Source: Rhodococcus sp. IEGM 1379 (GTDB lineage Bacteria; Actinomycetota; Actinomycetes; Mycobacteriales; Mycobacteriaceae). Taken from it: 64,000 nt of DNA. The notes beneath the pieces are model-generated. The model was given only the letters and a program-made list of their open reading frames with translations. It made no database searches and was not told where the DNA came from. Position 1 is the first letter of the stretch. Each line of letters starts with the position of its first letter. Position numbers and translations under genes: made by a program. Shown here piece by piece: positions 1 to 64,000 of the stretch. The DNA lies in NCBI RefSeq assembly GCF_030056815.1, contig NZ_JASHKR010000005.1, forward strand, positions 62,001 through 126,000, in the 5' to 3' direction.

Positions 1-1568
1 ACGAGACCCTTGGATCGGGGGTTACTGTCACCGCACCCGCTACGGCGACTCCGGGAGAAACCTTCACCTATCGTTTGCAGCCGAAGGAGATGAAGGCGAA
101 CAGTGGGGGCCATGCCAGCCGGGGGGTTGTGCATTGGGCGCGGATCAAATACGACTTCGATATCCCGGCGGGGGTGGAATTCGTGAAGTCCGAACTTGTG
201 GTGAACAGCGCCTACGGTCTCGGATCCGACAGTGCCACTCCGACTGTCACCCGAATCGACGACAGTGGAAACTTGTCCGCGACCGGTACACATCTGCGGA
301 TTTCCGGTCTGAATCGCACGACCGGAAACGGTCCGGAATCCGCAGTTCGATCCAGTGATGGAATCATCGTCGGCGCAAACACCACATTCCGTCTGCCCGC
401 GATCGATGTCACGGTCAAAGCCGGTGCCGCCGGCACCGAAATCAAGCCGTCGGTGCGGGTCTCCGATTCGGGTTCCGCCAATTACGACAACGACAAGAAT
501 GCCCTCACTTTCGTCCAGCGCGAGAAAGATGTTTTCGGGGTGAATTACTGGGAGCGATACAACTGCTCCCCCCGGGACAACAAGTCGTCCGGCCTCAATG
601 CCGGCGGTCAAGCGCTCACCACGATTTACGTCAGTCAGCCGACTACGACGACAATGCAGATGCCGGCGTCGATACAGGCGAGTACTCCGACCGAGCTCGT
701 CGCGAATGTCGGTCCGGCTCCGGTGAGCGGCAACGTGCAGTTCCGAATTAACGGTTCCGACATTGGTTCGCCGGTTGCGCCCGGGGTCGATGGTGTTGCG
801 CGGCTACCGTATACGTTCTATACCGCCGGAACAGCACAAGTGTCTGCGGCATTTCAGGGAGTCAACGGATTCCTGAGTTCGAGCTCGACGGAGTCCACGG
901 TGACGGTGACCGCAGCGCCGGTAGTCAAGCAAACCGACACGATTGTGACTGTGCCCGGTGACGCCAAGACCGGTACGTCGGTGACTCTGAAGGCGCAGGT
1001 ATCACCGCTGCCCACCGCCGGTACTCTCCAATTCAAGGACGGTGCTGCAAATATCGGTGACCCCGTCACCGTGAGTGCCGACGGAAGCGCGACCTACGAA
1101 CACGTCTTCACCTCAGCGGGAACACATGCTGTGTCGGCGTATTACTCCGGCGCAACAGGATTCATGCCGTCGATGGCACCAGCACAATCGGTGATCGTGT
1201 CGGATCCGGCTCCGTCGGACGTCGCGACTTCGGCTTCGCTGACTGTTCCGGCTTCGGCGAAACAGTCTGCCGCGGTTGAACTGTCGGTGACGATCGCACC
1301 GAACCCGGGTGGGGGCTCCGTCCAGTTCTTTGACGGTGACCAGCTTATCGGCGGGTCCGTTGTTGTCGGGGCAGATGGTGTAGCACGGATGGCGCACACG
1401 TTCACCTCGATCGGCGATCATCGGATCAAGGCTGTATTCAACGGGCGCGCTGGGTTCACTCAGTCGACGTCGGATGAATCTGTTGTGAGCGTGTCGGCGA
1501 CGCCGGGAGATGGCGGCAACGGCGGAACAGGCAGCCTCGGCTCACTGGGTGGCCTGTTCGGTTCCTGA
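1..1568 (+). CDS. Secreted Ig-like repeat protein, 5' end outside window
   Basis: The reading frame is open from base 3, so the true start lies upstream; the TTG at 75 is internal to a continuing frame. The visible part has an N-terminal beta-rich region of about 220 residues, then three tandem Ig-like (Big_3_5-type) repeats of about 90 residues. Each repeat carries a pattern like VQF.DG..IG.PV, then HTFT..G.H.V.A.Y.G..GF..S. It ends in a Gly/Ser tail (GSLGSLGGLFGS). No C-terminal membrane anchor or LPXTG motif is visible. Such repeats are typical of exported actinobacterial envelope proteins; an adhesive or structural role is inference. A strong hairpin follows the stop. The GSLGSLGG motif recurs near the N-terminus of the protein at 51631-52533. 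Confidence 0.8.
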   Translation, partial: ETLGSGVTVTAPATATPGETFTYRLQPKEMKANSGGHASRGVVHWARIKYDFDIPAGVEFVKSELVVNSAYGLGSDSATPTVTRIDDSGNLSATGTHLRISGLNRTTGNGPESAVRSSDGIIVGANTTFRLPAIDVTVKAGAAGTEIKPSVRVSDSGSANYDNDKNALTFVQREKDVFGVNYWERYNCSPRDNKSSGLNAGGQALTTIYVSQPTTTTMQMPASIQASTPTELVANVGPAPVSGNVQFRINGSDIGSPVAPGVDGVARLPYTFYTAGTAQVSAAFQGVNGFLSSSSTESTVTVTAAPVVKQTDTIVTVPGDAKTGTSVTLKAQVSPLPTAGTLQFKDGAANIGDPVTVSADGSATYEHVFTSAGTHAVSAYYSGATGFMPSMAPAQSVIVSDPAPSDVATSASLTVPASAKQSAAVELSVTIAPNPGGGSVQFFDGDQLIGGSVVVGADGVARMAHTFTSIGDHRIKAVFNGRAGFTQSTSDESVVSVSATPGDGGNGGTGSLGSLGGLFGS

Positions 1569-1572
1569 CCTC

Positions 1573-1619
1573 AACCGAACACTACTGCCCCTGCTGGAGT
1601 AGGGCAGTAGTGTTCGGTT
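1573..1619 (+). terminator. Hairpin terminator after Ig-like repeat gene
   Basis: A perfect 18-bp inverted repeat (1573-1590 with 1602-1619) and an 11-nt loop lie 5 bases after the stop codon. There is no strong T-run, so this is an actinobacterial-type stem terminator. Confidence 0.8.
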
Positions 1620-1816
1620 GGCAGTATTCTGTGAATGTAACTTTATGTTCGACAACATATTTCGGTAAATTTTCCGTACCAACTGTCGGTTGGTCTAGAG
1701 TTTCGTCGCGGATGTCCCAGCACCGAAAATCTGGCGATTGAACTCGCTTTTTCGACGAATGTCCTTGACCGCCGGCGCCCTCGCTCTCGGGGAGTTGGGT
1801 CACCCGGCGACTAAAT

Positions 1817-1975
1817 ACGCTCAGCGGTGGTCAGGTCGTATCACTCGGTCTCGCGGCGCAACTGTTGCGCCGCCCGGACGTGTTGTTGCTCGACGGGCCG
1901 ACCAATAACCTCGACCTCGAAGCGAGGCACACGCTCTATGTGGCTTCGGTCTCGCTGGCAAGGCCGCGAAATCGG
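1817..1975 (+). pseudogene. Fossil of an ABC-F ATPase (second nucleotide-binding domain fragment)
   Basis: In frame from 1817 the translation contains the ABC signature TLSGGQ, then a Walker B and D-loop LLLDGPTNNLDLEAR. This is the exact layout of the C-terminal nucleotide-binding domain of ABC-F ribosome-protection or Uup-type proteins. No Walker A is found upstream and the frame degenerates after the D-loop (LYVASVSLARPRN). About 50 recognisable codons survive of a normal ~550-codon gene, so this is a remnant left by deletion. It shares the gap with no intact gene. Confidence 0.75.
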
Positions 1976-2014
1976 AGTGGACCGTGCGTCGGAAGCTGCA
2001 GAGGAGTACGGCAC

Positions 2015-2062
2015 GACAATGGGCGGAGCTACCGGCATGCGCTGGTAGCTCCGCCCATTGTC
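2015..2062 (-). terminator. 19-bp perfect hairpin terminator
   Basis: Arms 2015-2033 and 2044-2062 are perfectly complementary with a 10-nt loop. It lies just downstream of the stop of the minus-strand secreted-protein gene. Confidence 0.75.
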
Positions 2063-2076
2063 TTTGCTTAGCTGGG

Positions 2077-2811
2077 TCAGCTCATATTGCCGAGCACATT
2101 GCCCAGGACTCCGCCGATGACGTTGGTCAGCGACCCCTGTGGGTCCGTGATCGAGCCGAAGACCTGGCCTGATCCGGTGTTCACGGAGCCGAAGCCCAGA
2201 TCGTCGAGGCTGCCCGAACCGGCCTCGACGGGGTTCGGCGGACGGACGGTGACGCAGACGCCCATCGGGTTGATGTTCCAGCTGCCACTGGCAAGCACGA
2301 TATTGGTGCCGGCACCGCTGTCGAGTTGAGTGCCGACGGGGACGTCATCGGGAACCTTGTAGGTGGTTTCCAAGGCGACAACGCCGCCACCGGCTGTGGT
2401 CCACCCACCGCCCTTGGCAATCACAGAATTGTTGCCGATGACGGCGGTACTGGTAACGTCCGTCCACTGCTGGTCCCCGATAACCCATTTGACGTTAACG
2501 CGCGCCTTAACCAACTGGAACCCTGCCGGGTGGAAGTCACGCATCTCGTTGACGAGTGCTCCGGAACCCGACACCTTGGTGAGGTAGGTGACGGTGTGTC
2601 CGGCTGCGACAGTGCCGTCGCCGGCAACCTCCTTGCTGAGGGTGTAAGGCGTACCGAAGGAGCCGGCCCACCGATCGGTGACTGACTGGGTGAGCGCACA
2701 TGCGGGTGACGCGGAGGCAATTCCCGCGCCCATTCCCACAGTGACGCCCGCGGCAAGGAGTGCGAGGGAGGCGGTTGTGGCAACAGCGTGGCGTAGTGAG
2801 CGGCGTGACAT
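2077..2811 (-). CDS. Secreted protein of unknown function
   Basis: 244 residues. The start is taken at the ATG giving MSRRSLRHAV because GGAG sits 6-9 bases upstream; an ATG four codons earlier is possible. A classic signal peptide (basic n-region, Ala/Leu/Val core) ends near IASA-SPACA, residue 34-35. The mature protein is beta-rich, with an isolated Cys near the new N-terminus and another in GVCVTV. It has a Gly/Ser-rich tail and no anchor. It resembles in style the N-terminal region of the protein at 1-1568 (exported, beta-rich, Gly-rich end), but I cannot name a family. It is probably an exported envelope protein of Rhodococcus. Confidence 0.75.
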   Translation of the reverse strand: MSRRSLRHAVATTASLALLAAGVTVGMGAGIASASPACALTQSVTDRWAGSFGTPYTLSKEVAGDGTVAAGHTVTYLTKVSGSGALVNEMRDFHPAGFQLVKARVNVKWVIGDQQWTDVTSTAVIGNNSVIAKGGGWTTAGGGVVALETTYKVPDDVPVGTQLDSGAGTNIVLASGSWNINPMGVCVTVRPPNPVEAGSGSLDDLGFGSVNTGSGQVFGSITDPQGSLTNVIGGVLGNVLGNMS

Positions 2812-2823
2812 GTAGTACTCCAT

Positions 2824-3335
2824 TCAATCGGGCGTTCGTGCAAAGTGGGTCCTGGACGCCCCCGCGTCAGGTTGGGATGCAGGCCTGGCCTCGATTGGGT
2901 GGAAAATCCGAGGCCGGACGTCACTATGTTTACAGGACAAACGTCCGTCTTGGGGCAGGATCGACAAAAAGGCTCCAAAAAATGATTGCGAATCAGTGAC
3001 TGTGTCGCCGCAAGTGTTCATGGTTGATTGGCTCACAAGGTATCGTCGCAACCTTGATCAACTGTGATAGTACGGCCATTACCTGCATGAACTTGGTCAT
3101 CGTCCCCGCGTGGTTCCGGTGCCCGTGTGGGATCTGGGCGAGATTTTCGCGCCTCCTGGTTATCTATTGGCAAGTCATCTCGAAGTATGGTTTTGCGCCA
3201 CCCTCAACTCCACAAGTGCCTGGTTATCCACAGGCTAGTTTCCTTTTTCCTGTCAATGGTTTCGGCGGGGCACTGTGACGCGTGGGACGCGTTTCGTATC
3301 TGCGGGCGCGCGGGAAGTAATAACTTCGGGGGTCT
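2824..3335. other. Intergenic region without a recognisable gene
   Basis: About 510 bases between the divergent secreted-protein gene and yraN. Frames here lack protein-like composition. It probably holds promoters for both flanking genes; I see no clear operator or hairpin. Confidence 0.5.
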
Positions 3336-3338
3336 GTG

Positions 3339-3695
3339 ATGGTGGGGAATATGGCGTTGGGGGCGCGGGGCGAGGATTTGGCTACCGAATTCTTGATCGG
3401 TGCAGGTCTGGACATCGTCGAGCGTAATTGGCGATGCCGGTACGGCGAGCTGGATGTCATTGCCACGGAAGACGATCGAATCGTATTCGTAGAGGTGAAG
3501 ACCCGCAGCGGGTTGGGATACGGGTCGCCGGCGGAGGCAGTGACGTTTGCGAAGCGTCGTCGGATTCGGGTGCTTGCGCTGCAGTGGCTCGGTGATTCGG
3601 GCCGGTCGTGGTCGAAAGTGCGTTTCGATGTGGTGGCGGTCTTGATTCGTCGTAATCAGGAACCGGTGATCGAGCATTTCGTGGACGCGTTCTGA
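3339..3695 (+). CDS. yraN: YraN/UPF0102 family nuclease-like protein
   Basis: 118 residues from ATG 3339; a GTG lies immediately upstream at 3336 and another ATG at 3351. GGGGG precedes by about 6 bases. The PD-(D/E)xK-like core is visible: the RGED helix near residue 11, then GELDVIA, then VFVEVKTR with the E-x-K pair. This is the UPF0102 signature, a family related to Holliday-junction resolvase folds with unknown substrate. It overlaps the next gene (TGATG), starting a three-gene operon with comM and dprA, which links it to DNA processing or uptake. Length is normal for the family. Confidence 0.9.
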   Translation: MVGNMALGARGEDLATEFLIGAGLDIVERNWRCRYGELDVIATEDDRIVFVEVKTRSGLGYGSPAEAVTFAKRRRIRVLALQWLGDSGRSWSKVRFDVVAVLIRRNQEPVIEHFVDAF

Positions 3696-5203
3696 TGGCG
3701 CTGGGACGGGCGCATTCGGTGGCGGTCAGCGGCGTCGACGGTCAGATCGTGGAGATCGAGGCTGATATCGGGCGCGGTCTGCCGGCAGTGCATTTGGTGG
3801 GTCTGCCGGATACTGCGTTGCATGAATCGAGGGATCGGATTCGGGCTGCGGTGACCAATTCGAACGAGGAGTGGCCGGACAGCAAAGTCATTTTGGCGTT
3901 GTCTCCGGCAACACTCCCGAAAGTTGGCAGTGTGTACGATCTTGCTCTCGCTTTGGCGGTGTTGGATGCGGCTAAGAAGTTGCCCCGCAAGGAGTTACGG
4001 TCAACTGTCTTTCTGGGAGAGTTGGCGTTGGACGGCAGGTTGCGGACGGTGCGGGGCGTGTTGCCGGCGGTGTTGGCTGCGAAGCGGGCGGGGTGGGGCA
4101 CGGTCGTTGTTCCGCGGCAGGCAATGGCGGAGGCAGGTTTGGTGAAGGGGATCGAGGTGCTCGGCGCTGATGATCTGTCTTCGGTGATTTCGTGGTTGCG
4201 GGGTGAGATTTTTCTGCCGGTGCCGGAGCCATTCGAGCGGGCTGAGGAGATCGGGGTCAGTGATCTCAGTGAGGTTGTGGGGCAGGCGGATGCGCGGTGG
4301 GCTATCGAGGTGGCGGCGGCGGGTGCCCATCATCTGATGTTGACGGGCCCGCCGGGGATCGGGAAAACGATGTTGGCGCAGCGTCTTCCGGGGATATTGC
4401 CGCCGTTGACGGAGAGTGAGGCGTTGGAAGTGACGGCTATTCATTCGGTGGCGGGCGTGTTGACGGCGGATCATCCGTTGATCGATATGCCGCCGTTTAT
4501 TGCGCCGCATCACAGTTCGTCGGTGAGTGCGTTGGTGGGTGGCGGTAGTGGGATGGCGCGTCCGGGTGCGGTGAGTCGGGCGCATCGCGGGGTGCTGTTC
4601 CTCGACGAATGCGCCGAGATCGGCGTCAAGGTACTCGAAGCATTGCGAACGCCCCTGGAAGACGGCGAAGTCCGCATTGCCCGCCGGGACGGCGTCGCGC
4701 GGTACCCAGCACGGTTTCAACTGATCCTGGCTGCCAATCCGTGTCCGTGCGCGCCGCCACGTGATGCTGATTGTGTGTGTGCGCCCGCGGCGAGGCGTCG
4801 CTATCTAGGCAAACTTTCGGGCCCATTACTGGATCGCGTGGATATCAGAGTGCGGATGCAGGCAGTAGCAACCGGTGCGCTGATCGACGAGGTGGGGGAG
4901 AGCACCGAGAGTGTGCGAATCCGAGTGGCGGCGGCGCGGGACGCAGCGTCGGAGCGCTGGAGTGAATACGGATGGCGAACAAACGCCGAAGTGCCGGGGC
5001 CGGCGCTGCGGCAGAAGTTCCGGCTTTCCCGCGACGCCTTGGCGCCGGTCGAACGTGCGCTTCGCAAAGGTGTGATCACGGCGCGCGGGGCTGATCGAGC
5101 AATCAGAGTTGCGTGGACCGTTTCGGATCTGGCAGGAGAAACGATGCCGGGGGCAGATCAGGTAGTGACGGCACTCGATTTCAGGGACAGGGGATTCCAA
5201 TGA
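3695..5203 (+). CDS. comM: ComM/YifB family AAA+ ATPase (Mg-chelatase-like)
   Basis: 502 residues. The N-terminal Lon/S5-like ChlI domain covers about residues 1-170. The AAA+ core has Walker A GPPGIGKT (218-225) and Walker B LFLDE (301-305), followed by a Cys-rich insertion (NPCPC...DCVC, 349-362) typical of YifB proteins. ComM homologues are hexameric branch-migration helicases that help integrate transformed DNA. It starts on the last base of yraN and overlaps dprA by 4 bases, so the three are probably co-translated. It is not a true chelatase; that role belongs to the gene at 45991. Confidence 0.93.
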   Translation: MALGRAHSVAVSGVDGQIVEIEADIGRGLPAVHLVGLPDTALHESRDRIRAAVTNSNEEWPDSKVILALSPATLPKVGSVYDLALALAVLDAAKKLPRKELRSTVFLGELALDGRLRTVRGVLPAVLAAKRAGWGTVVVPRQAMAEAGLVKGIEVLGADDLSSVISWLRGEIFLPVPEPFERAEEIGVSDLSEVVGQADARWAIEVAAAGAHHLMLTGPPGIGKTMLAQRLPGILPPLTESEALEVTAIHSVAGVLTADHPLIDMPPFIAPHHSSSVSALVGGGSGMARPGAVSRAHRGVLFLDECAEIGVKVLEALRTPLEDGEVRIARRDGVARYPARFQLILAANPCPCAPPRDADCVCAPAARRRYLGKLSGPLLDRVDIRVRMQAVATGALIDEVGESTESVRIRVAAARDAASERWSEYGWRTNAEVPGPALRQKFRLSRDALAPVERALRKGVITARGADRAIRVAWTVSDLAGETMPGADQVVTALDFRDRGFQ

Positions 5204-6327
5204 CTGCGCATGATCCGCAACAACTGGCCTGGGCATACCTTTCGGCGGTTGCTCAAGGCCCGAGCATTCACCTGGCGACGCTGGTCGAGCACCTCGGAGT
5301 CGAGGAGACTGCGCACGCGGTGAAGACACGTGACCTGCCGTCGTCGTTGGAGGAGAAGACTCGCGCCCGCGCACATATCGATACGGCGCAACGTGATCTG
5401 GATCTGATGGCCGCGATGGGCGGAAGGTTGGTCACGCCGGATTCCCCCGAATGGCCGGCCTGGCGACTGCTCGCATTCGACGGGCTTGATGCAGCGGCGG
5501 GCGAGGTTCCGCCATTTGTTTTGTGGGTCTTGGGTTCTCGGGATCTTTCGGAATTGACGGAGCGATCGGTGGCGATTGTGGGAACCCGGGCCTCGACGTC
5601 CTACGGGGAACATGTCACCGCTGAGATCGCGGGTGATCTGGCAGTGGACGGATGGACAGTGACATCCGGTGCGGCCTTCGGGATCGACGGGGCGGCTCAC
5701 CGTGCAGCATTGGGCGTCGGTGGGACCACTGTTGCAGTGCTGGCCTGCGGAGTGGATCGTGCTTATCCGTCAGGGCACGCTCGTCTATTGCGTCAGGTCG
5801 TGAACTCGGGCGCGGTCGTCAGTGAGTATCCACCGGGAACGACGCCGGCCAAGTTCAGATTCTTGGCCCGAAACCGATTGGTCGCGGCATTGTCCGACGG
5901 TGTTGTCGTTGTCGAAGCTGGATGGCGCAGTGGTGCGAGGAATACTGCGAATTGGGCACGGAAACTCGGGCACCCGGTCATGGCTGTCCCCGGGCCGGTG
6001 ACATCTGCCTCGTCGGCTGGTTGCCATCGAATGATCCGCGAAGGAGAAGCCCATTTGGTGGCGAATGCCGTGGACGTTGTAGAGGTGTCCGGACCCTTCA
6101 ATCTTGTCGACTCGGAATCCGATGCCGCAGCGGTTCGTGACATCGACTCATTGAAGGGTAATTCTCGTCTCGTCTACGAAGCATTACCCGGAGCCGGTTC
6201 TCGGAGCACGAATGAGTTGTCCGAGGAATCGGGGTTGCTGATTTCTCAGGTACGCGCAACGCTTCCGTTGCTCGAGTTGGAGGGATTTGTCGGTTCTGAC
6301 GGTAGCGGATGGTTTCGTGCCAAATAG
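5200..6327 (+). CDS. dprA: DNA-processing protein DprA/Smf
   Basis: 375 residues. The start is the ATG in the ATGA overlap with comM; an in-frame GTG upstream at 5113 lies deep inside comM and is unlikely. The Rossmann-like DprA core shows AIVGTR (125-130), GIDGAAH (161-167), SEYPPG (208-213), FRFLARNR (219-226) and VVVVEA (235-240). A C-terminal winged-helix-like region (ELSEESGLLISQVRATLPLLELEG) follows. DprA loads RecA on incoming single-stranded DNA. Coupling with comM and yraN suggests a shared recombination function even where natural competence is not known. Confidence 0.95.
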   Translation: MTAHDPQQLAWAYLSAVAQGPSIHLATLVEHLGVEETAHAVKTRDLPSSLEEKTRARAHIDTAQRDLDLMAAMGGRLVTPDSPEWPAWRLLAFDGLDAAAGEVPPFVLWVLGSRDLSELTERSVAIVGTRASTSYGEHVTAEIAGDLAVDGWTVTSGAAFGIDGAAHRAALGVGGTTVAVLACGVDRAYPSGHARLLRQVVNSGAVVSEYPPGTTPAKFRFLARNRLVAALSDGVVVVEAGWRSGARNTANWARKLGHPVMAVPGPVTSASSAGCHRMIREGEAHLVANAVDVVEVSGPFNLVDSESDAAAVRDIDSLKGNSRLVYEALPGAGSRSTNELSEESGLLISQVRATLPLLELEGFVGSDGSGWFRAK

Positions 6328-6802
6328 TTCCCGTTTTTTCGGCCGATTTGGTCGGTAATGGTGTGATTGGCCATTTGCTGGATCGTTCGTCGAATCATTG
6401 CCAGATCGGTGTGAGTGCAACAGATCAGGGTTATGGGCATGTCAGGGTGTTTTCGCGAGGGGGCTTGCGGATATGTCGGCGGTATGCGGGAGCGTCACTG
6501 GCTTCGCTCGCATCAATGTCGTGAGCAATTCTCAGGAAAGCCTCAGGTAGATGTGCTTAAACTCCGATTAGTCGGTATCGGCGAGATAGAGATGTGAGTG
6601 ATGTCGTCTATCGGTCATCGAAATTAATCGTCCTGGGCGGTGCCAGCATCACTTTTGAAGCAATGCAATGTCGCTAACTCGCCGCTATACGTACCGTGGG
6701 GTCTGTTCGATGTCGGATCGATCCTGAGGGCATCTTTGTTGCATGGGCGAGAATCTGTGTATTGTGAATCGAAAGCGAAACATTCATTGAAAGAGGAGTG
6801 CA
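6328..6802. other. Intergenic region upstream of lsr2
   Basis: About 475 bases with lower GC than the flanks and no credible coding frame. It probably carries the lsr2 promoter and leader. Lsr2-type proteins prefer AT-rich DNA and often bind their own promoter, so autoregulation here is plausible but inferred. Confidence 0.45.
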
Positions 6803-7162
6803 ATGGCTGAGAAGCTGATTCGGCAACTCATCGACGATCTTGACGGTAAGCCGATCGATGACGGCTTTGGTGATCGTATCGAGTTCTCCTACCAGGGAAC
6901 CGATTATGTGATCGACCTTCGTGCTACCAATGCAGAAAAGTTCGATGCTGCGGTCAAGCCGTTCGTTGACGCTGCAGCCAAGGTGACTACTCGTCGCGGC
7001 AAGAAGTCGCAGCTCGCATCGCCGCAGGCCACATCGGGTTCGGGGCGCTCCAAGGAGACCCTGCAGGCAATCCGTGACTGGGCAGCGAAGAATGGTTACG
7101 AGGTTGCACCGCGTGGTCGCATCAAGGCAGAAATCATCGACGCATTCGATGCAGCACACTAG
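6803..7162 (+). CDS. lsr2: Lsr2 nucleoid-associated xenogeneic silencer
   Basis: 119 residues preceded by a strong GAGGAG-type ribosome site. The N-terminal dimerisation beta-hairpin (residues 1-60) is followed by a basic/Ser linker. A C-terminal DNA-binding domain follows with the R-G-R motif (104-106) that inserts in the minor groove of AT-rich DNA. Lsr2 is the actinobacterial functional counterpart of H-NS and bridges DNA to silence horizontally acquired genes. It is monocistronic, with a strong terminator immediately after. Confidence 0.97.
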   Translation: MAEKLIRQLIDDLDGKPIDDGFGDRIEFSYQGTDYVIDLRATNAEKFDAAVKPFVDAAAKVTTRRGKKSQLASPQATSGSGRSKETLQAIRDWAAKNGYEVAPRGRIKAEIIDAFDAAH

Positions 7163-7176
7163 AGTGCATTGAACTT

Positions 7177-7211
7177 CTCTGGCACCCCACAGAATTTGTG
7201 GGGTGCCAGAG
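7177..7211 (+). terminator. lsr2 terminator
   Basis: Perfect 15-bp stem (7177-7191 with 7197-7211), a 5-nt loop and a T-rich tail, 15 bases after the lsr2 stop. Confidence 0.88.
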
Positions 7212-7405
7212 TTGTATTTACCCTTCCATTGCTTTGATCGAAATTTGAAGATTTTCCAAGAAGATATCGTAACCGCATTTCCACTTCGTCCATTCAGGTT
7301 GGTCGGTTTGAGTGACTTATCGTCCGCTGATTCGGTCGGTAACTGCGACATCAAGTGGCCGTGCTTGCTATCGACCGTCGACAATCGGAAATCCATGTAC
7401 CATCG

Positions 7406-7424
7406 TTAGGTAACACTAACTTTG
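7406..7424 (+). promoter_or_regulatory. Weak IdeR/DtxR-like iron box
   Basis: TTAGGTAACACTAACTTTG matches 13 of 19 positions of the DtxR/IdeR consensus TTAGGTTAGGCTAACCTAA, with both half-site cores (TTAGGT and CTAAC) kept. It lies directly upstream of, and touches, the ribosome site of a siderophore-interacting protein gene, a common IdeR target. Confidence 0.5.
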
Positions 7425-7436
7425 GAGGATGTGGCT

Positions 7437-8207
7437 GTGGCCAAGCCGACGACAACGCTGACCGTCCTACGTACGAAAAAATTGACCCCACACATGGTGC
7501 GTGTGTTTCTCGGTGGTCCAGGATTTGATAGCTTCACTCCGAGTGTGTTCAGTGACTCGTATGTCAAGATCGAATTCGGGACCGCTGACGACTTGGTGCT
7601 TCGGACCTACACGATCCGAAGTTACGACAGCAAGGCTCGCGAGATTGCGATCGATTTTGTGGTTCATGGTGACATGGGGATAGCGGGCCCGTGGGCCTCG
7701 TCGGCATCAGTTGGTGCGGAGATAACAATGAGAGGACCCGGCGGCGCCTTTTCGCCGGCAGTATCGGCGGATTGGCATCTCTATGCGGGTGACGAATCTG
7801 CCATTCCGGCAATTTCTGCCGCTGTAGAGCGGCTTTCGCCTGATGCAATCGGTTATGTCGTCCTCGAGGTCGGCGGGGTCGAGGACGAGATTGCCATCGA
7901 CCCTCCGAAGGGCATTGTCGTCAATTGGGTGTACCGGGGTGCGTCTTCGGACGTAGTCGGCGATGAATCAGCCGGCGACAATGCGCCGCTAATCGCGGCA
8001 GTGAGGGCGCTCGAATGGCTCCCGGGTTGTCCGCAGGTATTCATTCACGGCGAGGCACAGGCCGTCATGCATAATCTGCGCTCGTACATCCGGAAGGATC
8101 GCGGTGTTCCGGCGGGGTCCGCATCGATCTCAGGTTACTGGCGTCGTGGACGTACAGAAGAAGGATTCCGGGTATGGAAGTCGGAGTTGGCGGCGTCCGA
8201 ACGCTAA
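7437..8207 (+). CDS. Siderophore-interacting FAD-binding reductase (ViuB-like)
   Basis: 256 residues. GGAGG at 7424-7428 best fits the GTG at 7437; a GTG at 7431 and a TTG at 7422 are less well spaced. The SIP fold is clear: flavin-binding RTYTIR (56-61), the HGD..IAGPWA loop (77-87) and the C-terminal SGYWRRGR.EEG motif. Family members use NAD(P)H and FAD to reduce ferric siderophores in the cytoplasm and release iron. Its position between dprA and xerC matches viuB (Rv2895c) in M. tuberculosis, as I recall. A degenerate IdeR-like box precedes it, suggesting iron control. Confidence 0.9.
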   Translation: MAKPTTTLTVLRTKKLTPHMVRVFLGGPGFDSFTPSVFSDSYVKIEFGTADDLVLRTYTIRSYDSKAREIAIDFVVHGDMGIAGPWASSASVGAEITMRGPGGAFSPAVSADWHLYAGDESAIPAISAAVERLSPDAIGYVVLEVGGVEDEIAIDPPKGIVVNWVYRGASSDVVGDESAGDNAPLIAAVRALEWLPGCPQVFIHGEAQAVMHNLRSYIRKDRGVPAGSASISGYWRRGRTEEGFRVWKSELAASER

Positions 8208-9418
8208 CCCTTTGTCGACAAGCTGTCTTCGAGATCGCCGCTTCGCGTGAGCGACGCCAACGCCACAGCGGCGAGTAATCCGAAGGTAGGAATCGATACA
8301 GCCATCGGAATGGCTGTATCCGGTCCGGCGATTCCTACTATCGGCGAAACGACTGCCGCCAATCCGAATTGACCCGCGCCCATCAGTGCTGAACCGGTGC
8401 CCGCGGCTTCGGTGACCTCTCCCTGTGCGAGAGCAGTTGCGTTGCCCATGATGAAGCCGATGCTCGAGATCGAAAAGAAGAGTGGAATCAGTAGTGCGGC
8501 TGGGTTTGTGGAGTTGAAAATCGCAGCAGCACAGAACAATGCGGCTCCTGAAGTAGATAGAAGGCTGACTCCGAAGATGAGGAGCGTGCGTGCGCTCACT
8601 CGGCCTAGTAATCGGGTGGTAATGGTAGCGGCCAGCACCATTCCGACGGCGTTGGCTGCAAAAACCATCGAGAACCGCGAAGGGCTGAATCCGAGTACGT
8701 TCTGCACTACGAAGGGTGACGCCGCGATGTAGGAGAACAACGCACCGAATCCGAAGATGAAACTGAGTGCGTAACCGAGGTACCGACGACTTCCGGTGAC
8801 GTAGCCGAGATTCAACGCGAGAGCCTTCAGCCCGCCACCGTGGCGGCGCTCCGGTGGCAGCGTTTCCGGAACCAGTGTGATCACTCCGGCAACCATGACT
8901 CCGCCCGCAATGGTCAGCACCCAGAAGATGCCGCGCCACCCGACCGGGCCGAGTAGCGCGCCGCCGATCAGTGGAGCGACCACCGGTGCGATTCCGCCGA
9001 TGATCATCATGATGCTGAACAGTTTTGCTGCTCCGTCGCCGCGAGCGCGATCGGCAATGCAAGCGCGGGCAAGCACGATCGCCGCGCCGCCGCTCAGACC
9101 CTGTATCAGGCGGGCGCCGATCAGGAATTCGATGCTGGGGGCGAGGGCGCACGCCGCACTGCCGAGTGTGGTGACAATCGCAGCGCCGAGCAGGAGGCAT
9201 CGGCGTCCGATGCCGTCGGAGATCGGTCCGATTATGAGTTGGCCGATTCCCAGTCCCGCCATGAAAGTCGTGAGCGTCAACTGAATACTGGCAGCGGATG
9301 TGTCGAGCGAATCGGCCATAACTGGCAGTCCTGGCAAATACATGTCGGTAGCGAGTGGTGCGATTGCAGATATCAGCGCGAGAATGCACAGCATTTTTAT
9401 GGGAATTGCTCGGTTCAC
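8204..9418 (-). CDS. Bcr/CflA family MFS drug-resistance transporter
   Basis: 404 residues with about 12 hydrophobic segments. The N-terminal signature [11 protein letters not shown] in helix 1 and the motif-A-like [10 protein letters not shown] loop between helices 2 and 3 are diagnostic of the Bcr/CflA branch of drug:H+ antiporters. The gene converges on the siderophore-interacting protein gene with a 4-base overlap of stop codons. The substrate cannot be told from sequence. A siderophore-export role is only a guess from the neighbour. Confidence 0.87.
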
Positions 9419-9472
9419 CGACCTACCCTACCGGCGAGGGCGCTTGAAGTTTTCTGTGAGGAAGGTGACGGT

Positions 9473-10405
9473 ATGGGCATGAGAGATGAATTGCCACGAC
9501 GGTTGTCGATCCATCTCGACGCATATGCCGAACACTTGCGCCTCGGGCGCGGACGTTCGGAGCACACGATCCGCGCCTACGTCGGTGATGTGCGTTCGTT
9601 GCTCGAGCATCTTGCCGGGCAGGCGCCTGACGTCGAACTGGCTGAACTGGATCTGCGGGTACTCCGTTCTTGGCTGGCCGTACAGAATGCGGGGGGAACG
9701 GCTCGAACAACGGTTGCGCGGCGAGTGTCGTCGGCGCGGGGTTTCACGGCCTGGCTTGCGCAGACGGCGCGCATTCCGGCGGACCCCGGCTCGCGGCTGA
9801 CGGCGCCGCCGGCCCAGCGGACTCTGCCGGTCGTGTTGCGTCAGAATCAGGCCATTGAGGCGATGGAAGCGTCGAAAATTGGAGCGCAGCAACATGATCC
9901 GGTTGCGCTTCGTGATCGATTGATCATGGAACTTTTATATTCCACCGGAATTCGTGTGGGGGAACTGTGCGGACTCGACATGGAATCCGTGGATTCGGAT
10001 CGTCGTTTGTTGCGTGTGCTCGGTAAGGGAAACAAGGAACGGTCGGTGCCGTACGGGTTGCCGGCCGAATCGGCGATCGAGCAGTGGCTCGAGGCCGGAC
10101 GGCCGATGATGGCGTCGGAGAAATCCGGCAGCGCACTGTTGCTGGGCAAGCGCGGCGGACGGCTCGATCAACGCCAGGCGCGATCGGTAGTGCACGAGAG
10201 TGTGGCGGCAGTTCCCGGAGCTCCGAATCTGGCACCGCACGGACTTCGCCATTCGGCAGCGACGCATTTGCTCGAAGGTGGAGCGGACCTTCGTGTGGTC
10301 CAAGAATTGCTCGGCCATTCGAGCCTGGCGACTACTCAGCTGTACACGCATGTATCGGTCGAACGACTCCGGGCAGTCCACGATCAGGCGCATCCTCGAG
10401 CCTGA
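9473..10405 (+). CDS. xerC: Tyrosine recombinase XerC
   Basis: 310 residues from ATG 9473, with GAGGAAGG 7 bases upstream; earlier in-frame starts lie inside the divergent transporter gene. The SAM-like core-binding domain spans residues ~10-100. The catalytic domain holds R161 (GIRVGEL), K185, H256-x-x-R259 (HGLRH), H282 (LLGHSS) and nucleophile Y291 (QLYTHV). It resolves chromosome dimers at dif with XerD. It has the usual length and core location, so it is a housekeeping recombinase and not a phage integrase. Confidence 0.95.
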
Positions 10406-10528
10406 AAATTTGCGCGGCGGGAGTTCTGTTGCGTGATTTGATAGCGTCGCGAAGTGAAAGAGTGGACAATCAGCAAGGTTGGACAACCATGTTACGCCGC
10501 TCGATGATATGCAATTTCCGGGGGAATC

Positions 10529-11647
10529 GTGAATCGCCAAAACGTGGAACACCTGCCGCAGGCCGGCCAGACTGCCTGGGTTGCAGGACCGACTCCGATC
10601 GCCCTGGCGCCGGTTCCTGCGCCGGAACCTCAGGTGTGGGCACAGGAATCGTGGATGGCGCCACCGCAGGCTGCAGGCCGGTCGAGTCAACAGCAAGTTA
10701 CCAATCAGGATCTGGTTGCTGACGCATTACTGAGGCGGGCGAGACGGACTCCACGTGGCGGCTGGCGACGGGGTCTCCACCGGGCTACCGGAGGGTTTGT
10801 CAATGTCGGAGAGTCCAGTTCCGATCTCCGTGACCAGGCGCTGGTGGCGCGAATCGAGCAGCCGATCCGAAACGACTACCGAATTGCCCTGCTCTCGCTC
10901 AAAGGGGGGGTGGGCAAGACAACGGTCACCGTCGGGCTCGGATCGACATTTGCCTCACTGCGCGGCGACTGTGTTGTAGCTGTCGACGCCAATCCGGATT
11001 TCGGGACGTTGGCACAGCGTGTTCCGTTGCAGACACCGTCGACGGTTCGGGATCTGATCGCGGCGAGGCCGGATATCAACAGCTACTCGGATGTGCGGAT
11101 CCACACTTCGCAGGCACCCAGTCGGCTCGAGGTCTTGGCCAGCGAGCAGGATCCAGCCATCTCCGAGGCTTTCAGCGAAGGTGACTATCGCCAGGTCATC
11201 GACATCTTGCAGGTTTACTACAACATCATCCTGACCGACTGCGGAACCGGAATCATGCATTCCGCAATGACCGGGGTTCTCGACCTCGCCAATTCATTGG
11301 TGCTGGTCAGTTCGCCCGCAGTCGACGGCGCGCGCAGTGCTGCCGCAACCTTGGACTGGTTGCAGATGCACGGATACGGGCACTTGGTGGAACGAACGGT
11401 TGTTGTCGTCAGCGCCGCGCGACCCGGTTCGAGTGTCATCGACATGGACGCGCTCACCGATTACTTCATGCGTCGGTGCCGGGCGGTCAAGGTTGTGCCC
11501 TTCGACGAACACCTTGCCGAAGGATCGGTCATGGATCTGGAATTGCTCCGGCCTGCAACCAAGCGGGCGTTCATGGAGCTGGCTGCAATGGTTGCCGACG
11601 ATTTCGCCGATTCCGCTGGGCGTCACGCCGTTGCAGAATGGCGTTGA
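10529..11647 (+). CDS. MinD/ParA-like ATPase with Pro-rich N-terminus (EspI-like)
   Basis: 372 residues from GTG 10529, preceded by a G-rich ribosome site. Residues 1-60 are Pro/Gln/Ala-rich and disordered-looking. The ATPase core starts near 115 with the deviant Walker A KGGVGKTT (125-132), followed by VVAVDANPDFGTLAQR and a Walker B-like IILTDCGTGI. This arrangement, a low-complexity arm before a ParA-like domain and the NDYRIALLSLKGGVGKTT entry, resembles ESX-1-associated EspI proteins of mycobacteria. No ESX genes lie nearby, so its partner is unknown. It converges tail to tail with the M23 gene, 2 bases apart. Confidence 0.8.
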   Translation: MNRQNVEHLPQAGQTAWVAGPTPIALAPVPAPEPQVWAQESWMAPPQAAGRSSQQQVTNQDLVADALLRRARRTPRGGWRRGLHRATGGFVNVGESSSDLRDQALVARIEQPIRNDYRIALLSLKGGVGKTTVTVGLGSTFASLRGDCVVAVDANPDFGTLAQRVPLQTPSTVRDLIAARPDINSYSDVRIHTSQAPSRLEVLASEQDPAISEAFSEGDYRQVIDILQVYYNIILTDCGTGIMHSAMTGVLDLANSLVLVSSPAVDGARSAAATLDWLQMHGYGHLVERTVVVVSAARPGSSVIDMDALTDYFMRRCRAVKVVPFDEHLAEGSVMDLELLRPATKRAFMELAAMVADDFADSAGRHAVAEWR

Positions 11648-11649
11648 GG

Positions 11650-12159
11650 TCAGCGTCGAAGTGGTTTGAGTCGGAGCGGTTGATCGTGGATCAAGCCGAG
11701 AGGATCCAGGTACTCACGGGCCCGTCGTAGGCCCCAATGGAGACAGGCGGCCACGGCGCAGCGCTCGTGCCCCGGTTCGAGTGTCCCGATCATCGTTCCG
11801 ATTCCCACGCGTTCACCCGCAGCGACCACTGCCGTGACAGGTTCGTAAGTAGTTCGGACGCCCCCGACATCGTCGACGGATACCACCGGCTTTCCCGCAA
11901 CCGTCCCGGCGAAGGTCACGGTTCCGGCGCCGGCTGAGAGCACTGCCTGATCGACGGTTCCAGCCAGGTCGACCCCGCGATGCCCGGGGAGCCAGTTCTT
12001 CGCAGGATTGTCGAAGATGCGTTCGACCCGGGGCCGGGGCATCAAGGGCCAATCGAATCGCGAATCCGCGAAGGCTGACGGGCTGGTCGAAAAGGTGGCC
12101 AACATGGCCGGCGTGCACAGTGTGACGGCGATGCGCTGCAGCAATGCAGAAGGTGTCAT
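11650..12159 (-). CDS. Secreted M23 (LytM) family peptidase-like protein
   Basis: 169 residues. The signal peptide is near residues 1-31 (cleavage around AFA-DSR). The M23 core has H60-x-x-x-D64 (GHRGVDLAG) and, at the HxH position, C139-L-H141 (ACLHWGLRR). The two Zn ligands from HxxxD and the second His of HxH remain, while the usual catalytic first His is Cys. Activity on peptidoglycan cross-links is therefore uncertain; it may be an EnvC-like activator. Start chosen at the ATG directly before the signal peptide. Position beside rpsB matches Rv2891, from memory. Confidence 0.85.
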   Translation of the reverse strand: MTPSALLQRIAVTLCTPAMLATFSTSPSAFADSRFDWPLMPRPRVERIFDNPAKNWLPGHRGVDLAGTVDQAVLSAGAGTVTFAGTVAGKPVVSVDDVGGVRTTYEPVTAVVAAGERVGIGTMIGTLEPGHERCAVAACLHWGLRRAREYLDPLGLIHDQPLRLKPLRR

Positions 12160-12463
12160 CCCCTGAGTGTGACGCCGATTTGTGTCGTGAAAGCGCAGAT
12201 CAGGGTGGTTATCCACAGGTTCGGGTGGTATCCCCAATTTCGAAGAAGGCCTTGCGATACCGAGCTGGTTATGGCATTGCCGGACAAGGACGTACACTTG
12301 TCGAGCGGTCTGTGTTCGCACAGTCCGACTTCGCGCGCCCGCGCACGTTTTTTCGGCCTTCGGCTGGTCCTGTATTTCCGGATACGGGTCCGACGGCCGT
12401 GTGGGCGCCAGGGCGCGGTGCCACCGGCACTGCGCAGCAACCGAATTGAAAGAGAGAACAACA
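12160..12463 (+). other. Divergent promoter region and rpsB leader
   Basis: 304 bases between the M23 gene and rpsB. It includes a short palindrome (CTGTGTTCGCACAG) near 12310-12323 and a T6 run near 12350. A structured ribosomal leader, possibly an S2-binding autoregulatory site, is plausible, but I cannot assign a known leader family. Confidence 0.4.
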
Positions 12464-13333
12464 ATGCCTGTTGTAACTATGCGGCAGATGCTTGACAGCG
12501 GTACCCACTTCGGGCACCAGACCCGTCGTTGGAACCCGAAGATGAAGCGTTTCATCTTGACCGACCGCAACGGCATCTACATCATCGACCTCCAGCAGAC
12601 GCTGACGTACATCGACAAGGCGTACGAGTTCGTCAAGGAGACGGTTGCCCACGGCGGCAGCGTCCTCTTCGTCGGCACCAAGAAGCAGGCACAGGAGTCC
12701 ATCGCTTCTGAGGCCACTCGCGTCGGAATGCCCTACGTCAACCAGCGTTGGCTCGGCGGCATGCTCACCAACTTCACCACCGTGCACAAGCGTCTCATCC
12801 GCCTCAAGGAGCTTGAGGCAATGGAGCAGACCGGTGGATTCGAAGGTCGCACCAAGAAGGAAATCCTCATGCTCACGCGTGAGATGACCAAGCTGGATCG
12901 CACCCTCGGTGGTATCCGCGACATGGCCAAGGTTCCTTCCGCTGTGTGGATCGTCGACACCAACAAGGAGCACCTGGCAGTTGCCGAGGCGCGCAAGCTG
13001 AACATCCCGGTCATCGCGATCCTGGACACCAACTGCGACCCCGACCTCGTCGACTACCCGATCCCGGGCAACGACGACGCCATCCGCTCCGCAGCACTGC
13101 TCACCAAGGTTGTCGCTTCCGCGGTTGCCGAGGGCCTGCAGGCGCGTGCCGGACTGAGCGCCGACAAGGACGCAAAGCCCGAGACCGCAGCCGGCGAGCC
13201 CCTCGCCGAGTGGGAGCAGGAACTGCTCTCCGACGTTGCACCCGCTGCTGAAGCTGCTCCCGCCGAAGAAGCAGCTCCGGCTGCCGAGGCTGAAGCTGCC
13301 CCCGCCGCAGAGGCACCGGCCACCGAGGCCTGA
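12464..13333 (+). CDS. rpsB: 30S ribosomal protein S2
   Basis: 289 residues from ATG 12464. The S2 body is unmistakable: [22 protein letters not shown], the [12 protein letters not shown] signature, and [21 protein letters not shown]. The C-terminus carries an Ala/Glu/Pro-rich extension of about 40 residues common in actinobacterial S2. S2 binds the 30S head-body junction with S1. It is followed by an intergenic hairpin and then tsf, the near-universal pairing. Confidence 0.98.
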
Positions 13334-13344
13334 TTGCTTGAAAC

Positions 13345-13381
13345 CGGCCCTGACCAGAGTTCCTTTGGTCGGGGCCGTTTT
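13345..13381 (+). terminator. rpsB-tsf intercistronic terminator/attenuator
   Basis: A 12-bp GC-rich stem (13345-13356 with 13366-13377, one G-T pair) is followed by TTTT, a canonical intrinsic terminator lying between two genes usually co-transcribed. Partial termination would lower tsf relative to rpsB. Confidence 0.75.
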
Positions 13382-13448
13382 CGCCGGTAGGGCATTGCTT
13401 CACCAAAAGACCACGTCCGAAACAGACAAACGAGGAGGATCGCTCACC

Positions 13449-14276
13449 ATGGCGAACTACACCGCCGCAGACGTCAAGCGGCTCCGCGAGCTCACCGGCT
13501 CCGGAATGATGGCGTGCAAGAACGCACTCGTAGAAACCGACGGCGATTTCGACAAGGCTGTCGAGCAGTTGCGCATCAAGGGTGCAAAGGATGTCGGAAA
13601 GCGCGCAGAGCGCACCACCGCTGAAGGTCTCGTTGTCGCCAAGGATGGCGTCATGATCGAGATCAACTGCGAGACCGACTTCGTTGCCAAGAACGAAGAC
13701 TTCATCAAGCTGGCCGACGCCATCGTGACCGTCGCCGCAGCCGGTAAGCCTGCCGATCTCGACGCCCTCAAGGCACTCGAGCTCGACGGCAAGACCATCG
13801 CGACCGTCATCACGGAGCAGTCCGCGAAGATCGGCGAGAAGCTCGAACTGAGCCGCGTCGCAACCTTCGACGGCCCCGTTGCCGTGTACCTGCACAAGCG
13901 CAGCTCCGACTTGCCGCCCGCTGTCGGCGTTCTCGTCGAGTACATCGGCGAAGGCGATGCCGCTGCCGAGGCTGCTCGTGGAGCAGCTATGCAGGTTGCA
14001 GCACTCAAGGCCAAGTACGTCACGCGTGACGAGGTTCCCGAGGAGATCGTCGCTTCCGAGCGTCACATCGCCGAAGAGACCGCCCGCGCAGAAGGCAAGC
14101 CCGAGCAGGCTCTGCCGAAGATCATCGAAGGCCGCGTCAACGGATTCTTCAAGGACGTCGTACTGACCGAGCAGTCTTCGGTTACGGACTCCAAGAAGAC
14201 CGTCAAGGCGATCCTCGACGAGGCCGGCGCGACCGTCAAGCGCTTCGTGCGTTTCGAGGTCGGCGCTTCCGCTTAA
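13449..14276 (+). CDS. tsf: Elongation factor Ts
   Basis: 275 residues from ATG 13449, preceded by GAGGAGG. The N-terminal UBA-like domain shows [19 protein letters not shown]. The core has [13 protein letters not shown], the EF-Tu contact region. EF-Ts catalyses GDP release from EF-Tu. The length is the normal bacterial one. A hairpin terminator follows the stop. Confidence 0.98.
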
Positions 14277-14286
14277 TCCGGAGCCC

Positions 14287-14341
14287 GTACACATGGACCC
14301 CGCCAGAAGAGCATCGCTCATCCGGCGGGGTCTACGTGTAC
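14287..14341 (+). terminator. tsf terminator
   Basis: Long stem (14287-14304 with 14324-14341, nearly perfect 18 bp) and a 19-nt loop, 10 bases after the tsf stop. Confidence 0.8.
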
Positions 14342-14489
14342 CTGTGGCCTCCGATGAGGCAGGATAAGAGTGCCTTCGGGACGCGTCTCGAAAGATCGTC
14401 CCGAAGATTTGTGAATCGCCGGTACCAATTCGGCGATTGAATAAGGAATTAAGGACCCCACCGGGTCTTGTATCGAACTGAGGAGAACA

Positions 14490-15218
14490 ATGTCCGAACC
14501 AGCCAACGAACGTCCAGGATTCAAGCGGGTCCTGCTCAAACTCGGCGGCGAAATGTTCGGAGGCGGCAAGGTCGGACTCGACCCCGATGTGGTCACCAAG
14601 GTGGCTGAGCAGATCGCGGAGGTCGTCCGATCGGGCGTGCAGGTAGCAGTAGTCATCGGCGGCGGAAACTTCTTCCGCGGCGCCGAGCTGCAGCAGCGTG
14701 GTCTCGACCGCGCGCGTTCCGACTACATGGGCATGCTCGGCACGGTCATGAACTGCCTGGCTCTGCAGGATTTCCTGGAGAAGGAAGGCGTCGACACCCG
14801 CGTGCAGACTGCCATCACGATGGGTCAGGTCGCGGAGCCGTATCTGCCACTTCGTGCACGCCGGCACCTGGAGAAGGGTCGCGTTGTCATCTTCGGCGCA
14901 GGCATGGGAATGCCCTACTTCTCTACGGACACCACAGCGGCGCAGCGCGCACTGGAGATCGGTGCCGAGGTCGTCTTGATGGCGAAGGGCGTCGACGGAA
15001 TCTTCACTGCCGATCCGCGTCTCGATCCGACCGCGACGATGTACACGCAGATCACGCACCGCGAGGTCATCGAACGTGAACTCAAGGTTGCCGACGCCAC
15101 GGCATTCAGCCTGTGCATGGACAATTCGATGCCGATCATGGTGTTCAACCTTCTGATCGAGGGAAACATCGCACGTGCCGTGTCCGGTGAGAAGATCGGA
15201 ACACTGGTCAAGTCGTGA
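14490..15218 (+). CDS. pyrH: Uridylate kinase
   Basis: 242 residues. It is an amino-acid-kinase-family UMP kinase: [15 protein letters not shown] at the N-terminus, [10 protein letters not shown], the central [18 protein letters not shown], and [16 protein letters not shown] near the C-terminus. It phosphorylates UMP to UDP and is normally hexameric and GTP-activated. An ATG preceded by GAGGAG defines the start. It begins the conserved pyrH-frr-cdsA run. Confidence 0.97.
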
Positions 15219-15288
15219 CCGACACCCACAATTCGTTCGACAATTCGATCCTGAACGACATGAAGCAGACCGACATGGAGGAACAGCC

Positions 15289-15846
15289 GTGATTGATGAA
15301 GCGCTCTTCGAGGCCGAAGAAAAGATGGAAAAGGCTGTCGCGGTGGCCAAGGACGATCTCGGCTCGGTTCGTACCGGACGCGCAAACCCCGGCATGTTTT
15401 CTCGCATCGTGATCGACTACTACGGCTCGATCACGCCGATCACGCAGCTCGCGAGCATCAATGTGCCCGAGGCTCGCATGGTGATCGTGAAGCCGTACGA
15501 GGCTTCGCAGCTCAATGCCATCGAGACCGCAATCCGTAACTCGGATCTCGGTGTGAACCCGTCCAACGACGGCAGCATCATCCGGATTTCGGTTCCGCAG
15601 CTCACCGAAGAACGTCGTCGTGAACTTGCCAAGCAGGCCAAGTCCAAGGGCGAAGATTCCAAGGTCACGCTCCGCAACATCCGTCGCAAGGCGATGGACG
15701 AGCTCAGCCGGATCCAGAAGGACGGCGACGCCGGCGAGGACGAGGTCGGACGTGCAGAGAAGGAACTCGACAAGACCACAGCTAAGTACGTGCACGTTGT
15801 CGAGGAGCTCGTCAAGCACAAGGAAGCGGAATTGATGGAGGTCTAA
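15289..15846 (+). CDS. frr: Ribosome recycling factor
   Basis: 185 residues from GTG 15289, with GGAGG 7 bases upstream. Diagnostic RRF sequence: [48 protein letters not shown] and IRRKAMDEL. The two-domain L-shaped factor works with EF-G to split post-termination ribosomes. Only 70 bases separate it from pyrH, so the two are probably co-transcribed. Confidence 0.97.
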
Positions 15847-15898
15847 TCCTCCTCGCGTTCCACGTGTTTGTTTGTCGGGAGTAGATCAGGGAGTTTGG

Positions 15899-16795
15899 GT
15901 GCACGCACAAGAGGGAACCGCCGGCGGTCCCGTCACGGACGGGCCGACGGGGGGCGCTGTTGGCGCGCAGCCGCCTACGTCGAAGGCCGGCAGGAATCTT
16001 CCTGCCGCCATCGGCGTCGGACTTGGTCTCGGAGCCTTGGTCATCGGGACCTTGGTTTTCTTGCCGCCCGGCTGGATAGCCGTTGTTGCCATCGCAATGT
16101 TCATCGCGACGTGGGAAGTCGCTACGCGTCTGCGTGAAGCTGATATCGAGGTTCCGCGGATCCCGTTGTTGGTCGGCGGCCAGGCAACGATCTGGTTGGG
16201 TTGGCCATGGGGTCCTGCCGGTGTGATCAGCGCGTTCACAGCCACAGTGTTGGTGTGCATGGTGTGGCGACTGTTCGACCACGGACTGAAAGCAACCCCG
16301 AAGAACTTCCTGCGCGACACATCGATCTCGGTGTTCGTACTGGCGTGGATTCCACTGTTGGCGTCGTTCGGTGCTCTGATGGTGCTCGAAGACGACGGCC
16401 CCGGGCGAGTCGCAGTCCTCATGATCGGTGTGGTGTGTTCCGACGTCGGTGGTTACGCCGCCGGCGTGCTGTTCGGTAAGCATCCGATGGTTCCCGCGGT
16501 CAGCCCGAAGAAGTCTTGGGAAGGCTTTGCCGGTTCGATGATCTTCTGTGTGATCGGCAGCTTGCTGACGGTGACGCTGATCCTCGACGCGAACTCGATG
16601 ATCGGTGTTCTACTCGGAGTTGTTCTCGTCGTTGTAGCTACCTTGGGTGACCTCATCGAGTCGCAGGTCAAGCGTGAACTCGGAATCAAGGACATGGGCA
16701 CCCTCCTGCCGGGCCACGGCGGAATCATGGACCGGTTGGATTCGCTTCTCCCGTCAGCGTTTGTCACATGGCTGATCTTGTACGCACTCGTCTGA
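15899..16795 (+). CDS. cdsA: Phosphatidate cytidylyltransferase (CDP-DAG synthase)
   Basis: 298 residues from GTG 15899, which has an AGGGAG site at a fair distance; a TTG nine codons earlier is possible. It has about eight membrane segments after a polar Gly-rich N-terminus. The C-terminal CDS signature is complete: SQVKRELGIKDMGTLLPGHG followed by GIMDRLD. It makes CDP-diacylglycerol from CTP and phosphatidic acid for all phospholipid head groups, including the phosphatidylinositol used for mannosides in this order. Cotranscribed with frr. Confidence 0.95.
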   Translation: MHAQEGTAGGPVTDGPTGGAVGAQPPTSKAGRNLPAAIGVGLGLGALVIGTLVFLPPGWIAVVAIAMFIATWEVATRLREADIEVPRIPLLVGGQATIWLGWPWGPAGVISAFTATVLVCMVWRLFDHGLKATPKNFLRDTSISVFVLAWIPLLASFGALMVLEDDGPGRVAVLMIGVVCSDVGGYAAGVLFGKHPMVPAVSPKKSWEGFAGSMIFCVIGSLLTVTLILDANSMIGVLLGVVLVVVATLGDLIESQVKRELGIKDMGTLLPGHGGIMDRLDSLLPSAFVTWLILYALV

Positions 16796-16801
16796 TCTCT
16801 C

Positions 16802-17548
16802 GTGCGTGAGTTGTTCTCGGGCCGGGCCAAGCCGATTCCCAGTCCGAACATCTTGCCCAGTCCCAACATCTGGCACTGGCCGGACGTGTACGAGGTCGAA
16901 AATCGAGCGCAGGACGTCGACGGCGCCGTCTGGGCAGCAATGCGGGCTGCTGTGGATTGGACTGACCGTGACGTCGTCGACATCGGTTGTGGTGCAGGCT
17001 TTCACCTTCCGGAATTTGCCCGCGACGCGCGTCGCGTCGTCGGAGTGGAACCGCACCCACCCCTTGTGAAGTTGGCGCGTGATCGAACTCGCGCTTCTGT
17101 CTTGATCGATGTGGTCGAAGGTTCCGCCGAGTCGACGGGAATCGACGAATCTTCGGTCGATCTTGTTCACGCCCGTACTGCCTACTTCTTCGGCAAGGGA
17201 TGTGGCGCGGGAATCCGTGAGGCAATGCGCATTCTTCGGCCGGGTGGTGCGCTGATGATCGTGGATCTCGACGTCAGTGCGTCGCCGTACGGCGATTGGA
17301 TGCGCGCCGACCTCCCCAAGTACGACGCGGCCGCTGTTGAATCGTTCTTCGCGGCTCAAGGTTTTTCCCTCGCCCGCGTGGATACCCGGTGGGAGTTCGC
17401 GACTCGGGACGATCTGCGTCGGGTTCTGGGTATCGAGTTCACCGAGAAGACTTCGGAGCGTGCGTTCGCGCAGGTCTCCGGACTGGCATTTCCCGTTCGC
17501 TATCGCGTGCACGTCCGATTGAAGCCGCGGTCGTTGGAAATCATCTGA
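16802..17548 (+). CDS. Class I SAM-dependent methyltransferase
   Basis: 248 residues from GTG 16802, 6 bases after cdsA. The SAM-binding motif I VVDIGCGAGFHLPEF (near residue 59) is followed by VVGVEPHP, and the post-motif MRILRPGGALMIVDLD is that of Methyltransf_11 enzymes. The N-terminus has an odd PSPNILPSPNIWHWPDVYEVEN segment, conserved in actinobacterial homologues as I recall. The substrate is unknown. Location at the end of the frr-cdsA operon hints at lipid or envelope metabolism, but this is inference. Confidence 0.87.
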   Translation: MRELFSGRAKPIPSPNILPSPNIWHWPDVYEVENRAQDVDGAVWAAMRAAVDWTDRDVVDIGCGAGFHLPEFARDARRVVGVEPHPPLVKLARDRTRASVLIDVVEGSAESTGIDESSVDLVHARTAYFFGKGCGAGIREAMRILRPGGALMIVDLDVSASPYGDWMRADLPKYDAAAVESFFAAQGFSLARVDTRWEFATRDDLRRVLGIEFTEKTSERAFAQVSGLAFPVRYRVHVRLKPRSLEII

Positions 17549-17563
17549 CGTGCCGGAATCTCA

Positions 17564-17597
17564 CGTCAGGCGCTCCCGAAAGTCTGAGCGCCTGACG
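17564..17597 (+). terminator. Hairpin terminator after methyltransferase gene
   Basis: 12-bp perfect stem (17564-17575 with 17586-17597), 10-nt loop. It sits between convergent genes, so it may serve both strands. Confidence 0.8.
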
Positions 17598-17628
17598 CCT
17601 TCTGCACCGATTCAGAACCCGAGAAAAA

Positions 17629-18483
17629 TTAGCGCTGATTCGTGATGTGGAACAGGGTGGCAAGCTTGTGGATCTTCTTTGCCTTTGCGAGTCTCGGCAG
17701 GTCACTGCCGTCGCGTACCCGTGATCCGTCTTCGCCGAGGTCGTCGATGACGTCCTGCGCCCAGACTGCGTCGGCGATGGACGGGCTCAGTCCGGCATTG
17801 ACAGGGGCGGTTTGCGCCGTGGTCATACACAGCTTGCCCGCCATACCGAGCGAGAGGGTGATTGCGCAGTCACGCGCGAGCAGATCTTGATCCGTACCCA
17901 ACGTGGGGCCGTCGATCGGTGCGGCGATGCGGGCTGCGCGACTAGCAATGGTCAGGCGCGAGCGTGGGTACGACATCGAGGTGGGGGAGTCGTCCATCCC
18001 GGTGTCGCGTCGGAAGTCTCCGCTGCCGAATGCCAAGCGGAAGGTTCCGTCGGTGCGTGCGATTTCCGGTGCGGCTTCGAGTCCGACAGCCGATTCGACG
18101 AGTGCCAGGATCTTGGTGCCCGCGGGGAGTCGCTCGGCGGTGGCGTCGACCTGCTGGCCGCTCTCGGTCTTTGCGAGCATGACGCCTTCGAGTCCGGGCA
18201 GTCCGGCCAGTGCGGCGAGGTCTTCTTCCCAGAACGGGGTGGTCGCGTCGTTGATGCGCACCCACGCACGGTTGTGTGCGCTCAGGAAATCGACGACGTC
18301 TTTTCGGGCGGCAGGCTTGTCGGGCGGGGTGACTGCATCCTCGAGATCGAGGATGACGGCGTCGGCCGCGCTGGCAAGGGCGGCGTCGAAGGTGTTCGGT
18401 TTGGATGCAGGGACCAGTAGCCACGATCTTGCCTGTTCAGGAGCAATTCGTAAGGTCACAGGTCTCTCCATGTGAGTAGTCAC
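17629..18483 (-). CDS. HpcH/HpaI family CoA-ester lyase (CitE-like)
   Basis: About 284 residues. A GTG at 18483 has GGAAAGG 7 bases upstream; an ATG four codons later is an alternative. The TIM-barrel citrate lyase beta-like core shows RSWLLVPASKP near the N-terminus, DAVILDLEDAV with the metal-binding acidic pair, and the ILALVESAVGL segment with the second Mg ligand. Stand-alone CitE-like proteins in actinobacteria cleave malyl- or citramalyl-CoA-type thioesters. No citrate lyase alpha or gamma subunits are adjacent, so it is not classical citrate lyase. Confidence 0.82.
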   Translation of the reverse strand: MTTHMERPVTLRIAPEQARSWLLVPASKPNTFDAALASAADAVILDLEDAVTPPDKPAARKDVVDFLSAHNRAWVRINDATTPFWEEDLAALAGLPGLEGVMLAKTESGQQVDATAERLPAGTKILALVESAVGLEAAPEIARTDGTFRLAFGSGDFRRDTGMDDSPTSMSYPRSRLTIASRAARIAAPIDGPTLGTDQDLLARDCAITLSLGMAGKLCMTTAQTAPVNAGLSPSIADAVWAQDVIDDLGEDGSRVRDGSDLPRLAKAKKIHKLATLFHITNQR

Positions 18484-18566
18484 ATCAGGGCCTTTCCGGT
18501 GATTTCCACGACACCAATGATGCCTGGTGAGCAAGGGTTCAGGCCAATTGCGTAACTAGATTTCAG

Positions 18567-18977
18567 TCACAGTTGACGCTTCGCTGCGCGTCGAATCTGA
18601 ACGATGCGTATACCGCCGGCCAACGCCATTATCAGTGCCCCGGCAATCGCCGAGAGCAAGATCGTGATGCCGAGCGGAAAATCTATCTGCCACGCCAAGA
18701 TCTTGACCGAAACGCTCTCCAGATTCTGCAGGATGAACACCAGCAGAAGGATCAGCACGATCGCACCTATAACCAGGCCAACCCAGGTAGTGGCTGCGCG
18801 GGTGCGGTCGGTGACGGCGTTTCCGGGCGGCGTCGGGGAGGGCGGGGCAACAGGTTCAGGATCGTGCTTTTCGACGGCCGTCATATCGTCTGTCTCGGGT
18901 AGTTCCGGGTCGGATCCGAATCCGTCGGTAGGACCGTATACGGGGGCGTTCGACGGATCTTCGGGTGTGCTGGACAT
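18567..18977 (-). CDS. LapA-domain membrane protein
   Basis: 136 residues starting MSSTPEDPSN at 18977; an in-frame ATG six codons upstream is less likely. An acidic Pro-rich cytoplasmic arm (~65 residues) precedes two hydrophobic segments around WVGLVIGAIVLILLLVFIL and ITILLSAIAGALIMALAGG. The FILQNLESV...LAWQIDFPLGI linker between them is characteristic of LapA/DUF1049 proteins. In enteric bacteria LapA acts in envelope assembly; its role in mycolate-containing bacteria is unknown. It lies convergent to nothing and divergent from rlmN. Confidence 0.85.
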   Translation of the reverse strand: MSSTPEDPSNAPVYGPTDGFGSDPELPETDDMTAVEKHDPEPVAPPSPTPPGNAVTDRTRAATTWVGLVIGAIVLILLLVFILQNLESVSVKILAWQIDFPLGITILLSAIAGALIMALAGGIRIVQIRRAAKRQL

Positions 18978-19079
18978 GAGTCGATCATCACGCAATAGCG
19001 GTGAACATGCACGCCCTACGGGCTCAGAAGCGGGCCGCGGTGGGGGTGAACGTCAAAACAATGGGAGAATGGTGTAACT

Positions 19080-20189
19080 ATGGCTGCCTCTCTTCCCCTC
19101 GTCTTCAATGCACCCAAGCGTGGAATGCCTCCTCGGCACCTCGCCGACCTCGATTCTGCAGAGCGCAAAGAAGCGGTGAAAGAGCTGGGTCTGCCCGCCT
19201 TTCGGGCCGATCAGTTGGCTCGGCAGTACTACGCCAGGCTCGAAGCCGATCCCGAGAAAATGACCGACCTTCCGGCGTCGGTGCGGGAAAAGGTCGGGGA
19301 GTCGCTGTTCCCGAAATTGCTGACGCCGATCAAGCATCTCTCGTGTGATGCCGGAGACACTCGCAAGACCCTGTGGAAGGCGCACGACGGCACGCTGCTC
19401 GAGAGCGTCCTCATGCGTTACCCGGAACGGGCGACTTTGTGCATCTCGAGCCAAGCCGGTTGCGGAATGGCTTGCCCGTTCTGCGCAACCGGTCAGGCCG
19501 GCCTCGATCGGAACCTTTCCACGGCTGAGATCGTCGACCAGGTTCGTGACGCGGCCGCCGCGATGCGCGACGGCGAGATCGCCGGTGGACCGGGCCGACT
19601 CTCCAACGTCGTGTTCATGGGCATGGGAGAGCCGCTGGCCAACTACAAGCGTGTGGTTGCTGCCGTGCGTCGCATCACGTCACCGGCGCCCGACGGACTC
19701 GGACTCTCGCAGCGATCCGTCACCGTCTCGACGGTCGGTTTGGCTCCGGCAATCCGCAAGTTGGCCGACGAGGGCCTGAGCGTCACGCTCGCCGTGTCCT
19801 TGCACACGCCTGACGACGAACTTCGCGACACCTTGGTCCCGGTGAATAACCGTTGGTCGGTGGCCGAGGTTTTGTCAGCCGCACGTTACTACGCCGATCA
19901 GACTGGCCGGCGCGTGTCGATCGAGTACGCGATGATCAAGGAAGTCAACGATCAGCCGTGGCGCGCAGACATGCTCGGCAAGAAACTGAAGAAGGCACTG
20001 GGTGGCCTTGTTCACGTCAACCTCATTCCGCTCAACCCCACCCCGGGTAGCGAATGGGACGCCAGCCCCAAGGATGTCGAGCGCGAGTTCGTGCGCCGCG
20101 TCATCGCCCAGGGTGTTTCCTGCACAGTTCGCGATACACGTGGCCAGGAAATCGCTGCCGCTTGTGGTCAGTTGGCTGCCGAAAACTAA
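19080..20189 (+). CDS. rlmN: Dual-specificity 23S rRNA/tRNA adenine-C2 methyltransferase RlmN
   Basis: 369 residues. The radical-SAM Cx3Cx2C cluster motif is at C128, C132 and C135 (GCGMACPFC). GMGEPLANY and a final segment with [14 protein letters not shown] supply the second conserved Cys that carries the methyl intermediate. The enzyme methylates A2503 of 23S rRNA and A37 of tRNAs. Length and motifs are standard. A strong terminator follows. Confidence 0.97.
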
Positions 20190-20201
20190 GAGCTCCAACA
20201 C

Positions 20202-20240
20202 AAAAGACCTCCACGAACACTTGGTTCGTGGAGGTCTTTT
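20202..20240 (+). terminator. rlmN terminator, probably bidirectional
   Basis: 17-bp perfect stem (20202-20218 with 20224-20240) flanked by A4 and T4, so it can stop transcription from rlmN and from the convergent DUF2631 gene. Confidence 0.92.
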
Positions 20241-20271
20241 GCTTGTCTGTCTCTATCGCGTGCGTCTGTCT

Positions 20272-20541
20272 CTATCGCGGGTGGCGACGGAGAATCATGT
20301 CGCGGATCAAGATGATCGCCATCAATCCGGCCGTACCGATCAGCCACAGGTCTTCGACCTTGCCGCTGTGATTGCCGATCATCATCAGGAGAAGGAATAC
20401 CGTGAAGAACCATCCGGCAATACGCATCGCCTTGAGGCTTTCACCACTCCACCCCCATGCGGCTGAGGGGACCTCGGCCTCATCGACGTGCGAGACCACG
20501 ACGGGGGCGCTGGACTTGACGTCCAACTGGGTATCGGCCAC
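20272..20541 (-). CDS. DUF2631 family small membrane protein
   Basis: 89 residues. A polar N-terminal half with WGWSGE is followed by two transmembrane segments ([17 protein letters not shown] and [20 protein letters not shown]), and it ends in RRHPR. This matches the actinobacterial DUF2631 family, which sits near dxr in mycobacteria too (from memory). A GGAGGA ribosome site lies before the ATG. Function unknown; possibly a small accessory of the membrane. Confidence 0.85.
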
Positions 20542-20661
20542 GGTCGATCCTCCTGCTCATTCGGTTTAACTACTGCCCAATATCGTGACATACGACCGGC
20601 CGTCGTACGTAGTTGGGCGTCGATAAGGTTGTTCTCAGGTCTTATCAGGAACAATGGACGA

Positions 20662-21819
20662 GTGCAGGAAACCAGACCCACCCGCGTCCTTCTCCTCGGC
20701 AGTACCGGTTCCATCGGTACTCAGGCCTTGGAAGTCATCGCCGCTAACCCCGAACGGTTCGAAGTGGTCGGTCTGGCTGCCGGCGGGAACAACATCGAGT
20801 TGTTGGCCCAGCAGATCGAAGCGACGGGGGTCAGTGACGTCGCCGTGGCCAATCCGGACGCAGCGGCGTCGCTCGATTCGGTAACGGCTCGTTCCGGCCC
20901 CGGCGCTGCAGCGGAGTTGGTACGCGAGAGCGGAGCCGACGTCGTTCTCAACGCCCTGGTTGGGTCGCTGGGACTGGAACCGACCTTGGCTGCTCTCGCG
21001 TCGGGTGCACGGTTGGCCCTCGCCAACAAGGAATCGTTGGTCGCCGGCGGCGCGCTGGTTACCAAGGCCGCGGCACCCGGTCAGATAGTGCCCGTCGACT
21101 CCGAACACTCGGCGCTGGCACAGTGCCTGCGCGGCGGTACGGCCGACGAAGTGGCGCGGTTGGTTCTCACTGCTTCGGGTGGGCCGTTCCGCGGCTGGAC
21201 AGCGCAGGCTCTGGAGTCGGTGACGCCTGAGCAAGCCGGCGCTCATCCCACCTGGTCGATGGGTCCGATGAACACTCTCAACTCGGCAACCCTGGTCAAC
21301 AAGGGGCTGGAGTTAATCGAGACGAATCTGCTGTTCGGTATCGACTACGACCGGATCGACGTCACGGTCCATCCGCAGTCGATCGTCCATTCCATGGTCA
21401 CGTTCTTCGACGGTTCGACTTTGGCTCAGGCGAGTCCGCCGGACATGAAGCTCCCGATCGCCCTCGCATTGGGTTGGCCCGATCGAATTGCCGGCGCCGC
21501 TGCGGCATGCGACTTCACGAAAGCGTCGACGTGGGATTTCGAGCCGCTCGACGAAACGGTCTTTCCGGCTGTCGAGTTGGCCCGTAGCGCCGGCAAGGCC
21601 GGCGGCTGCTTCACGGCAATCTACAACGCCGCCAACGAGATTGCTGCGCAGGCATTTCTCGATGGCGTCATTACTTTCCCGACCATTGTTCGCACAGTGT
21701 CCGCTGTTCTCGATGAAGCGGGCGAGTGGTCGGCGGAACCGACTACGGTGGACGACGTTCTGGCCGCAGACGGCTGGGCACGCACGCGAGCGCGTCAGCT
21801 CGTGAAGCAGGAGGGCTAG
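20662..21819 (+). CDS. dxr: 1-deoxy-D-xylulose 5-phosphate reductoisomerase
   Basis: 385 residues from GTG 20662; upstream in-frame starts lie in the divergent DUF2631 promoter. NADPH-binding [12 protein letters not shown] sits at the N-terminus, [12 protein letters not shown] in the middle and VDSEHSA with the metal ligands. The catalytic loop includes [19 protein letters not shown]. It commits DXP to the MEP isoprenoid pathway. ispG, a later step, lies two genes downstream with a site-2 protease between, the order also known in mycobacteria. Confidence 0.96.
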
Positions 21820-21825
21820 AGCTTC

Positions 21826-23049
21826 GTGGTTTTCGCATTTGGCGTAGTGCTGTTTGCCCTCGGTATCGGCGTGTCCATCGCCCTGCACGAGGCCGGCCAC
21901 ATGTGGACGGCCAAGGCGCTGGGTATGAAGGTCCGCCGCTACTACATCGGCTTCGGTCCCAAGATCTTCTCCTTCCGTCGTGGTGAGACCGAATACGGTC
22001 TCAAGGCGCTTCCTCTCGGTGGTTTCTGCGACATCGCGGGTATGACGGCGCTCGACGAGATGACGCCCGAAGAAGAGCCGCACGCCATGTACAAGAAGGC
22101 GGCGTGGAAGCGCGTCGTCGTCATGTCGGGTGGCATCGCGATGAACTTCATTCTCGGGCTGCTCCTGATCTACGCCTTGCTACTCGGCTGGGGCGCGACC
22201 ACTACGGCTCCCGCTCCGGCAGTTGTCGAGAAGCTTTCGTGTGTCGCTCCCACCCAGTACGGCCAGGACAAGAACTGGGATCTGGCGCCCTGTGAGGGCG
22301 GTGGCCCAGCCGAAGCTGCTGGAATTCTGCCGGGAGATCGCATCACCGCCGTGAACGGAAAGCCTGTCGACACGTTCAAGGAGGTGTCCGCCGCGATCCG
22401 CGATACGACGGGCACGGTTGATCTCACCGTCGAGCGCGGCGGCCAGACACTGCAGTTCCCGGTAGCGGTCACTTCTGCCGAGCGATATGTCACGGTACCG
22501 GGCAGCACGACGCCCGAACTCACCAAGGTCAGTGCGGTCGGAATCGTCGGAGTCACACCCGAGCCGGAGCGGTACAACGCGCTGACGGCTGTGCCCGCAG
22601 CGTTCGATTTCACCGGCGAGATCATGGTCGATTCGGTAAAGGCACTCGCCGACATTCCGTCGAAGGTCGGGGCTTTGTGGGAGTCCGTCACTGGCGGTGA
22701 ACGAGCGCTGGACACTCCGATCAGTGTGGTCGGAGCCAGTGTCATCGGCGGTGAGGCCGCTGAACGTGCTGCGTGGCCGCAATTTGTCATGCTCCTCGCA
22801 TCGATCAACTTCTTCCTCGGCGTGTTCAACATCCTCCCGCTGCTGCCCCTCGACGGTGGTCACATTGCAGTCGTGTTCTACGAACGGATTCGGGACTGGT
22901 TCCGTGCGCGTCGCGGTCTGATCGCCGGTGGTCCGGTCGATTACACAAAACTTTTGCCGATCACCTACGTCTTCATCGTCATTGGCGGCGCGTTCATGTT
23001 GCTGACATTGACGGCAGACATCGTCAACCCCATCAAGATCTTCGGATAG
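21826..23049 (+). CDS. rip1: Site-2 zinc metalloprotease (RseP/Rip1 type)
   Basis: 407 residues from GTG 21826, with GGAGG about 11 bases upstream. Membrane helix 1 carries the zinc-binding HEAGH (21-25). A PDZ domain with GGPAEAAGILPGDRITAVNGKPV follows, and the LLPLDGGH motif in a later helix gives the third ligand. Rip1 of M. tuberculosis cuts anti-sigma factors within the membrane and affects envelope lipids. Coexpression between dxr and ispG is conserved. Confidence 0.95.
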   Translation: MVFAFGVVLFALGIGVSIALHEAGHMWTAKALGMKVRRYYIGFGPKIFSFRRGETEYGLKALPLGGFCDIAGMTALDEMTPEEEPHAMYKKAAWKRVVVMSGGIAMNFILGLLLIYALLLGWGATTTAPAPAVVEKLSCVAPTQYGQDKNWDLAPCEGGGPAEAAGILPGDRITAVNGKPVDTFKEVSAAIRDTTGTVDLTVERGGQTLQFPVAVTSAERYVTVPGSTTPELTKVSAVGIVGVTPEPERYNALTAVPAAFDFTGEIMVDSVKALADIPSKVGALWESVTGGERALDTPISVVGASVIGGEAAERAAWPQFVMLLASINFFLGVFNILPLLPLDGGHIAVVFYERIRDWFRARRGLIAGGPVDYTKLLPITYVFIVIGGAFMLLTLTADIVNPIKIFG

Positions 23050-23105
23050 CGTCGACCAGTGCAATCGTCCGCGAGTGACACCCCGGCTAAACTTGCAGTG
23101 AAGCT

Positions 23106-24281
23106 ATGAAAGTAGGCACAGACGTGACCATCCCTATCGGTTTGGGAATGCCCTCGGCACCCGCAGCGATTCTCGCTCCGCGACGCAAGACCCGACAGTT
23201 GATGGTCGGCAATGTCGGTGTCGGAAGTGATTTCCCGGTCTCGGTGCAGTCGATGACTACAACCAAGACGCACGACATCAATGCGACACTTCAGCAGATC
23301 GCAGAGCTGACTGCCTCGGGTTGTGACATCGTCCGAGTTGCCTGCCCCCGGCAGGAAGACGCCGACGCGCTGTCGATCATCGCCAAGAAGAGCCAGATCC
23401 CGGTTATCGCGGATATTCATTTCCAGCCGCGATACATTTTCGCTGCCATTGATGCCGGTTGCGCCGCTGTCCGCGTCAACCCGGGCAACATCAAGGAATT
23501 CGACGGCCGCGTCAAAGAAGTAGCCAAGGCTGCCGGCGATGCGGGCATCCCGATTCGTATCGGCGTCAATGCAGGTTCTCTGGATCCGCGGTTGATGGAG
23601 AAGTACGGCAAGGCGACGCCGGAAGCACTGGTCGAGTCTGCGTTGTGGGAAGCCGGCCTGTTCGAAGAGCACGGTTTCGGCGACATCAAGATCTCCGTCA
23701 AGCACAACGACCCGGTCATCATGGTTGAGGCGTACCGCCAGCTCGCTGCAAAATGCGACTACCCGTTGCACCTCGGCGTCACCGAGGCCGGTCCGGCGTT
23801 CCAGGGCACCATCAAGTCCGCAGTCGCCTTCGGCGCATTGCTCGCCGAAGGAATCGGCGACACCATCCGTGTCTCCCTTTCGGCTCCGCCCGCCGAAGAA
23901 ATCAAGGTCGGAAACCAGATTCTGCAGTCATTGAACTTGCGTCCGCGCAAGCTCGAGATTGTGTCCTGCCCGTCGTGTGGGCGGGCGCAGGTCGACGTCT
24001 ACACCTTGGCCGACCAGGTCTCCGCCGGTCTCGAAGGCATGGAGATCCCGCTGCGCGTCGCAGTCATGGGTTGCGTCGTCAACGGGCCCGGTGAAGCACG
24101 TGAAGCCGATCTCGGAGTCGCGTCGGGCAACGGTAAGGGTCAGATCTTCGTGAAGGGCAAGGTCATCAAGACTGTGCCCGAAGCGATGATCGTCGAGACC
24201 CTCATCGAAGAGGCGATGAAGATCGCCGAAAGCATGGAAGGTGATTCGTCGGAGGGTGCTCCGGTCGTCACTGTCAGTTGA
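23106..24281 (+). CDS. ispG: 4-hydroxy-3-methylbut-2-en-1-yl diphosphate synthase
   Basis: 391 residues. N-terminal TIM-barrel features include VQSMTTTKT and [12 protein letters not shown]. The C-terminal iron-sulfur ligands appear as SCPSCGR and [11 protein letters not shown]. IspG reductively opens MEcPP to HMBPP in the MEP pathway. The ATG at 23106 has a poor ribosome site; a GTG at 23124 could also serve. It ends in a short acidic tail. Confidence 0.96.
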
Positions 24282-24387
24282 GTAACACCGGGTAGAAACC
24301 TCCCCACAAATAGTAGGTTCGTGGCAATCTGAGTGCACTACAAGTCCAGTGACGAATGGACGCACCCGTGAGCGGAGGGGTTGGTCG

Positions 24388-25224
24388 ATGCTGAAACTCC
24401 TTGGAGCCAGGCAGATCGGGAGTCGGGATCTCGACGATGTACGTCGTGTCCTCGACGCCGATCCGATTGCCTCCTGCATGATCGCCTCGCGGGTCGAGGA
24501 ATTCGGCGTCGACCCGCGCATGATCCACGGTGAACTGTGGAGTCGCGGTGGCCCGTCGTCGTCGCTCTGTTTCGCCGGCGCAAATCTGGTACCGCTACGT
24601 GGGGAACTCGACGACATACGTGCGTTCGCCGACCGCGCCTGCCGGATCCCGCGAATGTGCTCGTCGCTGGTTGGTAGGGCCGAACTGGCATTGCCGCTGT
24701 GGGAGATGCTGGAACTGGACTGGGGGAGCGCGCGGGAGGTTCGCGCGGAGCAGCCGCTGATGGCTGTTTCCGAGCCGTTGGCGTGCGCGCCCAATCCGTC
24801 CGTCCGTCAGGTTCGCTCGGATGAGCTCGACATCTATCTGCCGGCTGCTGTGTCGATGTTCATCGAAGAGGTCGGTATCGACCCGCGGGCCAACGACGGT
24901 GGACGCGGATATCGGCATCGTGTGGCCAGCCTGATCGCGGCTGGGCGGGCCTGGGCCCATATCGAGGACGGGCAGGTCGTTTTCAAAGCTGAGGTGGGTT
25001 CGGTGTCGTCGCGGTGCGGTCAGATCCAAGGGGTGTGGGTCAATCCGGAATTCCGTGGTCAGGGGCACGGGATCACGGGAACTGCTGCCGTGGCCGAGTC
25101 CATCATGGCGAGCGGTCGCATTGCGAGTCTGTACGTCAACAGCTTCAACACAATCGCGCGCTCTACCTATTCGCGGGTGGGCTTCCGTCAGGTTGCGACG
25201 TTCGCGACTGTTCTCCTCGATTGA
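24388..25224 (+). CDS. GNAT acetyltransferase with DUF4081 N-terminal domain
   Basis: 278 residues from ATG 24388, with GGAGG 9 bases before. The first ~130 residues match the DUF4081-type arm (RQIGSRDLDDVRRVLDADPIASCMIASRV). The C-terminal GNAT domain has the acetyl-CoA loop IQGVWVNPEFRGQGHG followed by SLYVNSFNTIARSTYSRVGF. Same place as Rv2867c, directly after ispG. The acceptor substrate is unknown. Confidence 0.87.
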   Translation: MLKLLGARQIGSRDLDDVRRVLDADPIASCMIASRVEEFGVDPRMIHGELWSRGGPSSSLCFAGANLVPLRGELDDIRAFADRACRIPRMCSSLVGRAELALPLWEMLELDWGSAREVRAEQPLMAVSEPLACAPNPSVRQVRSDELDIYLPAAVSMFIEEVGIDPRANDGGRGYRHRVASLIAAGRAWAHIEDGQVVFKAEVGSVSSRCGQIQGVWVNPEFRGQGHGITGTAAVAESIMASGRIASLYVNSFNTIARSTYSRVGFRQVATFATVLLD

Positions 25225-25272
25225 GTCGTGCCTGCGCTTTGCCGAGTGGGCCTCGACCTAGTATGGGATCCG

Positions 25273-27087
25273 ATGAATACTCGGTCGTTCTCCCGTAGTC
25301 GTCCCGCGCAATTTCTGGCGTCCTGCACTGTCGTATTCCTGGCGGTGGGGATCACCTCATGCACCCCGAAGCCTTCGGGGCCGGAACCCGTCGCACAGCA
25401 GTTTCTGAGTGCGTTCGGTGATCGCGACATCGAGGAAGCTGCCTCGATGACGGATCGTCCTGATTCCGCGGGAGCGGTCATGAGCGATACCTGGGACGCA
25501 CTGCAGGCCGATTCCATGACTGCGGAAACGACGTCGGTCAAGATGAACGGTGATACCGCGACGGTCGGCTACACCTACGTGTGGAACCTCCCGAAAGATC
25601 GTGTTTGGACGTACGACGGTGAAATTCAGATGGGTCGCAAGGACGGAAATTGGTCTGTCCGTTGGAGTTCTACCGACGTGCATCCCCGTCTCGGCGACAA
25701 GCAGACCATGTCTCTGCGATCGAAAGCCGCGCCGCGGGCTCGGGTCAACGAGCATTCGGGAACCGATGTCCTGGTTCCGGGAATCGTGTACCGGGTCAAG
25801 TTCGATCGGTCGAAGAGTGCAGACGTCATCGGTGCGGCAAATACCTTGGCCGCGACATTGGTTCGATTCGACTCGTCTCTGACCGGTCAGTCGATTGCCG
25901 AGTCATCCACCGCGGTCAAGGGCGACTACCTGGTGACACGTTTGCGCAGTGACGATTACGAAGCGGTGTCGGCGCAATTGGCTGGAATCCCCGGTGTGAC
26001 CGTGTCCGACGAATCGGATCTGGTTTCCACGGATCCGGAATTTGCGCCAGATCTGTTGGGGCAGATCAAGAAAACCATTATCGACGAGGTCGACGGCAAA
26101 GCCGGCTGGAGCGTCGTCACGGTCAATCAGAACGGCGTTGACACCGATGTGCTGACGGAGACTGCACCGCAACCGGTTCCGTCGTTCACGATTAGTCTCG
26201 ACCGCAACATTCAGCTAGCGGCTCAGCGGGCCGTGGCTGTCAGTGCGGATCAGGCGATGATGGTGGTCATCGAGCCTTCGACGGGCGCAATTCTCGCGGT
26301 GGCTCAGAACAAGGCCGCCGATCGTGATGGTCCGGTTGCCACGATGGGCCTCTACCCGCCGGGTTCCACGTTCAAGATCGTGACTGCCGGCGCTGCGATT
26401 TCCGGCGGTCAGGCGACGCCCGAGACTATGGTGCCGTGCCCGGGCCGCATCGAGATCGGGCAGCGCAGTGTGCCCAACTACAACGAATTCTCCCTGGGCA
26501 CAGTGCCGATGGCGACTGCGTTTGCGCGTTCGTGCAATACGTCGTTCGCAAAGTTGGCCAGCGAAATGACTCCCGATGCCTTGACCACCGCAGCCTCGCA
26601 GTTCGGTATCGGACCGGAATACAACGTGGTGGGATTGCCGACGGAGTCGGGTTCGGTACCGCCGGCACCGGATCTGGTGCAGCGCACCGAAGACGGCTTC
26701 GGGCAGGGCTTGGTTGTAGTGAGTCCGTTCGGAATGGCGTTGGCTGCGGCGACGGTTGCCCAGGGGTCCACGCCGGTGCCACACCTGATTTCGGGTCGAG
26801 AAACCACCGTCGACGGTGACCGTCCATTGATCAGTGCGGAGATGGTCGACGGCTTGCGCGGAATGATGCGCCTGGTGGTGACCAGCGGTACCGCTGAGCG
26901 CGTCAAGGATCAGGGTGAGGTGTATGGCAAAACTGGTGAGGCCGAGGTCGACGGCGGCTCCCACGCCTGGTTCGTCGGCTACCGCGGGGACTTGGCTTTT
27001 GCGACTCTTGTTGTGCGGGGCGGAAGTTCGGACAATGCAGTGGGTGTGACGCGAGATATGTTGGCGGCTCTTCCCGAAGGCTACTGA
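25273..27087 (+). CDS. Penicillin-binding lipoprotein, class B transpeptidase
   Basis: 604 residues from ATG 25273. The lipobox VGITSC places the acylated Cys at residue 30. A MecA-N-like NTF2 domain (about 38-160) and a dimerisation region precede the transpeptidase domain. Active-site motifs are S365-T-F-K, S420-C-N and K553-T-G. It matches the Rv2864c group (PbpLipo), which crosslinks peptidoglycan and binds beta-lactams. Because it is anchored by lipid instead of an N-terminal helix, it differs from PbpA/PbpB. It converges on a LuxR regulator 4 bases away. Confidence 0.93.
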   Translation: MNTRSFSRSRPAQFLASCTVVFLAVGITSCTPKPSGPEPVAQQFLSAFGDRDIEEAASMTDRPDSAGAVMSDTWDALQADSMTAETTSVKMNGDTATVGYTYVWNLPKDRVWTYDGEIQMGRKDGNWSVRWSSTDVHPRLGDKQTMSLRSKAAPRARVNEHSGTDVLVPGIVYRVKFDRSKSADVIGAANTLAATLVRFDSSLTGQSIAESSTAVKGDYLVTRLRSDDYEAVSAQLAGIPGVTVSDESDLVSTDPEFAPDLLGQIKKTIIDEVDGKAGWSVVTVNQNGVDTDVLTETAPQPVPSFTISLDRNIQLAAQRAVAVSADQAMMVVIEPSTGAILAVAQNKAADRDGPVATMGLYPPGSTFKIVTAGAAISGGQATPETMVPCPGRIEIGQRSVPNYNEFSLGTVPMATAFARSCNTSFAKLASEMTPDALTTAASQFGIGPEYNVVGLPTESGSVPPAPDLVQRTEDGFGQGLVVVSPFGMALAAATVAQGSTPVPHLISGRETTVDGDRPLISAEMVDGLRGMMRLVVTSGTAERVKDQGEVYGKTGEAEVDGGSHAWFVGYRGDLAFATLVVRGGSSDNAVGVTRDMLAALPEGY

Positions 27088-27091
27088 CGGC

Positions 27092-27952
27092 TCAGGGCAG
27101 TAGTCCCAGTTTTCTTGCCGTCACGACGGCTTCGTGCCGTGAGTGTGCGTCGAGTTTGCTCATTGCGCTTCTCAGATAGCTCTTGACGGTCTCCGCGCTG
27201 ACGGAAAGTCGTCCCGCTGTTTCAAGGTTGGTGCATCCGAGCGCGACCTGTGACAGGACGTCGACCTCGCGTGGTGTGAGCGTCACGGTGTTTTCGGGGT
27301 CGATGCCCGTGGGGCTCAGGAGAAGTGCCAGCCGTTGGGACAGTCCCCGAAGTTTGATCTGCAGGTCGGAATCGGTGACAGTGTTTGCAACGCTGCGTAG
27401 TTCGGCGTGTACGTCACGAATCTCTTCGGTGGACATTCCGTCGCCGGTAGTGGCGGATGCGGCGTGCAGGAGTTGGAGTCGTCTGTCGACTTCGTCGCGG
27501 ATCGCCAACTCCGTGCCCAGGCGCCGCGACGCGGACACCATGATGTCGGCAGTTCGGTTGCCGATCGGGGCGAAGTCTCGGATTGCGGCATAGAGCACCG
27601 CGCGCGATTTACCCGCCACCATGACCGGGACAGCGAGGATGGAATGAAGTCCTTCGCTCAGTACCGGTCGGTCGAAATGATGGGTGATCGATTGAGAATT
27701 GCCGTAGTCGTTGACTGCGAACGGCGAGCGTTGGGCGACGACGCGTCCGCCCATGCCCGATCGCGGCGGGATAGCGAGACCTTTGAGGTTGTTGGTGCGG
27801 GTGCCCACGAACTCGGTCAGGTGCAAAGTTTCGTCCTGCACTTCGCCGCCGAAGAGTACTGGAACTACTCCCTGAGCTGCGATTGATCGAAGTTCGCTTC
27901 GCATGGCGTCCCCGTCGCGGGGGCGTAGAAGGTGTGATGCAAGTCTGGACAC
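27092..27952 (-). CDS. GAF-LuxR family transcriptional regulator
   Basis: 286 residues from GTG 27952; ATG 27904 is an alternative. A GAF-like sensory region (about 25-160, with SILAVPVMVAGKSRAVLYAA) precedes a C-terminal LuxR helix-turn-helix: LTPREVDVLSQVALGCTNLE followed by AGRLSVSAETVKSYLRSAMSK. It is divergent from an acyl-CoA synthetase gene 126 bases away, the common arrangement of a regulator controlling a fatty- or aromatic-acid activation gene. Ligand unknown. Confidence 0.87.
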   Translation of the reverse strand: MSRLASHLLRPRDGDAMRSELRSIAAQGVVPVLFGGEVQDETLHLTEFVGTRTNNLKGLAIPPRSGMGGRVVAQRSPFAVNDYGNSQSITHHFDRPVLSEGLHSILAVPVMVAGKSRAVLYAAIRDFAPIGNRTADIMVSASRRLGTELAIRDEVDRRLQLLHAASATTGDGMSTEEIRDVHAELRSVANTVTDSDLQIKLRGLSQRLALLLSPTGIDPENTVTLTPREVDVLSQVALGCTNLETAGRLSVSAETVKSYLRSAMSKLDAHSRHEAVVTARKLGLLP

Positions 27953-28078
27953 GCCGTACCCCTTTCCGGGGGTAGTGAAGTTTCCTTGTGAGCTGGATCA
28001 TAGGTGCAAGGCAGTACGTATGACGAGTCGGTCGTCGAACCCGCCGCCCAACCATACGACCATCAAAGGAGCACGTCG

Positions 28079-29701
28079 ATGAGCACCGATCCCACCGCAC
28101 GGGTGCGTGAGCTGTTGGAACAGTACGACACCCCTGGCGCCAGCGTCGCAGAACTCCTCTGCGACCGGCACCCTGCGGCCGGTGTTGCGTTCACCGTCAT
28201 CGAGGCGGACCTCAGTTCGGTAGACCTGACTTACGGTTACCTCCGAGAACAGTCGTCGCGCTTTGCGGCGGCGCTCGCGGATCTCGGGGTGGAGCCAGGC
28301 GACAACGTTGCGACGCTCATGGGCAAGTCTGCTGATCTTGTGGTGGCGCTACTCGGAATCTGGCGTCGTGGCGCAGTCCACGTGCCGTTGTTCACAGCTT
28401 TTGCCGCTCCGGCGATCGCCTTCCGGTTGACGGCCAGTGGCGCGAAGGTTGTTGTTTCCGACGCAAATCAGCTGGATAAGCTCACGCCGGGCGAAGACAT
28501 TCCGGCCGACTCGTCCTGGCGCGTGATTGTTGCCGGCGGCGCAGCAGGCGACGAGTTGGACTTCGACGCACTGGTTGCGGCGCAGGATGGCGACGACCCC
28601 CGCGGTGTTGCGCAGGCTGTCGGTGGCGACGCCCCGATGGTTCAACTGTTCACCAGCGGTACGACGGGAACTCCCAAGGGCGTGCCGGTACCTGTTCGCG
28701 CACTTGCGTCGTTCCAGGCCTACCAGGAGTTCGGTCTCGACGTCCGTGAGGACGACGTGTTCTGGAATGCTGCAGACCCGGGCTGGGCATACGGGTTGTA
28801 CTACGCCTTGCTCGGCCCGCTGGTGGCCGGAACTCGCAGTTTGCTCCTGCACGCTGGGTTCTCGGCACCACTGACGTGGCAGATCATCGAGAAGTTCGGC
28901 GTCACCAATTTTGCTGCCGCGCCGACGGTCTACCGCAGTTTGCGTGCGGACAAGGCGCCGGTTCCCGACGGAGTCTCGCTGCGTCGGGCATCGTCGGCGG
29001 GAGAGCCTCTGACGCCGGATGTTGTTGCGTGGTCGAAGGGTTCATTGGGCGTCGAGGTGCGCGATCACTACGGTCAGACCGAGCACGGCATGTTCATCGT
29101 CAATGCGTGGGCCGACGAAATTCGTGAGGATGTACGGCCGGGCTCGATGGGTCGTCCGCTGCCGGGTTGGTCCGCTGCTGTGCTGGAAGATGATTCGGAC
29201 GACGTGGCGCCCGCTCGCACTCCGGGACGGGTGGCGATCGATACCCACAACAGTCCGCTGATGTGGTTCACCGGATACGTCGACGCTCCCGAGAAGACGA
29301 AGCAGCGTTTCACCGAGGATGGTCGTTACTACATCACCGGTGATGCCGGAATGACGGATGAGGACGGATTCTTCTACTTCTCCTCCCGCGACGACGACGT
29401 GATCATCATGGCCGGCTACCGCATCGGGCCCTTCGACGTCGAGAGTGTGCTGGTCATGCACGAGCATGTTGTCGAGGCCGCTGTCGTCGGTATGCCGGAC
29501 CAATTGCGTGGCGAAGTTCTCGAAGCGTTTGTCGTTCTGCGCGAAGGTGTTGACGGCAACGATGATCTGGAGAAGGAACTGCAGACTCTGGTGAAGAAGA
29601 AGTTTGCCGCCCACGCCTATCCTCGGACGGTGCACTTTGTTCCGAGTCTGCCCAAGACGCCCAGTGGCAAGGTTCAGCGGTACATCTTGCGTAAGCGATA
29701 G
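28079..29701 (+). CDS. AMP-dependent acyl-CoA synthetase/ligase
   Basis: 540 residues from ATG 28079, with AAAGGA 8 bases upstream. Core motifs are the P-loop MVQLFTSGTTGTPKGVP, the DHYGQTEHGM acyl/AMP motif, YYITGDAGMTDEDGFFYFSSRDDDVI (A8 hinge region), and the C-terminal catalytic Lys in PSLPKTPSGKVQRY. Similar to acetyl/medium-chain acyl-CoA synthetases. It is probably controlled by the divergent GAF-LuxR gene. The substrate is not readable from sequence. Confidence 0.9.
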   Translation: MSTDPTARVRELLEQYDTPGASVAELLCDRHPAAGVAFTVIEADLSSVDLTYGYLREQSSRFAAALADLGVEPGDNVATLMGKSADLVVALLGIWRRGAVHVPLFTAFAAPAIAFRLTASGAKVVVSDANQLDKLTPGEDIPADSSWRVIVAGGAAGDELDFDALVAAQDGDDPRGVAQAVGGDAPMVQLFTSGTTGTPKGVPVPVRALASFQAYQEFGLDVREDDVFWNAADPGWAYGLYYALLGPLVAGTRSLLLHAGFSAPLTWQIIEKFGVTNFAAAPTVYRSLRADKAPVPDGVSLRRASSAGEPLTPDVVAWSKGSLGVEVRDHYGQTEHGMFIVNAWADEIREDVRPGSMGRPLPGWSAAVLEDDSDDVAPARTPGRVAIDTHNSPLMWFTGYVDAPEKTKQRFTEDGRYYITGDAGMTDEDGFFYFSSRDDDVIIMAGYRIGPFDVESVLVMHEHVVEAAVVGMPDQLRGEVLEAFVVLREGVDGNDDLEKELQTLVKKKFAAHAYPRTVHFVPSLPKTPSGKVQRYILRKR

Positions 29702-29706
29702 CAGGT

Positions 29707-29903
29707 TCAGCGTCGGCGGATCCTGCCGACCACCCTGAGGGCGCTAAGGGTGAGGGCCAGCAGCAGGGTGGTATTTGCTGCGGCAAGAAATACCTGGCCG
29801 CGGTCGGTGAGTCCGAAGATGCTGACCGGCAATGTCTTCCATGTTGCCGGGTAGACCATGACGGTGGCGCCGAGCTCGCCCATCGACAGTGCGATCGAGT
29901 TAC
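29707..29903 (-). pseudogene. C-terminal remnant of an ABC transporter permease (phosphonate/AEP-type)
   Basis: On the minus strand about 65 codons read NSIALSMGELGATVMVYPAT..., then LPVSIFGLTDRG, a hydrophobic segment and GRIRRR before a TGA at 29707. The SMGELGATVMVYP stretch is the conserved EAA-like loop and last helix of 2-aminoethylphosphonate-type BPD permeases. No upstream part follows; homology stops abruptly near 29903 where an unrelated frame begins. It is a truncated gene end beside the intact acyl-CoA synthetase. Confidence 0.7.
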
Positions 29904-29905
29904 GT

Positions 29906-30136
29906 GAAGCAGATCAGCAGGACCTCCACATGCCCAACCTGCCGGTCAATCCGCCGGCGGAAGTTGGCGATCCCGAAGTGTGGGCCGGCCGAGAACGGGC
30001 GCGGCTCATCGAGGAGAACAGAGACCTCGGCTTGATCGACGTGGAACTCGAAGGATGGTTCCCGTTCACCACTGTGCTGGTGACCTTCCAACTCTCGGTC
30101 GACCAGCATTGTGGCGAGGTGCTTCCACCTTACTGA
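29906..30136 (+). pseudogene. Unidentified coding remnant fused to the permease breakpoint
   Basis: About 75 codons in the plus frame (DLHMPNLPVNPPAEVGDPEV..., then LIDVELEGWFPFTTVLVTFQL) look protein-like and end at 30136. The only start in frame (29858) lies inside the antisense permease remnant, so the natural 5' part is missing. I do not recognise the family. Two unrelated gene ends joined head-on at about 29904 indicate a deletion junction. Confidence 0.45.
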
Positions 30137-30252
30137 GTTCCGTACACCTGGACATCATGGAAACCGGCGGCGTCCGACGCTTGAGGTCGCGATCGCACGA
30201 CGCTTTCGGTCGAGTCTGGGTGTGATGCCCGATGCGCGGTTACTGTGCAGGT

Positions 30253-30972
30253 ATGACCTGTGCCGTGATTTCCGGACTTAGAGGCGGCGACGCGACCAGT
30301 CGTGACGCCGAGGGCGGAGTCTTCGCGTCGGTGATTCTCGATTGGGGTCACCCGAGCGTCGAACAGTTTTATGCCGATATCACGCACGAGGCGATGTCGG
30401 AGCCGGAGTTTCTCGTGGCGGCTCACCGTGTGATCCAACAGAGAATTCGCGCTGTCTACGCACTCGACGACACCCAGCCGGTTTCGGTCACTCTCGGGCG
30501 GGGACGTGGCTCGTGCAGTCAGCGTCTTGCTGTTCTCGAGGCATTGGCACGCCGTCACGGGATTGCGACTCGGGTGACCGGGCTGATCCTGCGTGGCGAG
30601 TTCTGGTACCCACGATTTCGCAGATTGCATGCGTTCATCCCCGAGTACGTATTGCTGGCCTGGCCGGAGTTCCTGATCGACGGCAATTGGTGTGACGTAT
30701 CTGAGGTGCTGGTGGAACCGACCGAGACCACGTCGTTCGAGCCGTTCGCCAATGCCGGAGCCGAGACCCTGTTCGACGCACTCTCGCGGGCTCCGATCAG
30801 GTGGACCGAAGCGAGCTCGTGCGATTGCCTGGACTTCTCCGAGTTCGTCGACGAGGAGCTGGGTACCTTCGATTCTCGCGACGCGCTTTTCGCGGAATTC
30901 GGCCAGACGATGTCTGCTCCGATCAGGGCAGTCATCGATCCCGTCTTCCGGAATTGGAGTGCGTCCGGCTAG
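30253..30972 (+). CDS. Transglutaminase-like protein
   Basis: 239 residues from ATG 30253 (an in-frame ATG at 30232 is also possible). A putative Cys-His-Asp/Asn order is visible: [19 protein letters not shown] (Cys at the start of a helix), then [12 protein letters not shown] (His followed by a strand), then [13 protein letters not shown]. This is the transglutaminase-like core of actinobacterial peptidase or amidase-like proteins. The N-terminus has no signal peptide. It is followed closely by map. The family call rests on motif order only. Confidence 0.6.
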
Positions 30973-31001
30973 CTCGAGGGTCGAGGTCTAGGCTGTTCTG
31001 C

Positions 31002-31859
31002 ATGTCTGTGCGCACACCGTTGGTCCCCGGAACCGTCTCACCTGTACTTGCCGTGCCCTCCAAGATCGAGCGGCCCGAGTACGCGTGGAGGCCGACCGCC
31101 AAGGAAGGCAACGAGCCGTGGATCCAGACTCCGGAGACCATCGAGGCGATGCGTATTGCCAGCAAGATCGCTGCGCAGGCGCTGCACGAGGCCGGTAAAG
31201 CGGTTGCTCCCGGTGTTACCACGGACGAGCTTGATCGCATCGCTCACGAGTACATGATCGACCACGGCGCCTACCCGTCGACGTTGGGCTACAAGAGCTT
31301 TCCCAAGTCTTGCTGCACTTCCCTCAACGAGGTGATTTGCCACGGAATCCCCGATTCCACCGTCATTCAGGACGGTGACATCGTCAATATCGACGTCACC
31401 GCGTATATCGGTGGCGTTCACGGCGACACCAATGCAACGTTCCTCGCCGGGGATGTATCCGAGGAGCATCGACTGCTCGTCGAGCGCACCCACGAAGCTA
31501 CGATGCGGGCGATCAAGGCAGTCAAGCCGGGGCGCGCACTCAACGTCATCGGCCGCGTCATCGAGTCGTACGCTCACCGTTTCGGCTACGGCGTCGTCCG
31601 CGACTTCACCGGCCACGGCATCGGTGAGACCTTCCACAACGGCCTCGTGATCCTGCATTACGACGAGCCCACGGTCGAGACCATCATCGAGCCCGGCATG
31701 GTCTTCACCATCGAACCGATGATCAACCTCGGCGGCATTGACTACGAGATCTGGGAAGACGACTGGACTGTCGTCACCAAGGACCGCAAGTGGACGGCTC
31801 AGTTCGAACACACCTTGGTTGTCACCGACACCGGTGCCGAGATCCTGACCCTGCCTTGA
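31002..31859 (+). CDS. map: Type I methionine aminopeptidase
   Basis: 285 residues from ATG 31002. An N-terminal ~40-residue extension ([24 protein letters not shown]) is typical of actinobacterial MapB with SH3-ligand-like sequence. The five metal ligands are readable: [27 protein letters not shown] and QFEHTL. It removes initiator Met from nascent proteins. It overlaps cobQ by 4 bases (TTGA). Confidence 0.96.
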
Positions 31860-33376
31860 CCCTGCGTGGTGCCCTGCTCGTAGCGGGCACGACGTCGGAT
31901 GCCGGTAAGAGCGTGCTTGTGGCCGGTCTCTGCCGGATGCTGGCACGCCGCGGTGTTCGTGTCGCGCCGTTCAAGGCGCAGAACATGTCCAACAACTCCG
32001 TCGTCACCCTGGACGGCGGCGAAATCGGTCGTGCTCAGGCACTTCAAGCACGGGCCTGTGGACTCGAGCCGAGTGTGCGTTTCAATCCCGTGCTGCTCAA
32101 ACCGGGAAGTGATCGCACGTCGCAGCTGGTGGTGCGCGGCAAAGCGATGACGACGGTCGGTGCTCGTGACTACATGCAGCATCGGGCGTGGTTGCGCGGC
32201 GTCGTCGCGGAAGATCTGGCGTCGTTGCGCGAGGACTTCGACGTCGTGATCTGTGAGGGCGCTGGTTCTCCAGCCGAGATCAACTTGCGGGCAACGGATC
32301 TCGCAAATATGGGGTTGGCCGAGGCGGCGCAGATTCCGGTGATCGTGGTCGGTGACATTGACCGTGGGGGAGTCCTTGCGCATCTCTTCGGGACTGTCGC
32401 GGTGCTGTCGGAAAGTGACCAAGCCTTGATCGCCGGGTTTGTGATCAACAAGTTTCGCGGTGACGTCGGACTGCTGGAACCGGGCCTCGAGCAACTGCGC
32501 GAGTTGACTGGGCGTCCAACGCTGGGTGTCATTCCCTTCGCCGAAGATCTGTGGCTCGACGCCGAGGACTCCTTGGGCGTGACCGGCAATGCTCCGGTGG
32601 GTCGACCCAGGCCGCCAGTCGGATCGTCGTGGCTGACCGTTGCCGCAATCCGATTGCCTCGCATCTCCAACTCGACAGATGTAGAAGCGCTGGCTTGTGA
32701 ACCGGGCGTTGCGGTTTCGTGGATCACTGATTCCTCGCGGGTTCGTGATGCGGACCTCGTTGTCATCCCGGGCAGCAAGTCCACCGTGAGTGATCTCGAA
32801 TGGTTGCGTAGTACCGGACTGGCCGACGAGATCATTGCCCGAGCCGGTCGAGGGCAGCCGATTCTCGGTATTTGTGGCGGCTACCAGATGCTGGGCAAGA
32901 CGATCGTCGACGACGTGGAATCGGGATCCGGCACCACGCCCGGTCTCGGCTTGTTGAATCTCGATATCGAGTTCGCTGCGGACAAGGTGCTCGCCCAGGT
33001 AGACGGGCACGCCGATGGTATTGCAGTGTCCGGGTACGAGATTCATCATGGACGGGTGGTTCGCAACGGGGACTCGCCGTTGCTGCATAACTCTGACGGT
33101 TCTCCGGAAGGAAGTATTCGAGGGTCGGTTCGCGGGACTCACTGGCACGGGCTTCTCGAAAGCGACGAGTTCCGACGGATGCTGTTGACGGATCTCGCCG
33201 GCGACGGATTTGTTGTTGCCGAGAATATTTCGGTCGCTGAGGTCCGTGAACAGCAACTCGACCTCCTGGCCGACCTCGTCGAGAAATATGTCGATCAGGA
33301 TGCGCTCGACAAACTGATCGGTGGGGGAGTGCCGAAGGGCTTGCCCGTCATCAGTTCTCGCGTCGGAGTCGGCTAA
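31856..33376 (+). CDS. cobQ: Cobyric acid synthase
   Basis: 506 residues if started at the TTG overlapping map; no better start lies nearby and the P-loop begins 10 residues in. The N-terminal dethiobiotin-synthetase-like ATPase has [12 protein letters not shown], then [10 protein letters not shown]. The C-terminal class I glutamine amidotransferase-like domain has [12 protein letters not shown] (nucleophile Cys) and [10 protein letters not shown] (His). It amidates four side chains of adenosylcobyrinic diamide. It stands 14 kb from the main cobalamin operon of the window and shares no visible riboswitch. Confidence 0.94.
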
Positions 33377-33402
33377 CCGGACTGTTCTCGACCGACGTTC
33401 GG

Positions 33403-34326
33403 TTACGTGAGCGTACTCAGTAGCAGTGGTGTCGAAGTCAGGGGCATGAATCTGTCGATCAGGACCCGCTGGCAACCGTCCATTTCGACCACGGCGGTCT
33501 TCTCCACGTCGACGCCGTCTGCGCCTCGGACCTCTATCGACAGCGCAGAAACACGGGATGCGGGTAGCGAGCATTCGGACGCTGGTTCCAGAAGCGCAAT
33601 CCCGCGCAGCAATACAACGTCATGCGCCCGGGTCGATTCGACGAACGAAACTTCGGACCCGTCGATGCTGTAGTGGCAGATCGAGCGAGCTGTGACCGAC
33701 AAGGCGTCGGCGTCCATGGGTGTCAATCCAGGTGTCGGCAGCGACACATCAAGTTCACAGCCGGTGTATCCGTGTAAGCCGCTGGCCGAGAGGGTGACTG
33801 GCCGCGCGGTTCGGCTCGACTCCGTGAGCGCGCGTACCTCGCCGAGTCCATCGGGGATGTTGTACCCACACTCATCCTCCGGATACGAGGCACGCATTCC
33901 TCGACCCTTGTCGTCGATCAACCATAGATCCGGCAGTGACGCTTCCGAAGAAAATGGGCAGATCCGCGTTGTGTTGTCGAGTACCTTGGACGGAGCCTTC
34001 AGCGCCTCGAGTGCCGCAGTCGGATTGCCAGTCCATCGGACCTCGTAGAACGTTGCAGTCGGTCCTTCTGCTACGACTGAATCTGCCTGCAGCTCACAAG
34101 TAATCGCTGACACGGGATGGAAGTTGACAGGTACCGCGCCCGGCCTCGGGCTGAGGTTGCTGACCCGGTCCGTCAACGCGACCGCTTCGGGGGTGAACGG
34201 CACAGCGCACTCGGCGGCCTCGACAATCTCGGCCGGTGTGCGGACTGGACACCTTTCAGGGATTGTGGACGTGCAGCCAGCCACGGCAAACAGAGACGCT
34301 ACCGAGGCGATGGCCAGAAGTCTCAT
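33403..34326 (-). CDS. Putative lipoprotein of unknown function
   Basis: 307 residues. The signal peptide ends in a lipobox LFAVAGC with acylated Cys at residue 18. The mature part has about nine Cys (for example AECAVPF, ITCELQAD, RICPFS, DECGYN, GCELDV, ICHYS, SECSLP, DGCQRV), suggesting several extracellular disulfides. No known domain recognised. The start overlaps the stop of the upstream PhzF-like gene by 1 base, so the two are probably translationally coupled. Confidence 0.8.
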   Translation of the reverse strand: MRLLAIASVASLFAVAGCTSTIPERCPVRTPAEIVEAAECAVPFTPEAVALTDRVSNLSPRPGAVPVNFHPVSAITCELQADSVVAEGPTATFYEVRWTGNPTAALEALKAPSKVLDNTTRICPFSSEASLPDLWLIDDKGRGMRASYPEDECGYNIPDGLGEVRALTESSRTARPVTLSASGLHGYTGCELDVSLPTPGLTPMDADALSVTARSICHYSIDGSEVSFVESTRAHDVVLLRGIALLEPASECSLPASRVSALSIEVRGADGVDVEKTAVVEMDGCQRVLIDRFMPLTSTPLLLSTLT

Positions 34327-35192
34327 CAGTCGTCCTCACTGATCGGGACTGCCGTGCCCGTCACCGCGATGCCGCCTTGCATCGGAATATCGACCAGCAG
34401 GATGCTCGGCCTACCGACATTCCGGCCCTGGTGAATGGTGATGCGGCGGGGAGTGTTTGCGGGATCGAGAGCACGAAGATACCCACCCGTCGAGGCTGCC
34501 GCGGATCCTGTAGCCGGATCTTCGGTGATGTCGCCGGCAGGGAAAACGTTCCGGGCTTCGAAGGTGTTGTCGTCCAATCGATGCAGGAATGTCACGGTTC
34601 CGGGCCAGCCTTGCGCATCCATCAGTGCGCGCATTGTGGAGGGGTTGAAGGTGAACTTGTCGAACGTCGACCGGTCCCGAAGCACCACGACGGGATGGGT
34701 GTTGCCGGCATAGGACAGTCGGGGAGGGAAGTCGGTGTCGATGGCCGAGGAGTCGAGACCGACGAGTCCCAGTAGGGCGGTGAGTACGGCGTGATCGATA
34801 TCCGTCACCGACGGTTCGACGCTGGTGAAAGTGGCACGGATGCCTGATTCGTCGACCTGGGTCGTGATCGGCACGGGCCCGACGGAAGTCTCGAACACGA
34901 AGGTGCCGGCGCCGTCGCGTTCGGTGAGTGCCACGGCGGTGGCGATGGTGGCGTGACCGCAGAACGGGATCTCCGAAATGGGGGAGAAGTATCGAATTAT
35001 GCTGTGCTGCTGGTTCTCTGCAGACCCTGGTTCGGTGATGAAGGCGGTTTCCGGATATCCGATGTGGGTCGCGATTGCCTGCAACTCTTCATCGTCGATT
35101 CCGCGGGCATCCAAAAGGATTCCTGCTGGATTGCCGCCGGCGGGATCGGAACTGAATGCCGTGTAGCGAAGGATGTCGGGTGCGAGGGCCAT
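34326..35192 (-). CDS. PhzF family isomerase/epimerase
   Basis: 288 residues from ATG 35192. PhzF-fold features are present: YTAFSSDPAGGNPAGILLDA, the catalytic Glu in YPETAFI, RYFSPISEIPFCGHATIA, and EDPATGSAAASTGGYL in the second half. Members are diaminopimelate-epimerase-like isomerases; phenazine genes are absent, so this is a general family member of unknown substrate. Coupled to the downstream lipoprotein gene. Confidence 0.9.
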   Translation of the reverse strand: MALAPDILRYTAFSSDPAGGNPAGILLDARGIDDEELQAIATHIGYPETAFITEPGSAENQQHSIIRYFSPISEIPFCGHATIATAVALTERDGAGTFVFETSVGPVPITTQVDESGIRATFTSVEPSVTDIDHAVLTALLGLVGLDSSAIDTDFPPRLSYAGNTHPVVVLRDRSTFDKFTFNPSTMRALMDAQGWPGTVTFLHRLDDNTFEARNVFPAGDITEDPATGSAAASTGGYLRALDPANTPRRITIHQGRNVGRPSILLVDIPMQGGIAVTGTAVPISEDD

Positions 35193-35298
35193 GGATCTAT
35201 TCTTCACTGCGGAAATGCGGTGAGTGAAGGACCGGATTCTCGGAACTGGACTGCCCGACGCCGTGACTTTCGGAATTGATTTGTAGGTCACGCATCGA

Positions 35299-35763
35299 CT
35301 ATTTCGGCCCCTTGAGGTGCAGGACATCAGAAATCCCTATATACCCAGCCTTGGGTTCATTTGGAAGGCTGATTGGCAAAAGGCCCATGCTTTCCCGGCG
35401 TTCGTTAACCGAGAAAACCTACTGTGCTAATTGCGGCTTAACCTGCACGTCGGGGAACTGTGCGCGAAACTCCTCAATAATTTCGTAGACCTCGTCATAC
35501 CAATCGAGGACATTTATCCCGGGACGCCAACGCGGCCGCGATGCGAAACCATCGATCTCCTCCACGAAAAACTTTTGAAAGCGGTCAGTCCTCGCGAGTA
35601 TCTTCTCTCCCAGGGTATCGTCAATCCCAATTTGGCCGGGGAGAACGTACGGCTGCCTCGGCTGGCTGATTCTTACCAGTTCTTTCGAAGGCCAGAGAGA
35701 ACTGGGATGGCCATAGTCAGGGTAGAGGCTAATGACAAGGCCGTCCGTGCCTCATATTTTCAT
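35299..35763 (-). pseudogene. Degenerate minus-strand gene with in-frame stops
   Basis: On the minus strand a continuous frame runs about 155 codons from an ATG at 35763 but meets a TGA at codon 4 (35752-35754) and a TAG at 35419-35421. Between them lie ~110 protein-like codons such as GQIGIDDTLGEKILARTDRF, then KFFVEEIDGFA, then INVLDWYDEVYEIIEEFRAQ. After the TAG another ~40 codons (MGLLPISLPNEPKAGYIGI...) end at 35299. Lower GC than neighbours. Acidic, Trp/Tyr-rich content resembles immunity proteins, but I cannot assign a family. Confidence 0.5.
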
Positions 35764-35901
35764 TCTGACTACTTGAGTCTTCGCGAAACTGCCTGGGCAC
35801 CTGTACTTTTGAGTATCTCGATTCAACTGTTGAGCCGTTCAATCCTTATATGCACGCTCCGTACGGAGGTGCCTCCTACCGGCCTGTTGCGTGGCCACTA
35901 C

Positions 35902-36498
35902 TTACGGAAACGCGTACCAGTTGTCAGCAACCAGGCTATAACGACCGAATTGGTCCGGGTTCGGGGTGCAGTTCGCCGTGTATATCCACCCGGCATTGAG
36001 TACGACGCTCTGCTCGAGGTCGGCGAAATACACGCAGTTGTCCTCTCGGATATAGACGTGGAACTCGAGTCCGTCGATCACGGTTCTTCGGCCGGTATAT
36101 GGTGTCTGGTTCTGCTGCATCGAGTCTGCGAGTTGTTCCATCTCACCCCGAGCCCGGTCGAAGGCGCCCTCCGTCGGCATCGGCACCAGCACAAACACAA
36201 AGGCTGTCGACGCCACGACCAGTGGGGCAAGCCCGATCTTCCACGACAACTGCTGTTCACGTTGCCAGTAACCGTAGGACCGGAAGATCCAGAGTGCGCC
36301 GACAACCGTCAACCCTAGAAGAGCTATCCCGACCGTTGCAGCTTCGAGGAGGATAACTGCGGGACGGGAGTATCGCCACCAGTCGTAGCGCACTCCAGCA
36401 AGCAGGGCTAGGAACGGGACTGCGGCGAGAGCGAAGCCGAGTCCAGGCGGACGTGCTCTGAGAAGCTTGTTGTCACGGTGGCCTCTCATTCTTCGCAC
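35902..36498 (-). CDS. Membrane protein of unknown function
   Basis: 198 residues. Three hydrophobic segments lie in the first 110 residues (LGFALAAVPFLALLAGV, AVILLEAATVGIALLGLTVVG, LAPLVVASTAFVFVLVP). An extracytoplasmic domain with two Cys (DNCVYFADLEQ... and YTANCTPNP) follows and ends at WYAFP. Start ATG 36498, with another at 36489. It borders the degenerate gene at 35299-35763 on the same strand and may belong to the same imported segment. No family recognised. Confidence 0.65.
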   Translation of the reverse strand: MRRMRGHRDNKLLRARPPGLGFALAAVPFLALLAGVRYDWWRYSRPAVILLEAATVGIALLGLTVVGALWIFRSYGYWQREQQLSWKIGLAPLVVASTAFVFVLVPMPTEGAFDRARGEMEQLADSMQQNQTPYTGRRTVIDGLEFHVYIREDNCVYFADLEQSVVLNAGWIYTANCTPNPDQFGRYSLVADNWYAFP

Positions 36499-36708
36499 AT
36501 TGTCAGAGTAGCCGCGGGATTCGGCAATGATTCCCGAAGTGCTTTTTCAGATCGCAGTCTGTCAGCCCGGACAGTGACGTTGTTCTATTCGTCCACCATT
36601 TCAGCCCGATTGTTGGGTGCCGTAGGGAGTCGGGAGACATTTGATGTGGTGGCGTGTCGTTGTACTCAGATGTGAACGGTTGGCAGATCGTCCGGGAAGA
36701 ATAAGCGG

Positions 36709-37306
36709 ATGAGCCTGAGCGTGTGCACCGACATATCGGCGTCCGATTGGTTGGTTGGGCAGGATATGCCCGTGGTACCAACTCGCCGCGAAGGGTCCGG
36801 TCGGGTTTCCGGCCTATGCAAGGCTCCGGTTCCTTCCTGACACCCCTTTCGAGGGCCAGAAGACAACCGATGTGGGCTTTGCAGACAGTTGGTACGAGGA
36901 CAATGCCGAGCAATTCGCAATTGTCCTGGAATTGCTGTCCCGCTACACCTCCACACCCGACGACTGCTTCTTCTGCTTGTGGGACGGCTGGGGATGTGAG
37001 GTCATCGGCGATGACGTTCCGATGGTGAAGATCCTCAACCGTGACTACTGGCTGTTCCGCGGTGCATTCACGGATTGGGGTGACTGGGGCCGCGATGCCC
37101 AGTTCAGTCCCCGCGGTGCGTCTGGCGCTGACCCGGCGTTCATCTGGCCGTCGGATCACGCGTGGTGTGTCGCAAATGATGTCGATCCTGACTTCGCAGT
37201 GATCGGAGGGCCGGCCGAGGCGATCCAACTTCTCATCGCAGATCCGCGGATCGATGCGGTAACCGTTGCCCCGTACACCGCCACCGATCCCGACCGCTAC
37301 TACTGA
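36709..37306 (+). pseudogene. Conserved actinobacterial hypothetical gene with a frameshift
   Basis: The long frame ending at 37306 carries ~180 conserved-looking codons (GPVGFPAYARLRFLPD..., CFFCLWDGWG, LFRGAFTDWGDW, FIWPSDHAWCVANDVDPDFA), but lacks a natural start. The missing N-terminus is in another frame from ATG 36709: MSLSVCTDISASDWLVGQDM. Reading switches near 36769-36772 (MP-V versus MP-WYQLAAKG), consistent with one extra base. Either a real frameshift or a sequencing error. The family is a common hypothetical of Rhodococcus and mycobacteria, function unknown. Confidence 0.65.
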
Positions 37307-37414
37307 ATGTCGGTGGATGGCAAGGGAAATCCTTCGGTGCAAACGTGCGAGTCGTTCCGGGATTAGCAGCCCGACGTCAGGAACAACGTAAGCGCCACCG
37401 TCGTTGACCGAACT

Positions 37415-37858
37415 ATGACTGACCACGCAGAAATCCGGGACACGTTGCTCGAGCTTGTTGCCAAAGGGAAACAGGGCGTCTTGGCGACGATCAAACACGA
37501 TGGCCGACCTCAACTGTCCAACATCATTTATCTGTGGGACGCAGAGTCGCGAACTGCATCGGTGTCGATTACGGCGGACCGCGCGAAGAGCAAAAATGCA
37601 GCCCGGGACCCGCGCGTATCGCTGCATGTCAGCGCACCTGATTTCTGGAGCTATGCAGTGATCGAAGGGTTGGCAGAACTGACATCCGTGGCTGCGGATC
37701 CACACGACGAGGTTGTCGATGCGCTGGTCGAGTTGTACCGCGACATCAGTGGCCGGGAGCATCCCGATTGGGAGGATTACCGCCGTGCCATGGTCGCCGA
37801 GCGTCGCCAGATTCTGAGCCTGCGCGCGGAGCACGTCTACGGCGCGCCGGGGAAGTAA
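37415..37858 (+). CDS. PPOX-class F420-dependent oxidoreductase-like protein
   Basis: 147 residues. Split-barrel flavin-binding fold: GVLATIKHDGRPQLSNIIYLWD in the first strands, ITADRAKSKNAARDPRVSLHV for cofactor phosphate binding, and WSYAVIEGLAEL. Matches the Rv1155-like group that binds F420 or FMN. Substrate unknown. It precedes a TetR-led operon that also once encoded an F420-type LLM enzyme. Confidence 0.85.
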   Translation: MTDHAEIRDTLLELVAKGKQGVLATIKHDGRPQLSNIIYLWDAESRTASVSITADRAKSKNAARDPRVSLHVSAPDFWSYAVIEGLAELTSVAADPHDEVVDALVELYRDISGREHPDWEDYRRAMVAERRQILSLRAEHVYGAPGK

Positions 37859-37921
37859 GCGAACGAGCAGTGAACACATTCGGACTCGTCGTGCGTTTGG
37901 TTGCAAATTTCCATTTGATAA

Positions 37922-37929
37922 TAACGTTA
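37922..37929. promoter_or_regulatory. Short palindrome in tetR promoter, candidate operator
   Basis: TAACGTTA forms a perfect 8-bp palindrome in AT-rich DNA 18 bases before the TetR GTG start, where an autoregulatory operator would be expected. The motif is short, so chance is possible. Confidence 0.35.
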
Positions 37930-37946
37930 CGGTTTACTATGTAATT

Positions 37947-38564
37947 GTGAATTCCGAGATCCAACCCCGACCTGGACGTCCTCGTGACCTGAGCAAGGAT
38001 CAGGCAGTGCTCGTGGCAGCACGTCGACTCCTGGCAGATGTCGGCTACCAACAGACAACGATTGCGGCGATCGCGCGGATGGCCGGTGTGAACACGCCTG
38101 CTATTTATCGCCGGTGGCCTACGCGGGAGGCTTTGATCGAGGAAGCCGTGCATGGCACGGGCGGACACCCCCTGCCTGATGAATCCGGCGACCTCCGGAC
38201 GGACCTTGGCCTCTGGGTGCGTGTCTTCCTCGTTCGTGCTGCACGTCCGGCTGCGCGTGCCGGTGTTCCGGGTCTACTTGCTGATTCGCAAAGCCACGAG
38301 GCCCGTCAACGACTACTGGTGATCGGCGCGCCGGTCCGTACGGCCTTCCAAGGTCTGTTCGAAGGTGCCGTAGCGCGAGGCGAAATCCCGGCCGGCGTAG
38401 ACGCAATGTTCCTGTTCGACTTGATGTCCGGTGCAACGACAATGCGTGGGTTGACCAGAGGTACCGAGGACGAGGACGGCTTTGTCGATTCGCTTGCGGG
38501 TTCCCTGTTCGTGTTGGCTGCGCACGCCACCGAGACGCGTGAAATGAAAGCGGTGGACAAGTGA
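37947..38564 (+). CDS. TetR family transcriptional regulator
   Basis: 205 residues from GTG 37947. N-terminal HTH: RPRDLSKDQAVLVAARRLLA, then DVGYQQTTIAAIARMAGVNT, then PAIYRRWPTREALIEEA. The C-terminal ligand domain is helical. The gene overlaps the next frame by 4 bases (ATGA style), heading a four-gene catabolic operon with LLM, enoyl-CoA hydratase and FadD parts, so it probably represses that operon in response to an acyl-CoA or substrate. Confidence 0.88.
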   Translation: MNSEIQPRPGRPRDLSKDQAVLVAARRLLADVGYQQTTIAAIARMAGVNTPAIYRRWPTREALIEEAVHGTGGHPLPDESGDLRTDLGLWVRVFLVRAARPAARAGVPGLLADSQSHEARQRLLVIGAPVRTAFQGLFEGAVARGEIPAGVDAMFLFDLMSGATTMRGLTRGTEDEDGFVDSLAGSLFVLAAHATETREMKAVDK

Positions 38565-38881
38565 AGGTCGACCTTCAGTTGAACGGCCGGCCCGAGGACG
38601 GGGCAGCACGGGCGAAAGAACTTGTCGCCCTGGGATCAGACGGCCTTCACGTTCGAGGGAGCGCACGACGTGGGAATCGCGAATTCGACTCGATGAGGGA
38701 CCTGATTGATCGCGACATGATGAACGCCATTGCGGTGGTGGGAACTCCCGAAGAATGTGCAGCGAAGATCATCGCGCGATTCGGCGACCACGCCGATCGT
38801 GTGTGCTGCTATTTCCCGGGCTATCCGGTGGTGGATGAACATATCGCGGAGATGATTTCGGCGCTCGAGGCGGATCAATGA
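38561..38881 (+). pseudogene. LLM-class (luciferase-like, F420-type) oxidoreductase, internally deleted
   Basis: The frame begins with a typical LLM N-terminus, MKVDLQLNGRPEDGAARAKE, then LVALGSDG. The family continuation FTFEGAHDVG is found in another frame at 38641-38670, so a frameshift occurs at 38640. After it the sequence jumps to the family C-terminus (AVVGTPEECAAKIIARFGDHADRV...). About 200 codons of a ~330-codon gene are missing. It keeps ATGA overlaps with tetR before it and the hydratase after it, showing the original operon design. Confidence 0.75.
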
Positions 38882-39693
38882 CAACTGGGCTGTCGGTGGA
38901 AGTGGACAGTGGTGTCGCCGTCATTACCCTCGATCGTCCGCAGCAGCGCAATGCGTTCACCGGGGCAATGGGTCGGGCGCTGGGAGCGGCTTACCGCGCC
39001 CTCGACGACGACGATGCGGTTCGCGCGATCGTGCTGACCGGTGCACCTCCGGCGTTTTGCGCGGGCGCAGATCTCGGTGGCGGTGGTGACACCTTCGATG
39101 CACCTGTGGGCGAGGGATTTTCGGCCTCACCGGTAAATCCACCGGCTTTCGATCTACGTAAGCCCGTCATTGCCGCAGTGAACGGACATGCGATCGGAAT
39201 CGGTCTGACCATTGCGATGCAAGCCGATATCCGGATTTTTGCCGAAGACGCAAAATATGCGATACCGCAGGTTCGTCTGGGTGTGTTGCCCGACGCCATG
39301 GCACATTGGACAGTTCCGCACATCGCAGGGATGGCTGCCGCGGCAGATATCTTGTTGACGGGTCGCACATTCGACGGAGCCGAGGCGCTCCGTCTGGGGT
39401 TGGCGAGCCGCTGCCTACCGGCGGACGAAGTGTTGCCTGCCGCGTTGGAAATCGCGCGTGACATTGCAGTGAACGTTGCGCCGATGTCGGTGGCGATGTC
39501 CAAACGGCTCTTGTGGCAGAGCGCGCAGCGCGGATACGGGCCGGGGCAAGTGGCAGACCTCGAAACGGAACTCCACCTGCGGGTGATGGGTAAGCCGGAC
39601 GCCGTCGAAGGAGTTCGAGCGTTCATGGAACAGCGTGATCCCCAATGGGTTTCGAAACTGTCCGAGGAATGGCAGGAGGTTGCGCCGGAATGA
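38878..39693 (+). CDS. Enoyl-CoA hydratase/isomerase family protein
   Basis: 271 residues. Crotonase fold: VAVITLDRPQQRNAFTGAM, oxyanion-hole segment APPAFCAGADLGGG, and GHAIGIGLTIAMQADIRIFA followed by YAIPQVRLGVLPDA. The usual catalytic Glu positions are not certain, so hydratase versus isomerase cannot be decided. It is the only intact enzyme gene left in an operon whose LLM and acyl-CoA ligase members are broken. Confidence 0.88.
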   Translation: MTTGLSVEVDSGVAVITLDRPQQRNAFTGAMGRALGAAYRALDDDDAVRAIVLTGAPPAFCAGADLGGGGDTFDAPVGEGFSASPVNPPAFDLRKPVIAAVNGHAIGIGLTIAMQADIRIFAEDAKYAIPQVRLGVLPDAMAHWTVPHIAGMAAAADILLTGRTFDGAEALRLGLASRCLPADEVLPAALEIARDIAVNVAPMSVAMSKRLLWQSAQRGYGPGQVADLETELHLRVMGKPDAVEGVRAFMEQRDPQWVSKLSEEWQEVAPE

Positions 39694-39729
39694 CGTCGCA
39701 GCCAACAGACGTCCTTGCGCTCACCACAG

Positions 39730-40011
39730 GCGATGTCCTCGCGGGCGTTGACGGCGGCGTGGGCAGCTTCGCAGGGAATCGTCGTCGCATCGTCGCCGGA
39801 GTTGGCCGTGCATCCGGACGTCGTCGCGGAGTTCGACCGCGCGGTCGAGATCGCCAACCAGGACCTCGCGCGGGTGGAACAGATCACGCGCTGTCGGGTG
39901 CTTCCGGCGGAGTGGACTCCGGAAGGCGGGGAAATGACGGCGAGTGTGAAGATCATGAGGCGCGCCGTCCATGAGAAATACGGCGAAGTGTTCGACGCTC
40001 TGTACGCGTAG
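39730..40011 (+). pseudogene. C-terminal remnant of a long-chain acyl-CoA synthetase (FadD)
   Basis: The frame encodes only the end of a FadD: AAWAASQGIVVASSPELAVH, then PDVVAEFDRAVEIANQDLAR, then VLPAEWTPEGGEMTASVKIM and RRAVHEKYGEVFDALYA. The adenylation domain and P-loop are gone. An ATG in ATGA overlap with the hydratase opens a different frame (MTSQPTDVLALTTGD), probably the old gene start now fused out of frame. So at least 500 codons have been lost by deletion. Confidence 0.75.
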
Positions 40012-40017
40012 TGAAGC

Positions 40018-40042
40018 GGCCCCGGGGATGTGCCCTGGGGCC
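40018..40042 (+). terminator. GC-rich hairpin after the fadD remnant
   Basis: Stem 40018-40027 with 40033-40042 (one G-T pair), then CTTTCC. It would end the tetR operon. Confidence 0.5.
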
Positions 40043-40084
40043 TTTCCGGCGACTATCCCGTCGCGGAAAGGCAACGGCGCCATA

Positions 40085-40342
40085 CCTTTCACGGTCTTTC
40101 GGACACCGTGATAGCTGATCGACGTGCCCGTATGCATTTTGGGATTCGGCAACGACGTAGCTGTCGCCGGAAAATGCGGGATCGTTCCACTCCTCGCCTA
40201 ACGTCCCTGGCAAGACCAGATACGGATGTTCGACGACTTCGGTGAACTGCGCGATCTCCGTGTCGGTCAGTGCTCCTTCGCCCAGCCAGTTGTTTCCTGT
40301 GCTGCGGCAGGGGGTGCCTCGTGGTGTCCTCTCGGTTGGCAT
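40085..40342 (-). pseudogene. Probable gene remnant, family unknown
   Basis: On the minus strand ~80 codons are protein-like: NNWLGEGALTDTEIAQFTEV, then VEHPYLVLPGTLGEEWNDPA, then FSGDSYVVAESQNAYGHVDQ, then RCPKDRERYG. After about 40085 the frame runs antisense through the fadD remnant, with low-complexity Arg-rich sequence, so its own stop has probably been lost. The ATG at 40342 may not be the natural start. No family recognised. Confidence 0.4.
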
Positions 40343-40585
40343 TTGCGTCTGGTGACACCGATGTTGTCGACGGTTGTTGCCGCATTGGGTCAGTCAGGAA
40401 ATTTCGCCCGATTGTCCGCCTCCGAATCGAGCGAACGGTACGCCCATCGCCTCAGATGCGCCGAAAGGTGCGTTCGCTCGGAACGGGGGCTAAAAGCCGT
40501 AGCTTTGCCCGCAAGACTGTATGAGTTCTCATACTTGGTGCGCTGCACGGTACAGCGGTGATCAAGTCGCGTACCGTTTCCATTC

Positions 40586-41131
40586 ATGGAACTGACTCGA
40601 GTAGCGGTGGGCAAGGGGTCGTGCACCGTTCGGATCGACGGACCGGTCAGCAAGCATGCGGTTCTGTTGCTTCCGGGCAAGGGCGATCCCGTCGATGTGT
40701 ACGACACAGTGTGTGAGCGCCTGCACAATTCGGATTTGCGCACCGTAGCGGTGGAATCGATCGAGAATCTCGACGAAACGACTGCTGTGGTTCTTCTGGA
40801 CGAGTTGAACATTGCGTGGGTGAATTTGGTGGGGCACCGGGAGGGCGCGGATCTTGCGTGGTTGTTGGCGGCACGTCAGTTCGGACGGTTTGCGAGTCTG
40901 ATTTCGGTGGATCGTGGTCATCCGGCGGCCAGTGGCGCTGTAGGAGTTCCTCCGGTCGAGGTGCCGACGACGATTGTTGTGGGTAGCGCCGGACGTGCAC
41001 TTGCGGATGCCAGCGGCCGATTTGTGTACTCCGATTTCCGGGTGGCAGAAGTACCCGGTGTTGACGACATCGTGAAGTCGGCACCGGCAGAACTCGCGAC
41101 GGAGATCGTGCTTCGCACCAGTTCCTGGTGA
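40586..41131 (+). CDS. Alpha/beta-hydrolase-like protein without nucleophile Ser
   Basis: 181 residues. It has the start of an alpha/beta hydrolase fold: strands VRIDG and HAVLLLPGKGDPVDVYD, helix CERLHNSDLRTVAV, and an elbow-like strand-turn-helix WVNLVGHREGADLAWLLA. In that elbow the G-x-S-x-G nucleophile is replaced (GHREG). Later strands (FASLISVDRG, TTIVVGSAG) fit the fold, with no clear catalytic His. It is short for an active esterase; a non-catalytic binding role or decayed enzyme is possible. Preceded by no strong ribosome site. Confidence 0.55.
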   Translation: MELTRVAVGKGSCTVRIDGPVSKHAVLLLPGKGDPVDVYDTVCERLHNSDLRTVAVESIENLDETTAVVLLDELNIAWVNLVGHREGADLAWLLAARQFGRFASLISVDRGHPAASGAVGVPPVEVPTTIVVGSAGRALADASGRFVYSDFRVAEVPGVDDIVKSAPAELATEIVLRTSSW

Positions 41132-41144
41132 ACATCTGACATAC

Positions 41145-41183
41145 AAAAAGGCGGACACTCCTCAACGGGAGTGCCCGCCTTTT
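41145..41183 (+). terminator. Bidirectional intrinsic terminator
   Basis: Stem of ~16 bp with one A-C mismatch flanked by A5 and T4, placed between the convergent hydrolase-like gene and mycothione reductase. Confidence 0.88.
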
Positions 41184-41197
41184 CTGTTGAAAGCCGA

Positions 41198-42574
41198 TCA
41201 GATATCGAGTCCGAGCAGTGCGTTCTCGACGACCTCGGACAGGGCCGGGTGGATCCAGTATTGGCCGCGGGCCATGTCCTGAGCGGTCAGGCCGAAGCTC
41301 ATGGCCTGGATGAGGGGCTGGATGACGGTAGGCGCCTGGGTGCCCATGACGTGAGCACCGAGGAGGCGTCCGGTGCCGCGCTCGGCGATCACCTTGCAGA
41401 GTCCCTCTTGGTCTTCCATCGCCCAGCCGTAGGCGACGTCGCCGTAGGCCTGGACCTTGACGGAGATGTCGAGTCCGGCGTCGCGGGCCTGCTTCTCGGT
41501 CATTCCGACGTCGGCGATCTGCGGGTCGGTGAAGACAGCAGCGGGAACGAAGCGATGGTCGGTGCTGCGTAGCCCGGAGGTGTCGTTCCACGCGTCCTGC
41601 AGCAGGTTGTGCTGAACGACGCGCATCTCGTGGTTGGCCACGTGCTTGAGCTGATACGGCGACGAGACGTCGCCCATCGCGTAGACACCTTCGACACTGG
41701 TGCGCTGGAATTCGTCGACGACGATCGAGCCATTGTCGTCGATGGCGATGCCCGCCTTGTCGAGGTCGAGAAGATCGCCATTGGGCTTGCGGCCCACCGC
41801 AACCAGGAGGACGTCGCCGGAAACGACTGTGCCGTTTTCCAGTTCGACGGCGATGCTGTCGCCGTCGGACCGAACGGACTGCATCGGTGAGCCGAGATGA
41901 ACGTCCCACTTCTTCGTGGCCAGCTCGGTGAAACGCTCCGAGATCTCGTCGTCCAGATGACGCAGCAGCCGCCCACTGCGACCGATGATAGACACGCGAG
42001 AACCCAACGCGGAGAACACGTGTGCAAATTCGGTAGCGATGAATCCGGAGCCGACGATCACGAGATGCTCGGGAAGTTCCGGGAGACGCATGATGTCTTC
42101 ATTGGTGTAGTACGTCACGCCGCTCGAAGAAATTTCTTCGGGAATGATCGGCCTGGACCCGGCCGCGATCACAATCTGATCTGCCGTGATGGTTTCGCCC
42201 GTACCGGTGTCGATGGTCTTCGGGCCGGTGAAGGTGGCGTGGCCGCGGTAGACGGTGGTGTTGGGGAGATCCTCGCTGCGGTAACGCTCACCGCCGGCAG
42301 AGATGGGATCGATGCGTCCGAAAACGCGCTTGACGATGTCGGACCAGCGCACGCCGTCGAGGGTTGCGTCGATACCGAACTTCTCGGCATGGGAGATGGT
42401 GTTGGCAACCTCGGCGGCGTACACGAACATCTTGGTCGGGATGCACCCGACATTGAGGCACGTGCCGCCGAAGGTGCCTTCTTCGAGGATGGCGATCTTC
42501 TTGCCGTCGAAACGCTCGTCGGGCAACGAGTTTCCGGAACCACTGCCGATGATGGCAAGGTCGTAATGCGTCAC
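41198..42574 (-). CDS. mtr: Mycothione reductase
   Basis: 458 residues. The flavoprotein disulfide reductase fold starts with the FAD-binding [11 protein letters not shown]. The redox pair is in [13 protein letters not shown] (C39, C44). NAD(P)H-binding [34 protein letters not shown] and the C-terminal HPALSE active-base motif follow. The GSGN variant of the first Gly motif and overall length are those of mycothiol disulfide reductases, not lipoamide dehydrogenase. It keeps mycothiol reduced for redox defence. It overlaps the upstream hydrolase gene by 4 bases. Confidence 0.92.
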
Positions 42575-43599
42575 TGCGCAGTCTCCTGTGTGATGTCAGC
42601 GTCTGCGGCGAGGTGGCCTTCGAGCCACACCAGCCACAAATCCAGTTCGGAAAAAGCTGCGGCCAGAGGCTTCTCGGTGGAGAGAAAGACGTCATGGCGC
42701 GCGCCGTCGATAGGAACGATCGTAGTGCGATCGCCCAGGCAACCTGCCCAGCGCGCGATCTGTCTCACATCCAGGACGGAATCCGCGAGGTCGACGCTCG
42801 GGTTGTAGGACTTTGCGAATTGCGACTTCTTGGAGCGCAGGATCAGTGCGGGTACACCGATGTCGAGGCCGCGGTGCAGTTGCGCGTGTCCGGCGCGTAC
42901 TGCTCGCATCCAGCCGAACGTGATGGGGCAACCGGACAGTGGCTTCCAGTCCAGGTTGTAGTCCCACTCGCCGTTGGCGGAGACATGCAAGCTCGAGCCG
43001 TACGTCGGCAATCCGGTACCTGGGATGACGGTCTTCGCGGACATTCGGCCCAACGCATCGATGGCTGCGGTGCCGACGGATCGAACCATCGGCGGGCCCT
43101 GGAGGTCGAACCACGGGCTGTTGAGCACTATGCCGGCGATGCCGAGTCCGGCGGTTCCGCCAGGCCGGCGCTGGAGTCTGTCCAGCCACAAGGGAACGAT
43201 AAGACCGCCGGTCGAGTGAGCCATCAGCAGCAGTTCACTGCCGTCGGTCTCGGCGTTGACGATGCGCAGTGCCTCGTTGAGTTCGGCGTCGTACAGCGCG
43301 AGATCCGACACGTAGTGCGCGGTATGGCCCGGTTTCAGCGATCGCCCGCACTTGCGCAGATCGAGCGCGAAGAACGCGTATCCCTGCGCAGCGAAGTGCT
43401 CCGCCAGATGTTTCTGGAAGAAGTAATCGGTGAACCCGTGTACATACAGAACTGCGCGGGTTGCGCGGGCCGCGTCGCCGGGCGGTTGATAGCGGACCAG
43501 TGTGGCATCCACCTCACCTTCGCCGTCCGGATCGGTTCCGAGAGGAATGGTCAGCTGCTGATATCCGTCTCCGAGGACGTCTGGAACCCATGTAGTCAC
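42571..43599 (-). CDS. Alpha/beta hydrolase, lysophospholipase/monoacylglycerol lipase type
   Basis: 342 residues. [13 protein letters not shown] supplies the oxyanion region, [10 protein letters not shown] the nucleophile Ser elbow, and [11 protein letters not shown] the catalytic His. A lid-like insertion sits between. It resembles PldB/YtpA-type serine hydrolases acting on lipids. No signal peptide, so cytoplasmic. Translationally coupled to mtr (ATGA overlap), though a functional link is not evident. Confidence 0.87.
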
Positions 43600-43745
43600 A
43601 GATCACAATCTAATCGTCGTTTCACGTCCGCGTTGTAGCGCACAATTGGGTGAGGTTAACGGCGCACTTACGCCCAGGTAACCTGTTCGGCGTAACACAG
43701 CAGGCGGATGCGCGCACGGCAAATGACAAGGAAGTCGATTCTCCA

Positions 43746-45284
43746 GTGTCGAATCAGAACGCGGTAGAGACGAAGACGGATGTAGTGCTCGTGGGCGCAG
43801 GCATCATGAGTGCGACGCTGGGCGCCCTGTTGCGCCAATTGCAGCCCGATTGGTCGATCTCGACCTTCGAGCGCCTCGATGCCGTCGCAGCCGAGAGCAG
43901 CGACCCGTGGAACAACGCAGGAACTGGTCACTCCGCGCTCTGCGAGCTCAACTACACCCCCGAGAACTCGGACGGCACGGTCGACATCAAGAAGGCCGTC
44001 AATGTCAACGAGCAGTTCCAGGTGTCCCGTCAGTTCTGGGCGCACGCAGTTGAGCAGGGCATCCTGACGCAGCCCAAGGAATTCATCAATCCCGTCGCAC
44101 ACGTGAGTTTTGTCCACGGTGAGGCCAACGCCAAGTACCTGCGTGCCCGCTACGACGCACTTGCCGGCAATACCCTGTTCCGTGGCATGGAGTACATCAA
44201 CGATCCGGCCGAGTTCACCAAGCGTCTGCCGCTGATGGCCAAGGGCCGTGACTTCTCGGACCCCATCGCCCTCAACTGGAGCCAGGACGGCACCGACGTC
44301 GATTTCGGAGCGCTCACCAAGCAGCTCGTCGGCCATATCGGCAAGACCGGCGGCAAGATGTACTTCGGCCACGAGGTCACCAACCTGACGCAGAACTCCG
44401 ACAAGACGTGGACCGTCAAGGTCACCAACACTCGTACCGGTGAAAAGCGCGTCGTCCGTACACGATTCGTATTCGTCGGTGCCGGCGGTGGCGCTCTGCA
44501 CCTGCTGCAGAAGTCGGGCATCAAGGAAGCCAAGGGATTCGGCGGCTTCCCGGTCAGCGGCGCGTTCCTGCGTTGCACCAATCCCGAACTCATCGCGCAG
44601 CACAGCGCGAAGGTGTACGGCAAGGCCGCTGTCGGCGCTCCGCCCATGTCGGTTCCGCACCTAGACACGCGCGTCATCGGCAACAAGCCGGGACTGATGT
44701 TCGGACCGTACGCCGGCTGGTCGCCCAAGTTCCTCAAGCAGGGTCGCGTCACGGACCTGCCGGGCTCGGTCAAGCCCAACAACATCCTGTCGATGCTCGG
44801 CGTCGGCGTCAGCGAACTCGGACTGGTCAAGTACCTCGTCAGCGAGCTGACCAAGAGCGAAGCCGGCCGTATCGTCGACCTGCGTGAGTTTGCGCCCAAG
44901 GCACAGGCTCAGGACTGGGAGCTCATCACCGCGGGCCAGCGTGTCCAGGTGATCCGCCGGGCCAAGGGCAAGGGCGGCGTCCTCGAATTCGGTACCGCCG
45001 TCGTGGCTGCCGAAGACGGATCGATCGCTGGCCTGCTCGGTGCATCCCCGGGTGCGTCGACGGCTGTTCCAGCTATGCTCGACGTCCTCGAGCGCTGCTT
45101 CCCGACCGAATTCCAGGGCTGGAAGGGCAAGCTTCGCGAGATGATTCCGTCTATCGGCGTCAAGCTCGCCGACAACGAGGGCCTGTTCGACCAGGTGTGG
45201 GATTGGTCCTCGAAGGTGCTCGAGCTTGACTCCGCCAGCGCAACCGGGTCTTCTCCGGTCGCGGATACCGCAGCAACTGTGTGA
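43746..45284 (+). CDS. mqo: Malate:quinone oxidoreductase
   Basis: 512 residues from GTG 43746; an upstream in-frame TTG at 43650 would add a polar arm. FAD-binding [19 protein letters not shown], then [19 protein letters not shown] and [20 protein letters not shown] are characteristic of Mqo. This peripheral membrane enzyme oxidises malate directly to oxaloacetate, feeding electrons to menaquinone, and commonly replaces or complements malate dehydrogenase in this order. The ElaA-type GNAT gene overlaps or abuts its stop. Confidence 0.96.
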
Positions 45285-45295
45285 TAGTCCGACCC

Positions 45296-45772
45296 ATGAC
45301 GGCAACAGCAGCACTCAAACGTTCGTGGGCACTCGATCTCGACAACAAGACGTTTTACGAGTTGTTGAAGCTTCGAGTGGAGGTCTTTGTCGTCGAGCAG
45401 GCGTGCCCGTATCCCGAGTTGGACGGGCGTGACCTGCTGACAGAGACACGCCACTTCTGGCTCGAACAGGATGGCCAAGTGGTGTGCACCCTTCGCCTTC
45501 TCGAAGAGCATGACGACGGCAAGAAGAGCTTCCGAATCGGACGACTCTGCACTTCCCGTCCGGCTCGTGGCAAAGGTCACACAACGCGATTGCTTCAGGC
45601 AGCGCTCGCCGAGGTCGGCGAAGCCCCGTGCCGCATCAACGCCCAGACGTATCTGGTCGAGATGTACAGCAAGCACGGCTTCAAGACGGACGGTGAAGAG
45701 TTCCTCGAAGACGGAATTCCCCACACGCCGATGCGTCGTGGTGGCGGCGAAGCGTTTGTAGTCGCAAGCTAG
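45296..45772 (+). CDS. ElaA family GNAT acetyltransferase
   Basis: 158 residues from ATG 45296; a GTG at 45281 overlapping the mqo stop is an alternative that would couple the two. ElaA features are RSWALDLDNKTFYELLKLRV, then FVVEQACPYPELDGRD, then RIGRLCTSRPARGKGHTTRL (acetyl-CoA loop) and YSKHGFKTDGEEFLEDGIPH. Acceptor unknown. Position matches Rv2851c next to the chelatase gene. Confidence 0.9.
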   Translation: MTATAALKRSWALDLDNKTFYELLKLRVEVFVVEQACPYPELDGRDLLTETRHFWLEQDGQVVCTLRLLEEHDDGKKSFRIGRLCTSRPARGKGHTTRLLQAALAEVGEAPCRINAQTYLVEMYSKHGFKTDGEEFLEDGIPHTPMRRGGGEAFVVAS

Positions 45773-45788
45773 TTCTGCAAGTCAAATG

Positions 45789-45832
45789 ACCCTGGTCGGC
45801 TCATCGGAAAGTGAGCCGACTAGGGTTTTTTT
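45789..45832 (+). terminator. Intrinsic terminator upstream of the cobalamin riboswitch
   Basis: 15-bp stem (45789-45803 with 45812-45826; one G-T pair) and T7. It insulates the mqo-GNAT unit from the cobalamin operon. Confidence 0.93.
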
Positions 45833-45835
45833 CGA

Positions 45836-45985
45836 TACCGAATGCTCGCGGGGAAGTCCTGTTCGATTCAGGCGCGGTCCCGCCACTGTGAAAGATCTCA
45901 TCTGCGAAACGAGATCTCAGCCAGGTTGCCGCGACGTTCGGATGAAGCCAAGTTCTCGGCGAGGAAACCGAGAGGTGGAGGGATG
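45836..45985 (+). promoter_or_regulatory. Cobalamin riboswitch (AdoCbl-type)
   Basis: The conserved cobalamin aptamer core is readable: GGGGAAGTCCTG followed by ATTCAGGCGCGGTCCCGC and CCACTGTGA (45850-45891). A variable AGATCTC...GAGATCT stem comes next, then CAGCCAGGTTGCC as the B12-box-like segment near 45919-45931. Downstream, a short hairpin (CTCGG...CCGAG, about 45955-45971) lies just before the GGAGGG ribosome site (45977-45982), so adenosylcobalamin binding probably blocks translation of the chelatase gene. End points are approximate. Confidence 0.87.
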
Positions 45986-45990
45986 TCGAC

Positions 45991-47931
45991 GTGCGTGTAG
46001 AAGATGATCAGGCGGCGGTGGCGGGTTTTCCGTTCAGTGCTGTTGTAGGCCAGGACCAATTGCGGCTGGCGTTGATCCTGTGTGCGGTGCACCCGGGAAT
46101 CGGCGGTGTGCTGGTTCGCGGCGAAAAGGGTACGGCCAAATCCACGGTGGTGCGCGCTTTGACGGCGCTGCTGCCGGCTGTCGACGACGCCGGTGTCAGC
46201 CGTCCCGCGCGACTGGTGGAACTTCCCGTCGGTGCGACGGAAGATCGCGTGATCGGCTCGATCGACCTCGAGAAGGTTCTTCGTGACGGTGAACGCGCTT
46301 TCCAGCCCGGTTTGCTGGCCGCAGCCCATCAGGGCGTTCTGTACGTCGACGAAGTTAACCTTCTTCACGATCATCTGGTGGACGTTCTCCTCGACGCCGC
46401 AGCAATGGGCCGGGTGCACATCGAACGTGACGGAATCTCGCACTCACATGCGGCGAAGTTCGTTCTCGTGGGAACCATGAATCCCGAAGAGGGAGAACTG
46501 CGTCCACAGTTGTTGGATCGTTTCGGTCTCGCAGTGGATGTGGCAGCATCCCGGGATGTGGACGTGCGCATGGAGGTTGTACGCCGCAGGCTCGACTACG
46601 AACGCGACCCGCAGGCTTTTGCGGCCCGCTACGCGCCGGCCGATCAGGACCTGGCGGCCGAAATTCTCGCGGCACGTGGGCAATTGGATTCCGTGGAGTT
46701 GAGTAACCGTGAGCTGCGCAGAATTGCGTCGCTCTGCGCATCTTTCGACGTCGACGGTATGCGGGCCGATCTGGTTCTCGCTCGCACCGCCACCGCTCAC
46801 GCCGCGTGGCGTGGGGATACCGAGGTGACCGAAGAAGATGTGCGGATTGCCGCGGAATTGACTCTGCCGCACCGTCGTCGACGTGACCCTTTCGACGAGC
46901 CGGGTCTTGATCAGCAGCAACTCGACGAAGCGATGCAGCAGGCAGACGATGATGCGCGCGCCGGTGAGCCTGAGCCGCCCGAGAATCCGGAACCCGGCAC
47001 TGAGTCTGACGACACCGGCCCTGATGATTCTGGTCCCGACGATTCCGGCCCAACAGACGACGGACCGGATGACGAGGGTCCCGATGACGATGGCCCCGGC
47101 GGGGGAGTGCGTGCGACCGAACGACCTTCAGCTCCGCCGAGTAGCCAGTTCGCCACCAAACTCCTCGAAGTTCCCGGTGTGGGCGAAGGTGCGCCCGGAC
47201 GCCGTTCGCGCTCCCTGTCTTCGCGTGGACGGGTCGTGCGGCCTACCTCCGATCGCGGTCACGGACTGCATCTGACAAGCACGGTATTTGCGGCTGCAGA
47301 ATCCCAGGTTGCGCGGGGCCGCACTGCGGGACGGCTTCGGCTGGCGCCGACGGATCTGCGGGGTGCGATTCGTGAAGGGCGAGAAGGCAATCTGATCGTG
47401 TTTGTTGTCGACGCATCGGGTTCGATGTCGGCGCGTGATCGTCTGTCTGCCGTCACGGGTGCGGTAGTTTCTCTCCTTCGTGACGCGTACCAGCGCCGCG
47501 ACAAGGTTGCCGTGATTACGGTGCGCGGGCGCGAGGCAGACATCGTTCTGCCGCCGACGTCGTCGGTGGACATCGCTGTTCGCCGGCTGCAATCCATGCG
47601 CACGGGCGGTAAATCGCCACTGGCAGAAGGTTTCCTGCGGGCGCGGGAAGTTGTTCTGCGTGAACGGCTTCGGGACCCGCAGCGCCGGGCATTGGTAGTC
47701 GCACTTACCGACGGCCGCGCTACCGGCGGCAAGGACGCACTGCACCGTGCCAGGGTCGCTGCGCATCTGTTGGCCGACGCGTCGGTCTCCTCGATTATGG
47801 TCGATTGCGAAACCGGGCTTGTCCGTTTGGGATTGGCCGCCGAGTTGGCCCGAGAACTGCGCGGCGGATGCGTCCGCCTCACCGAATTGTCAGCGCAGCA
47901 GGTCGCGGGCGTCGTCCGCGCCGCAGCCTAA
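45991..47931 (+). CDS. Fused ChlI-ChlD-type metal chelatase subunit (putative cobaltochelatase)
   Basis: 646 residues from GTG 45991, with GGAGGG 8 bases upstream. The AAA+ ChlI-like domain has Walker [10 protein letters not shown] (44-52) and Walker [11 protein letters not shown]. An acidic Asp/Gly/Pro linker of near-repeats ([19 protein letters not shown]) follows around 350-370. The C-terminal VWA domain shows the MIDAS DASGSMS near 474. It is the I-D ATPase/integrin-type component that drives metal insertion with a large CobN/ChlH-type subunit not present in this window. Under riboswitch control and in front of cobO and cobB, so cobalt is the likely metal. Confidence 0.92.
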
Positions 47932-47953
47932 CGTCTTTCCCCAGGAGATCACC

Positions 47954-48568
47954 ATGCCCAAGGGCATTCCCGAATCAGTTCCCGACGACGGCTTGACCAC
48001 ACGTCAGCGTCGTAACGCACCGGTGCTTGCGGTCCACACCGGACCGGGCAAAGGCAAGTCCACCGCAGCGTTCGGTATGGCGCTGCGCGCTTGGAACCAA
48101 GGTTTCGACGTCGGCGTCTTCCAGTTCGTGAAGAGCGCGAAGTGGAAGGTCGGCGAGGAAGCAGCGTTCCGCGCGCTCGGAAACCTGTACGACGAGACGG
48201 GCGTCGGCGGCCCGGTGCAGTGGCACAAGATGGGCGAAGGCTGGTCGTGGACCCGAAAGGCGGGTAGCGAAGAAGATCACGCCAGCGCGGCTGCCGAGGG
48301 GTGGCAGGAGATTGCCCGACGCCTCGCTAACGAGGAACATCGCTTCTACGTGCTCGACGAGTTCACCTACCCCCTCAAATGGGGATGGGTCGACGTCGAC
48401 GAGGTTGTGCAGACGCTGCGTGACCGACCGGGCAATCAGCACGTTGTCATCACCGGACGCGATGCGCCACAGGCGTTGATCGACGCGGCTGATCTGGTGA
48501 CCGAAATGACCAAGATCAAGCACCCGATGGACGCGGGCCGGAAGGGTCAGCGGGGCATCGAATGGTGA
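47954..48568 (+). CDS. cobO: Cob(I)yrinic acid a,c-diamide adenosyltransferase
   Basis: 204 residues from ATG 47954, with AGGAG 6 bases upstream. The CobA/BtuR-type P-loop HTGPGKGKST is at 29-37. FQFVKSAKWKVGE, HKMGEGWSW, and YVLDEFTYPLKWGWVDVDEV identify the corrinoid adenosyltransferase. The product is the substrate of CobQ at 31856. Overlaps cobB by 7 bases. Confidence 0.96.
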   Translation: MPKGIPESVPDDGLTTRQRRNAPVLAVHTGPGKGKSTAAFGMALRAWNQGFDVGVFQFVKSAKWKVGEEAAFRALGNLYDETGVGGPVQWHKMGEGWSWTRKAGSEEDHASAAAEGWQEIARRLANEEHRFYVLDEFTYPLKWGWVDVDEVVQTLRDRPGNQHVVITGRDAPQALIDAADLVTEMTKIKHPMDAGRKGQRGIEW

Positions 48569-49938
48569 GTGCGTCTACGCCGGCTGTGGTGATCGCCGCA
48601 CCCGCATCGGGGAGCGGCAAGACCACGGTGGCCACGGGATTGATCGGTGCGCTTCGTAGTTCGGGTAGCAGCGTCGCGCCGTTCAAAGTGGGGCCCGACT
48701 ATATCGACCCTGGTTATCACGGACTGGCCGCGGGACGGCCGGGACGCAATCTCGACACCGTGCTGGTCGGGATGGACCGCATCGGTCCGCTCTACAATCA
48801 CGGCACCGCCGGCTGCGATATCGCAGTCGTCGAAGGTGTCATGGGTCTGTTCGACGGCAAGATCGACGAGGCCAACGCGCAGGCATCGGCGGAGGGGTCG
48901 ACGGCCCAGGTTGCGGCAATTCTCGGTGCGCCGGTTGTCCTGGTCATCGACGCGCGTGGACACAGTCAGAGTTTGGCTGCCGTGCTGCACGGCTTCGCGA
49001 CCTACGACGCGAGTGTGCGCATCGGGGGAGTGATTCTCAACCGCGTCGGCAGCGCCCGTCATGAGCAGGTGTTGCGACACGCGTGCGACAAGGTGGGAAT
49101 CCCCGTCCTCGGTGTCGTTCCGCGGTTGGTGGAGTTGGAAGTACCTTCGCGGCACCTGGGCTTGATTCCGGCTGCGGAGCACGGCATTGCGGCCGTTGCC
49201 GCGGTGGAGGCGATGGCGGAGTTGATCGCGACTCATACCGATCTCGGCGCGATCCGTGCTCTGGCGTCGTCGACTGTCACTGCGCCCGCGTGGGATCCGG
49301 TAGCGGAAGTGGGGATCCATCACGATTCACGACCAGTGGTCGCCATAGCCGGCGGGCCCGCCTTCACCTTCGGATACGCGGAGCACCGTGAACTTCTGGT
49401 CGCGGCGGGCGCGGACGTACAGGTCTTCGATCCACTCACGGGCGAATTACCCTCCGGTACTGCGGCATTGGTGCTCCCTGGCGGATTCCCCGAAGAACAT
49501 GCCGTCGACCTGGCATCCAATACTGTTTTGCTCGCGCAGGTTCGAGACCTCGCCGACGGCGGTGCCCCCATTCATGCCGAGTGCGCCGGACTTCTCTACC
49601 TGGCCCGCAGTCTCGACGGACACGAGATGGCCGGTGTTATCGGCGTCGACGCGCAGTTCGGTAAGAAACTGACTCTCGGATACCGAGAAGCTGTGGCGCT
49701 GGGGGATTCGAGTGTGTTCGAGGCCGGGGCCAGGGTTGCGGGGCACGAGTTCCACCGGACGTCCCTGGTGTTCGCCGACGCGGACGGGTGCAACCCGGCG
49801 TGGGGTTGGCGGCCCTGGGACGGCGGCGCGATGCGGGAGGGCTTCGTTCGAGGTGGAGTTCATGCCTCGTATCTGCACACGCACCCTGCCGGTCAGCCGA
49901 GATCGATCACGAAATTTGTCGAGGCAGCCGGTGGGTGA
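48562..49938 (+). CDS. cobB: Cobyrinate/hydrogenobyrinate a,c-diamide synthase
   Basis: 458 residues from ATG 48562 (a GTG one codon later would overlap the cobO stop). The N-terminal P-loop IAAPASGSGKTT is followed by FKVGPDYIDPGYH. The C-terminal glutamine amidotransferase-like domain has PIHAECAGLLYL (nucleophile Cys) and AGHEFHRT with a catalytic His. It amidates the a and c acetate side chains of the corrin ring using glutamine and ATP. The late-inserting aerobic pathway is implied by the chelatase next to it. Confidence 0.95.
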   Translation: MVSASTPAVVIAAPASGSGKTTVATGLIGALRSSGSSVAPFKVGPDYIDPGYHGLAAGRPGRNLDTVLVGMDRIGPLYNHGTAGCDIAVVEGVMGLFDGKIDEANAQASAEGSTAQVAAILGAPVVLVIDARGHSQSLAAVLHGFATYDASVRIGGVILNRVGSARHEQVLRHACDKVGIPVLGVVPRLVELEVPSRHLGLIPAAEHGIAAVAAVEAMAELIATHTDLGAIRALASSTVTAPAWDPVAEVGIHHDSRPVVAIAGGPAFTFGYAEHRELLVAAGADVQVFDPLTGELPSGTAALVLPGGFPEEHAVDLASNTVLLAQVRDLADGGAPIHAECAGLLYLARSLDGHEMAGVIGVDAQFGKKLTLGYREAVALGDSSVFEAGARVAGHEFHRTSLVFADADGCNPAWGWRPWDGGAMREGFVRGGVHASYLHTHPAGQPRSITKFVEAAGG

Positions 49939-50335
49939 GGTGTACGTCGGAGTGGGATTCACGCAGTCGGCAACCGTCGTAGACGTAGTGACCGCAATAC
50001 GCGCCGTTGCCCCTGAAGACAATTCGATCGTGGGGCTTGCCACCGTTACGAGTAAGGCAGCGTCATCCGTACTCATCGCCGTCGCCGAGATGCTGTCGAC
50101 GCCGATCATCGCGTTCGGGCCGGAAGCCCTTGCCGCAGTGATCGTTCCGTCGCCGTCCCGAAGAGTCGAGCAGGTTGCAGGTACCCCGAGTGTGGCGGAA
50201 GCCGCTGCAATCCTTGCCGCCGACCACGGCCGATTGATCGTGGGGAAGACTTCCACTGATGCGGTGACGGTTGCCGTGGCCGGTAAAGTTCCACCAGCAT
50301 GCACAACGATGAGAAATGAAATGGAGTGCGAGTGA
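49931..50335 (+). CDS. CobE/CbiG C-terminal domain-like cobalamin biosynthesis protein
   Basis: 134 residues starting at GTG 49931 (overlapping cobB) or GTG 49940. Features are VYVGVGFTQSATVVDVVTAI at the N-terminus, VGLATVTSKAASSVLIAVAE, and a C-terminal SVAEAAAILAADHGRLIVGK with TSTDAVTVAVA. This pattern, a GxG start and SVAEAAAL-type helix, matches the CobE family related to the CbiG C-terminus, whose exact role in ring contraction chemistry is unclear. Sandwiched between cobB and the cysG-type gene with overlaps at both ends. Confidence 0.78.
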   Translation: MGEVYVGVGFTQSATVVDVVTAIRAVAPEDNSIVGLATVTSKAASSVLIAVAEMLSTPIIAFGPEALAAVIVPSPSRRVEQVAGTPSVAEAAAILAADHGRLIVGKTSTDAVTVAVAGKVPPACTTMRNEMECE

Positions 50336-51555
50336 GCGAGCCCACCGCAGATGAGACCAACTACTTGGTCGGACTCAATCTGACCGATCGGCGCGTTGTC
50401 GTGTTCGGCGGCGGGACTGTTGCCCAGCGTCGACTCGGTCTGCTGGTCAGCTCGGGTGCCCGCGTGCACGTCATCAGTCGCGCAGTCACACCGGCTGTGG
50501 AGGGAATGGCAACAGCGGGGCAGATCACACTCGAGCTGCGTCCGTATCGGGACGGGGATCTCGACGGTGCCTGGTATGCGATCGCGTCGACGGATGAGCC
50601 GGAGACCAACGCGGCGATCGTCGCGGAGGCAGAGCGTCGGCGCGTCTTCTGTGTACGCGCGGACAACGCGAAACGCGGCACCGCCGTAACGCCCGCAAGC
50701 GCCGAGTACGACGGCATGAGCATCGGCATCCTGGCCGGCGGCGATCATCGTCGTTCGGCAGCTGTTCGTACCGCTGTGGTCGAGGGGCTGCAATCCGGTC
50801 TCCTCGCAGATACCGCCGAACCGGCTGCGCCCGGTGTAGCACTTGTCGGTGGCGGCCCCGGCGATCCGGACCTGATTACCGTGCGCGGGCGTCGTTTGTT
50901 GGCACGCGCGGATGTTGTTGTTGCGGACCGCTTGGCGCCGCCGGAATTGTTGGCGGAACTCGGTCCCGACGTCGAGGTGATCGATGCGGCGAAGATTCCG
51001 TACGGCCGGGCCATGGCTCAGGAAGCCATCAACGCTGCGCTGATCGACAATGCCAAAGCCGGAAAGTTTGTCGTCCGGCTCAAGGGCGGCGATCCGTACG
51101 TATTCGGTCGTGGATACGAAGAGTTCGAGGCCTGCGCCGCGGCGGGAGTGCCCGTGACTGTGGTGCCGGGAATTACGAGCGCGATTTCCGTACCGTCGGC
51201 TGCGGGTATTCCGGTCACGCATCGCGGCGTCACCCACGAGTTCGTGGTTGTCAGCGGTCACGTTGCTCCGGGCCACCCCGATTCGTTGGTCGACTGGTCT
51301 GCTCTGGCGAAGTTGCGGGGCACGATTGTTCTGCTGATGGCAGTCGAGCGCATCGAATTGTTTGCGGCGGCTCTGATCGAGGGTGGGCGCCCCGCGAGTA
51401 CTCCGGTGATCGTGATCCAGGAAGGTACGTTGCGCACTCAGCGTGAGGTCCGGGCGGACCTGGCGACTGTCGCTGCGCGGGTCAAGGACGAGGAGATCAA
51501 GCCTCCGGCAATTGTTGTGATCGGACCGACCGCGGGATTCTCGCTCGCCGGGTAA
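50332..51555 (+). CDS. cysG: Fused precorrin-2 dehydrogenase and uroporphyrinogen-III C-methyltransferase
   Basis: 407 residues from GTG 50332, which overlaps the previous stop (GTGA). The N-terminal Met8p-like NAD-binding domain shows RRVVVFGGGTVAQRR (21-34). The C-terminal SUMT domain shows ALVGGGPGDPDLITVRGRR, VVRLKGGDPYVFGRG and VPGITSAISVPSAAGIPVTHRG. It turns uroporphyrinogen III into precorrin-2 and possibly sirohydrochlorin, feeding cobalamin and siroheme. The Met8p part is shorter than enteric CysG, as in mycobacterial homologues. Last gene of the operon; a strong terminator follows. Confidence 0.93.
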   Translation: MSEPTADETNYLVGLNLTDRRVVVFGGGTVAQRRLGLLVSSGARVHVISRAVTPAVEGMATAGQITLELRPYRDGDLDGAWYAIASTDEPETNAAIVAEAERRRVFCVRADNAKRGTAVTPASAEYDGMSIGILAGGDHRRSAAVRTAVVEGLQSGLLADTAEPAAPGVALVGGGPGDPDLITVRGRRLLARADVVVADRLAPPELLAELGPDVEVIDAAKIPYGRAMAQEAINAALIDNAKAGKFVVRLKGGDPYVFGRGYEEFEACAAAGVPVTVVPGITSAISVPSAAGIPVTHRGVTHEFVVVSGHVAPGHPDSLVDWSALAKLRGTIVLLMAVERIELFAAALIEGGRPASTPVIVIQEGTLRTQREVRADLATVAARVKDEEIKPPAIVVIGPTAGFSLAG

Positions 51556-51568
51556 CACGTTGCACGTC

Positions 51569-51613
51569 AAAAGGTCTGGCCTTCACTCGGCAAGAGTGAA
51601 GGCCAGACCTTTT
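51569..51613. terminator. Bidirectional terminator, cobalamin operon versus iron-regulated genes
   Basis: Perfect 20-bp stem (51569-51588 with 51594-51613) starting with A4 and ending in T4, between convergent genes. Confidence 0.95.
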
Positions 51614-51630
51614 ATGAAGGTGGTGTCTGG

Positions 51631-52533
51631 TTAGAGCGCGGCACCGATGAGAGCAGCTGCGACGAGGGGAGCGGTGACCGGAGCCTTGAAGGTCACCGGG
51701 GTCGTGGTGTCCTGGGTGCGGTCAGCCGAGCCGTGTGCTGCGATGGTGTAGAACGAGCAGGTATTGGCGAGGCAGTCCGAAGCGCCCTTGACGGCGAGTA
51801 CATCGACGGTGGTGCTCCACTTGCCGTCAACAATGTTGGCGGCCTTGATCCAGGTGGTGGTCATCCAGGCACCGGCCTCGGTGAGGGAGTACTTGTTGTC
51901 CTGGACCAGGCCGACGTAGATGCCCGATCCTGCGCCGGAGAATCCGGTGCCGGAGACGGTGACGGTTTCACCGGCCGCGGCGATGCCGGTGGCGTTCGAA
52001 ACGGTGACTGTCGGTCCGGTCGGAACAACGACGGGTGCCTTGAAGGTGACGGGGGTCTTGGTGTCCTGGGTGCGGTCTGCCGAGCCGTGTGCTGCGATGG
52101 TGTAGATCGAGCAGGTGTTGACGAGGCAGTCCGAAGCGCCCTTGACGGCGAGTGCATCGACGGTGGCGGTCCACTTACCGTCGACGATGTCGGCGGTCTT
52201 GAGCCACGCGGTGGTCATCCAGGCGGTGGAGTCGGTGGCGGAGTACTTGTTGTCCTGGATGAGTCCGACGTAAAGGCCCGATCCGGCGCCGGAGAACCCG
52301 GTGCCCGAGACGGTGATGGTCTCGCCGGCAGCAGTGAGGTCGGTTGCCTTAGACAGGGTGACCGCCGGTGTGGGGTCTGCGGGCTCTTCAGGTTCGCTAC
52401 CGCCGAGGCTGCCCAGCGAGCCGGTGTTGAGTCCGCCGAACGGCGTGATCTGTGCTCCGGCGACGCCCATCGACATTGTCGCGGCGATTGCGGTGGCTGC
52501 GGTGATGATCGCTACCTTGCTGAATACGCGCAT
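51631..52533 (-). CDS. Iron-regulated exported protein with two AAHGS-type beta-sandwich modules
   Basis: 300 residues. The signal peptide is residues 1-27 (MSMGVAGA-QITP). After a Gly/Ser and acidic spacer come two ~110-residue modules (57-165 and 174-284) with the shared order GETVTVSGTGFSG, G-L/I-YVGL.QDNKYS, AWMTT.W.K, W[ST].TVD.LAVKG, DC..NTC (C136/C141, C254/C259) and YTIAAHGSADRTQD followed by TPVTF. It ends with a short hydrophobic tail APLVAAALIGAAL. The layout recalls neocarzinostatin-like/Ig folds found with HtaA haem proteins. A 16/19 IdeR box lies upstream. Function inferred: metal or haem capture at the surface. Confidence 0.82.
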   Translation of the reverse strand: MRVFSKVAIITAATAIAATMSMGVAGAQITPFGGLNTGSLGSLGGSEPEEPADPTPAVTLSKATDLTAAGETITVSGTGFSGAGSGLYVGLIQDNKYSATDSTAWMTTAWLKTADIVDGKWTATVDALAVKGASDCLVNTCSIYTIAAHGSADRTQDTKTPVTFKAPVVVPTGPTVTVSNATGIAAAGETVTVSGTGFSGAGSGIYVGLVQDNKYSLTEAGAWMTTTWIKAANIVDGKWSTTVDVLAVKGASDCLANTCSFYTIAAHGSADRTQDTTTPVTFKAPVTAPLVAAALIGAAL

Positions 52534-52586
52534 GGTCCTGCTCTCTTGTGTGGGACGCCCTTTTCGGCGGCCTGATTCGAACTAAG

Positions 52587-52605
52587 TTAGGTAAAGCTAG
52601 CCTAA
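52587..52605. promoter_or_regulatory. IdeR/DtxR iron box
   Basis: TTAGGTAAAGCTAGCCTAA agrees with the consensus TTAGGTTAGGCTAACCTAA at 16 of 19 positions and is nearly palindromic. It lies 54 bases upstream of the minus-strand start at 52533, where a repressor would cover the promoter. Confidence 0.87.
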
Positions 52606-52735
52606 TTTATGGACGTTTGTCTAGTTGCCATCCACCTTGTGGGACAACAGAATTCGCGTCGAGTCTGCACATGTGGGCAGCGCTGAACGCCGGCCCCGAT
52701 TCAGGGAATCCGTTGTCATGCCTGTAATGGTTTTG

Positions 52736-52770
52736 CCGGTCGGATGGCTCGCGTCGAGCCATCCGACCGG
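52736..52770. terminator. Perfect 15-bp hairpin downstream of the four-module gene
   Basis: Arms 52736-52750 and 52756-52770 with a 5-nt loop, 16 bases past the stop of the minus-strand gene. No T-run on that strand, so a stem-only terminator or RNA-stabilising hairpin. Confidence 0.7.
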
Positions 52771-52786
52771 TGAGAGAAACCTGGTT

Positions 52787-54727
52787 CTAGGTTCGGCGGC
52801 GGAGCGCGAAGGCCGTTGCTATCGCACTTCCTGCCCCGATGAGGCTGCCGACCACCAGCGGCGCGATCCAGCCGTAGCCTCCCGAAAACGAGTCGGCGAG
52901 GTTGCGGATCGCTGCGTTCGAATCTCCCGGAGCTCCGGCAGCCACTGCGTCGGCCTCCGACGGGTTGTCGCCGAAGCTCACCGGCGTCTTGGTGTCCTGG
53001 CTGCGGTCACTCGAGCCATGCGCGGCAACGGTGTAGATCGAGCACGTGTTCTTGGTGCAGTCGGAGTCGCCCTTGACGGCCATGATTTTCATGGTGGTGG
53101 ACCACGCGCCGTTGGTGATCTTGCTGGGGAGGATGAAAGCGGTGGTCATCCAGGCGCCGGCGTCGGTGGTGGAGTACTTATCGTCCTGGATGAGACCGAC
53201 GTAGATGCCCGGCTGCGCACCGGAGAATCCGGTGCCCGAGATGGTGATCTCTTCGCCCTCGATCTTGATGCCGCTCGACTTGGACAGGGTCACGGCCCCG
53301 GTATTTGCAGCGCCGCTGTTGGCGGCGCCGTTACTGGCGGGGGGCGCGGTGACTGTGCCCGGTGCGACGCCGCCGACGAAGCCCACCGGCGTGCGGCTGT
53401 CCTGGCTGCGGTCACTCGAGCCGTGGGCGGCGACGGTATAGATCGAGCACGTGTTCTTGATGCAGTCGTAATTTCCTTGAACGGCAGCAAGTTCCATGGT
53501 GGTGGACCAGTTGCCGCCGGAGATCGACTCCGGCTTGAGGAAGGCCGTTGTCATCCAGACCGAGGCGTCGGTCGCGCTGAACACGTTGTCCTGAACCATT
53601 CCGACATAGAGGCCCGGCGATGCGCCGGAGAAACCGGAGCCGGAAATGGTGACGGTTTCACCGGAAGGCGTGATGTCGGTGGACTTCGAAAGTGTCACTG
53701 ACAGAGCACTGTTGGTCGCTATCGCGCCCGCACCAGTCCCGGTACCCGTCCCGGCACCTGTGCCGGTTCCTGTTCCGGTGCCTGTGGTTGCACCGGGCGC
53801 CGGGGTTCCGACGAAACTGATGGGGGTGGAGGTGTCCTGGCTGCGGTCGCTCGAACCGTGTGCTGCGAGGGTGTAAATGGCGCAGGCGTTGGCCTGGCAG
53901 TCGCTACCGGCGAAAATCGACGACACGTTGAGTGACGTCGACCAGGAACCGCCGGGCATATCCGTGGGCTTGATGAACTTCGCGTCCTGGAACACTGAAG
54001 CGTCGGTGTTCGAGTACCGGTTCGACTGCGCGATACCGATGTAGATACCCGTTCCCGAGGTCGAGAATCCGCTACCGCTGATGCTGATCGTGTCGCCCGC
54101 CGCGTTCAGCCCGCTGGTTCGGTCAGCGCTCACGCTCGGTCCGCCGGTCGGCGTCGTCGGTTTCTTGGTGGTGGTGATGACCGGAACATCGATGGTCGGT
54201 TCCGGATCTTCGGTGGTGGTCGGCGGCTTGGTGGTGGTTGTCGTTGTTGTTGTCGGTGCAGCTGCGAAGGTCACCGTTGTCTGGGTGTCCTGGCTGCGAT
54301 CGCTCGAGCCGTGTGCCGCGACGGTGTAGATCGAGCAGGAGTTCTTGGTGCAGTCCGAGGCGCCCGCAATGCCCACGACGTCAACTGATGTCGACCACTC
54401 GCCGCCGATGATCTGGGTGGGGCGGATGAACGCAGTGGTCATCCAGGCGCTGGCGTCCGTGGCAGAGAACTTGTTGTCCTGGACCAGGCCGACGTAGATT
54501 CCGGGCTCGCTGCCGGAGAATCCGGTGCCCGAGACGGTGATGGTTTCACCGCTGACCTTCAGCCTCGACGTCTTGGAGACCGTCGTATCCGGAGTGCCCG
54601 AGATGGATTTGGAGGCCGGGGCGCTGTCACCTGAAGTTTCGGGGGCGGCGACGGCGACGCTCACCGATGTCGTCAACGCCACGGCTACGGCCATAGTCGC
54701 GAAAGCAGCCCTGCTTAACGCTCGCAT
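52787..54727 (-). CDS. Iron-regulated membrane-anchored protein with four AAHGS-type modules
   Basis: 646 residues from ATG 54727, with AAGGAAAG just upstream. Signal peptide 1-28 (SVAVA-APET). Four modules at about 47-156, 197-306, 343-450 and 477-586, each with SGTGFSG, G-x-YVG, W/F-x-T/D-A[FK], one DC.. x C pair and [YF]T.AAHGSSDRSQD. Linkers are Thr-rich (157-196), Gly/Thr repeat (309-337) and Ala/Gly/Asn (451-476). A C-terminal helix (619-641) with trailing RRR anchors it with modules outside. Module 2 departs (QSNRYSN, VFQDAKF). Two IdeR boxes precede it. A paralogue of the neighbour; probably the surface-anchored partner. Confidence 0.85.
   Translation of the reverse strand: MRALSRAAFATMAVAVALTTSVSVAVAAPETSGDSAPASKSISGTPDTTVSKTSRLKVSGETITVSGTGFSGSEPGIYVGLVQDNKFSATDASAWMTTAFIRPTQIIGGEWSTSVDVVGIAGASDCTKNSCSIYTVAAHGSSDRSQDTQTTVTFAAAPTTTTTTTTKPPTTTEDPEPTIDVPVITTTKKPTTPTGGPSVSADRTSGLNAAGDTISISGSGFSTSGTGIYIGIAQSNRYSNTDASVFQDAKFIKPTDMPGGSWSTSLNVSSIFAGSDCQANACAIYTLAAHGSSDRSQDTSTPISFVGTPAPGATTGTGTGTGTGAGTGTGTGAGAIATNSALSVTLSKSTDITPSGETVTISGSGFSGASPGLYVGMVQDNVFSATDASVWMTTAFLKPESISGGNWSTTMELAAVQGNYDCIKNTCSIYTVAAHGSSDRSQDSRTPVGFVGGVAPGTVTAPPASNGAANSGAANTGAVTLSKSSGIKIEGEEITISGTGFSGAQPGIYVGLIQDDKYSTTDAGAWMTTAFILPSKITNGAWSTTMKIMAVKGDSDCTKNTCSIYTVAAHGSSDRSQDTKTPVSFGDNPSEADAVAAGAPGDSNAAIRNLADSFSGGYGWIAPLVVGSLIGAGSAIATAFALRRRT
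53739..53786 (-). repeat. Four 12-bp tandem units encoding a Thr/Gly linker
   Basis: Units of the form CCGG-x-x-CC-x-G-T-x at 53739, 53751, 53763 and 53775, each giving four residues of a TG(T/A)G linker between modules 2 and 3. Such units can expand or contract by slippage, changing module spacing without frameshift. Confidence 0.8.
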
Positions 54728-54789
54728 CTTTCTTCTTTCCTTCTGGCGACAATCGCAGTCACAGCGCGATCCGTCGAACACACACTCGA

Positions 54790-54808
54790 GTAAGTTAGCC
54801 TAAGCTAG
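54790..54808 (-). promoter_or_regulatory. IdeR/DtxR iron box, proximal or distal copy 1
   Basis: On the minus strand CTAGCTTAGGCTAACTTAC matches 15 of 19 consensus positions, including the central TTAGGCTAAC. It lies about 63 bases upstream of the ATG at 54727. Confidence 0.82.
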
Positions 54809-54809
54809 C

Positions 54810-54828
54810 AGAGGCCAGCCTAAGCTAC
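54810..54828 (-). promoter_or_regulatory. Second IdeR/DtxR-like box in tandem
   Basis: On the minus strand GTAGCTTAGGCTGGCCTCT matches 13 of 19 positions and shares the TAGCTTAGGCT half with the first copy. The spacing (20 bases start to start, close to two helical turns) would put two repressor dimers on the same face. From here to 55114 I see no gene. Confidence 0.65.
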
Positions 54829-55114
54829 GTCATATTGGTCCATTTTGGGCTAGCCATGAAGTCTCCTGACCGTTGTGCCGGGGATCACGGGGCCATTTCG
54901 GTGCAGTCGGTTGTAGGTATTCCGGCCACGTCGCGAGAGGTGAGGCCTGAGCCTGCTGCTGCAAATGGGCATGTTGTGCCGCGTCATCCGGTTGGGTTGG
55001 ACGACCGAACCGAAATGTCGACACGTGCCGAGGGCGACGAGATCGAGTCGTCGACCATCGTGACCACCGACCGGTGACGAGCATTTCCCTGAACTCTGGG
55101 TAACGTGAAGCCCT

Positions 55115-56629
55115 GTGTCTGATTCCCTGAGATCCGAAAATGCCGGTGGGTCCGAAAACCTTGCTGTGAAATACCCCGTGACCACCCGGGCGTTCGGTAT
55201 GGCCATCATCGTCTTGAGCGGTATGCAGTTGATGATGGTGCTCGATGGCACCGTTGCTTCACTGGCGCTCGCTCGGATTCAGGAGGATCTCGACCTCAGC
55301 GATTCCGGACGCAACTGGGTCATTACCTCGTACGCGCTCACCTTCGGCGGTTTGATGCTGTTGGGCGGTCGACTCGGCGACACCTTCGGGCGCAAGAAGG
55401 TCTTCCTCAGCGGCGTCATCCTGTTCACGCTCGCATCTCTGGCGTGCGGCCTGGCCACCAACGAAGCGATGCTGATCGCGGCGAGATCCGTCCAGGGTGT
55501 CGGCGCGGCAATCGCATCGCCGACGGCATTGGCTCTGGTGGCAACCACGTTTGCGCCGGGACCCGTCAGGAATCAGGCGATCGCTATCTTTGCTGCGATG
55601 ACGGGTATCGGATCCGTCACGGGCCTGATCATCGGCGGCGCACTCACCGAAGTGTCGTGGCGGTGGATCTTCCTGATCAACGTGCCGATCGGCCTGTTGA
55701 TCATCGTGCTCGCGTTCGGTGCGTTGGTGGAAACCGGAGCGGAACGGCTGGCATTGGATGTTCCGGGAGCGATCCTCGCGACGCTCGGCTGTACCGGAAT
55801 TGTCTTCGGCTTCACCGAAGGACCCGAAATGGGTTGGACCAGCGCGCCGGTGCTGGGTGCGCTCATCGGCGGCGTCGCTCTGTTCGTCATCTTCCTGATG
55901 GTCGAGCGTCGTGCCGAGAATCCACTACTGCCGTTCAGTCTGTTCAGGAACAAAAATCGTGTCTTCACGTTCATCTCGCTCGCCTTGATCGGCGCGGTGA
56001 TGTTCTCGCTGGCCCCGTTTGTTGCTCTCTTCGTCCAGGACATTCTCGGCTACAGCCCGCTCCACGCGGGTCTGGCCTTTGTTCCGTTTGCCTTCGGATT
56101 GGGCGCCGCAGCGTTTGTCGCGTCCAAACTTGTCGTGCGGGTGCAGGCTCGCTGGTTGATCGTCACCGGTGCGGTAATGACGTTCTTCGGACTCCTCTAC
56201 GGTTCGACGCTCGACCAATCCACCACGTACATGGGCAATCTGTTTGTGCTTGTTGTCGGTATCGGCTTCGGCGTCGGACTGGCGGTAGTGCCGCTCCCGC
56301 TGTGCGCGATCGCGGGAGTCGGCCCCCAGGACATCGGCCCACTCACCGCCATCGCTCAGGTCGCGCAGGTACTTTTCGGCCCGGTCGGCTTGGCCATCGT
56401 GGGAGCCATGGCGACGTCTCGCACACTCTCGCTCGGCGGTGTCAGCGGTGTAGCCGCCGACATGAACGAGGCCCAGTTGTCGGCCTTGAGCGAGGGATAC
56501 GTATTCGCTCTGTTCGGGTGCGCGATCTTCGCGGCCCTCGCCGCAATCTCGGCACTGTTCATCAAGTTCACACCCGCTCAGGTTGCGCAGGCACAGGCCA
56601 ATGAAAAGGTTGCTCAGGGTATCGACTGA
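55115..56629 (+). CDS. efpA: EfpA-type DHA2 family MFS efflux transporter
   Basis: 504 residues from GTG 55115, with about 14 membrane helices. DHA2/QacA motifs are visible: MMVLDGTVASLALARIQEDL in helix 1 (motif D1) and GGRLGDTFGRKKVF (motif A), plus AIASPTALALVATTF and GPVRNQAIAIFAAMTGIGSV (motif C region). Location between the cysG end and proS is that of efpA (Rv2846c), as I recall, so orthology is likely. EfpA exports drugs and possibly lipids. Two iron-regulated genes lie between it and cysG here. Confidence 0.88.
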   Translation: MSDSLRSENAGGSENLAVKYPVTTRAFGMAIIVLSGMQLMMVLDGTVASLALARIQEDLDLSDSGRNWVITSYALTFGGLMLLGGRLGDTFGRKKVFLSGVILFTLASLACGLATNEAMLIAARSVQGVGAAIASPTALALVATTFAPGPVRNQAIAIFAAMTGIGSVTGLIIGGALTEVSWRWIFLINVPIGLLIIVLAFGALVETGAERLALDVPGAILATLGCTGIVFGFTEGPEMGWTSAPVLGALIGGVALFVIFLMVERRAENPLLPFSLFRNKNRVFTFISLALIGAVMFSLAPFVALFVQDILGYSPLHAGLAFVPFAFGLGAAAFVASKLVVRVQARWLIVTGAVMTFFGLLYGSTLDQSTTYMGNLFVLVVGIGFGVGLAVVPLPLCAIAGVGPQDIGPLTAIAQVAQVLFGPVGLAIVGAMATSRTLSLGGVSGVAADMNEAQLSALSEGYVFALFGCAIFAALAAISALFIKFTPAQVAQAQANEKVAQGID

Positions 56630-56711
56630 TCAGGCCCTATTTTTGAGAGTCTTTACTGGCTACGATCGTTGCAAGGGGAGCCGAGATTCTTTAAAAGATC
56701 GGAGTGCCACG

Positions 56712-57140
56712 ATGCGGATTGCGGATATCTTGCGCAACAAGGGCAACAGTATTGTCACGATCGACGCCCATGCGACTGTGAACGCGCTACTGTGCGACCT
56801 CGCCCGCCATAACATCGGTGCCATGGTCGTCCTGGACAACGACGCGGTCGTCGGAATCATCTCCGAGCGCGACGTTGTACGACGCCTCCATGAGCGCGGA
56901 TCCGAACTACTGAGCACAGAAGTATCCGACGTGATGACGGCGCTCATGTTCACCTGTGTGCCTGCCGATTCGGTGGACAGCATCGCCGCGATCATGACGG
57001 AGCGTCGTATCCGTCATCTGCCGGTCATCGAGGACGGCGTCCTGCTCGGGATCGTCAGCATCGGCGATGTCGTGAAGAGTCGGATCGACGAATTGCAAAG
57101 TGAGCGTAACCAGCTGGAGTCGTATATCGACCAGGGTTGA
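56712..57140 (+). CDS. Tandem CBS-domain protein
   Basis: 142 residues from ATG 56712, with a GGAGTG ribosome site. Two CBS motifs follow each other: VTIDAHATVNALLCDLARHN with GAMVVLDNDAVVGIISERDV, then FTCVPADSVDSIAAIMTERR with RHLPVIEDGVLLGIVSIGDV. The pair forms a Bateman module that binds adenosyl ligands. Stand-alone CBS proteins of this size are common in actinobacteria; the regulated partner is unknown. Confidence 0.9.
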   Translation: MRIADILRNKGNSIVTIDAHATVNALLCDLARHNIGAMVVLDNDAVVGIISERDVVRRLHERGSELLSTEVSDVMTALMFTCVPADSVDSIAAIMTERRIRHLPVIEDGVLLGIVSIGDVVKSRIDELQSERNQLESYIDQG

Positions 57141-57316
57141 TCGACTGTTCGGACAGGTTCCGTTCGATCACAATTTCCGGTGGCAAAGGCGATTTCACGT
57201 CGAATGACGGCGATTTGCCGGATTCTCGGTCCCGCTCGGTGAGAGCAGTGACTCCCGAGTGAGCGGAATTTCCCTAGATTCGGATTGGAGTATTTCCCCT
57301 GTAAAGAAGAGGTTTT

Positions 57317-58237
57317 ATGAAAATCCTGGTTGTCGGCGGAACTGGCATGATCGGTGCCAACACGGCACTTTATCTGCGCGAGATGGGTAACGACGTTACG
57401 GTGGCCGCGCGTAATCCGCTCACCGACGACTCTCCCGTTGGGGACTTCCCGGTCTTGCTCGGTGACTACACAGAGCAGACCTTTACGGCCGCGCAGCTTG
57501 CGCCGTTCGAGGCCATCGTCTTTGCCGCCGGACAGGACGTGCGCCACATGGGCCGCGGCGTCGACGAGGCAGAGTTCTGGGAGAAGACGCAGTCCGGTGG
57601 GGTGCCGCGGTTTGCGGCGCTGGCCAAGGAAGCCGGCGTTGCCCGGTTCGTCCAGGTCGGTAGCTACTACCACCACCTGCGTCCTGAGATGGCGGAGACG
57701 ATGCCGTACATCGCAGCGCGAAAAGCTGCAGACGAGGGAGCTCGCGCGCTAGCCGACGAGACTTTCAATGTCTCGACGCTGAATCCGCCTTCAATTCTCG
57801 GCACTATCAGCGGAGCGTCAGCGAAGCGTTACCGCAAGATGTTCTCGTGGGCTGCGGGCAACGAGGTGGAGATTCCCGACTTCGCACCGGCTGGCGGCAC
57901 AAACTTCATGTCGGTTCGCTCGCTCGCGGAGGCGATCTGGGGCGCGCTGCAGCATGCTGAGTCCGGCAAGGCGTACCTGATCGGAGACGAGAGCCTTACG
58001 TACCAGCAGTACTTCCAGTTGATTGTCGATGCCACTGGCGGCGATCGCGTCATCGACGAACGCAACGAGGAGCACCCGATTCTCCCGGACAGCTATATCG
58101 TCCAGGGACGCGGCAACGTCATCTCGTACGAGCCGGCTGCCGAGGACACCGCGCTGCTCGGCTACACCCGGAATGACTGCGCGCGTGCGCTTACGGAGAT
58201 GTACGAGGCTGTGAAAGTAGCCACCGAAGCACGCTGA
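57317..58237 (+). CDS. NAD(P)-dependent epimerase/dehydratase family protein (extended SDR)
   Basis: 306 residues. Rossmann motif MKILVVGGTGMIGANTALYL at the N-terminus. The sequence has VQVGSYYHHL and then PYIAARKAADEGARAL, where the catalytic Tyr-Lys spacing is shifted by one from YxxxK, so the catalytic pair is uncertain. LNPPSILG follows, like the substrate-binding region of extended SDRs. Substrate unknown. It is preceded by an AGAAGAGG ribosome site and closed by a hairpin. Confidence 0.83.
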   Translation: MKILVVGGTGMIGANTALYLREMGNDVTVAARNPLTDDSPVGDFPVLLGDYTEQTFTAAQLAPFEAIVFAAGQDVRHMGRGVDEAEFWEKTQSGGVPRFAALAKEAGVARFVQVGSYYHHLRPEMAETMPYIAARKAADEGARALADETFNVSTLNPPSILGTISGASAKRYRKMFSWAAGNEVEIPDFAPAGGTNFMSVRSLAEAIWGALQHAESGKAYLIGDESLTYQQYFQLIVDATGGDRVIDERNEEHPILPDSYIVQGRGNVISYEPAAEDTALLGYTRNDCARALTEMYEAVKVATEAR

Positions 58238-58243
58238 CTCGTC

Positions 58244-58282
58244 GATAGCTGGGGCGGGTGAGGATTGCGCGGCCCAGCTATC
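58244..58282. terminator. Hairpin between convergent SDR and yaaA genes
   Basis: 10-bp perfect stem (58244-58253 with 58273-58282) and a 19-nt loop; no T-run. Probably serves both directions. Confidence 0.55.
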
Positions 58283-58323
58283 TTCGATCGTCCAGTTCCA
58301 GAAATCGTCGTCGGGAAGCGCAG

Positions 58324-59064
58324 CTACGTCAGAATGATCAATTCCCGATCCGACGCGATTTCCACCCGCAAGCCCGCTTTCGACGCCACTTTCGCGACGC
58401 CTTTGACGTCGCTCGGCTCGGCTCGCGATATCACCAAAGCCCGTGCGAGCAGTCCCTTGTGATGCTTGTTGAAGTGGCTCACGACGGTGCGAGTGCCGTC
58501 CGGCTTTTCGGTGAGAACCGTCGCGATCACGGCATCAGGGATCGGCCCCAAGTCCTGATAGGTGCCTGACCTCAGATCGATGACCAGGCCGTCGGCTTCG
58601 GCAGCCAGGGCCTTCGGTAGTTCCGGCTTCCACAGTGAGCGCAGTGTGCCCATCCCGGGCAGTTTGGATCCGCCGGAGAGTCGATACGCGGGAATCAGAT
58701 CACCTGCGCGAACTGCGCCGAACAATGCGGAACCGATGGCGATCCGGTCGAGGGCCTTGGCTTTCTGGGTGCGAGAGAATGACTTTGCGTCGAGGGCGTC
58801 GAAGAGCACGCCGGTGTAGCGCTGCAATGCCGGCCGCGTGGCCGAGACCCACAGTTTGGCGTTGCGTTCGACCTCGCCGGCCTGGGTGGGGCCGAGCCCC
58901 AACGCTGCGCATGACGCGTCGACATCAGCCGCCAGGTCGACCAGCGTCTGGATCAGCAATTCGCGGGTTTCGGTCAACTGGGGCATCGACAGTTCGGCCA
59001 GATCCAGGGGCGCATCCTTGCCGCCGTCGGACTTGGTTTCTGAGGGAGGCAGCAATACAAGCAC
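58324..59064 (-). CDS. yaaA: YaaA (DUF328) family peroxide stress protein
   Basis: 246 residues from GTG 59064, giving [16 protein letters not shown], the typical YaaA start; in-frame positions further upstream overlap proS and are Arg-rich. Motifs [41 protein letters not shown] and [16 protein letters not shown] match the family. In Escherichia coli YaaA lowers free iron and DNA damage during peroxide stress. Divergent from proS with only 55 bases between. Confidence 0.92.
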
Positions 59065-59119
59065 CCCGATACCGTACCGACGCCCGGATAACCGAGTGCG
59101 CCGACTATCCTTGGACCTC

Positions 59120-60865
59120 GTGATTACCCGTCTGTCCCACCTGTTCCTGCGTACCCTGCGTGACGACCCCTCGGACGCCGAAGTTGCCAGCCACAAACTG
59201 CTGGTCCGTGCCGGCTACGTGCGTCGTATCGCCCCCGGCGTCTACTCGTGGTTGCCTCTGGGTCTGCGGGTGCTGCGCGAGGTAGAACGCGTTGTCCGTG
59301 AAGAGATGAATGCCATTGGGGGACAGGAAATCCTGTTGCCTGCTCTGCTGCCGCGTGAGCCCTACGAGGCTTCAAACCGGTGGACCGAGTACGGCCCCAA
59401 CCTGTTCCGTCTCAAGGACCGGAGGGGCAACGATTACATGCTCGGCCCGACCCACGAGGAGCTTTTTGCTCTGACGGTCAAGGGTGAGTACAACTCGTAC
59501 AAGGACTTCCCGGTCACCCTGTACCAGGTGCAGACCAAGTATCGCGACGAAGAGCGTCCGCGCGCCGGCATTCTGCGTGGACGTGAATTCCTGATGAAGG
59601 ACTCCTACTCCTTCGACCTCACCGACGAGGGCCTGACCGCGTCCTACCAGGCGCACCGCGACGCCTACGAGAAGATCTTCACGCGTTTGAGCGTCAAGTA
59701 CGTCGTCGTCTCCGCGACGTCCGGCGCGATGGGTGGCAGTGCGTCCGAGGAATTCCTTGCCGAGAGCGAAATCGGCGAAGACACCTACGTGCGCTGCCTC
59801 GAGTCCGGTTACGCCGCCAACGTGGAGGCCGTCAAGACGGTTGTTCCCGACGCGCTTCCGATTGACGGTTTGCCCGAGGCGAAGGTCTACGACACCGCGA
59901 ACACGCCCACTATCGACACCCTTGTCGACTGGGCCAACGGCGCAGATCTCGGCCGTACGGTCACCGCCGCAGACACACTCAAGAACATCATGGTCAAGAC
60001 CCGCCTGCCCGGCGGCGAGTGGGAACTGCTCGGCATCGGCATCCCCGGGGACCGAGAGGTAGACGAGAAGCGTCTCGAAGCTTCGCTCGAGCCCGCTGAG
60101 TTCGTCATGATCACCGAGACCGACTTCAAGAACAACCCGTTCCTGGTCAAGGGATACATCGGACCGAAGGCTCTGCAGGCCAACGGCATTCGCTATGTCG
60201 TGGACCCGCGAGTTGTCGAGGGCACGAGCTGGATCACCGGTGCCGACGAAGACGGCAAGCATGTTGTCGACTTGGTTGTGGGCCGCGACTTCACTCCCGA
60301 CGGAACCATCGAAGCTGCTGAGGTCCGTGACGGAGATGCATCTCCCGACGGCGCCGGCACGCTCGTCTCCGCTCGCGGAATCGAGATCGGGCACGTCTTC
60401 CAACTCGGCCGTAAGTACACCGACGTGTTCACCGTCGATGTCCTGGCAGAGAACGGCAAGCCTGTCCGCCCGACGATGGGTTCGTACGGCGTCGGAATCT
60501 CGCGCCTGGTCGCTGTCATCGCCGAGCAGCATCACGACGAGAAGGGCCTGCGCTGGCCGGCCGAGGTGTCGCCGGCTGACGTGCACCTGGTCATCGCGAA
60601 CAAGGACGAGACTGCTCGTGAAGGTGCCGAAGGCTTGGCAGCGCAGCTTGATCGCGCGGGCCTCGAGGTCATCCTCGACGACCGCAAGGCTTCGCCTGGT
60701 GTGAAGTTCAAGGACTCGGAACTGCTGGGTATTCCCACCGTCGTTGTCGTCGGCCGTGGTTGGGCTGACGGAAAGGTCGAGATTCGCGACCGCTTCACCG
60801 GCGAGAGCCGCGAGATCGATGCAGCGTCGGCGCTCGACGAAATCATCACCGCCGTGCGTGGCTGA
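59120..60865 (+). CDS. proS: Prolyl-tRNA synthetase
   Basis: 581 residues from GTG 59120; earlier in-frame codons lie antisense to yaaA. Class II motifs: [20 protein letters not shown] (motif 1), [23 protein letters not shown] (motif 2) and [12 protein letters not shown] (motif 3). The large insertion between motifs 2 and 3 (about residues 230-390, with [20 protein letters not shown]) is the bacterial-type editing domain that hydrolyses Ala-tRNAPro. C-terminal anticodon domain ends at AVRG. Confidence 0.97.
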
Positions 60866-60880
60866 TTCGGCACACTGACC

Positions 60881-60928
60881 CAGGGTGGCCGCAGATACCT
60901 TCGAGGTACCTGCGGCTGCCCTGTTTTT
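60881..60928 (+). terminator. proS intrinsic terminator
   Basis: 19-bp imperfect stem (60881-60899 with 60905-60923) followed by T5. Confidence 0.92.
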
Positions 60929-60946
60929 CTGCCACAATCTTTATCC

Positions 60947-61618
60947 ATGGACCGCGAACCGGATTGGGCAGAAGTCGACGGCTATCTCGTGTCCACGTTG
61001 GTAGGTGAAGACCCCGCTCTGGACGCGGCACTCGCCGCCAATGCCGAAGGCGGTCTGCCGCCCATCGACGTGGCCCCGAATCAGGGCAAGCTCCTGCATT
61101 TGTTGGCTCGAATGTGCTTGGCGCGCAACGTCCTCGAGATCGGAACGTTGGGTGGCTACAGCACGATCTGGCTGGCTCGCGCGGTCGGGCCGTCGGGACG
61201 CGTCATCACTCTCGAGTTCGATCCGGTGCATGCTGACGTCGCTCGCTCGAACATCGAACGGGCTGGATTGGCCGATCGCGTCGACATTCGAGTCGGAGCG
61301 GCGCTCGGGTCCCTCCCGGACATCGTCAAAGAGGAACTCTGTCCCTTCGACCTGGTGTTCATCGATGCGGACAAGGAAAACAACTGTGAGTACGTGCGAT
61401 GGGCTCTTGCGCTCTCGCATCCGGGTACCGTCATCATCGTCGACAACGTCGTGCGTGGGGGCCATGTCTCCAACCCCGATATCGACGACGAGAAGGTCAA
61501 AGCCAGCCGCGCGGTGCTCGAGATGATCGCTGCTGAGCCGAAACTCGGCGGCACGGCCATTCAGACCGTCGGCTCCAAGGGCTGGGACGGGTTTGCCATT
61601 GCACTCGTGAACGAGTGA
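60947..61618 (+). CDS. Class I O-methyltransferase (COMT-like)
   Basis: 223 residues. N-terminal helices, then SAM motif NVLEIGTLGGYSTIWLARA, ITLEFDPVHADVARSNIERA, and the metal-linked FIDADKENNCEYVRWAL plus VIIVDNVVRGG. This is the CCoAOMT/COMT-like divalent-metal methyltransferase fold (Rv0187-like, from memory). Substrate unknown, probably a catechol-type or secondary metabolite. The last 21 bases are duplicated just after the stop. Confidence 0.88.
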   Translation: MDREPDWAEVDGYLVSTLVGEDPALDAALAANAEGGLPPIDVAPNQGKLLHLLARMCLARNVLEIGTLGGYSTIWLARAVGPSGRVITLEFDPVHADVARSNIERAGLADRVDIRVGAALGSLPDIVKEELCPFDLVFIDADKENNCEYVRWALALSHPGTVIIVDNVVRGGHVSNPDIDDEKVKASRAVLEMIAAEPKLGGTAIQTVGSKGWDGFAIALVNE

Positions 61619-61644
61619 ACGTTATTGCACTAGTGAACGAGTGA
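61598..61644 (+). repeat. 26-bp-period tandem duplication over the methyltransferase stop codon
   Basis: The 21-base segment at 61598-61618 is repeated at 61624-61644 with one change (CTCGTG to CTAGTG). The second copy contains another stop. It looks like a recent slippage or recombination duplication of the gene end. Confidence 0.8.
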
Positions 61645-61660
61645 GCGCAGACTCGAAACG

Positions 61661-62326
61661 GTGAGAATGCGGCGGGCTGCAAAGTCGGTGTGGGGATGGG
61701 TTCGGAGTGCGCCCGGGACGTATGTCTGGCTGCTGGCGTTGCTATTCACGACGCTGTTCCTGCGTCACCTTCCCGAGGATGTCCAAGAACATTTCCTGGG
61801 CCGACGGTCGACCAATCTCCATCACCTCGCCGAGGATCCACTCCGTGTCTTGTTTTCGAGCGCCTTTTGGCTCGAAGGTGGAGGCTGGCTGGGCTACCTG
61901 GTCTTGTTCACCATCTTTCACGCAACGGCGGAGCGGTGGCTCGGGACCTGGCGCTGGCTGTGTGTTGTGGTGGTGGCCCATGTCGGAGCTACTTATCTCA
62001 GTGAAGGTGTTCTCTACGAAGGCATCCGGCATGGCTACGTGCCGAATTCGGCTGTCAATACACTCGATGTCGGTGTCAGCTACGGGCTGGCGGGAATCGT
62101 CGGTGTGCTCGTCTATCTGATCGCAAAGCCCTGGCGCTACGCCTATCTGGCCGGGGCGTTGATTTTCTATGCCGTGCCTTTGATTTTTGCTACCACTTTC
62201 ACGGCGGTGGGGCATATGTCCGCCTTGCTGCTCGGGTTGGCGTGCTACCCGATCACTTGCGCGCGGCCGGCGGTGTGGAATCCGCGGGACATGTTGACGT
62301 CGCGAAGGATCCCAAGCGTCCCATGA
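61661..62326 (+). CDS. Rhomboid-like membrane protein
   Basis: 221 residues from GTG 61661 (ATG 61667 is also possible). Five to six hydrophobic segments. A rhomboid-type GVSYG (G-x-S) lies in a helix, followed by AVGHMSALLLG with the candidate catalytic His two helices later. A long loop between helix 1 and 2 contains WLEGGGWLGY. The spacing fits an intramembrane serine protease, though the short GxSx context differs from canonical GASG, so activity is uncertain. No strong ribosome site. Confidence 0.7.
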   Translation: MRMRRAAKSVWGWVRSAPGTYVWLLALLFTTLFLRHLPEDVQEHFLGRRSTNLHHLAEDPLRVLFSSAFWLEGGGWLGYLVLFTIFHATAERWLGTWRWLCVVVVAHVGATYLSEGVLYEGIRHGYVPNSAVNTLDVGVSYGLAGIVGVLVYLIAKPWRYAYLAGALIFYAVPLIFATTFTAVGHMSALLLGLACYPITCARPAVWNPRDMLTSRRIPSVP

Positions 62327-62382
62327 ACTCGGCACGCTAAGTTACTGGCTGGTAGGTTGACGGAATCGACGAAAGGTATGAC

Positions 62383-64000
62383 GTGTCTGACACCGACGGA
62401 TTGCTGTTCAACCCCCACACCGCAGACTTCGCGCAGTTCGATCCGGAAACCCGGCGACTACTGAAGGCCACCATCGAGTGGTTCGAGAACCGCGGCAAGA
62501 AGCAACTGCTCCAAGACGATCTCAACGCCGTGTGGGTTTCCGATTTCCTCGACTTCGTCAAGAAGGAGAAGCTGTTCGCAACGTTCCAGACGCCGTCAGC
62601 ATTCGCCGGCGGCGACGAGAACAGGCGCTGGGACGGCGCCCGCAACGCGGCGCTCAGTGAGATCTTCGGGTTCTACGGACTTGCGTATTGGTACGCCTGG
62701 CAGGTCACCATCCTCGGTCTCGGGCCGATCTGGATGAGCGATAATGTGGCCGCTAAGAAGCGTGCCGCGCAGGAACTCGCCGACGGCAGGGTCATGGCAT
62801 TCGGACTCTCCGAACGCGAACACGGTGCAGACGTGTACTCCACCGACATGCTGCTGACTCCATCCGAGGGTGATGCAGCGGGTGATTCGGCCTTCCTCGC
62901 GAGCGGCGAGAAGTACTACATCGGAAACGGCAACATTGCCGGCATGGTGTCGGTCTTCGGGCGTCGTACCGACGTCGACGGGCCTGAAGGGTACGTATTC
63001 TTCGTCGCGGACAGCGCGCACCCGAACTACCACTTGGTGGACAACGTCCTGCGCGGTCAGATGTACGTCAGCACGTTCCGTCTCGAGAACTACCCGGTTC
63101 GTGACGAAGACATCCTGCACACCGGTGTCGCAGCATTCGAAGCTGCGCTCAACACCGTGAACGTCGGAAAGTTCAATCTCTGCACCGGTTCGATCGGCAT
63201 TACCGAACATGCCTTCTTCGAGGCGATCACTCACGCACAGAACCGAATTCTGTACGGCAATCCCGTGACCGATTTCGCTCACGTTCGCGCGGCATTCGTT
63301 GACGCCTACTCTCGTCTGATCGCGATGAAGCAGTTCAGCGGCCGGGCCGTCGACTACTTCCGGAGCGCAAGCCTCGATGACCGTCGATACCTGCTGTTCA
63401 ATCCCATGACCAAGGCCAAGGTCACGTCGGAGGGCGAGCGCGTTGTCGGCCTTCTACACGACGTGATTGCGGCCAAGGGTTACGAGAAGTCCACGTACTT
63501 CCGCGAGGCCGCTCAGATGATCGGAACCCTGCCCAAGCTCGAAGGAACGGTCCACGTCAATGTCGGCCTGATCCTTAAGTTCCTGCCGAACTACCTGTTC
63601 AATCCGGCAGAGTTCCCCGAGGTCGGTACCCGCCTGGATGCTTCCGACGACGAATTCTTCTGGAATCAGGGACCGACTCGCGGCGCCGCGAAGATCAGGT
63701 TCCACGAGTGGAAGTCGTTCTACGAGAAGCACTCCGGGATTCCGAACGTCGCACGTTTTTACGAGCAGGCAATCGCATTGACCGAATTGCTCACCGCGGC
63801 AGCGCCGGACGAGCAGCAGCGACAAGACCTAGATTTCATGCTCAATATCGGACATCTCTTCTCCTTGGTCGTCTATGGTCATTTGATCCTCGAGCAAGCA
63901 GAAATTACGGGATTGGATACTGACATCATCGATCAAATATTTGACTTCCAGATTCGGGACTTCTCCGGATACGCGATTGCGTTGCACGGAAAGCCGTCGT
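62383..64000 (+). CDS. Acyl-CoA dehydrogenase family protein, 3' end outside window
   Basis: At least 539 codons from GTG 62383, preceded by AAAGG; no stop before the window ends. Acyl-CoA dehydrogenase features: N-terminal helical domain (DLNAVWVSDFLDFVKKEKLF), AFGLSEREHGADVYSTDM for FAD/substrate contact, GEKYYIGNGNIAGMVSVFGR in the beta domain, and helical C-domain with QNRILYGNPVTDF. It is longer than classical ~380-residue enzymes, like FadE-type actinobacterial proteins with an extra C-terminal region. Catalytic base not identified here. Probably fatty or aromatic acyl-CoA oxidation. Confidence 0.87.
   Translation, partial: MSDTDGLLFNPHTADFAQFDPETRRLLKATIEWFENRGKKQLLQDDLNAVWVSDFLDFVKKEKLFATFQTPSAFAGGDENRRWDGARNAALSEIFGFYGLAYWYAWQVTILGLGPIWMSDNVAAKKRAAQELADGRVMAFGLSEREHGADVYSTDMLLTPSEGDAAGDSAFLASGEKYYIGNGNIAGMVSVFGRRTDVDGPEGYVFFVADSAHPNYHLVDNVLRGQMYVSTFRLENYPVRDEDILHTGVAAFEAALNTVNVGKFNLCTGSIGITEHAFFEAITHAQNRILYGNPVTDFAHVRAAFVDAYSRLIAMKQFSGRAVDYFRSASLDDRRYLLFNPMTKAKVTSEGERVVGLLHDVIAAKGYEKSTYFREAAQMIGTLPKLEGTVHVNVGLILKFLPNYLFNPAEFPEVGTRLDASDDEFFWNQGPTRGAAKIRFHEWKSFYEKHSGIPNVARFYEQAIALTELLTAAAPDEQQRQDLDFMLNIGHLFSLVVYGHLILEQAEITGLDTDIIDQIFDFQIRDFSGYAIALHGKPS

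Follow-up and report, generated by a model that had tools for sequence, protein, structure and literature searches.

Two adjacent, putatively iron-controlled Rhodococcus envelope proteins built from a neocarzinostatin-type module and probably catching haem

Here we report that the window, by which we mean the whole 64 kb stretch of Rhodococcus DNA that was analysed, contains two neighbouring genes on its minus strand (51631-52533 and 52787-54727) whose exported products are built from two and four copies of a single module, as a first-pass annotation of this DNA had claimed. The pair probably constitutes a previously undescribed way of catching haem, because its genes carry iron-sensor boxes and the module family is elsewhere wired to haem uptake genes. 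The reading that we favour, with somewhat more confidence than doubt, is that of an envelope pair repressed by iron through IdeR, which obtains iron from haem or haemoproteins and is built only from a neocarzinostatin-type immunoglobulin (Ig)-like module. We infer that haem is the cargo and that the module itself captures it, the candidate ligand being His96 (module residue 96) and perhaps Tyr35 on the neighbouring strand.

Gene 1 encodes P0001 (300 amino acids) and gene 2 encodes P0002 (646 amino acids), both with hydrophobic N-termini that read as export signals. For P0002 the ATG at 54727 is favoured over the GTG at 54781 picked by the automated list of open reading frames, because a AAGGAAAGAAGAAAG stretch directly precedes the ATG. 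P0002 ends in a hydrophobic stretch (residues 624-642; 52802-52858, minus strand) directly followed by RRR (52793-52801, minus strand), and P0001 in a short hydrophobic tail of 14 residues with no residue beyond it and no RRR anchor, in agreement with the helix plus RRR and the weak tail previously ascribed to them. The linkers between the modules of P0002 are rich in Thr/Pro and Gly/Thr, and Pfam and direct reading detected no domain in either protein besides modules, linkers and anchor. Read directly from the minus strand, a perfect 20-bp hairpin ending in TTTT and resembling an intrinsic terminator follows gene 1 (51569-51613); a perfect 15-bp inverted repeat without a T run follows gene 2 (52736-52770) and points to a separate transcript for each gene. 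The neighbouring genes are cobalamin genes, yaaA and those for an MFS transporter and prolyl-tRNA synthetase, and a plasmid search gave no match.

The six modules align without gaps over 115 columns, 31 of them invariant, at pairwise identities of 42-78%. All on the minus strand, they occupy residues 54-168 (52030-52374) and 172-286 (51676-52020) of P0001, and residues 44-158 (54254-54598), 195-309 (53801-54145), 340-454 (53366-53710) and 475-589 (52961-53305) of P0002, the second P0002 module being the most divergent (42-52% identity to the others). Four motifs had been described as invariant: AAHGS.DR.QD and DC-x4-C do occur in all six modules, but YVGL/YVGM and WMTT in only five, module 2 of P0002 having YIGI and VFQD in their place. 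Each module contains one His and two Cys, which had been proposed together as structural or ligand residues, and a wider set of 157 modules separates the two. The Cys pair is absent from seven of these, and since both Cys are then lost together it most likely forms a structural disulfide; His96, kept in 139 and replaced in 18 (mostly by Phe), appears the better ligand candidate. In one hmuO-adjacent relative (L097), read by eye, Tyr stands at this position. At least one module retains His96 in all 28 window-type loci, in 17 of the 18 hmu-linked loci and in none of five loci without box or hmu genes (L100-L104), the last being a small set selected as module matches away from hmuO.

Neither Pfam nor NCBIfam has a named family for the module. 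PF00960 and the NCBIfam chromoprotein model do not match the window proteins, NCBIfam and PHROGs returned nothing useful for the pair, and a PDB sequence search with P0001 alone found no match; the best Pfam match is TIG (PF01833), at 18.5 bits for P0001 (under the cut-off of 20.9) and 27.2 bits for P0002 (over it, with a best stretch of 23 residues). By sequence comparison, the module is nonetheless a member of the neocarzinostatin-type Ig-like superfamily through its relatives, because these carry a sister module that belongs to PF00960 and whose model matches neocarzinostatin. Profiles of the window modules (A1) and the sister modules (A3) match with a probability of 98.3, proteins bearing the sister module match PF00960 in five of five tested, and neocarzinostatin chains are matched at 3.4e-10 by the sister modules alone and at 6.7e-5 by a wide profile that includes them (A2). 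The profile search proposed by the first-pass annotation thus made the connection through the sister modules and the wide profile; the window modules did not reach PF00960, and A1 alone fell short of neocarzinostatin, with apokedarcidin at E 0.29. The structure prediction it also proposed gave a model with seven strands for module 4 of P0002 (pLDDT 94.5), and the 50 Foldseek matches listed for it include SKICH and antibody-like Ig folds (query TM 0.38-0.56) and no neocarzinostatin, whereas the first 14 matches of the sister-module model all belong to the neocarzinostatin family. The SKICH and antibody matches of the window module are generic Ig-like folds and were not used as evidence of kinship; cyclodextrin glycosyltransferase domains matched by the six-module profile (0.015 or weaker) were taken as generic.

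The IdeR/DtxR-type boxes, to which no strand is assigned, were scored as identities out of 19 to an IdeR/DtxR consensus. That of gene 1 (52587-52605; 17/19, 53 bases before the ATG) is the best match in the window and that of gene 2 (54790-54808; 15/19, 62 bases before ATG 54727) the joint second-best. Only one further site of at least 15/19 occurs in the 64 kb, at 7406, and 0.15 such sites are expected per random window (20 simulations of like dinucleotide make-up). A stricter pattern (at most one mismatch) finds 52587 as the sole site in the 6.1 Mb genome, but one with up to three mismatches finds eight sites against nine for a reversed control, so that on the scale of the genome a box match by itself carries little weight. 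A box of at least 14/19 lies upstream of 46 of 54 module genes, across genera that include Leifsonia and Actinomadura; of the 349 remaining genes of these loci, 16 have one (Fisher 2e-38, for sequences that are related and not independent). The eight module genes without such a box include the hmuO-adjacent L064 (11/19) and L048, L051 and L058 (13/19); hmuO-adjacent L097 has no box. The earlier claim that each gene has its own box stands, and the pair would be iron-repressed through IdeR. At gene 2 there are also weaker, overlapping matches (13/19) at 54805-54823 and 54810-54828.

Relatives of the module lie close to haem genes in several lineages. The module is within 5 kb of a haem oxygenase gene (hmuO) in 10 of 32 module-bearing genomes, with about 0.3 expected within 10 kb. 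Among the 35 named loci, which give the unselected count, eight have hmu genes in the examined flank (hmuO alone in L064, otherwise hmuT, U and V), and 27 have no hmu gene there (L032-L048, L050-L052, L054-L059 and L065); the closer look at 25 loci was selective, these being picked for a near-hmuO match or for interest. In L093-L096 and L098, hmuO and the module gene are divergently transcribed and a single 16/19 box lies between them. The hmuO-adjacent relatives of five genomes (L093-L097) are distant single-module proteins (33-44 bits), and those beside hmuVUT in L049 and L053 (C. kroppenstedtii group) are multi-module AAHGS proteins whose best modules score 156 and 155 bits. Haem oxygenase is also commoner in module-bearing genomes (23/32 versus 47/119, uncorrected for kinship), and an HmuO match is absent from the multi-module carrier G059 and from 8 of 12 module-bearing genomes outside the host's taxonomic family. 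Module and HtaA domain (PF04213) share one open frame in four Leifsonia genomes, with Pfam confirmation on L060, and in L012 of G074, which bears out the statement that similar modules accompany HtaA haem proteins.

No hmu gene lies in the examined flank of the pair; elsewhere in the host genome, hmuO stands beside genes for a binding protein, a permease and an ATPase (an hmuTUV-like transporter), with a 14/19 box 35 bases upstream. PF04213 is absent from the Pfam matches of P0001 and P0002 up to E 1 and from the whole host genome, so the pair was rightly described as lacking an HtaA domain. Replacement of HtaA by the pair within the genus was considered and set aside as not significant (HtaA in 0/3 module-bearing and 11/25 other same-genus genomes, p 0.26); G048, G148 and G160, from other genera of the host's family, have both module and HtaA.

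Under low iron, IdeR would leave both boxes and both genes would be expressed. Once exported, P0001 would probably be released or stay loosely attached, and P0002 would be held at the envelope by its C-terminal helix. The modules would catch haem or a haem-carrying protein and presumably deliver it to the binding protein HmuT, after which HmuUV would import the haem and HmuO open the ring. Only tentatively, and with some doubt, do we extend this to the proposal that the AAHGS module joins CR/HtaA and NEAT as a third haem-capture domain of Gram-positive bacteria, one of neocarzinostatin-type Ig fold that would bind haem via His96 (Tyr in one relative), occurs in Mycobacteriales, Leifsonia, Actinomadura and Microthrixaceae, and may work without HtaA in rhodococci like the host.

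The NEAT/Isd haem proteins of Bacillota are iron-controlled, contain repeats of an Ig-like module and occur in secreted and anchored forms; the comparison is a works-like one only, as phylum and sequence differ and neither window protein has a Pfam NEAT match. The neocarzinostatin fold is a carrier of small aromatic drugs; the neocarzinostatin and macromomycin apoproteins (PF00960) share superfamily and D-C-x4-C with the window modules, which differ in their single Cys pair, their tandem, anchored arrangement and their iron boxes. The HtaA and ChtA haemophores of Corynebacterium diphtheriae, as portrayed in passages of PMC12494546, resemble the pair in iron/DtxR-type control (putative in the pair), in having both exported and anchored members, in repeating a domain within one protein, in a beta-sandwich, and in HmuTUV and HmuO downstream, and relatives of the window module are in some cases fused to HtaA. 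Unlike the pair, they carry the CR domain PF04213, which according to the same passages binds haem via an axial tyrosine in helix alpha1 (PMC12494546).

Ig-like repeats often act as adaptors or stalks, and it is possible, if unlikely, that the module binds no haem and instead contacts another partner (haemoglobin, HmuT or the cell wall) or places other domains, being iron-controlled because its partners are. The Leifsonia protein L060, in which the module is joined to four Big_3_5 Ig-like stretches and a true HtaA domain, would suit such a role, as would the generic Ig-like matches among the 50 listed and the 18 modules lacking His96. A pure stalk would, however, have no load here, since the pair has no other domain and the genome no HtaA, and the His-bearing loop is among the best-conserved stretches of the module.

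That the pair captures a ferric siderophore, a corrinoid or some other tetrapyrrole or source of iron we regard as improbable. The boxes are compatible with any iron source, small molecules are carried by proteins of the neocarzinostatin type (the PDB titles matched include ligand complexes) and cobalamin-type genes occupy 45991-51552, so that a cobalamin role was considered; it was set aside. The AdoCbl riboswitch (45825-45981, plus strand) precedes these plus-strand genes and not the pair, and in several lineages members of the wider family show linkage to hmuO, hmuTUV and HtaA. Least probable is that these are structural or signalling envelope proteins of iron starvation without cargo, the hmu linkage belonging to distant cousins with another job. 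The hmu-free flanks of the window and of the 27 named loci would agree with this, as would the resemblance of the small hmuO-adjacent relatives to ThiX, an accessory subunit of a respiratory supercomplex (passages of PMC8795186), but the multi-module proteins of L049 and L053 adjoin hmuVUT.

No link between module and haem was found in the literature searched, nor did the pair appear among the listed titles and abstract openings on iron-regulated Rhodococcus surface proteins. If the haem-catching reading is correct, actinobacteria own a haem-acquisition domain named by neither Pfam nor NCBIfam, the neocarzinostatin fold gains a wider role in small-molecule capture, and extracellular haem access would be explained in a Rhodococcus that has HmuO and an HmuTUV-like transporter and lacks HtaA. 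The role of ThiX in the respiratory supercomplex would also become testable. Passages of PMC8795186 describe ThiX as a supernumerary subunit and, unlike the multi-module pair, a single-domain lipoprotein, whose soluble domain is not resolved in the structure. The wide module profile matches ThiX from the bcc-aa3 supercomplex of C. glutamicum (PDB 7qhm chain M) at 4.6e-5, and in the profile alignment ThiX shares with the module its pair of Cys and the position of its His.

We confirmed that two neighbouring minus-strand genes of the window encode exported-type proteins built from one repeated 115-residue module: gene 1 (51631-52533; P0001, 300 residues) has two copies, and gene 2 (52787-54727; P0002, 646 residues counted from the ATG at 54727) has four. 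The six copies align without gaps over 115 columns, 31 of them invariant, at pairwise identities of 42-78%, and both proteins begin, on sequence inspection, with a hydrophobic signal-like N-terminus. The first-pass annotation's observation of paired repeated-module proteins is sound, as is the difference that it saw between the C-termini: P0002 ends in a hydrophobic stretch followed by RRR, and P0001 stops directly after a hydrophobic tail of 14 residues. Of the motifs that it called invariant, AAHGS.DR.QD and the cysteine pair (DC-x4-C) occur in all six modules, but YVGL/M and WMTT in only five. A perfect inverted repeat, read directly, lies 3' of each gene, so that each probably has a separate transcript. 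The closest named locus is that of Rhodococcus sp. ARC_M6 (97% across one module). P0001 relatives at loci L032-L045 have one to three modules per frame and either a helix and RRR end or none, and P0002 has four modules in 13/13 unsplit copies, the window included. In Prescottella defluvii SampleD3_15 (L041, 7848-11505) the pair is broken across several frames, through either decay or assembly error.

Pfam gave P0001 a TIG match below cut-off and P0002 one above it, yet 23 residues long, and NCBIfam and PHROGs held no name for the window module. One scan of named genomes yielded 35 module loci, in Rhodococcus, Prescottella, Tomitella, Gordonia, Corynebacterium, Leifsonia, Actinomadura, a Microthrixaceae and an unclassified actinomycete assembly. 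A sister form stands as the first module in Gordonia, Corynebacterium and some Rhodococcus proteins, and PF00960 (neocarzinostatin) was matched in all five sister-bearing proteins tested (L049, L047, L058, L042, L052). A profile of 12 sister modules matches neocarzinostatin at 3.4e-10, and a 65-module profile that includes them finds both neocarzinostatin (6.7e-5) and ThiX (4.6e-5) among PDB chains. The neocarzinostatin kinship raised in the first-pass annotation thus holds through the sister modules, to which the window modules align with a profile probability of 98.3, but a window-only profile fails to reach neocarzinostatin; we therefore place the module in the superfamily and not in PF00960. 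The window module gave a good seven-strand model (pLDDT 94.5), but its Foldseek matches listed are other Ig-like folds without neocarzinostatin, whereas the first 14 matches of the sister module model (pLDDT 90.8) are neocarzinostatin-family proteins. Literature searches, mostly outside subscription journals, returned no prior account linking neocarzinostatin with HtaA and haem, no title on the module for neocarzinostatin with Corynebacterium and iron, and, for neocarzinostatin-like domains, sortase-dependent proteins and no description of the module. A third, box-preceded four-module protein, with the sister form as its first module (L039, L042, L046, L082; PF00960 checked for L042 alone), stands beside or replaces the pair in Rhodococcus and one other genome.

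As the first-pass annotation claimed, each gene has its own IdeR/DtxR-type box. Scored against a 19-base IdeR/DtxR consensus, the best box in the 64 kb (17/19) lies 53 bases before gene 1, and gene 2 has a 15/19 box 62 bases ahead of its ATG 54727; the latter is one of two joint second-best sites, the other being at 7406, while random sequence of like make-up would give 0.15 sites of at least 15 per window. A strict pattern scanned over the whole genome matched the gene 1 site alone, and a loose one matched genome-wide no more often than the control. Comparison across 36 loci (35 from named genomes plus the window) is stronger evidence than these single-genome scans: a site of at least 14/19 precedes 46/54 module genes, with scores of 16-17 in Leifsonia and of 17 and 19 in Actinomadura, versus 16/349 other genes at these loci, although the Fisher value overstates independence because the sequences are related. 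Eight module genes score lower: L048, L051 and L058 reach 13, and the other five, which include the hmuO-adjacent L064 and three fragments of the split copy at L041, reach 10-11.

The family is linked to haem uptake. Module and true HtaA domain share one open frame in four Leifsonia genomes (Pfam 155 bits at L060) and in genome G074 (L012, 145 bits), bearing out the claim that kin modules accompany HtaA. Queried with the strain's own HmuO, HmuT, HmuU and HmuV, the fetched flanks of 8/35 named loci yielded hmu genes: hmuT, U and V at L049, L053, L060-L063 and L066, and hmuO at L064. A profile search matched the module in 32/151 genomes; in ten of these 32 (G030, G040, G044, G074, G097, G099, G142, G150, G155, G160) it lies at most 5 kb from a haem oxygenase gene, against an expectation of about 0.3 genomes for a distance of up to 10 kb. 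At L093-L096 and L098 module gene and hmuO are divergently transcribed from a junction that carries a 16/19 box; no box of at least 14 was found in L097, and none in five loci picked for module matches away from hmuO (L100-L104). The small single-module neighbours of hmuO in L093-L097, transcribed apart from it, look ThiX-like and are only distant kin of the window modules (33-44 bits). Other ThiX-like single-module proteins lie near hmuTUV (L049, 13208-13846; L053, 12646-13284). These placements hint that ThiX, whose role in the respiratory supercomplex of Corynebacterium lacks an explanation, belongs to a haem-linked family. A Corynebacterium-like genome (G154, L105) has a ThiX-like match without a box, far from hmuO. 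The haem locus of G074 (L079, 7615-11264) encodes an HtaA-module-WxL-like fusion, a second module protein beside hmuT (stop-to-stop frames) and a WxL-interacting protein.

The strain itself has an inner haem path: hmuO and genes for a binding protein, a FecCD-type permease and an ABC ATPase form one run (L085, 5563-9261). A 14/19 box 35 bases upstream of hmuO is the sole site of at least 14 in those 19 kb. The binding protein, which falls below the haem equivalogs of NCBIfam (IsdE match 43 bits, cut-off 299), is named HmuT from its position beside the haem oxygenase.

On the comparative evidence, the leading candidate for the pair's role is haem acquisition, and the earlier guess of haem or metal capture points the right way. 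Against it, the pair lies away from hmu genes in the window and in 27/35 named loci, His96 of the module falls short of universal, and the window neighbours are cobalamin genes with their own riboswitch, an MFS transporter, yaaA and prolyl-tRNA synthetase. The AdoCbl riboswitch (RF01482, 45825-45981, plus strand; 50.9 bits, just above the cut-off of 50) lies upstream of chelatase, CobO, CobB and tetrapyrrole methylase genes; prolyl-tRNA synthetase-type and yaaA-type neighbours, named from the window genes and sequence likeness, recur in 14/36 and 11/36 loci. The boxes, the family link and the inner path are established by the analysis; for the haem role we infer, beyond these, an iron response, a cargo, a binding site and a hand-over: when iron is short, IdeR would leave the boxes and both proteins would be made, P0001 released or loosely held with two binding modules and P0002 anchored with four, and the modules would catch haem or a haem carrier and deliver it to HmuT. 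The pair would then resemble in function the HtaA/ChtA haemophores of Corynebacterium (PMC12494546), where htaA, hmuTUV and hmuO are under iron and DtxR control (PMC13001254), and also the Dietzia HtaA system, whose DtHtaA is encoded near hmuTUV and becomes enriched on mycomembrane vesicles when iron is limiting (PMC8027190). The pair itself is no member, because the CR domain was tested for and is absent; no HtaA domain occurs anywhere in the genome, as the first-pass annotation had it for the pair.

Across 157 modules from the named loci and the window, the cysteine pair is present in 150 and missing from seven, and in the Leifsonia modules aligned the two residues are lost together; such joint retention or loss fits a disulfide. 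His96 is kept in 139/157, its main replacement being Phe (13), in sister modules. In a wider survey of 190 modules, with more distant kin added, at least one His96 module occurs in 28/28 window-type loci (no hmu genes, most boxed), in 17/18 hmu-linked loci and in 0/5 loci that have neither a box nor hmu genes (L102, gapped there in the alignment, was read by eye). The hmu-linked exception is L097, where the alignment is cut short and Tyr stands at the His96 place by eye. Tyr35 is kept in 155/157 modules; in the module model it opens strand 34-40, and His96 comes after strand 88-94, two strands that, from their order, should be neighbours in the Ig sandwich.
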